Source: a virus | Virus record (IMG/VR): IMGVR_UViG_3300028844_002842 | Coordinates: 1-23,715 of that record | Length of the DNA: 23,715 bases | Direction: 5' to 3' (one strand) | Shown here: positions 1-23,715 of the stretch, piece by piece | How the letters are laid out: each line of letters begins with the position of its first letter | Numbering within the stretch: the stretch's first letter is position 1 | Position numbers and translations under genes: made by a program | Notes under the pieces: model-generated | What the model was told of the DNA's origin: nothing | The model's database searches: none | Seen by the model: the letters and a program-made list of their open reading frames with translations, nothing else

Positions 1-88
1 AATATACAGCTAAAGTAATAGGAGTATTAAAATAATAACTTATAGTTAGTTTGTGCACAAATTAGCTATTCAAGGCTGAAAGTCTTAA

Positions 89-192
89 GTATCCCAGAAG
101 ATACGATAAAAGGAGAGGGTATGCTTATCATACTCTCTCCATAATTCACTCATCCTAGAAGAGTATAAAAAGAACCTTTGATAAGGCTAGGA
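89..192 (+). ncRNA. Structured leader RNA with three hairpins
   Basis: Three hairpins follow one another just upstream of the first gene. GTATC (89-93) pairs with GATAC (100-104). A 12-bp stem at 112-123/129-140 has a CTTAT loop and one G·U pair. TCCTAG (153-158) pairs with CTAGGA (187-192), and against it stacks CCTT-TGAT-AAGG (175-186). No U-run follows the strong 12-bp stem, so it does not look like a simple terminator. I recognise no known RNA family. It could be a 5' untranslated regulatory RNA, a processed small RNA, or the 3' end of an element that begins outside the window. The stems are read directly; the role is unknown. Confidence 0.45.
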
Positions 193-232
193 CGAAACAT
201 ATGTCAGGTTAAACTAAATAAAACTAAATAAA

Positions 233-421
233 ATGGACGAATTAAAAGAATGGTTTTTATCTATGGATAAAGACGTAAAACTAGGATTATTAGAATCAGC
301 ACTAAAAGATGACAAATTTAGTGAATTTATGCAATTATCAAAAATTGTATTAGATGCTCCAATTACTGAAGGTGGTATATCAACAGAAGAAATTGAAAAT
401 GTAAGAACTAAATATTTTTAA
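233..421 (+). CDS. Hypothetical acidic protein, 62 aa
   Basis: I do not recognise this protein. It is a small, soluble, mostly helical, acidic polypeptide (MDELKEWFLSMDKDVKLGLL...) with no cysteine and no membrane segment. The start follows a repeated AACTAAATAA leader, which is the A/T-rich, Shine-Dalgarno-free context seen throughout this window. The next gene begins three bases after its stop, so the two are probably co-translated from the structured leader upstream. Small genes of this kind in phage early regions often encode host-takeover factors, but nothing in the sequence shows that here. Confidence 0.7.
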   Translation: MDELKEWFLSMDKDVKLGLLESALKDDKFSEFMQLSKIVLDAPITEGGISTEEIENVRTKYF

Positions 422-424
422 ATT

Positions 425-655
425 ATGGAAACATTTATGAAAAACGCAGCAATTACTCTTGTGGTATCAATTTATACTTGTTCTATATTCTTTATGGGAA
501 CTATAGTACAAGAAGGAGATAAAGCTTATACATACATGGAATATGTTTTTATTGCTACATTAATAGGATTTCCTGTTTTTGCAGTGATATCAATAATATA
601 TGCTATTGTTGAGAAGCAAGTAAGAAAAGAGTATAGAAAAAGACATTATATTTAA
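425..655 (+). CDS. Small membrane protein with two predicted TM helices, 76 aa
   Basis: Two hydrophobic stretches, at about residues 8-28 (AAITLVVSIYTCSIFFMGTIV) and 41-62 (VFIATLIGFPVFAVISIIYA), flank a short polar loop. A strongly basic tail (KQVRKEYRKRHYI) should stay in the cytoplasm by the positive-inside rule, giving a hairpin in the inner membrane. The start could also be the Met at residue 6 (position 440). It lies three bases after the preceding gene. No family is recognised. A superinfection-exclusion or membrane-modifying role is possible but is only inference. Confidence 0.75.
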   Translation: METFMKNAAITLVVSIYTCSIFFMGTIVQEGDKAYTYMEYVFIATLIGFPVFAVISIIYAIVEKQVRKEYRKRHYI

Positions 656-670
656 ATTAAAACTAAAAAG

Positions 671-844
671 ATGAAAATTAGACAAAGAAAAAGACTAATG
701 ACAAGGAAATTCCACGATATAGTACGTTCAGTACTGAGAATTGGGAAATTTAAACCTACTGCAAGAGTACTTGTAGAGATAAGGCTAAAAGAAGAAATAA
801 GAATATCCAAATTACAGGATACATTTCTTTTAAATGCATTTTAA
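671..844 (+). CDS. Small very basic hypothetical protein, 57 aa
   Basis: This short open frame begins MKIRQRKRLMTRKFHDIV and ends ...QDTFLLNAF. It has the same A/T-rich start context (AAAACTAAAAAG-ATG) as its neighbours and fills the space between the membrane protein and the next hairpin. The product is rich in Arg and Lys, so it could bind nucleic acid. There is no cysteine motif and no membrane segment. I have no family assignment. Support comes from the start context, position and lack of overlap with other genes. Confidence 0.6.
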   Translation: MKIRQRKRLMTRKFHDIVRSVLRIGKFKPTARVLVEIRLKEEIRISKLQDTFLLNAF

Positions 845-851
845 AAATATA

Positions 852-890
852 AACCTCTCTGAACAGTAGCAATACTCAGTAGGAGAGGTT
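852..890 (+). ncRNA. Intergenic hairpin with GCAA tetraloop
   Basis: AACCTCTC (852-859) pairs perfectly with GAGAGGTT (883-890). Inside it, CTGA pairs with TCAG, and GTA pairs with TAC around a GCAA tetraloop, leaving an ACA bulge on one side and extra bases on the other. A GNRA tetraloop on a bulged stem is typical of folded RNA, and no U-run follows. It sits between the 57-aa gene and the gene at 906. It may be a processing site, a stability element or a small regulatory RNA; the family is not recognised. Confidence 0.4.
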
Positions 891-905
891 AAATACTTAG
901 AAAAG

Positions 906-1172
906 ATGATATTAATAATAAGCAAACACACATCTCCATATGCAGTATGGAAACATAAATCAGGTATGGAGTCTTTTAATGCAACAGGTAAATTGTCATT
1001 TAAAGAAGATAAACATAGTGAATATTTTATTAAACACTTTAATGGTCAAGCTAATTATAAAGAAGCTATGCCTAAAGGAGAGAGAGTAGAATTTTCAGTA
1101 TACTCTGAAGGTATTAATGGAGAATTTGAAGATAAAATGGTTAAACAAGCAGATTGGGAACCATTCATATAA
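906..1172 (+). CDS. Hypothetical protein, 88 aa
   Basis: This is an unrecognised small soluble protein. It starts with a beta-strand-like segment (MILIISKHTSPYAVWKHKSGMESF) and ends in an acidic patch followed by ADWEPFI. It has no cysteine, signal peptide or membrane segment. It lies between two structured intergenic segments (852-890 and 1198-1290) and may be translated from its own processed transcript. No function can be assigned from sequence. Confidence 0.75.
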   Translation: MILIISKHTSPYAVWKHKSGMESFNATGKLSFKEDKHSEYFIKHFNGQANYKEAMPKGERVEFSVYSEGINGEFEDKMVKQADWEPFI

Positions 1173-1197
1173 ACAAATTATTATTATAATAGGCTTG

Positions 1198-1290
1198 ATT
1201 ATAGGCAGTGAGCGGTGTGAGGTATGTTACGTTCATTTAAAGACAAAGCACCTATAATATAATGTAGAAAGGAAAAAGAAAGCTTTCCTT
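1198..1290 (+). ncRNA. Structured intergenic RNA element
   Basis: ATTATAGG (1198-1205) pairs with CCTATAAT (1251-1258). Within it, GTGAGCG (1208-1214) can pair with CGTTCAT (1230-1236) using two G·U pairs. A second hairpin, AAGGAAA (1269-1275) with TTTCCTT (1284-1290), follows and could be a weak terminator, although only short T-runs come after it. The 154-nt gap between the genes at 906 and 1327 has no convincing open frame. The folds are read by eye; the function is unknown. Confidence 0.4.
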
Positions 1291-1326
1291 AATCTATTTT
1301 AATAATAATTATAAAACTTAGAAACT

Positions 1327-1713
1327 ATGAATATGAACACATTTTGTAATTCTCTTAGTAGAAAAGAACAAGAAACTTTATTAGAAGCATTAAAAGAAGC
1401 TATGAAACCTAAACCTGTTCCTGAAATATGGGATTATGAATTAGAAGCCAAGAGAACAAGGCAATGGATATTAGATGGTTGTGAAGAGTATGAAATGGAA
1501 AGAGTTTTAGATTTAAGAAATGCTTATTATGAGTGCATTATGTTTAACCTTAATCCTAATACTAAAATTAAGGGACATAACTCTGGCATAAGGTTTAGAG
1601 GGAACTTAAAAGATTACAATACTCAGTATACTATTGAAGAGCTTGATGATAAGATTAAAGCTTATTATGACAAAACAGGTGATGTTAGATTTAGTAACAA
1701 TGTAGAATTATAA
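1327..1713 (+). CDS. Hypothetical protein, 128 aa
   Basis: This protein is mostly helical and charged. The N-terminal part (residues 1-30) is a probable amphipathic helix (SRKEQETLLEALKEAMKPKPVPE). The rest is mixed polar sequence without a recognised motif. The Met-Asn-Met start at 1327 is preceded by ATAAAACTTAGAAACT, similar to the leaders at 906 and 1729. The next gene starts 15 bases downstream. I do not recognise a family and cannot assign a function. Confidence 0.8.
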   Translation: MNMNTFCNSLSRKEQETLLEALKEAMKPKPVPEIWDYELEAKRTRQWILDGCEEYEMERVLDLRNAYYECIMFNLNPNTKIKGHNSGIRFRGNLKDYNTQYTIEELDDKIKAYYDKTGDVRFSNNVEL

Positions 1714-1728
1714 ATTAAACTTAGAACT

Positions 1729-1854
1729 ATGGATTTTGAAGAAACTATGGATGCTGCTATGTTATATAGCATAAGTCCAGAATTGACGTGTACTTGTGAC
1801 GAAGTACACATATGTCAACAATGTCAAGAAGATTGGGATGATGATGAAAAATAA
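1729..1854 (+). CDS. Small Cys-rich (zinc-knuckle-like) acidic protein, 41 aa
   Basis: The frame reads MDFEETMDAAMLYSISPELT and then a compact C-x-C...C-x-x-C cluster (Cys21, Cys23, Cys29, Cys32) before an acidic tail (EDWDDDEK). Four cysteines in 12 residues suggest a single zinc site. The start context (TTAGAACT-ATG) matches neighbouring genes, and the coding end overlaps the ATG-rich start of the next gene. Such tiny zinc proteins occur in phage early regions; no specific family is recognised. Confidence 0.6.
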   Translation: MDFEETMDAAMLYSISPELTCTCDEVHICQQCQEDWDDDEK

Positions 1855-2083
1855 ACCACAAATAAAGATAGATAGTAATAATGTCACTATCTCTAAAATT
1901 TGTACAGTTAAGGAAAAACTGTATGAAATAACTGTTCCTGTAAAGAAAATACAAGAATGGCAATCTGGGGCTTATATAAAAAATGTATTTCCCAATTTGA
2001 CACCTGGAGAAAGAGATTTCATTAAATTAGGTATTACACCTGATGAATGGGATATGATATTTTCCAAAGATGATGAAGATTAA
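1838..2083 (+). CDS. Conserved-looking phage protein, 81 aa
   Basis: I place the start at the run ATGATGATG (1838-1846), inside the end of the upstream 41-aa gene. Starting further upstream at 1796 would add residues encoded entirely inside that gene. The C-terminal half (NVFPNLTPGERDFIKLGITPDEWDMIF) resembles the short phage proteins that end in a 'FP.L...ER.F...G.....W...F' pattern, a family I know only as of unknown function. The overlap with the previous gene implies coupled translation. Confidence 0.65.
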   Translation: MMMKNKPQIKIDSNNVTISKICTVKEKLYEITVPVKKIQEWQSGAYIKNVFPNLTPGERDFIKLGITPDEWDMIFSKDDED

Positions 2084-2102
2084 TTAATTAAATAAAATAG
2101 AG

Positions 2103-2297
2103 ATGGAAACTAAAAGAAAATTAGAAATTACAGTAGAAAATACCTTTACAGCGGTAGATAAAGAAATAGGTCTTCCTATTGCTATAAGTTTTGAAAAATT
2201 TTATGGATATGAAGGTATTCCTAGTTTAAAAAAAATTATACAATATAGAGTACTTATTGTATGTTTTTTAATTACATTTAGATTTAAAGCTAAATAA
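2103..2297 (+). CDS. Hypothetical protein, 64 aa, possibly frameshifted
   Basis: The first 40 residues are soluble and well-behaved (METKRKLEITVENTFTAVDK...). After an A8 homopolymer near 2229-2236 the product changes to a hydrophobic, basic tail (IIQYRVLIVCFLITFRFKAK), which could be a single membrane segment or the out-of-frame end of a longer gene. The next start is two bases after the stop. No family is recognised. The homopolymer makes an indel possible. Confidence 0.5.
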   Translation: METKRKLEITVENTFTAVDKEIGLPIAISFEKFYGYEGIPSLKKIIQYRVLIVCFLITFRFKAK

Positions 2298-2298
2298 T

Positions 2299-2505
2299 AT
2301 GGAAGCTGGAGAATTAGGATGGTTATTAGTACATTATGATAATAATCTAGACGTAGCAGAAGGATTACAAATAAATGCAGAAGGAGAACTTGTAGAAAAT
2401 ATAGGTACTCTTGAATGTAAAGTAGAGGGATTATTTTGTGATGTTATTAAACATCAAGGTTGTGAAGGTATGGTAGTAATAGATTATAAGCATAAATATG
2501 CTTAG
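2299..2505 (+). CDS. Hypothetical protein, 68 aa
   Basis: This is an unrecognised small acidic protein with alternating strand-like segments (GWLLVHYDNN..., GMVVIDYKHKYA) and two cysteines. It starts one base after the previous stop. Its own stop lies at the 5' foot of a long paired element and upstream of a strong terminator, so it ends a transcript of small early genes. Function unknown. Confidence 0.65.
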   Translation: MEAGELGWLLVHYDNNLDVAEGLQINAEGELVENIGTLECKVEGLFCDVIKHQGCEGMVVIDYKHKYA

Positions 2506-2572
2506 CCCAAAACAGATGAAAACTTGGGGCATAAAGACACTTTCAGCTAGAGATAGTTGTTAGTTTTCATCT
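2505..2572 (+). ncRNA. Putative pseudoknotted 3' RNA element
   Basis: An exact 11-bp pairing links AGATGAAAACT (2514-2524) with AGTTTTCATCT (2562-2572). GCCCAA (2505-2510) can also pair with TTGGGGC (2524-2530, one bulged G; the shared base 2524 allows only five pairs when both stems form). The two pairings cross, giving an H-type pseudoknot or two alternative folds. No open frame covers the segment. It lies just upstream of a terminator, so it could be a small RNA, an attenuator or an exonuclease block. The pairings are seen; the role is inferred. Confidence 0.45.
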
Positions 2573-2583
2573 ATTTAGTTTAT

Positions 2584-2618
2584 AAAAGGGGGAATTTGTC
2601 ATTCCCTCTTTTATTTTC
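2584..2618 (+). terminator. Rho-independent terminator
   Basis: A 12-bp stem, AAAAGGGGGAAT with ATTCCCTCTTTT (one G·U pair) around a TTGTC loop, is followed by ATTTTCTT. It closes the first small-gene cluster and resembles the other G-run/C-run terminators in this window. Confidence 0.8.
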
Positions 2619-2640
2619 TTAACAATTAAAATAAAACAAA

Positions 2641-3027
2641 ATGGATAAGAAAACATTAAAAGAATATATAGAGAAATTAAAAAGTATTCAAGAATTAGCT
2701 AAACTTATAGCTCATAATAAGAATAAAGAAGAATTGAGTATGACTCTTCATTTTAAAGCTGTTGATTGGTTAAAATATTCTAAAAATATATCAAGTAATG
2801 AAGATATTTTTGAAATAGAAGATGATGAAGAATTTTTGCCATTTATGGCCCGTAATTTAGGGGATATAATAAGAAATGAACAATCAAAAGAAGAAGCTTT
2901 ATATAATAGTACTCATAACTTTGTAGAAAAGTTTGATGCAACTGAAGCTTTAGAATTTTTAGAAGCATATTCTCTTGTAATAAAAAGAAAAATTGAACGT
3001 ATTAATGTTCAATTAAAAGAAATATAA
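2641..3027 (+). CDS. Hypothetical helical protein, 128 aa
   Basis: This soluble protein is almost entirely helical, with heptad-like N- and C-terminal helices (residues 1-35 and 98-128) around an acidic middle (EDIFEIEDDEEFLPFMARNL). It has no cysteine motif or membrane segment. It starts after a terminator with a clean A/T-rich leader (AATTAAAATAAAACAAA-ATG), so it probably has its own transcript or a readthrough one. No family is recognised. Confidence 0.8.
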   Translation: MDKKTLKEYIEKLKSIQELAKLIAHNKNKEELSMTLHFKAVDWLKYSKNISSNEDIFEIEDDEEFLPFMARNLGDIIRNEQSKEEALYNSTHNFVEKFDATEALEFLEAYSLVIKRKIERINVQLKEI

Positions 3028-3102
3028 ATTCCTTTATAAATACCACACGATGTACTAAGCAAGTAAGAACTATAGCTCGTAGTATAAATGTCGTATATAG
3101 GT

Positions 3103-3119
3103 AAGATGGTTACTATCTT
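3103..3119 (+). ncRNA. Small hairpin in leader of the 208-aa gene
   Basis: AAGAT (3103-3107) pairs with ATCTT (3115-3119). The wider gap 3028-3171 holds other short complementary segments (for example ACTA/TAGT around 3069-3083) but no open frame. It is the fourth structured intergenic segment in the first 3.2 kb. The fold is weak by itself. Confidence 0.25.
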
Positions 3120-3171
3120 TAAAAGTGACAAACCAATTTAATTATTAATTATTAATTTAAACATTAAAAAC

Positions 3172-3798
3172 ATGGAAACAAAATCATTAGAAAGCATTGT
3201 AAAAGGAGACACTATTCTTATTGATGCTAAACAAGTTAAAGGAAATAAAGTATCTCTACAATTTGCAGAGGTAATTACTAATCCTAATAGAGCTGAAGGA
3301 GCTAGACCATCTAATCCTTTAGTATCATTATTAAATAAATCTGATTCTAGGTTTGCACCACGTGCACGTAGAGCTTGGATAACAGGTGAGAAATCAGATA
3401 TTAGTAGTGCATTTGGATTAGATTTATCTACTTTAAACAATGAAGGAGATATATTAACTCTTAATATGCTTAATCCAAAAGTTGAGGGTATTAGAGCTCG
3501 TGTAGTAATAACTGAAACTGTTGTACCAAATGATTATCAAAAAGATAATATTAATACTGCAGCTAAAAGAGCAGGTAAAGATGGAGATTTCATCCTTTGT
3601 GATGGAAAATATATCTTTAGTAACTCTGATGTTATCCCAACTAATGGTACTGAAGAACAAGTACAAGGTATGCATACATTCTTAAAAGCAGATGAAAGAT
3701 CTGTGAATGTAGGTATTAGTGCTCAAGGAGAAGTTGCAAATCTTGAATCAGCTTATGAAGAAGCTGCTGAGACTGCAATGGACGGCTTACAAGCATAA
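3172..3798 (+). CDS. Hypothetical protein, 208 aa, probably abundant
   Basis: I do not recognise this protein. The body is rich in short beta-strand-like segments (GDTILIDAKQVKGNKVSLQFAE; GDILTLNMLNP...ARVVITETV; DGDFILCDGKYIF), as expected for an OB-like or other beta-barrel fold. The C-terminus (after residue 180) is an acidic helix. It has its own leader and is followed at once by a very strong terminator, the same arrangement as the SSB-like gene at 13632, so it is probably expressed separately and at a high level. A nucleic-acid-binding role would fit the position just before the polymerase, but this is inference only. Confidence 0.85.
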   Translation: METKSLESIVKGDTILIDAKQVKGNKVSLQFAEVITNPNRAEGARPSNPLVSLLNKSDSRFAPRARRAWITGEKSDISSAFGLDLSTLNNEGDILTLNMLNPKVEGIRARVVITETVVPNDYQKDNINTAAKRAGKDGDFILCDGKYIFSNSDVIPTNGTEEQVQGMHTFLKADERSVNVGISAQGEVANLESAYEEAAETAMDGLQA

Positions 3799-3818
3799 GT
3801 TAATACACCATTATAATA

Positions 3819-3852
3819 AATAGGGGGAGTTTATAATTCCCCCTATTTTTTT
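3819..3852 (+). terminator. Strong Rho-independent terminator
   Basis: A perfect 10-bp stem, AATAGGGGGA (3819-3828) with TCCCCCTATT (3838-3847), is followed by a T-run ending at 3852. It insulates the 208-aa gene from the polymerase operon. Confidence 0.9.
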
Positions 3853-3873
3853 AAAGAATGTAAATATTTTAAT

Positions 3874-4068
3874 ATGGAAGATGGAAAAGAAATAGGAGGA
3901 GAATTATATAATTATATGATTCATTATAATCATTATAAAGATTTATGGTATGCAATACCTAGAGAATCTTATTTAGAATATTGGAATGGTAATTATAAAA
4001 ACTGTCTTAGTAGTGATAATATAGAAGGATTATTATCGGAAATATATTTTATTGAAATAGAAAAATAA
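3874..4068 (+). CDS. Hypothetical aromatic-rich protein, 64 aa
   Basis: This small protein is unusually rich in Tyr and Trp (YNYMIHYNHYKDLWYAIPRESYLEYW), with an acidic amphipathic C-terminus. It starts 21 bases after the terminator T-run and ends three bases before the polymerase ATG, so it is probably the first gene of the polymerase transcript. No family is recognised. Confidence 0.65.
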   Translation: MEDGKEIGGELYNYMIHYNHYKDLWYAIPRESYLEYWNGNYKNCLSSDNIEGLLSEIYFIEIEK

Positions 4069-4071
4069 TAT

Positions 4072-5446
4072 ATGATATACTTAGTAACAAACAATTCAGA
4101 GAAATTTAAAGATATATGGTGTACCAATATTACATTAAGCACATCACAAAGTTTAATAGATTATTTCCAAAACAAAAAAGAGCTGGAGTTTGATACTGAA
4201 ACAACAGGGTTAGATGTACATAGTTGTAAGCTATTATCCGCACAGTTTGGAGATGAAAATAATCAATATGTAGTAGATACACAATCAGTAGATATAAAGC
4301 TCTTTAAAGAGCTCTTAGAGAGCAAGACTGTCATAATGCAAAATGCAAAGTTTGACCTTAAATTTCTTTATAAAGAAAATATATGGCCAAATGATGTATA
4401 TGATACATTCTTAGCAGAAGCTGTCCTTAATATGGGTAGATTACAAGTAAGAAAAGGATTAGATGCATTAGTATATAGATACACTCAACAGCATATGTCT
4501 AAAGAAGTACGTGGTGTAATACACAAAGAGGGACTATCTAAGAGAGTAATAGAGTATGCAGCTAAAGATGTAGCATATTTAAGCATCATTAAGCGTAAAC
4601 AGCTTGTAAAGCTTGAAGAACTTAATCTAATGTCTGCTATTAACCTTGATAATAAATTTGTTAAGGTATTAGCATATGTGGAGTATTGTGGCTTCAAACT
4701 AGATGCAGACAAGTGGAAATCTAAGATAGAAAAAGATACTGAAAGATTAACTACAGCACATAATAAATTAGATAGCTACATATTTGATAATAATATGACC
4801 AAATATATAGATGGACAATTTGATATGTTCTCTAATAAGCTTAATACTACTCTTAATTGGAGTAGTAGTAAACAAGTGATAGAATTATTCAAAGATTTAG
4901 GTATAGATACTAAGACTAAGGATAAGAAAACAGGTATGATGAAGGACTCAGTAGATGCTAAGGTATTAATATCTCAAGCAAATAAGTTTCCTATAATCAA
5001 AATGTTTACTGACTATCAACAAGCAAGTAAACTTACCTCAACATATGGAGAGAATGTGTTAAGACAAATACATCCTAATACAGGTAGAATTCATACAGAG
5101 TTTAGGCAGTTAATGGATACAGGTAGAATGTCTTGTGGTGGTACAGATAGATTAAGAGGTATTGAACTTCTTAATTTACAAAATATACCAGCAGATGAAG
5201 CTCATAGAGGTTGTTTTGTACCTGAAAAGGATAATAAAATGATTGTAGCAGATTATAGTGGCCAAGAGTCAGTAGTATTTGCTAATTTCTCTAAGGATAC
5301 TGAAATTATAAACTTTTATAAGTCAGGTATGGCTGATATGCATTCATTTATTGCACAAAAGATATATCCTGAACTTGAAGAATTAGATTTAAGTACTATT
5401 AAAAAAGAGCATAAGCAAAAAAGACAAAATGCTAAAGCAGCAGGGT
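4072..5446 (+). CDS. Family A DNA polymerase, exon 1 (3'-5' exonuclease and part of polymerase domain)
   Basis: This is the replicative polymerase, split by a group I intron. Exo I is EFDTETTGLD (Asp41, Glu43), Exo II is NAKFDLKFL (Asp95) and Exo III is YAAKDVAYL (Asp166), so the proofreading exonuclease looks intact. There is no 5'-3' exonuclease domain, as is usual for phage enzymes. The polymerase domain follows: the RQLMDTGRMS region, motif A with IVADYSGQES (Asp394), and the first half of motif B (RQNAKAAG, residues 451-458). The exon ends after the first base of codon 459. If unspliced, the frame runs 19 more codons into the intron and stops at TAA 5503-5505. Joining 5446 to 6604 gives 667 codons plus stop and restores AAGFAIQYGG. 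Confidence 0.93.
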
Positions 5447-6603
5447 TAATAGAAAATTTTACATTATTTTCTTGCTTTTGTCCTTTGACTTTATTACATT
5501 TGTAATATGGTTATAAGGATAGAAAATATAGAAGATTTAGATAGAACGGGAATCTATCTGATAAAAAATATAATTAATAATAAAGTATATATAGGTAGTA
5601 CTGGAAAGTCTTTTAAACAAAGATATACTCAGCATAAATCTAAACTTACTAAAGGAAAACATGCGACACCGCATTTACAAAATGCTTGGAATAAACATGG
5701 AGGTAAAAACTTTGAATTTAGTATAGTAGAGATATGTGATGAAGATATAATAATAAAAGAAAAAGAGTATATATCTAAATATGATGCATGTAATAGAGAT
5801 AAAGGTTATAATCATAACCCTAATCCTGATTTACCATGTTCTTTTGTAAAAGAAGTAAAAGATAAGATATCTAATACTTTAAAAGAAAGACATAGTAAAG
5901 GAGAATTAGAGCCTACTACAGGGTGTTTCCCAAAAGGGAATATACCTTGGAATAAAGGACACAAGTATGAAGATACTAGTGCTATGAAGGTACCTAAAAC
6001 TATTACAGATGATTTACAACAAGCTTGGGAAAACTCTAAAGAAAGAGGAAGAAAAAGAGCTAACGCAATAGAAGTATATAATGAAAAGAATGTACTTTTA
6101 CACACTGCTAGGTCTTTACAGGACTTAGAAGAATGGTCTATAACAGATGCTAATATATTACCTATAAAAGGTAACTACGGCAAAAAGATAGACCAGTACA
6201 GAGCGTGTAAAGCATGTAAATCAGGTAAACTTTATAAAGGATTATATTTTAAATCTGTAAAAAAGAGCCCCTCTAGCAAGTAATTGTTAGAGCAAAGAGG
6301 ATGAATTGCTGGAAAGCTAAGTAAATAACAGTTTGAGGGAGTATAAACCCCTTGTAAAACTTAACATAATAGAATTGCAACCCTTTTAAGGGCCATTGAA
6401 AAGTTAGGTGCTGTTATTTATATGCCAATCAGCAGCCAAGCCTACAGAGTAGGAAGGTTCAGAGACTACCTGAGCTATAGCGATATAGCTTAATAACAGG
6501 AAGTAGCTAACAGTAGTGTGTTAGTGAAACAGCGTCCTCCACCCTATAGTGAAATAGGGTGATGATATAGTCCATGCTTATATGAAAATATAGGAATAAC
6601 ATG
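5447..6603 (+). ncRNA. Group I intron (IA-like) with internal homing endonuclease
   Basis: The borders obey the group I rule: exon 1 ends in U (5446) and the intron ends in G (6603). The core lies after the endonuclease gene. P2 is a 9-bp hairpin (CTCTAGCAA with TTGTTAGAG, 6271-6293). P3 is GAGGATG (6297-6303) with CGTCCTC (6533-6539). P4 is TGCTG with CAGCA, next to the typical AATCAGCAGCCAAGCC stretch. A P5 arm joins AATAACAG with CTGTTATT. P6 is CCTAC-AGA-GTAGG. P7 is CAGAGACTA with ATATAGTCC. Two extra hairpins between P7 and P3' fit P7.1/P7.2 of subgroup IA. P8 is CACCCTAT with ATAGGGTG, and P9 has a GAAA loop. The guide could be GCCC (6267-6270), inside the last codons of the endonuclease, or GTCCT (5480-5484). 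The insertion is in motif B of the polymerase. Confidence 0.92.
5507..6283 (+). CDS. GIY-YIG homing endonuclease with NUMOD3-type repeats
   Basis: This intron-encoded endonuclease cuts intronless alleles of the polymerase gene and so spreads the intron. The GIY-YIG domain fills the first 90 residues: TGIYLIKNI (15-23) and KVYIGST (26-32), then a conserved Arg in KQRYTQHKSK and the Glu in KEKEYISKY. The linker carries NUMOD3-like DNA-binding motifs (KEVKDKISNTLKERHSKG and GCFPKGNIPWNKG). The C-terminal part (AIEVYNEKNVLLHTARSLQDLE) resembles a NUMOD1-type helix-turn-helix. The ATG lies one base after the stop that ends the unspliced polymerase frame, so it can be translated from precursor RNA by coupling. 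The last codons overlap a possible intron guide sequence. Confidence 0.93.
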   Translation: MVIRIENIEDLDRTGIYLIKNIINNKVYIGSTGKSFKQRYTQHKSKLTKGKHATPHLQNAWNKHGGKNFEFSIVEICDEDIIIKEKEYISKYDACNRDKGYNHNPNPDLPCSFVKEVKDKISNTLKERHSKGELEPTTGCFPKGNIPWNKGHKYEDTSAMKVPKTITDDLQQAWENSKERGRKRANAIEVYNEKNVLLHTARSLQDLEEWSITDANILPIKGNYGKKIDQYRACKACKSGKLYKGLYFKSVKKSPSSK

Positions 6604-7232
6604 TCGCCATACAGTATGGTGGAGTAGGTGCTACAATAGCAGGTAATTTAAATTTAAGTGCTGAAGAGGGAGAGGCTATCTATGATGGATACTTTAAAGC
6701 TTTCCCTGGTATTAAAAATTATTTTGCTAAGTGTAAAAATAAAGCTCTTGCTAATGGATATGTAGAACTTAATCAAGTATCTTATAGGAAGTCTTTTATT
6801 GATTTTTATGAGCAATATAAAGAATTGCAGTCTAAAGTTAATGAACCCGCATTTTGGGATGATTACAGGGCACATAAAACTAAACAATCAGATTTATTTC
6901 AATCATTCTATAAACCTACAGTACGTGAGTATTTTAAGTTTAAAGGTATGATAGAACGTAAATCTCTTAATTATCCTATACAGGGTAGCTCAGCGGAGAT
7001 AACCAAGTTTGCTGCTCTGAAATTCTTTAACTATATCACAGACTCAGGTCTTATGGGTGTTGTTAAAATATGCAATATTGTGCATGATGAAATAGTAATA
7101 GAGTGTCCTGAAGTAATAGCTAATAAAATGGCTAAATATTTACAGGAATGCATGGAAGATGCAGGTAAACCATTTTGTAAAATCATTCCGTTAAGGGCAG
7201 AGCCTAATATTTGTGAATGGTGGACCCATTAG
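6604..7232 (+). CDS. Family A DNA polymerase, exon 2 (polymerase C-terminus)
   Basis: Exon 2 continues codon 459 with TC and reads F-AIQYGGVGATIAGNL, completing motif B (Lys455 from exon 1, and Tyr-Gly after the junction), the helix that binds the incoming nucleotide. Motif C is IVHDEIVIECPE, with the metal-binding Asp-Glu. The downstream AEPNICEWW ends the fingers/palm region as in phage PolA-like enzymes. An open frame starting at an internal Met (6825) covers only part of it; the true N-terminal part is read from 6604. The spliced protein would be 667 aa, a usual size for exonuclease plus polymerase without a 5' nuclease. Confidence 0.92.
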
Positions 7233-7253
7233 ACACATTAAAAATAAAATAAA

Positions 7254-7709
7254 ATGAAAACAGAAAGAGTAAATAAATATTATAAGCTATTAAAAATAGT
7301 AGCTAAAAAGAAAAAGCTAACTAATAAAGAGTTTATGACTCTTGTAAAAGAGCATAAATGCTCTACAAGTATTGGGACAATACTATGTAATGGAGGAGTA
7401 ATGAAGAAACTAGGCAGAACTTACCATTGGGTTAGTCCTGTATGTACTATAGATACTACAGTAAAAACTTTAGCAAATCTCCATGCATATAATCAAGTAA
7501 GTTATCAAAAAAGAAAATCAGAAAGGAAGAAGTTAGAGCAAAAGTTTATTGCTACTATGCCAAAAGCAAAGGTAAAGAAACCTAAAGAGTTTGATAACCT
7601 TCATAAAGCACAAAGTAATTTAATTAAGCAGGGGAGTTATAACTCTGGTAAAATTAAAAGTTATGTCAGTGTGTTATGGGGATTATACACTAAAACTGTG
7701 TACTCATGA
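7254..7709 (+). CDS. Basic, winged-helix-like hypothetical protein, 151 aa
   Basis: Residues 1-62 read as three helices followed by a small beta wing (KLLKIVAKKKKLTNKEFMTL, KEHKCSTSIGTIL, CNGGVMKKLGRTYHWVS), the pattern of a winged-helix DNA-binding domain. The rest is very rich in Lys (QKRKSERKKLEQKF..., MPKAKVKKPKEF). It follows the polymerase by 21 bases and overlaps the next gene by four (ATGA). A DNA-binding accessory or regulatory role is inferred; no family name is certain. Confidence 0.8.
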   Translation: MKTERVNKYYKLLKIVAKKKKLTNKEFMTLVKEHKCSTSIGTILCNGGVMKKLGRTYHWVSPVCTIDTTVKTLANLHAYNQVSYQKRKSERKKLEQKFIATMPKAKVKKPKEFDNLHKAQSNLIKQGSYNSGKIKSYVSVLWGLYTKTVYS

Positions 7710-7951
7710 GTGATTGGTATAAAGAAGATAGATTAATAGATATAGAACTTGATGAAGATGACATTAAACAAGGTGTCACTCTTCATCAAAAAACTATACA
7801 TTACCATACAGCTAATGGAGGAGATATTTGTCCTAGTTGTAAGTCTGAGGGAGGACAATTTTTAGAAATAGAAAACCCAGGAGAATCCTGGACACAAGTA
7901 TGGTGTTCATACGGTTGTGGATTTTTAAACTTAGATGATTATAAAAAATAA
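7706..7951 (+). CDS. Small zinc-ribbon protein, 81 aa
   Basis: Two cysteine pairs (Cys42-x2-Cys45 and Cys67-x3-Cys71) surround strand-like segments (QFLEIENPGESWTQVWCSYGCGF), which is a zinc-ribbon arrangement. The acidic N-terminus (residues 1-22) is likely unstructured. The ATG overlaps the stop of the upstream winged-helix gene (ATGA), so the two are co-translated. Zinc ribbons bind nucleic acid or proteins; no partner can be named. Confidence 0.8.
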   Translation: MSDWYKEDRLIDIELDEDDIKQGVTLHQKTIHYHTANGGDICPSCKSEGGQFLEIENPGESWTQVWCSYGCGFLNLDDYKK

Positions 7952-7956
7952 AGAAA

Positions 7957-8016
7957 ATGAAAATAATAATAAGTGATCCTGGAGATGAACAGGAGAGCAT
8001 AATAATGGAAATATAA
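7957..8016 (+). CDS. Possible 19-aa leader peptide
   Basis: A very short frame, MKIIISDPGDEQESIIMEI, has a good A-rich start context (AAAGAAA-ATG). Its TAA shares its last base with the ATG of the next gene at 8016. It may be a real micropeptide or a coupling leader. Chance is a fair alternative at this length. Confidence 0.3.
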   Translation: MKIIISDPGDEQESIIMEI

Positions 8017-8555
8017 TGGGAACAGAAACTAGATGGGCTACTATTAGTGGCCCCACATTAGAGGAAGCCTTTGAAGACCTTCAAGAGGAAGACGGAGAAG
8101 AGAGAGGCAAGGATATCTATAGCGGTAGTTGGTATAACTCTCAAGGTATACGTGAAGTATCTCAAGAGGTATTTGATAAGCAAGATAAAGAAGGAACTGC
8201 TAGTAAGCATGAGTCTGCTATTGCTAAGTGTATTAAGAAACCTATTGTTAATACCAATAAGATTAAGACTGACGTAGTACGTTATCCTAATCATGGTACA
8301 CGTAAATGGGAAACTGTTTATGAAGTAGTAGAGATAGGATGGCCTGATGCAGTTAAAGCTAAGTACAAATTACAAGCGGATGCTATTGCTGATGCTAGAA
8401 ATAGATGTGGTAAGAATAAACGTAATTTCCGTATAGACATTTCTAAACGTCTTATTGGAAAAGCAGGAGCTACATTGTGCGCAAAGATTTCTTATAAGAA
8501 ATCAAGTACTGAACGTAATGGAATATGGGAAATAATGGGAGGAATGTCTTGTTAA
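8016..8555 (+). CDS. Conserved phage hypothetical protein, 179 aa
   Basis: The N-terminal third is acidic (TLEEAFEDLQEEDGEERG) and begins METRWATISG-like, as in proteins that expand modified or repeated peptides. The middle has KYPNHGT-like loop residues (VVRYPNHGTRKWETVYEVVE). The C-terminal half is basic and probably alpha/beta (KYKLQADAIADARNRCGKNKRNFRIDISKRLIG). I do not recognise the family. Its position between the polymerase and the helicase suggests a role in DNA metabolism, by context only. Confidence 0.8.
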   Translation: MGTETRWATISGPTLEEAFEDLQEEDGEERGKDIYSGSWYNSQGIREVSQEVFDKQDKEGTASKHESAIAKCIKKPIVNTNKIKTDVVRYPNHGTRKWETVYEVVEIGWPDAVKAKYKLQADAIADARNRCGKNKRNFRIDISKRLIGKAGATLCAKISYKKSSTERNGIWEIMGGMSC

Positions 8556-8580
8556 TATTAAAGTAAAAAACAATAGAAAT

Positions 8581-8808
8581 ATGAAAAGTAAAGATGAAAG
8601 AACTGCTGATATTGATGAAGATATGCCAGGAGAATTTATAAAAATAAAAAAGGAATTTCAAAATAAAGAAAAAGAATTTTGGAAAAAGAAAGACCTAGAA
8701 TTTGAAGAATACTCTGCTAGAATACAAAAAATAATGTGGAGAGGTGTTGGAATCTTTGGATTAATAGTTTTTGTAGCAGTACTTATATGGGGAATAGTTA
8801 ATAAATAA
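8581..8808 (+). CDS. Tail-anchored coiled-coil membrane protein, 75 aa
   Basis: Residues 15-50 form a highly charged helix (FIKIKKEFQNKEKEFWKKKD) likely to be a coiled coil. One C-terminal transmembrane segment follows at about 53-72 (GVGIFGLIVFVAVLIWGIV), then VNK. This layout puts the N-terminus in the cytoplasm with the helix anchored to the inner membrane. Function unknown. Membrane tethering of replication proteins is possible, given the helicase gene 19 bases downstream. Confidence 0.75.
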   Translation: MKSKDERTADIDEDMPGEFIKIKKEFQNKEKEFWKKKDLEFEEYSARIQKIMWRGVGIFGLIVFVAVLIWGIVNK

Positions 8809-8827
8809 TTAATTTAATATTTAAAAA

Positions 8828-9985
8828 ATGGATAAAAGGCAAGAAATACAGGAAGAAGCTTTAAAATCTTGGGAACTTAGCGGTAAACAAGGAACTTTAG
8901 AGTTAATAACTGGTCTAGGAAAGACCAAGATAGCGTTAGATGCTATTAGAAAATTTCCTAAAAATGCTAAAATACTATTTCTTGCTGAAGTTACAGATCG
9001 TGAGATAGAATTAGAGAATGAACAGCAAAAATGGGGATTACTTGGCTATGATATAAAGTTTGCTTGTTATCAATCTGCTTATAAGTGGAAAGATACTGAG
9101 TGGGATTTAGTTATAGCTGATGAAATTCATGATAGTCTTACTCAACAGTATTCTAAATTTTATTTAAATAATAAATATGATGCTATTATAGGATTATCAG
9201 CTACTGTAGACCGTAATGCTATAGTAGATGAAGAAGAACAAGTATTTAAAGGTAATCTATTAGATAAAATAGCACCAGTGTGTTATACTTATGGAATAGA
9301 TGAAGGGCAAGAAGATGGTACATCAAGAAAACTTGATGTGTATGTAATTAATCATAAATTAGATATGCATAATAAAAGTATGATTGCAGGAACTAAAGCT
9401 AAACCTTTTAAGGTAACTGAATTTGCAGGATATAATTATTGGGACCAACAATTTAGAAATTCATTGTTTTTACCTGAAGATATTAAATTATTCAAGATAA
9501 GAAATACCTCAGCAGCTAGAGCAAAGATATTATATGAGCTACCAAGCAAAATAAGCGCATGTAAAGAGCTTTTAAAAGGTGTGGGAGGTAAGACTATCAT
9601 ATTTGGAAATTCTCTTAATGCGTTAACTAATATTACCCCTAATGTAGTTAGTTCTAAAAATACTGATAAAAAAAATGAGAAAATTAGAAATGATTTTGAT
9701 AAGGGTAAGATAAATACTATAGGTTCTTTTAAAAAACTAAAGCAAGGTGCTAATTTAGTAGGATTAGACAACTGTATTATTCATTCTTATTATAGTAAAT
9801 CTAAAGATCTTATTCAGAGAATAGGTAGACTTAGAAATAATGGTAAGGTAGGTAGAATATTCATTTTTGTAACATTTGGAACTCAAGAATGCAAATGGTA
9901 TGATAAAATGTTTGAAGGTATTGATAGCCTTAATATTATTAACTGCTATAATGTAGAAGATTGTTTAACTAAATTGAAAACATAA
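8828..9985 (+). CDS. Superfamily 2 DNA helicase, 385 aa
   Basis: This ATP-dependent helicase or translocase has the SF2 motifs in order: motif I TGLGKT (28-33), motif II DEIH (98-101, a DEAH/DExH box), motif III SAT (124-126) and motif VI QRIGRLRN (330-337). The second RecA-like domain begins around residue 235 with TIIFGNS as motif IV-like. At 385 aa it is a minimal helicase, with no extra DNA-binding domain visible. It resembles the compact DEAD/DEAH helicases in replication modules of Bacteroidota phages. Its stop overlaps the start of the DnaA-like gene (TAATG), indicating co-translation. Confidence 0.93.
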   Translation: MDKRQEIQEEALKSWELSGKQGTLELITGLGKTKIALDAIRKFPKNAKILFLAEVTDREIELENEQQKWGLLGYDIKFACYQSAYKWKDTEWDLVIADEIHDSLTQQYSKFYLNNKYDAIIGLSATVDRNAIVDEEEQVFKGNLLDKIAPVCYTYGIDEGQEDGTSRKLDVYVINHKLDMHNKSMIAGTKAKPFKVTEFAGYNYWDQQFRNSLFLPEDIKLFKIRNTSAARAKILYELPSKISACKELLKGVGGKTIIFGNSLNALTNITPNVVSSKNTDKKNEKIRNDFDKGKINTIGSFKKLKQGANLVGLDNCIIHSYYSKSKDLIQRIGRLRNNGKVGRIFIFVTFGTQECKWYDKMFEGIDSLNIINCYNVEDCLTKLKT

Positions 9986-10548
9986 TGAATGGAGAATATA
10001 AAAATTATAGAGGAGTTAGGATAACTAAAACAATACCTATGTCTGTAAAATTAGATTTAGATAATATAAAATCTTTGTTAGATCAAGAACTTGGGGCAGA
10101 TATATTTATAAAAACTAGAAAAAGAGAATATGTAGATGCTAGAAGAGTTTTTGTAGCAATAGTTTATGATAAATATGATTTAGTTACAAATTGGGGTGGA
10201 GGAGTTCCTTCTGGACATGCGTTAAAAGTATTGACTACTTCATTGTTAGGGGATTATATGGGATATAATCATTCTACAGTATTACATCTTAGAAGAAACT
10301 TTGATATATATATACAATATAGTAAAGAACTTAAAGGTGTATATGAAAGAGTAAAAACTAGAACTTCTGACAACTTAGTTATAAAGCTTAAAAATTTAAA
10401 TTTAGAAAAAGAAGAACTTCTTAATAAACTTAATATTATAAACAATGAAATAGAAACATTAATAAAAAATGAAGATGATTTATATAAAGAGAAAGAAGAA
10501 GAAAAGGAAGAAGAAGAAATTATTACAGAAAGTAATAATAAAAGTTAG
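9985..10548 (+). CDS. DnaA domain IV-like DNA-binding protein with coiled-coil tail
   Basis: Residues 45-112 match the logic of the DnaA DNA-binding domain: an ARRVFVAIVYDKY helix, a spacer, then GDYMGYNHSTVLHLRRN, which parallels the 'DHTTVLHA' signature helix that reads DnaA boxes. The ATPase domains of DnaA are absent, so this is a stand-alone origin- or operator-binding module. Residues 130-178 form a coiled coil ending in a very acidic Glu/Lys repeat. The frame stops at 10546-10548 just after an AAAA run. The +1 frame then continues with a natural-looking acidic sequence to 10678 (see the frameshift entry). It probably recognises phage origin sites or competes with host DnaA; this is inference. 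Confidence 0.8.
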   Translation: MNGEYKNYRGVRITKTIPMSVKLDLDNIKSLLDQELGADIFIKTRKREYVDARRVFVAIVYDKYDLVTNWGGGVPSGHALKVLTTSLLGDYMGYNHSTVLHLRRNFDIYIQYSKELKGVYERVKTRTSDNLVIKLKNLNLEKEELLNKLNIINNEIETLIKNEDDLYKEKEEEKEEEEIITESNNKS

Positions 10549-10678
10549 CACTTCTGATAAAGATTTTGAAATATCTAAATATCGTGAAGAAACTCCTGAA
10601 AATCAACTTATTGATGAATATAATGAACGTTTATTTGATGATGAAATATATTTAATTACTAAGCAAAATTTTGAATAA
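10549..10678 (+). pseudogene. Out-of-frame C-terminal extension of the DnaA-like gene
   Basis: After the TAG stop at 10546-10548 the +1 frame is open and reads VSTSDKDFEISKYREE... to a TAA at 10676-10678. It has no ATG, GTG or TTG start of its own downstream of the junction. Removing one A from AATAATAAAAGTTAG gives N-N-K-V-S-T and a continuous protein of about 229 aa with a uniform acidic character. It is either an indel in an A-run or a +1 translational frameshift. The two frames overlap from 10469. Confidence 0.55.
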
Positions 10679-10700
10679 ATTTTATTTTTTTGTATATTTG
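10670..10700 (+). promoter_or_regulatory. Bacteroidetes-type promoter upstream of replication genes
   Basis: TTTG at 10670-10673, a 19-nt spacer, then TATATTTG at 10693-10700 match the Bacteroidetes sigma-ABfr consensus (TTTG at -33, TAnnTTTG at -7). It lies 34 bases before the ATG of the gene at 10735, outside good coding sequence. A promoter with the same spacing and an identical -7 box lies at 21753-21783. Confidence 0.8.
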
Positions 10701-10734
10701 GTATAGTCTGTAACAGGAGAAAACAATAAATTTT

Positions 10735-11319
10735 ATGGAGATTAATATAGATAAGCTGGTAGAGCATGCTCTCTCACCAGATGAATATGTCTTCCTCTAT
10801 TATCTAGTTAAAAGTAAACCTAGAAAGGTTAATATTAGAATTAGTACTTCCTTTATGGAAGAAAGAGGTTGGATAAAAGTAATGGAAGAAGAGATAATAG
10901 CCCGTCAAAAGGCTATTGATCTTTTCAAGGAAGAAGAGGGATTAGATATCAGAACTTATGATGAAAATAAGATGATGTTGGAAAATCTTCAAGAATGGGT
11001 AAGTAAGTGGAGAGAATTATTCCCCAAAGGTGTAAAAACTGGAGGTTATCCTGTAAGAGGTACTAAAGGAGGTTGTGAGAAGAAGATGAGAGCTTTTATT
11101 AAATCTAATAAAAATGTTACTATGTCTGAAATCTTTAAAGCTACTAGACTTTATATAAAAGAAAAAGCTAATGAAAGATATTCTTATATGAAAATGGCTG
11201 ATTATTTTATAGATAAAGATGGTGGGTCTATGCTTGGTGCTTATATAGAAAGGATTAATGAAGAAAATAGTTCTGACACATTTGATAAACAAACAAATAA
11301 TCTTATGGATGATATATAG
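10735..11319 (+). CDS. Possible replication initiator or helicase loader, 194 aa
   Basis: This gene is the first after the promoter and lies directly upstream of the DnaB-like helicase, the usual place for a helicase loader or replisome organiser. The N-terminus (LSPDEYVFLYYLVKSKP... ERGWIKV) looks like a small winged helix. A charged helical linker follows (residues 45-90). The C-terminal part (FPKGVKTGGYPVRGTKGGCEKKMRAFI... YSYMKMADYFI) is a basic/aromatic domain of the kind found in phage initiator proteins. No catalytic motif is seen. The loader role rests mainly on context. Confidence 0.75.
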   Translation: MEINIDKLVEHALSPDEYVFLYYLVKSKPRKVNIRISTSFMEERGWIKVMEEEIIARQKAIDLFKEEEGLDIRTYDENKMMLENLQEWVSKWRELFPKGVKTGGYPVRGTKGGCEKKMRAFIKSNKNVTMSEIFKATRLYIKEKANERYSYMKMADYFIDKDGGSMLGAYIERINEENSSDTFDKQTNNLMDDI

Positions 11320-11331
11320 CAAAGTGATAAT

Positions 11332-11379
11332 ATGAAAAGAGTATGGAAATTAAGAAAGGAGGCCCAAAATGATATTTGA
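11332..11379 (+). CDS. Possible 15-aa leader peptide before helicase
   Basis: MKRVWKLRKEAQNDI is a micro-frame whose end overlaps the first codons of the helicase gene, with the helicase's Shine-Dalgarno inside it. It could couple translation; chance is equally possible. Confidence 0.22.
   Translation: MKRVWKLRKEAQNDI
11357..11362 (+). promoter_or_regulatory. Canonical Shine-Dalgarno (AGGAGG) for DnaB-like gene
   Basis: AGGAGG sits six bases before the ATG at 11369. Nearly all other starts in the window have only A/T-rich leaders, so this start stands out and supports the 11369 ATG as the true one. Confidence 0.75.
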
Positions 11380-12448
11380 TAGAGTAGTAGATAAAATTAA
11401 TAGGGGACAATTAGGTCTTAATAAAGGTCTTCCTATGGGATTTGATAGATTAGTACAATTTATCCCAGGTATTCAACAAGGTACATATTATCTTGTTGGA
11501 GGAGAAACAGGTAGTGGTAAGACAGCATTTACAGATGATGCATTTTTATATAATCCTTATGATTGGTATAAAAATTCAGATACTGGTATTAAGCTTAAAG
11601 TATTTTATTGGTCTTTAGAGATTGATAAAGAGATTAAAATGACTAAAGCTATATGTCGTAGATTATTATTACAATATGGTCTAGTGACTGATATAAATTA
11701 TGTTCTTTCTAGAGGTAAAAATAGAATTAGTCAAGAGATATATGATGCTGTATGTACAACTAAAGACCATTTTTATGAGATGGAAGATATTCTAACAATT
11801 ATTGATGAGAATATTAATCCAACAGGTGTAAATAAATTTATGCTTGATTATGCAAGAGCAAATGGTAAAATAACTAAGAAAGAAGTATTTAATGGTCAAA
11901 AGAATATAGAAATCTTTGATAAATATGATCCTCATAATCCTAATGAATATGTAATTATTGTAATAGACCATATATCATTAATGAAAAGAGAAAGAGGAAT
12001 GAATGTTAAAGAAAATATAGATAAAATGACTGAGTATCTTATTCCTCTTAGGAATAATTTTAATTATATCCCTGTTGTAGTACAGCAGTTAAATAGGTCT
12101 AACACAAGTGCTGATAGATTTAAAATGGATATGATAGAGCCTAAGTTAAGTGACTTTAAAGATACTGGTAACACTCAGCAAGATGCTAATGTTATTATGA
12201 CTTTGTTTAGTCCACGGAGGCACGAAGTACAGGATTTTAGAGGTTATGATATAACTAAGTTAAAAGATAGGTTTAGATCAGTTTCTATTCTTAAAAATAG
12301 GGACGGTGAAGCTGATGTACGTATAGGTCTTCAATTTGTAGGAGAAGTAGGTTATTTTAGAGAATTACCAAAAGCTTCTGTATTTAAAGGTAGAGATGAT
12401 CTTTATAGAGATGTAGTAGAATTAAAAAATATATTAAAAAATGAGTAA
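11369..12448 (+). CDS. DnaB-like replicative helicase, 359 aa
   Basis: The RecA-like motor of a DnaB/gp4-type hexameric helicase is clear: Walker A GGETGSGKT (44-52), catalytic Glu in WSLEID (81-86, matching DnaB 'SLEM'), Walker B VIIVIDHISL (Asp200), sensor QQLNR (239-243) and the terminal DnaB signature SILKNRDGEADVRIGLQF. The DnaB N-terminal domain is missing, so it starts almost at the ATPase core, as in several phage helicases. It would unwind DNA 5'-3' at the phage fork together with the Toprim primase at 14298. The next gene overlaps its end by eight bases. Confidence 0.9.
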   Translation: MIFDRVVDKINRGQLGLNKGLPMGFDRLVQFIPGIQQGTYYLVGGETGSGKTAFTDDAFLYNPYDWYKNSDTGIKLKVFYWSLEIDKEIKMTKAICRRLLLQYGLVTDINYVLSRGKNRISQEIYDAVCTTKDHFYEMEDILTIIDENINPTGVNKFMLDYARANGKITKKEVFNGQKNIEIFDKYDPHNPNEYVIIVIDHISLMKRERGMNVKENIDKMTEYLIPLRNNFNYIPVVVQQLNRSNTSADRFKMDMIEPKLSDFKDTGNTQQDANVIMTLFSPRRHEVQDFRGYDITKLKDRFRSVSILKNRDGEADVRIGLQFVGEVGYFRELPKASVFKGRDDLYRDVVELKNILKNE

Positions 12449-12653
12449 TATAAATTATTATGAAATATGGTCTGGTACAGAAGCTATAGATATAATAAAG
12501 TCCACATTAACTAAAGATGAGTTTATTGGTTTTTTAAAAGGTAATATATTAAAATATCAACTTAGAAAAGGTAATAAACCTGGAGAAACTTTAGAAAAAG
12601 ATCAAGAAAAATTAAATAATTACAAAAAAATATTAAAAAATTATTATGAGTGA
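12441..12653 (+). CDS. DUF3310-like small protein, 70 aa
   Basis: The pattern YYEIWSGTEAIDIIKSTLT... FLKGNILKYQLRKGNK... DQEKLNNYKKILKNYYE closely follows the DUF3310 family: an early His/Tyr, 'EAIDxI', 'F..GN.iKY..R.g.K', then 'DL.K...YL'. DUF3310 occurs in many phages and is the domain of T7 gp1.7, which is linked to nucleotide metabolism. The exact reaction here is not shown by sequence. It overlaps its neighbours by eight bases on each side, so it is firmly part of the helicase/Sak4 operon. Confidence 0.75.
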   Translation: MSNINYYEIWSGTEAIDIIKSTLTKDEFIGFLKGNILKYQLRKGNKPGETLEKDQEKLNNYKKILKNYYE

Positions 12654-13326
12654 ATTAATAGGAGTTGTAGGAGAGAGTGGTACAGGAAAAAGTACTGCTT
12701 GCAGAACGTTGAATCCAAAAGATACAGCAGTTGTGAATTGTGTAGGGAAACCATTGCCCTTTAAAGGATGGAAAAAAAACTATACTAAGTTTGAAGGTAA
12801 AACAGGTAATTATTTTGCATCAGATAAAACAGTAGACATATTAAAATTTATGAAAGCTGTATCTGATAATAGGTCTGAGATAAAAAACTTAATTATAGAC
12901 GATTGGCAGTATACTATGTCTAATGAATTTATGAGAAGAAGTTCTGAAAAGGGTTTTGAGAAATTTACAGAGATAGGTAAAAATGCTTGGAGTACGCTTA
13001 ATGCAGGAAAAGCATTGAGAGAAGATCTTAAAGTGTTTGTATTAACACATAGTGATACAGTACCAGGAGAGTTTGGTGCTAAACCTACTATTAAGATTAA
13101 GACCATAGGTAAATTGTTGGATGATAAAATTAATCCAGCAGGCTTGTTTACTGTATTACTCTTTACTGATGTAGAGACTAAAGATAGTGGAGAAGTAGAA
13201 TATAGATTTGTTACTAATAATGATGGAACTTATCCAGCAAAAAGTCCTATGGATATGTTTGGAGATAAATACATTCCTAATGATTTAGGATTAGTAGTTA
13301 AAACTATGGACGAATATTACGGATAA
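12646..13326 (+). CDS. Sak4-like recombination ATPase (AAA_24 type), 226 aa
   Basis: Walker A is GESGTGKST (9-17). Walker B is NLIIDDWQY (81-89, Asp85-Asp86). LKVFVLTHSD carries the sensor-like strand, and the later RFVTNNDGTYPAKSPMDMF is typical of phage Sak4/AAA_24 proteins. These are short RecA-core ATPases that promote annealing or strand exchange with a phage SSB. It lies 1.6 times its length upstream of the SSB-like gene (13632), its expected partner, and in the same replication block as the RecE-like nuclease (20745). Confidence 0.85.
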   Translation: MSELIGVVGESGTGKSTACRTLNPKDTAVVNCVGKPLPFKGWKKNYTKFEGKTGNYFASDKTVDILKFMKAVSDNRSEIKNLIIDDWQYTMSNEFMRRSSEKGFEKFTEIGKNAWSTLNAGKALREDLKVFVLTHSDTVPGEFGAKPTIKIKTIGKLLDDKINPAGLFTVLLFTDVETKDSGEVEYRFVTNNDGTYPAKSPMDMFGDKYIPNDLGLVVKTMDEYYG

Positions 13327-13370
13327 TCATTGGAGATTATATATAAATAATTAATTAATTATTAAACATT

Positions 13371-13601
13371 ATGAAAAACGGATTAGTAGGCTTATATGGT
13401 ACTGATGGAAATTTCCGAGGTGAAATAGTGGCTAAATTAAATGACGATTGTTATTTAATGATGCATTATGAATGGCTAATGGGGACAGCTACCAATATGA
13501 AAATCTATACCACAAAAGAATTAAGCGATTTTGCTTTTTTCACAGAAGTAGAAGACTTAAATAAATATGTTAAGTCTTTAGAAAAACAATTATCAATTTA
13601 A
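13371..13601 (+). CDS. Hypothetical protein, 76 aa
   Basis: This small beta-rich protein (GLYGTDGNFRGEIVAKLNDDCYLMMHYEWLMG...) may be an SH3-like or KOW-like fold, given the spacing of short strands and glycines. This is weak. It stands between the Sak4-like and SSB-like genes with short A/T-rich gaps and may be a partner of either. No family is recognised. Confidence 0.75.
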   Translation: MKNGLVGLYGTDGNFRGEIVAKLNDDCYLMMHYEWLMGTATNMKIYTTKELSDFAFFTEVEDLNKYVKSLEKQLSI

Positions 13602-13631
13602 ATTATTATTAAACAATTAAATTTTAAAACT

Positions 13632-14228
13632 ATGAATTTTACTACGGCAGGACATGTTGTTGAAGAAAAAGAGTATGTATCTAAGTTTATGAAACCTGGA
13701 ATACACACTGCGAAAATTAAAAATGTTGAATTTTACCAATCACAAGGAGGAACTCCTGGTATTAAATTAACTCTTGAGGGTAAGCCTATGAAAGAGTTGG
13801 AGGATGTAGGTCAAACTTGTGAAACTACTTATTGGTTAAGTCCTAAAGCTTGGGAATTTACTAAATCTAAACTTGTTACTTTAGCAGATAAATTAGGTGT
13901 TAGAGAACAACTTGATGCTATATCAGTAGATGATGGTCAAGAATATGCAAGTGCATTAGCTTCTGTATTTACTGGTTTAATGGGAAGATTTAAGCTTAAG
14001 GGTACTGAGATTGAAGGTAAAGTAGGAGATGATGGTGTAAAAAAGAACAACTGGTTTAAAGCAGAAATAGCTGCTTTTGGATTTGTTGAAGATCCATCTG
14101 TAGCTATAGCTGACTCTAAACTTAAGTTTGATGAGAATAATAAATATGATATGGTAAGATTAGCTCCAGCAGATATTGAGAGCGATGATCCATTAGCAGG
14201 AGACGGAGATACTGGAAGTCCTTGGTAG
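13632..14228 (+). CDS. Probable single-stranded DNA-binding protein, 198 aa
   Basis: Residues 20-150 are strand-rich (GIHTAKIKNVEFYQSQGGTPGIKLTLEG; FKLKGTEIEG; WFKAEIAAFGFV), as in OB-fold phage SSBs. The last 25 residues form an acidic tail (IESDDPLAGDGDTGSPW) ending in an aromatic residue, the feature by which SSBs such as T7 gp2.5 and E. coli SSB recruit partners. It has its own leader and is followed at once by a strong terminator, consistent with high stoichiometric expression. Fold assignment is by pattern only; the tail, neighbours and terminator strengthen it. Confidence 0.7.
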   Translation: MNFTTAGHVVEEKEYVSKFMKPGIHTAKIKNVEFYQSQGGTPGIKLTLEGKPMKELEDVGQTCETTYWLSPKAWEFTKSKLVTLADKLGVREQLDAISVDDGQEYASALASVFTGLMGRFKLKGTEIEGKVGDDGVKKNNWFKAEIAAFGFVEDPSVAIADSKLKFDENNKYDMVRLAPADIESDDPLAGDGDTGSPW

Positions 14229-14244
14229 TATTTAGGTAAAAGAT

Positions 14245-14276
14245 AAAGAGGGGAGAGTAATCTTCCCCTCTTTTAT
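14245..14276 (+). terminator. Strong Rho-independent terminator after SSB-like gene
   Basis: AAAGAGGGGA (14245-14254) pairs perfectly with TCCCCTCTTT (14264-14273), followed by TTTATAATT. It limits readthrough from the SSB-like gene into the primase. Confidence 0.87.
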
Positions 14277-14297
14277 AATTATTAATCAAATTAGCGT

Positions 14298-15281
14298 ATG
14301 TATGAGACTAGAGGATATGAAGAACTGAATAAGAATAATATTCTTAGTAAAGTTACTGAATATGATATCTTTAGATATTATATAAAGGACTTCAAGAGCC
14401 CTAGTAAAAAGTTTTGTTCAGAACTACGAAAGGATGTACATCCATCTTGTAGTATTAAGCTATTACCTTCTGGGTATACAATATATAGAGATTTTGCTAG
14501 TGGGGAAACCTACAATGTTTTCTCTTATGTACAAAAGAAGTATAATCTTAATTTCTATGAGGCTTTAAAAGTAATTTCCAATGATTTTAATCTTGGATTA
14601 CATACTGGAGAAGTTGTTAACAAAACTATGGGTTATGAAGGAGTTCATATCACTAAGCAGCCAAGACCAATAGCTACAGATATTAGAGTAGTATCTAAAT
14701 CTTTTAGCAATGCAGGTCTTGCTTATTGGAATAACTTTGGAATAACTAAAGAGCTCTTGCAAGAATATTGCGTAAAAGAGATTTCTCATTATTACATAAA
14801 CAGTACATATATAACAGTTCCTAAAAAGGAACATGCTTTTGCATATTATTTTGGAGATTATAGATACAAAATACTTCGCCCACAAAATCCAGATTGGAAG
14901 TGGGTAACTAATTGTGATGCCTCTATAGTTCAAGGATTAAATCAGATACCGAAGATTGGTGAGCTACTATTTATAACTAAATCACTTAAAGACATTATGA
15001 CTTTAAGGTCAATGGGTTATTCAGCAGTAGCACCACAATCTGAGAATACGGTTATATCATCTGATATTATCAATGAACTAAAACAGTCTTGGGATAAAAT
15101 TATCATTTATTATGATAATGATATTCCAGGACTTAAAGCATCTAGAGAACATAGTACGAAGTATAAATTAAAAACTATTAATAATCCAATATGTATGGAA
15201 AAGGATCCTTCTGATTTTTATAAGAAAAATGGAGAAAAAGAATTAGATTTGCTTATAAAGAATCTAATTAATTATGTCTAG
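14298..15281 (+). CDS. DnaG-type Toprim primase with degenerate zinc domain, 327 aa
   Basis: It should make RNA primers for the phage fork. The N-terminal part has the CHC2 layout (SPSKKFCSELRKDVHPSCSI... YRDFASGETYNVFSYVQKKY, residues 34-82) but lacks the full set of zinc ligands: only Cys40, His48 and Cys51 are candidates. The Toprim domain is at 222-290: LLFITKSLKDIMTL replaces the usual 'EG...D' with Lys-Ser...Asp, while YYDNDIPGLKAS keeps the Asp-x-Asp pair (273, 275). The ITKSLKD form is, to my knowledge, a recurring phage variant. The helicase at 11369 is its likely partner. The end overlaps the RusA-like gene by eight bases. Confidence 0.85.
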   Translation: MYETRGYEELNKNNILSKVTEYDIFRYYIKDFKSPSKKFCSELRKDVHPSCSIKLLPSGYTIYRDFASGETYNVFSYVQKKYNLNFYEALKVISNDFNLGLHTGEVVNKTMGYEGVHITKQPRPIATDIRVVSKSFSNAGLAYWNNFGITKELLQEYCVKEISHYYINSTYITVPKKEHAFAYYFGDYRYKILRPQNPDWKWVTNCDASIVQGLNQIPKIGELLFITKSLKDIMTLRSMGYSAVAPQSENTVISSDIINELKQSWDKIIIYYDNDIPGLKASREHSTKYKLKTINNPICMEKDPSDFYKKNGEKELDLLIKNLINYV

Positions 15282-15702
15282 TATATTTATAAGTGGTAAT
15301 GTACCTTCCTTAAAGAATAGTAAAATTAAGACTAGGAAAGGTATATTTCCATCTAAAACAGTTATGAAATATCTTAGAGAAATGGGTGTTCAAAAATACT
15401 CTGCATCTAAGCAAATAGTAGTTGGCTATAAAACAAGAGAAAACAAATTTGCACAGTATAAGCAGTTCTTTGATAAGCTTGATAAGTCTGTGCCTAATGT
15501 AATAGAATTTCACTTTGTAAGAAATAGTAAACATAAATTTGACTTTCATAATGCTGTACAAATCATTGCTGACCTTATGGTTGCACATGGTTATATAGAA
15601 GATGATAATATGGATTATTTTATACCAATGCCTTTTAAAAAGAAAGGTGATTGGTATAGCTATGATAAAGATAATCCAGGAGTCCACATCAAAATCAGAT
15701 AG
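15274..15702 (+). CDS. RusA-like Holliday junction resolvase, 142 aa
   Basis: The N-terminus (SGNVPSLKNSKIKTRKG) has the 'P..KN' opening of RusA. The catalytic helix is KFDFHNAVQIIADLMVAHGYIEDDNMD (about 88-114), matching RusA 'D.DN..K...D.L......DD'. Here the second Asp of DxDN is His92 and the Lys is Gln96. Asp90, Asp100 and Asp110/111 are kept. RusA proteins cut four-way junctions during recombination and replication. The altered residues could mark a distinct subfamily. It overlaps the primase gene and is 41 bases before the next. Confidence 0.8.
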   Translation: MSSIFISGNVPSLKNSKIKTRKGIFPSKTVMKYLREMGVQKYSASKQIVVGYKTRENKFAQYKQFFDKLDKSVPNVIEFHFVRNSKHKFDFHNAVQIIADLMVAHGYIEDDNMDYFIPMPFKKKGDWYSYDKDNPGVHIKIR

Positions 15703-15743
15703 TGTTATAATAGTATTCTTATACTAATTTAACATTTTACACA

Positions 15744-15998
15744 ATGGAGTATGGTGAGAAAGGTATCATTACTCTTAGAAAAGTATTGTCTATTGATGAG
15801 ATAGCTCTTCCTCCTAATGAGGTAAGAAGAATCTTAGAAGATAAACTAGACGAAGCTAAGAAGTATATATTAGATATCAGAATAGATGTCCCTAATAAGG
15901 ACATTGTTATTTGCAGGGAAGATGTAAGCCGCCTTGTAAAAGTTCAAAAGGCTTATAATATTTTTATGGAAACCTTTATTAATAAATTTAAAAATTAA
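15744..15998 (+). CDS. Hypothetical helical protein, 84 aa
   Basis: This short alpha-rich protein (LPPNEVRRILEDKLDEAKKY; REDVSRLVKVQKAYNIFMET) has no catalytic motif or cysteine pair. It ends six bases before the ubiquitin-like gene, so it is the gene that directly precedes the conjugation cassette and is probably on the same transcript. I cannot say whether it belongs to that system or to the replication block. Confidence 0.8.
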   Translation: MEYGEKGIITLRKVLSIDEIALPPNEVRRILEDKLDEAKKYILDIRIDVPNKDIVICREDVSRLVKVQKAYNIFMETFINKFKN

Positions 15999-16004
15999 AC
16001 AAAA

Positions 16005-16463
16005 ATGTCAAGAAAAGTAACAATTTTTTCAACACAGACTAATGAATCTCAAGTAATAACAACAGATGTTAATACTTGGGGAGAAGTGAAAGATTTAGCT
16101 ACAAATGTAAGTACATCAGGTATGAAAGCTGTAGTTAGAGAAAATAGAACAACTTTAGAAAGTGATGGTGCACAACTTCCACAAGGAGATGCAACAGTAT
16201 TTCTTTATCCTACTAAAGTTAAATCAGGTGTATCTAAGGGTACAAGAGCTAAAGCAAGTGCTAAAGGTTCTGAAGGTGCTAAAGAAGTAATGCAGAATTT
16301 AACTCCAGATGTATCTGTTAGAGATTTACTATATTCTCTTAAAGAAAAGTTTGATGATGCATTTAATGGTGTTATCCAAGATATAGACGAGGGTAGAATC
16401 TCTGTTAATACGGATGCATTAGCTGCACAAGCTAGAGAACTTGAAGAAGAATTAGGAATGTAA
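16005..16463 (+). CDS. Ubiquitin-like (beta-grasp) protein, 152 aa
   Basis: Residues 1-75 follow the beta-grasp order of ubiquitin: strand KVTIFST (4-10), strand SQVITT (15-20), helix TWGEVKDLATN (24-34), strand MKAVVRENRTTLE (40-52), then GAQLPQGDATVFLYPTKVKSG (55-75), which lines up with ubiquitin 'LEDGRTLSDYNI... LHLVLRLRGG'. Unlike ubiquitin it does not end in Gly-Gly. A Lys/Ser/Gly/Ala linker (75-92) and a helical, acidic C-terminal domain (100-152) follow. Glycines at 75 and 79 (KSGVSKG) are candidate ends after cleavage by the JAMM protein at 17474. It could be the tag of the system. Identification rests on fold pattern plus context with E2, JAMM and E1. Confidence 0.75.
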   Translation: MSRKVTIFSTQTNESQVITTDVNTWGEVKDLATNVSTSGMKAVVRENRTTLESDGAQLPQGDATVFLYPTKVKSGVSKGTRAKASAKGSEGAKEVMQNLTPDVSVRDLLYSLKEKFDDAFNGVIQDIDEGRISVNTDALAAQARELEEELGM

Positions 16464-16467
16464 TAAC

Positions 16468-16493
16468 AAGGGGGGCCTTGTGCTCCCCTTTAT
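16468..16493 (+). terminator. Terminator/attenuator between Ubl and E2 genes
   Basis: AAGGGGGG (16468-16475) pairs with CTCCCCTT (16483-16490; one G·U) around a 7-nt loop, followed only by TATTTAAATT. The short T-run suggests partial termination, giving more Ubl message than enzyme message. Confidence 0.65.
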
Positions 16494-16500
16494 TTAAATT

Positions 16501-17484
16501 ATGGAAGAAATATTAATAGAACAAAAGATTGATTCTTATATCCCTTCTATAGCATCAAGTAATCCCATTATTAAAAAAATGTGGGAGTCTTTAGAAGCTA
16601 TTTATTCTGGTAATTGGGATATGCAAAATGACTTAAGAAGTGAATTATTAAATCATTATATAGTTTATATAAAATTTCCTGAAATAGAAATATCTAATAA
16701 AAATGATAATAAACATATTATAAAAGATTTATATGTTAAGATAGGATATAAAATTAATGGCTCTAATGTTAAATTAACAGAATTACAAGGATATAGAGGA
16801 AAGATGACGTATGAAGAGCATTCTAGTAAATATTCTCATTCTCATTTACCTTCTAGTGGTCTTAATAGTTTTGCACCTTTTTGTTTAGGATCATCTGAAA
16901 TGGCTGATTTAAAAAATGATTGGGTTATTACGGAAGATGATTTTGACCAAATATTATTTGAATTATTCTTATATCAATTAGATGCTTATGTAAGATGGGA
17001 ATCTCTTGATGGTGGCCCTTATTTTAGAATGACTGAAATAAGAATACAAAATTCTGCACGTGTTTCTAAGGAAGAAATGACATTTGCTTTTAAAAAAGTT
17101 ATTTCTAATAAAATAAAAATACCTTGTAAATGGGATAATAGCTCTCTTAGGTTTGTTTTTGAAAATGACATTATTATAAATATTTTAACAACTAATGAAA
17201 TAGGTCCTATGACTTATACAACACCTTCTGGAATAGAAGTTCCTCCTGATAGTAGTGCTAGAGTTATGTTGAATAATATTAAGAGTCTTAATAATGATTA
17301 TCAAACTAACTCTAAATTAATGTTTAGGGGAGAAAAAGTAATTAAAATAATTAATAATGATGGATTAAAAGTGGAAGATGATGATAATTTAATAATGAGA
17401 ACTAAAGCTGGAATAGCAGAATATGTAAATAAAGTATTAACTAATAGAATGAATTTATATTTTATAAAAAATTATGGAAAATAA
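16501..17484 (+). CDS. E2-like ubiquitin-conjugating enzyme, 327 aa
   Basis: This is a probable carrier that takes the tag from the E1 and transfers it to targets. Residues 50-135 form an E2/RWD-like alpha-beta core: strands HYIVYIKFPEI and YVKIGYKI, then GYRGKMTYEEH and the key block YSHSHLPSSGLNSFAPFCLG. The His113/His115...Cys128-Leu-Gly order matches prokaryotic E2-like proteins, where the Cys before Leu-Gly forms the thioester. A long C-terminal part (140-327) without a recognised motif is not usual for E2 and may bind targets or partners. It overlaps the JAMM gene by 11 bases. No catalytic Asn is evident. Confidence 0.7.
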   Translation: MEEILIEQKIDSYIPSIASSNPIIKKMWESLEAIYSGNWDMQNDLRSELLNHYIVYIKFPEIEISNKNDNKHIIKDLYVKIGYKINGSNVKLTELQGYRGKMTYEEHSSKYSHSHLPSSGLNSFAPFCLGSSEMADLKNDWVITEDDFDQILFELFLYQLDAYVRWESLDGGPYFRMTEIRIQNSARVSKEEMTFAFKKVISNKIKIPCKWDNSSLRFVFENDIIINILTTNEIGPMTYTTPSGIEVPPDSSARVMLNNIKSLNNDYQTNSKLMFRGEKVIKIINNDGLKVEDDDNLIMRTKAGIAEYVNKVLTNRMNLYFIKNYGK

Positions 17485-18658
17485 AGAAAAAATAGATTAC
17501 CCTATTATTATATCTAATATTAGGGGTGTGCTTAATATAAATAAGCAAATAGAAGAACAAATAGATTTATTACATACAGTTGTAGGTGCTAAAGAGTGGT
17601 CTGGAGTACTACTATATACTGTTAATGGAGATATTGATAGTAATGTAGATGTAGAAGTACAAGGATTGTTTCCTATGGATATAGGGACTAGTGCTTATAC
17701 AGAATATGAATTTGATGAGAATATTATGGATATGTATGATATGTACCCTGATGCTCTTGATAAACAATGGAGATTAGGTCATATTCACACACATCATAAT
17801 ATGAAAGCTTATTTTAGTGGTACAGATAATCAAGAATTAAAGGATAATACTCCTAATCATGCTTATTATTTATCTCTTATTGTAAACTTTGATAAATCTT
17901 ATTGTGCAAGATTGTGCTTTATGGGTACTAGAGAAGTTAAAGGAACTAGTTCTGTATCTGTTAAAGGTATAAAACTATCTTCTCATCTCTGTAACAATAA
18001 TAAAGTAGATAGAGAAGAAGATGTAATATATGCTATTGACCTTGATATTGTTATGCCTAAGAAAGATTCAAATATTACTTTATTAGGAGAGATTAATAAA
18101 ATTCAAGATAAGAATGAACTTAATTCTAAACTAAAGTATGAATCAAAATATGTATGGGGAAATGATTGGAATAAATCTTCTAATTCTATAGGTTTTCGTA
18201 AGCAACATGATATTCCCCCATTAAGAACATATGATAAAAATGTACAGCTTACTTTACAAGACGGCATTAATGATGCTGAAGGTATAGAAGCTATTCCTGA
18301 AGAAATGATGGTAAGATTTATGATTGATCTTATTACTTTAGGTACTTATAAATTAGACCCCTCTTTATCTATGTCAGAGAATGGAGTTATTGCTTATTCT
18401 AAAAATATAGGTAAACTAACTATGGAAGATGTAGAAGAGTATTTTGTTAGTACAATGCATAATGACCTTTTATATATACCTATGCTAGAAGATCCTAATA
18501 AAGCATGTGCTTTATTTAGTCAAGCTATAGAATGGTTAGGAGATTCTAAAAGTATGAATGAATATTTATTATATGAATTTATTTCGGGATTACAACAAGA
18601 TGCTATAGAAGAAGCTATGGATACTGAAAGTTATAATAAATCTTTTGGAGTATTATAA
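17474..18658 (+). CDS. JAMM/MPN (Mov34-family) isopeptidase, 394 aa
   Basis: This zinc protease should mature or remove the ubiquitin-like tag. The JAMM active site is complete: Glu41 in KEWSGVLL, then His105-x-His107, seven residues, Ser115-x2-Asp118 (HIHTHHNMKAYFSGTD). The Pro that often follows HxH is His108. Residues 1-155 form the MPN domain. The C-terminal 240 residues are long and helical, with no recognised family, and could be a substrate- or E1/E2-binding domain. The gene starts inside the end of the E2 gene and its stop shares a base with the E1 ATG (TAATG), which binds the three enzymes into one coupled unit. Confidence 0.92.
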   Translation: MENKEKIDYPIIISNIRGVLNINKQIEEQIDLLHTVVGAKEWSGVLLYTVNGDIDSNVDVEVQGLFPMDIGTSAYTEYEFDENIMDMYDMYPDALDKQWRLGHIHTHHNMKAYFSGTDNQELKDNTPNHAYYLSLIVNFDKSYCARLCFMGTREVKGTSSVSVKGIKLSSHLCNNNKVDREEDVIYAIDLDIVMPKKDSNITLLGEINKIQDKNELNSKLKYESKYVWGNDWNKSSNSIGFRKQHDIPPLRTYDKNVQLTLQDGINDAEGIEAIPEEMMVRFMIDLITLGTYKLDPSLSMSENGVIAYSKNIGKLTMEDVEEYFVSTMHNDLLYIPMLEDPNKACALFSQAIEWLGDSKSMNEYLLYEFISGLQQDAIEEAMDTESYNKSFGVL

Positions 18659-19338
18659 TGGAAGCTATAGATATGAAAGGTAAGCCTACTAGTGTTAGAT
18701 TTTCTGACGCTAGTTGGTTTTCCCCTAGAATAGAAATTCTAGTTGGGGGAGCAGGTGGTATAGGAAGTTGGTTAACCTTCTTCTTAGCAAGGCAGGAGTG
18801 TGATATTTATCTCTATGATGATGATATAATTGATGAAACTAATTTAGGCGGTCAATTATATGCTAAATCATTTGTAGGTGTTAATAAAGCAACTGCTATG
18901 AATACAATATCATCAGGATATTGCGATAATAGTATTACATCTATGGGTAGATATGAAAAAGATTCTTTTTCTATGCCTATAATGTTTTCTGCTTTTGATA
19001 ATATGACTGCTAGAAAAACTATGTTTAATCGTTGGAAGGAATGTGAAGATAGAAAAATCTTTATTGATGGTAGGATGCTAGCTGAGAGTGCTCAGATAAT
19101 ATCTGTTACTAAAGATAATGAAGATAAGTATGAAGAAGAATTGTTTGAAGACTCAGAAGTTGAAGATCAACCTTGTTCAATGAAAGCTACATCTCATTGT
19201 GGTGCTATTACTGCTGGTTATATGGTTGCAACATTTAATAACTATATGGCTAATAGTATATCAGAGCATGCATTTAGGGAAGTACCTTTTAAAACTACTA
19301 TTGAATTACCTACTTTAACTCAAGATGTGATATTATGA
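18658..19338 (+). CDS. E1-like ThiF/MoeB-family adenylyltransferase, 226 aa
   Basis: This is the ATP-dependent activator of the tag. The Rossmann-type fold is clear: VGGAGGIGSW (29-38, GxGGxGS), acidic strand end YLYDDDIIDETNLGGQL (51-67, the usual 'D.D.v..sNL.RQ'), Lys77, and AFDNMTARK (112-120) as in 'DN...R'. The Arg of NLxRQ is replaced by Gly65, which is unusual. Cys173 and Cys181 (QPCSMKATSHCGAITAG) are candidates for the thioester Cys. At 226 aa it lacks a separate Cys domain and a ubiquitin-fold domain, like MoeB/ThiF. The stop overlaps the next ATG by four bases (ATGA). Confidence 0.9.
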   Translation: MEAIDMKGKPTSVRFSDASWFSPRIEILVGGAGGIGSWLTFFLARQECDIYLYDDDIIDETNLGGQLYAKSFVGVNKATAMNTISSGYCDNSITSMGRYEKDSFSMPIMFSAFDNMTARKTMFNRWKECEDRKIFIDGRMLAESAQIISVTKDNEDKYEEELFEDSEVEDQPCSMKATSHCGAITAGYMVATFNNYMANSISEHAFREVPFKTTIELPTLTQDVIL

Positions 19339-20267
19339 CAGAGGAATTAAATATTAAAAATAAATTTTATATTGATATTAATACAAATAGGTATCATCAT
19401 AGAGGGCAGACAGTTTCATCAAAATGTCTTAATATAGGTTCTTATAAAAAAGAATTTGTTCCTCTATTAGCTATTAATAAAGAAAGTAATGAATTTTCTA
19501 ATCATAGATCAGTTAATTTTAGTTCTAGAGTAGATATTAAATATGCTAATCATTATAATTCACTTTCTCCATATGCTAAATATATTATTAAACAGTCTTT
19601 AGCAAAATTAGAAGTTCGTGGACAAAGATGGAGATCTATTGAAGTTACTAATAATAAGGAATATCTTACTGTTTTAGGTGATGTTGTAAATATTTTTAAT
19701 AATTATATTAAATCTCCTTTTTACTATAAAGTAGAAGATAGTAGTATGGCTTGGGGAGATTCTGGTTATTATGATGATTTATTTAATCATTTCTGGAAAG
19801 GGAGTGATAATAATCAACTTAAATTTAGATCTAGAACTTATCCATTATCTTATACTGCATCACCATATGTATTATCTGAATGGGATAAATCTACTGGAAA
19901 TATAGAAACTTTAGTTATGATAATTACTCAACCTAAATATATACCTATTATAAGAGCATCTTTTATATTAGGAGAACCTATAGATACTAGGTTTTTACAA
20001 TTATGGGTAAGAGATGATTTTGATATTCCTCATAGTAGATTTAAAAATATCAGACCTAGATATAGAAAACAAATAAAAGCTGTATGTGCTGATGCAGATA
20101 TACCTATTATTGAAGTAACTAAGAAAGATTTTGCATCTTTATTTAATCATTACACTATACCAAAAACTAACAATCCTAAAGAATATAAAGATTGTTTGTT
20201 TAATTTATATAATCAATTTATCACTAATCAAGGTGACGATTTTTCGTACCTTAAAAACTACAATTAA
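19335..20267 (+). CDS. Unrecognised protein coupled to the E1 gene, 310 aa
   Basis: I do not recognise this protein. It is Tyr/Asn-rich and mixed alpha/beta (SPYAKYIIKQSLAKLEVRGQ; RFLQLWVRDDFDIPHSRF; KAVCADADIPIIEVTKKDF). Only two or three Cys are scattered, so a RING-type zinc E3 is unlikely. Its ATG overlaps the E1 stop (ATGA), so it is made with the enzymes. It may be a target-recognition factor or a dedicated substrate of the tag. The hydrophobic PKYIPIIRASFILG segment is probably a buried strand, not a membrane helix. Confidence 0.85.
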   Translation: MTEELNIKNKFYIDINTNRYHHRGQTVSSKCLNIGSYKKEFVPLLAINKESNEFSNHRSVNFSSRVDIKYANHYNSLSPYAKYIIKQSLAKLEVRGQRWRSIEVTNNKEYLTVLGDVVNIFNNYIKSPFYYKVEDSSMAWGDSGYYDDLFNHFWKGSDNNQLKFRSRTYPLSYTASPYVLSEWDKSTGNIETLVMIITQPKYIPIIRASFILGEPIDTRFLQLWVRDDFDIPHSRFKNIRPRYRKQIKAVCADADIPIIEVTKKDFASLFNHYTIPKTNNPKEYKDCLFNLYNQFITNQGDDFSYLKNYN

Positions 20268-20270
20268 AAA

Positions 20271-20687
20271 ATGGAAGAACCAATTAGAATTACAATTTCT
20301 GGAATCCTTAATGACTTACAAGAAGGATATACTAGAACAAAAGATGACAAACATTACCAAGGAGAAGGTAAAAGTATTCAAGAAAAGTACAATCTTAGAA
20401 AAAGTGAGGTATTCTCTTTATTTAAGCATGATAAACTTAAGGGTAGAAAAACAATTTCTACTAAAGTTTTACCTTTTGTATTAATTGATGATACTGAATT
20501 TGAAGAGCTTGAAGAAGCTGTTGATAATAATGAATCTGAATTAGCTAAAAAAGACGTTAAAGAAGAATTAGCTGCGGAAGTAGCTTCTCCTGAAACATCG
20601 ACGAACATTGAAGAACATAAAAAGCATGAGGTATTGGAGCCTGCAGAAGATGGAACATCTACTGAAGAATGGTCTCCTGAATATTAA
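20271..20687 (+). CDS. Hypothetical protein with basic N-terminus and acidic tail, 138 aa
   Basis: The N-terminal half is basic and helical (SGILNDLQEGYTRTKDDKHYQGEG; KYNLRKSEVFSLFKHDKLKGRKT) and could bind nucleic acid. The C-terminal half (residues 75-138) is a disordered, very acidic stretch ending EEWSPEY. It begins three bases after the preceding gene and is followed by a terminator, so it is the last gene of the conjugation operon. A regulator or substrate role is possible but not shown. No family is recognised. Confidence 0.8.
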   Translation: MEEPIRITISGILNDLQEGYTRTKDDKHYQGEGKSIQEKYNLRKSEVFSLFKHDKLKGRKTISTKVLPFVLIDDTEFEELEEAVDNNESELAKKDVKEELAAEVASPETSTNIEEHKKHEVLEPAEDGTSTEEWSPEY

Positions 20688-20693
20688 TAAGTT

Positions 20694-20722
20694 GGGGAGA
20701 GAAGTCTCCCCTTCTTTTTTTA
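20694..20722 (+). terminator. Rho-independent terminator ending the conjugation operon
   Basis: GGGGAGA (20694-20700) pairs with TCTCCCC (20705-20711) around a GAAG loop, followed by TTCTTTTTTTATT. It is a strong, standard terminator and marks the operon end. Confidence 0.9.
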
Positions 20723-20744
20723 TTAACTATTAAATTAACTTTAA

Positions 20745-21770
20745 ATGCAAAAAACAAAAATTAAACCTATGACTGAGAAAGAATATAGGGAATATGATGC
20801 AGTAAATTATTCTTCATTATCTAAATTAGACTATAGTCCTAAAGCTTATAAAGAAGCTAAACAAGAGGAAACTTTAGCTATGATTAAAGGTAGTGCTGTA
20901 GATTGTTTACTTACTGATGGAGAAGATGCTTTTCACAGTCAGTATTATGTGATGACAGCTACTAAACCTAAAAGTGAACAAATGCAGGCTTATGTTCAAT
21001 CTATGCTAGAAAATGGTGATAGAGATATAGCTCAAACAATGTCTGGTTATAAAACTACTGTTACTGATGCTAAATGGGAAAAAGAGGGGCAACCTTATTA
21101 TGATGCTATTGTAGTTTCTTCAGGTAAGAGCATTCTTGATTATGAGACATATGCACAGATTAAAGCTGTTGTAGATACTATTAAAACTAATGAATATAGT
21201 GGTAAATATTTTACAGAAAAATCTAATCTTCCTGAAGGTATAGAGATTATGTATCAAGTTCCCATAATATTCACGGTAAAGAATGTTATAGATCCTATGG
21301 TAGATACAGTTGAGGTAAATATAGAATGTAAAGCTTTATTAGACCTTATTGTTATTAATCATAATTCTGAAACTATATCTCCTAAAGATTTAAAGACTAC
21401 AGGAAAACCTGTATTAAACTTTAGATCTAGTTTTGTTTATTGGAAGTATTATATTCAAGCTTCTTTATATACAGAAGGTGTTATTCAGTGGGCTAAGGAT
21501 AAATATCCTGGTTATACTGTAGAACCTTTTGAATTTATTGTTGCTGAAATGGCTAATCAAAATCCTCCTATGATATATAGAGTTACAGACTCAGATCTGG
21601 ATATAGGAGAAAATGGTGGTAGAGATTTTAACAATAATGAAGTTAAAGGATACAGACAACTTATGGAGCAATTATTATGGCATAGAGCAACTAATAAATG
21701 GGATTATCATTCTGAAATTTATGAGAATAATGGTATATCTTTTTTAGGGGCTTTTGAGAGATCCATATAA
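20745..21770 (+). CDS. RecE-like PD-(D/E)XK exonuclease, 341 aa
   Basis: This is a likely DNA-end-processing nuclease for annealing-type recombination. The N-terminal YSSLSKLDYSPKAYKEAK and IKGSAVDCLLTD (48-59) parallel RecE/Cas4-type proteins, where an HxxL pattern sits near here; Asp53 takes the His place. The core block is ECKALLDLIVI... SPKDLKTTGKP (Asp200 and Asp215-Leu-Lys217, the D...DxK pattern), followed by YYIQASLYTEG with the conserved Gln238-x2-x-Tyr. It would work with the Sak4-like ATPase (12646) and SSB-like protein (13632). No other nuclease domain is visible. Confidence 0.82.
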   Translation: MQKTKIKPMTEKEYREYDAVNYSSLSKLDYSPKAYKEAKQEETLAMIKGSAVDCLLTDGEDAFHSQYYVMTATKPKSEQMQAYVQSMLENGDRDIAQTMSGYKTTVTDAKWEKEGQPYYDAIVVSSGKSILDYETYAQIKAVVDTIKTNEYSGKYFTEKSNLPEGIEIMYQVPIIFTVKNVIDPMVDTVEVNIECKALLDLIVINHNSETISPKDLKTTGKPVLNFRSSFVYWKYYIQASLYTEGVIQWAKDKYPGYTVEPFEFIVAEMANQNPPMIYRVTDSDLDIGENGGRDFNNNEVKGYRQLMEQLLWHRATNKWDYHSEIYENNGISFLGAFERSI

Positions 21771-21783
21771 TTATTTATATTTG
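21753..21783 (+). promoter_or_regulatory. Second Bacteroidetes-type promoter
   Basis: TTTG at 21753-21756, a 19-nt spacer, and TATATTTG at 21776-21783 match the promoter at 10670-10700 exactly in both boxes and spacing. The first box lies in the end of the upstream gene. Transcription would start about 4-8 bases before the ATG at 21795, giving a very short leader. Confidence 0.75.
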
Positions 21784-21794
21784 GATAAAGTGAG

Positions 21795-22397
21795 ATGGCT
21801 ATGAAAAAGACAAAATCTTATTCTTATATTTTACCTATGGTTTCTAATGAAGTCATAGATATTAAGAAAAGTCTGATAAATGTATTTATCGGTGACGAGA
21901 ATTATCCAGAATTAGACTCTCATATTTTTTTATTATATAAATTTATTGGTTCTAGAGAATTTCTAGCATTTGAAGAAGAAATATCACATTCATCATTGTT
22001 TGAAAGATCTTATGATACAGATAAGTTACATACTATGAAAGTCCTTAAAGTTCCTAAATGGTACAAAGAGGATTTTGATACTTTTAAAAAATCTAAGTTT
22101 TCACAGTTTAGTCTACCTTATAAAAAACTTATAATTTCTTTTCATGATTTAGGAAAGAAACATCAAATATATGGAGTTTTATATAAAGAAGAATTTGCTT
22201 ATAAAACACTTGAAAAAGAGTTAAATAAAGGACTACCTTATAGTAGTCATATAACTATTGATAGAGATTTAGAAGCTTCAGGATTAATAGATCTTGAAGT
22301 TGAGGAGTATAAAAATAAATTATCAGTAAAAGATCCTTTTATAGAAATGCAACAAAATTTTACAACTAAAAAATATGATTCTAAAGAAAATTTATAA
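21795..22397 (+). CDS. Hypothetical phage protein, 200 aa
   Basis: This unrecognised alpha/beta protein has Lys- and Phe-rich segments (VPKWYKEDFDTFKKSKFSQFS; KLIISFHDLGKKHQIYGVLY). It has no cysteine and no membrane segment. The start could also be Met3 at 21801. It sits directly downstream of a strong promoter, so it is transcribed separately from the nuclease. Function unknown. Confidence 0.8.
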   Translation: MAMKKTKSYSYILPMVSNEVIDIKKSLINVFIGDENYPELDSHIFLLYKFIGSREFLAFEEEISHSSLFERSYDTDKLHTMKVLKVPKWYKEDFDTFKKSKFSQFSLPYKKLIISFHDLGKKHQIYGVLYKEEFAYKTLEKELNKGLPYSSHITIDRDLEASGLIDLEVEEYKNKLSVKDPFIEMQQNFTTKKYDSKENL

Positions 22398-22533
22398 ATC
22401 AGTTGAATATAATGGGGACCTTTATAAGGTCCTCATTTTATTTGGCGTAAAAGAAGAAAAACTATTAATCTCTAAAAATGGAAAAACTAAGAAATTTAGT
22501 ATTAATATATCTGATGCTAAAAAATTAAAATAA
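22375..22533 (+). CDS. Small basic protein overlapping preceding gene, 52 aa
   Basis: The frame starts at ATG 22375 inside the end of the previous gene and reads MILKKIYKSVEYNGDLYKVL... ISDAKKLK. The beta-hairpin-like pattern and Lys-rich end look like a real protein. The next ATG is one base after its stop. An inverted repeat (22414-22434) lies inside it, so the region may act as RNA as well. Family unknown. Confidence 0.6.
   Translation: MILKKIYKSVEYNGDLYKVLILFGVKEEKLLISKNGKTKKFSINISDAKKLK
22414..22440 (+). terminator. Possible terminator hairpin inside the 52-aa gene
   Basis: GGGGACCTT (22414-22422) pairs with AAGGTCCTC (22426-22434) with a three-base loop, followed by ATTTTATTT. It could end the 21795 message, but it also encodes part of the 52-aa protein, and the T-run is broken. 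Confidence 0.4.
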
Positions 22534-22534
22534 A

Positions 22535-22711
22535 ATGGGAACAAATAATGAAGAAGAAGAACAATTATACACCTTTGGGATGGATGATTTACATTTAACT
22601 AAAGAACAAAAAGATGAGTTAACTTCTAACTATGTTAATATTATTGATAGTAACGGTAACTACTTAGGTAACGTAGAAATATATATAATTTCACCTTATG
22701 AAGAAGAATAA
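22535..22711 (+). CDS. Small acidic hypothetical protein, 58 aa
   Basis: The frame reads MGTNNEEEEQLYTFGMDDLH... NVEIYIISPYEEE. It starts one base after the 52-aa gene and ends 14 bases inside the secreted-protein gene. It has no cysteine or membrane segment. It is supported by tight packing between neighbours and the A-rich start context. Confidence 0.6.
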   Translation: MGTNNEEEEQLYTFGMDDLHLTKEQKDELTSNYVNIIDSNGNYLGNVEIYIISPYEEE

Positions 22712-23708
22712 ATGTTACAATAATGTTACAATAATGTTGTTTTTACTAATAAATGTTACGATTAACGCTCAATTTTCGTTAGTAGAAGAATTTGACTCCT
22801 TTGGAGGAGTAGGGGAATGGACTATTGATAATGGTGGTGGTGTGCAAAACTATGGTGGAGCAGAAAACTACTTATCATTTAATCTTGGGTCAACCCCCTA
22901 CTTAAATTCATCTACTATTACAGCAACAAGCCCAGTACATGATTTAAGTACTATAGATGGGAATGCTACTGTTAGTTTTCCTATAAGTGGGATTATTGAA
23001 AATAATTGGGATTATATGTATTTTGATTATTTTGATGGTGGAGCTTGGGTAAATGATACAGTACTTACAGGATTACAAACAACTACTATTGTTAGAACAA
23101 CAATACCAAATACAGCTACACAATTTAGATTTAGGCTTGTAACAGACCCTACATTTGTTATTTGGTATCGTTCTAATCTTAGTTCTTGGAGTTATAATCA
23201 GGTAGGACCATTTCAGACCCCTGTTGATATTTCTAATTCTTATGTTGGAGGAAGTCCTAGACAAGTTTTAATTTATTACTATGATATATCTCAATTTACT
23301 ATTAAGGGCACACTAATACTGCCAATAGAACTTATTAGTTTTAATTGTGATGTAGTAGATAATAATATATTATTAAGTTGGCTAACGGCTACAGAGATTA
23401 ACAATGACTATTTTATTATAGAACACTCAATAGATGGCTTTAATTGGTATAGTTTACAAACAATACAAGCAGCAGGCAACTCTAACAACACTTTAGAGTA
23501 CTCATTTATGCATTACTTTCCTGATAGTAAAATAAATTATTATCGTCTAAGGCAGATTGATTTTGATGGTAACAGTGAAGTGTTTAAGGCTGTAGTTTGT
23601 AGTAAGGAAATAGAGATAGAAGAAGTAAAAGAGGTTATATACTATAATGTATTAGGTCAGATTGTTGATGAAAATTATAAAGGAATAATAATAAAACAAA
23701 TAAGATGA
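22698..23708 (+). CDS. Secreted surface protein with T9SS-type C-terminal domains, 336 aa
   Basis: The N-terminus is a signal peptide (MKKNKCYNNVTIMLFLLINV, predicted cut after NAQ25). The middle (26-200) is beta-rich and aromatic (EWTIDNGGG; WDYMYFDYFDGG), like a carbohydrate-binding or jelly-roll domain. Residues 208-300 (LPIELISFNC... LSWLTATEINNDYFIIEHS... YYRLRQIDFDGNSE) match the domain that usually precedes type IX secretion sorting signals in flavobacterial adhesins. The end (IYYNVLGQIVDENYKGIIIK) resembles the last half of a type A sorting domain, with the PNP-containing first half missing. It could be a phage-encoded cell-surface factor, host-derived by transfer, or a receptor decoy. 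The sequence after the stop suggests another gene (ATG 23705) leaving the window. Confidence 0.85.
   Translation: MKKNKCYNNVTIMLFLLINVTINAQFSLVEEFDSFGGVGEWTIDNGGGVQNYGGAENYLSFNLGSTPYLNSSTITATSPVHDLSTIDGNATVSFPISGIIENNWDYMYFDYFDGGAWVNDTVLTGLQTTTIVRTTIPNTATQFRFRLVTDPTFVIWYRSNLSSWSYNQVGPFQTPVDISNSYVGGSPRQVLIYYYDISQFTIKGTLILPIELISFNCDVVDNNILLSWLTATEINNDYFIIEHSIDGFNWYSLQTIQAAGNSNNTLEYSFMHYFPDSKINYYRLRQIDFDGNSEVFKAVVCSKEIEIEEVKEVIYYNVLGQIVDENYKGIIIKQIR
22712..22738 (+). repeat. Short tandem repeat at signal-peptide start
   Basis: ATGTTACAATA occurs twice in a row (22712-22722, 22723-22733), with a third partial copy (ATGTT, 22734-22738). It encodes part of the signal peptide and overlaps the end of the 58-aa gene. 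Slippage here would shift the reading frame. Confidence 0.7.
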
Positions 23709-23715
23709 AGATATG
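23705..23715 (+). CDS. Start of a further gene leaving the window
   Basis: ATGAAGATATG begins with an ATG that overlaps the TGA of the preceding gene, the coupling used repeatedly here. Only three codons are visible, so nothing can be said of the product. Confidence 0.3.

Follow-up and report, generated by a model that had tools for sequence, protein, structure and literature searches.

The window, i.e. the whole stretch of DNA analysed here (23,715 nucleotides), is an entire 23.7-kb IMG/VR virus record. Its last complete gene codes for a phage protein of 336 aa that is probably secreted, and the features of this gene and its surroundings are listed in the table. The window stops 7 bases past the stop codon, while the gene itself is intact.

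Table. Features at and around the gene for the secreted phage protein (window positions)
Feature	Position	Strand	Basis
Intrinsic-terminator-like hairpin upstream of the gene	22411..22437	+	2 found vs 0.5 expected
58-aa ORF upstream, stop overlapping the start of the 336-aa gene	22535..22711	+	from sequence
Complete gene, phage secreted protein, 336 aa, ATG to TGA	22698..23708	+	ORF, shuffle test, relatives L002 and L003
Signal peptide, residues 1–24, predicted cleavage between INA and Q	22698..22769	+	sequence, Q25 conservation, heuristic
N-terminal β-rich domain, residues 25–207	22770..23318	+	distant likeness to MAM/InhA-MAM jelly-roll domains of bacterial T9SS cargo
Mosaic patch, residues 150–197	23145..23288	+	92% nt identity to L003
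LPIEL...YYRLxQxDxDG cargo domain, residues 208–301, fibronectin-III-like (FN3-like) by inspection	23319..23600	+	profile scans
Short sorting tail remnant, residues 315–333, motifs B (LGQ) and D (YKGII)	23640..23696	+	profile match
Tail end, expected YxDGxxxK (motif E) strand missing	23697..23705	+	same in L002 and L003
Next ORF start (MKI..., ATGA overlap), truncated where the window ends	23705..23715	+	sequence

The length of the ORF is beyond chance: when the window was shuffled 200 times, the ATG ORFs reached 164 aa at most. Two full-length relatives showed the same layout: L002 (79% identity, on a 22.5-kb contig) and L003 (58% identity, on the 241-kb contig G002, which carries a terminase large subunit). 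The whole-gene dN/dS was 0.30 with respect to L002 and 0.33 with respect to L003, which indicates conserved coding. L003 also has the identical ATGA overlap, followed by a 109-aa protein with a signal peptide.

The window is a phage replication module with DNA polymerase, helicases, Sak4, SSB, primase and exonuclease genes. The exonuclease is akin to those of crAss-like and Flavobacterium phages (26–30% identity in the crAss-like matches listed). The contig of L002 is collinear with the window at ~90% nucleotide identity over 9 kb. Downstream, it continues with a gene for a small secreted protein of basic character, an ORF resembling uracil-DNA glycosylase (named by eye), giant ORFs on the opposite strand and phage-type genes. 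The small secreted protein is very basic (~58 aa when mature) and adjoins the cargo gene in both relatives (L002 10967–11197 and L003 9324–9560); it is 78% identical in these two unrelated phages, and no match to it was found in the phage collection. Another secreted protein of ~110 aa with a hydrophobic C-terminal half (L003 10969–11298 and L012 6149–6505) lies near cargo genes in the 241-kb phage and in a 635-kb phage, with 29–33% identity.

Two further gene groups of the window were recorded. The DNA polymerase gene is split into an N-terminal part (4072–5505), a GIY-YIG endonuclease ORF (5507–6283) and a polymerase-like C-terminal ORF (6825–7232, by eye). This arrangement at 4072–7232 suggests an intron or a homing insertion; an Rfam search gave no matches, meaning that no intron was found at Rfam thresholds in the split region. 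A run of genes at 16005–19338 codes for a JAB-like protease (sub-threshold), a protein similar to ThiF/E1 (PF00899, 5e-11) and two neighbours with no assignment; it is reminiscent of a set for ubiquitin-like conjugation, here in a phage.

The signal peptide (MKKNKCYNNVTIMLFLLINVTINA, followed by Q) was identified by eye and with a simple heuristic, by which it corresponds to the N-terminal Sec signal peptide of T9SS type A cargo. Q25, directly after the cleavage site, was nearly invariant across 45 otherwise diverse relatives, and the N-terminus was hydrophobic in 73 of 74 complete relatives. The signal peptide named in the original prediction was supported. A perfect 11-bp tandem repeat (2.5 copies, window 22711–22738) lies in the start of its coding sequence. 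If the copy number changed, the first ATG would no longer be in frame; a later in-frame ATG exists.

The N-terminal domain is weakly similar to domains of bacterial cargo bearing the MAM or immune inhibitor A-like MAM domain (PF00629, PF20773). Its bacterial relatives (L009–L011) included secreted peptidases with MAM-type domains, and the two that were scanned (L009 and L010) both carried PF20773. In contrast, a Pfam search of the window protein gave no match above threshold, MAM and InhA-like MAM included, and the window protein has an extra loop of ~35 residues. The dN/dS of the N-terminal domain was 0.26, indicating constraint. The domain was also found in L131, L020, L028 and L076.

The mosaic patch was 92% identical to L003 at the nucleotide level, compared to about 51–63% in the rest of the gene. 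Within the patch, the window was nearer to L003 than to L002 (87%), and elsewhere the opposite was found. Part of the patch is an insert that other relatives of the N-terminal domain lack, and the loop was found in no other viral contig. The simplest reading would be a recent exchange between unrelated phages sharing a host.

Next comes the LPIEL...YYRLxQxDxDG domain of a family of short-tailed phage proteins. The same domain was encoded by hundreds of viral contigs (IMG/VR) and by 115 of 247 sampled Bacteroidota genomes, which shows that it is real. Its identification as a T9SS-associated cargo domain, originally proposed from LPIELISF and YYRLRQIDFDG, was supported. The dN/dS indicated that this FN3-like domain is under constraint. 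Four uncultured huge phages (462–642 kb) also carry the domain, and normal type A signals were above the cut-off in five of the seven huge-phage records examined. No Pfam, NCBIfam or PHROGs family matched any part of the window protein, and no usable match among solved structures was obtained by sequence, be it with the whole protein, the N-terminal domain or the C-terminal domain. The only AlphaFold model (from a 3-sequence alignment) had a mean pLDDT of 53 and does not allow a safe fold claim. Foldseek matches of this model to glycoside hydrolases were discarded because the model was too poor (query-normalised TM-scores of 0.21–0.27 in the matches listed).

Ig-like domains are common on phage virions, and this counts for a reading of the protein as a virion component that decorates the tail or head and has a domain of the Ig/FN3 type. 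We consider this reading improbable. The signal peptide is conserved family-wide, the gene adjoins recombination genes and not structural ones, and the cargo domain is the one known from proteins secreted by the T9SS.

The search for the family in other phages, as put forward in the original prediction, gave many positive results. A scan with the cargo domain and tail found 292 viral contigs, and a scan with the cargo domain alone found 347; the best 80 were kept in each case. The first count of short tails was biased, as the query contained the tail, and was redone with a query limited to the cargo domain and so neutral as to the tail. The tail lengths were bimodal: 63 of 72 distinct tails comprised 42–59 aa and 9 of 72 comprised 81–101 aa, counted from the YYRL motif. 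When all viral loci fetched were included (a set that takes in the tail-biased first search), 109 of 121 distinct proteins had tails of 32–51 aa and 12 had tails of 72–92 aa, measured from where the domain profile ends. In bacteria, the same cargo domain was followed by 72–98 aa at all 27 measurable loci of the top 30.

The short tails aligned nearly without gaps (xxxKxxNxLGQEVxxxYxGxxIxxYxDGxxxKxxxx), and the consensus NxLGQEV...KGxxI...YxDGxxxK corresponds to motifs B, D and E. A profile of 36 positions was built from them, and all 96 of its distinct matches lay at the protein C-terminus. The profile scored 47–67 bits in 21 of 29 viral records, including some that were not used for building it (G269, G270, G274, G275 and the G002 protein), and 34–59 bits in further confirmed viral loci. 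With a narrower, tail-only pattern, 19 of 80 loci in viral contigs were confirmed. A terminase profile matched in 18 of the 29 viral records; IMG/VR contigs can be misassigned. The window protein is a member of a large and little-noticed family of cargo proteins in phages, which have a signal peptide, a variable β-rich N-terminal domain, the LPIEL/YYRL domain as a fixed part and a short tail. No description of this short-tail family in phages was found in the open-licence PMC papers searched.

At least four T9SS-type proteins are encoded on the 241-kb contig G002: one has a CUB domain and a normal type A signal, one has a type B signal, one is a secreted protein of 507 aa with a short tail, and another is the relative of the window protein. 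The type B sorting domain (TIGR04131, 58 bits) lies at L003 15624–16199. In the 507-aa protein, the short tail is complete and the cargo domain is absent, which fits a portable tag.

Short tails were rare in bacteria. Across the phylum Bacteroidota, the profile, which was built from phages, scored ≤25 bits, with 14 of 247 genomes found at E 0.01 in a search that caps the number of candidates scored in each genome; at E 0.001, it was 3 of 395 sampled genomes. Normal signals (TIGR04183 / PF18962) were found in 78 of 99 such Bacteroidota genomes. We had regarded the short tail as virus-specific and dropped this idea after denser sampling of the order of one positive genome, where the tail was present in 9 of 299 genomes with up to 39 bits. 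The proteins inspected in this order had the tail at the C-terminus; most had a signal peptide and none had the cargo domain. The neighbours of the few bacterial loci that were read appeared chromosomal. From the rarity of profile matches in bacteria and their abundance in phages, we conclude that the short tail is a signal of Bacteroidota which few bacteria but many phages carry, and that its pairing with the cargo domain is seen only in phages: no bacterial protein with both was found in the bacterial loci searched.

Some of the bacterial secreted proteins with a short tail and no cargo domain (L199 and L311–L321) looked like GH16-type enzymes or esterases by eye. We read this group as a putative class of short T9SS-type signals in one Bacteroidota order.

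These results also bear on the origin of the gene. The cargo domain is common in Bacteroidota, as would be expected if a host gene had recently been captured or if the region were host chromosome at a prophage border. This is barely conceivable, given the polymerase, helicases, Sak4, primase and exonuclease in the window, the collinear L002 contig that goes on with phage-type genes, and the G+C content of the gene, which is near that of the rest (30.8% and 29.2%). The phage flanks and the relatives on two other phage contigs agree with the original prediction of a phage gene and not with a prophage border, and the relatives refute the reading as a host gene. Recent capture from the host, which had been suggested as well, was not supported because the pairing of cargo domain and short tail was found only in phages; in bacteria, the cargo domain precedes a long signal.

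The tail of the window protein itself comprises 35 residues. It matched the short-tail profile derived from other phages with 24 bits at positions 5–23 of 36, i.e. motifs B and D are present and motif E (YxDGxxxK) is missing at the end. No match of the tail to TIGR04183, PF18962 or any other Pfam, NCBIfam or PHROGs family was found, while L003:577–2172, the positive control for TIGR04183 / PF18962, was above the cut-off. The original prediction had regarded the sorting domain as only its last half. The sorting part is indeed incomplete, and the usual phage form is a compacted second half; the exact extent differs, as the window protein has lost the last strand as well. Overall, the original prediction held as an observation, and its interpretation was supported in part.

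L002 also lacks motif E and ends at the stop point of the window protein. L003 lacks motifs D and E and ends earlier. The usual tail of the family is ~12 residues longer, and a full short tail might have been cut by a frameshift or an assembly error. This is very improbable and largely refuted by L002, an independent contig that stops at the same place, with L003 ending earlier still. L131, a relative in the N-terminal domain, keeps a longer tail, which is consistent with tail loss in the lineage of the window. The tail dN/dS was 0.40 with respect to L002 (36 codons only) and thus above the rest of the gene; at this value, the tail remnant may still be used.

The window protein shares the signal peptide, the LPIEL/YYRL domain before the tail and second-half sorting motifs with T9SS type A cargo (TIGR04183 / PF18962). 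It differs in being unmatched by these models, in its tail of ~35 aa compared to about 72–98 aa, and in the missing last strand. Short T9SS signals of 43–55 aa, which retain B, D and E but not the intervening strands, were described in Prevotella intermedia (PMC11969387). They support cleavage and glycosylation and were modelled to bind PorV like long ones, and P. intermedia was called the only species reported with both short and long C-terminal domains (CTDs) (PMC11969387). The phage family has a similarly compact C-terminal signal with B, D and E in a similar length class. Three landmarks are found in the phage tails (the G in NxLGQ, the G in KGxxI and the K after DG), with the match to P. 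intermedia made by reading the text of the paper. At family level, the motifs agree with the published description of the 43–55 aa CTDs. However, the phage form is joined to an FN3-like domain, and the window protein lacks E.

T9SS cargo of phages was reported in 2020, and superinfection exclusion was suggested for the Cryophage cargo (PMC7468147). ORFs with T9SS domains were also found near crAss-BACON ORFs in gut phages (PMC6949934). Both sets of proteins carry T9SS sorting domains and, like the window protein, are encoded by Bacteroidota phages. The Cryophage cargo was described as having the normal type A domain; the type A model did not recognise those short-tail proteins that were tested, and the family is present in many more contigs.

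The end of the signal matters in Porphyromonas gingivalis. RgpB minus two C-terminal residues was trapped in the periplasm (PMC11285876), and the last 22 residues of HBP35 were needed (quoted in PMC11969387). As motif E is absent and the final residues are required in P. gingivalis, T9SS routing of the window protein is doubtful, and Sec export is likely. A shortened tail that still works would be the alternative, if PorV needs little beyond B and D; the protein would then be displayed on the surface by the T9SS, e.g. for receptor masking or phage exclusion. The truncation point common to two phages differing by 20%, the retained motifs B and D, the constrained FN3-like domain and the role proposed for the Cryophage cargo (PMC7468147) argue for this. 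The loss of motif D as well in L003, the higher dN/dS of the tail and the need for the last strand in P. gingivalis (PMC11285876; HBP35 in PMC11969387) argue against it, and we consider a working tail unlikely, though a serious candidate.

The best explanation as a whole combines host Sec export, T9SS use in the family, weakened routing here through the loss of motif E, and binding to the envelope or surface; we give it about an even chance of being right. The window protein would use the Sec system of the host for its export during infection. Family members with the short tail (B, D and E) would probably be carried on to the cell surface by the type IX system of the host. In the lineage of the window, the motif-E strand is gone, and this step has probably been weakened or lost, so that surface display appears somewhat less probable than its absence. 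The site of action of the protein may then be the periplasm or the outer membrane; alternatively, the protein may reach the outside only at lysis. Its working part is likely the N-terminal domain, with a loop near-identical to that in an unrelated large phage, and most plausibly it would bind an envelope or surface ligand. T9SS sorting in the window phage would presuppose a host with a T9SS.

For the family, we tentatively propose, at slightly less than even confidence, that Bacteroidota phages share a customised compact T9SS address tag on an FN3-like stem, as a display platform for swapped binding domains. Some lineages, including that of the window, would have become detached from the T9SS secondarily by the loss of the last strand, with the binding domain kept. 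The results suggest that many Bacteroidota phages may use the type IX export route of their hosts during infection, via a compact tag missed by standard models. This opens the way to direct tests of how much of the sorting signal is required and of what phages place at the host surface or beneath it. For work on PorV recognition beyond Prevotella, the compact tag would also offer a natural minimal signal.
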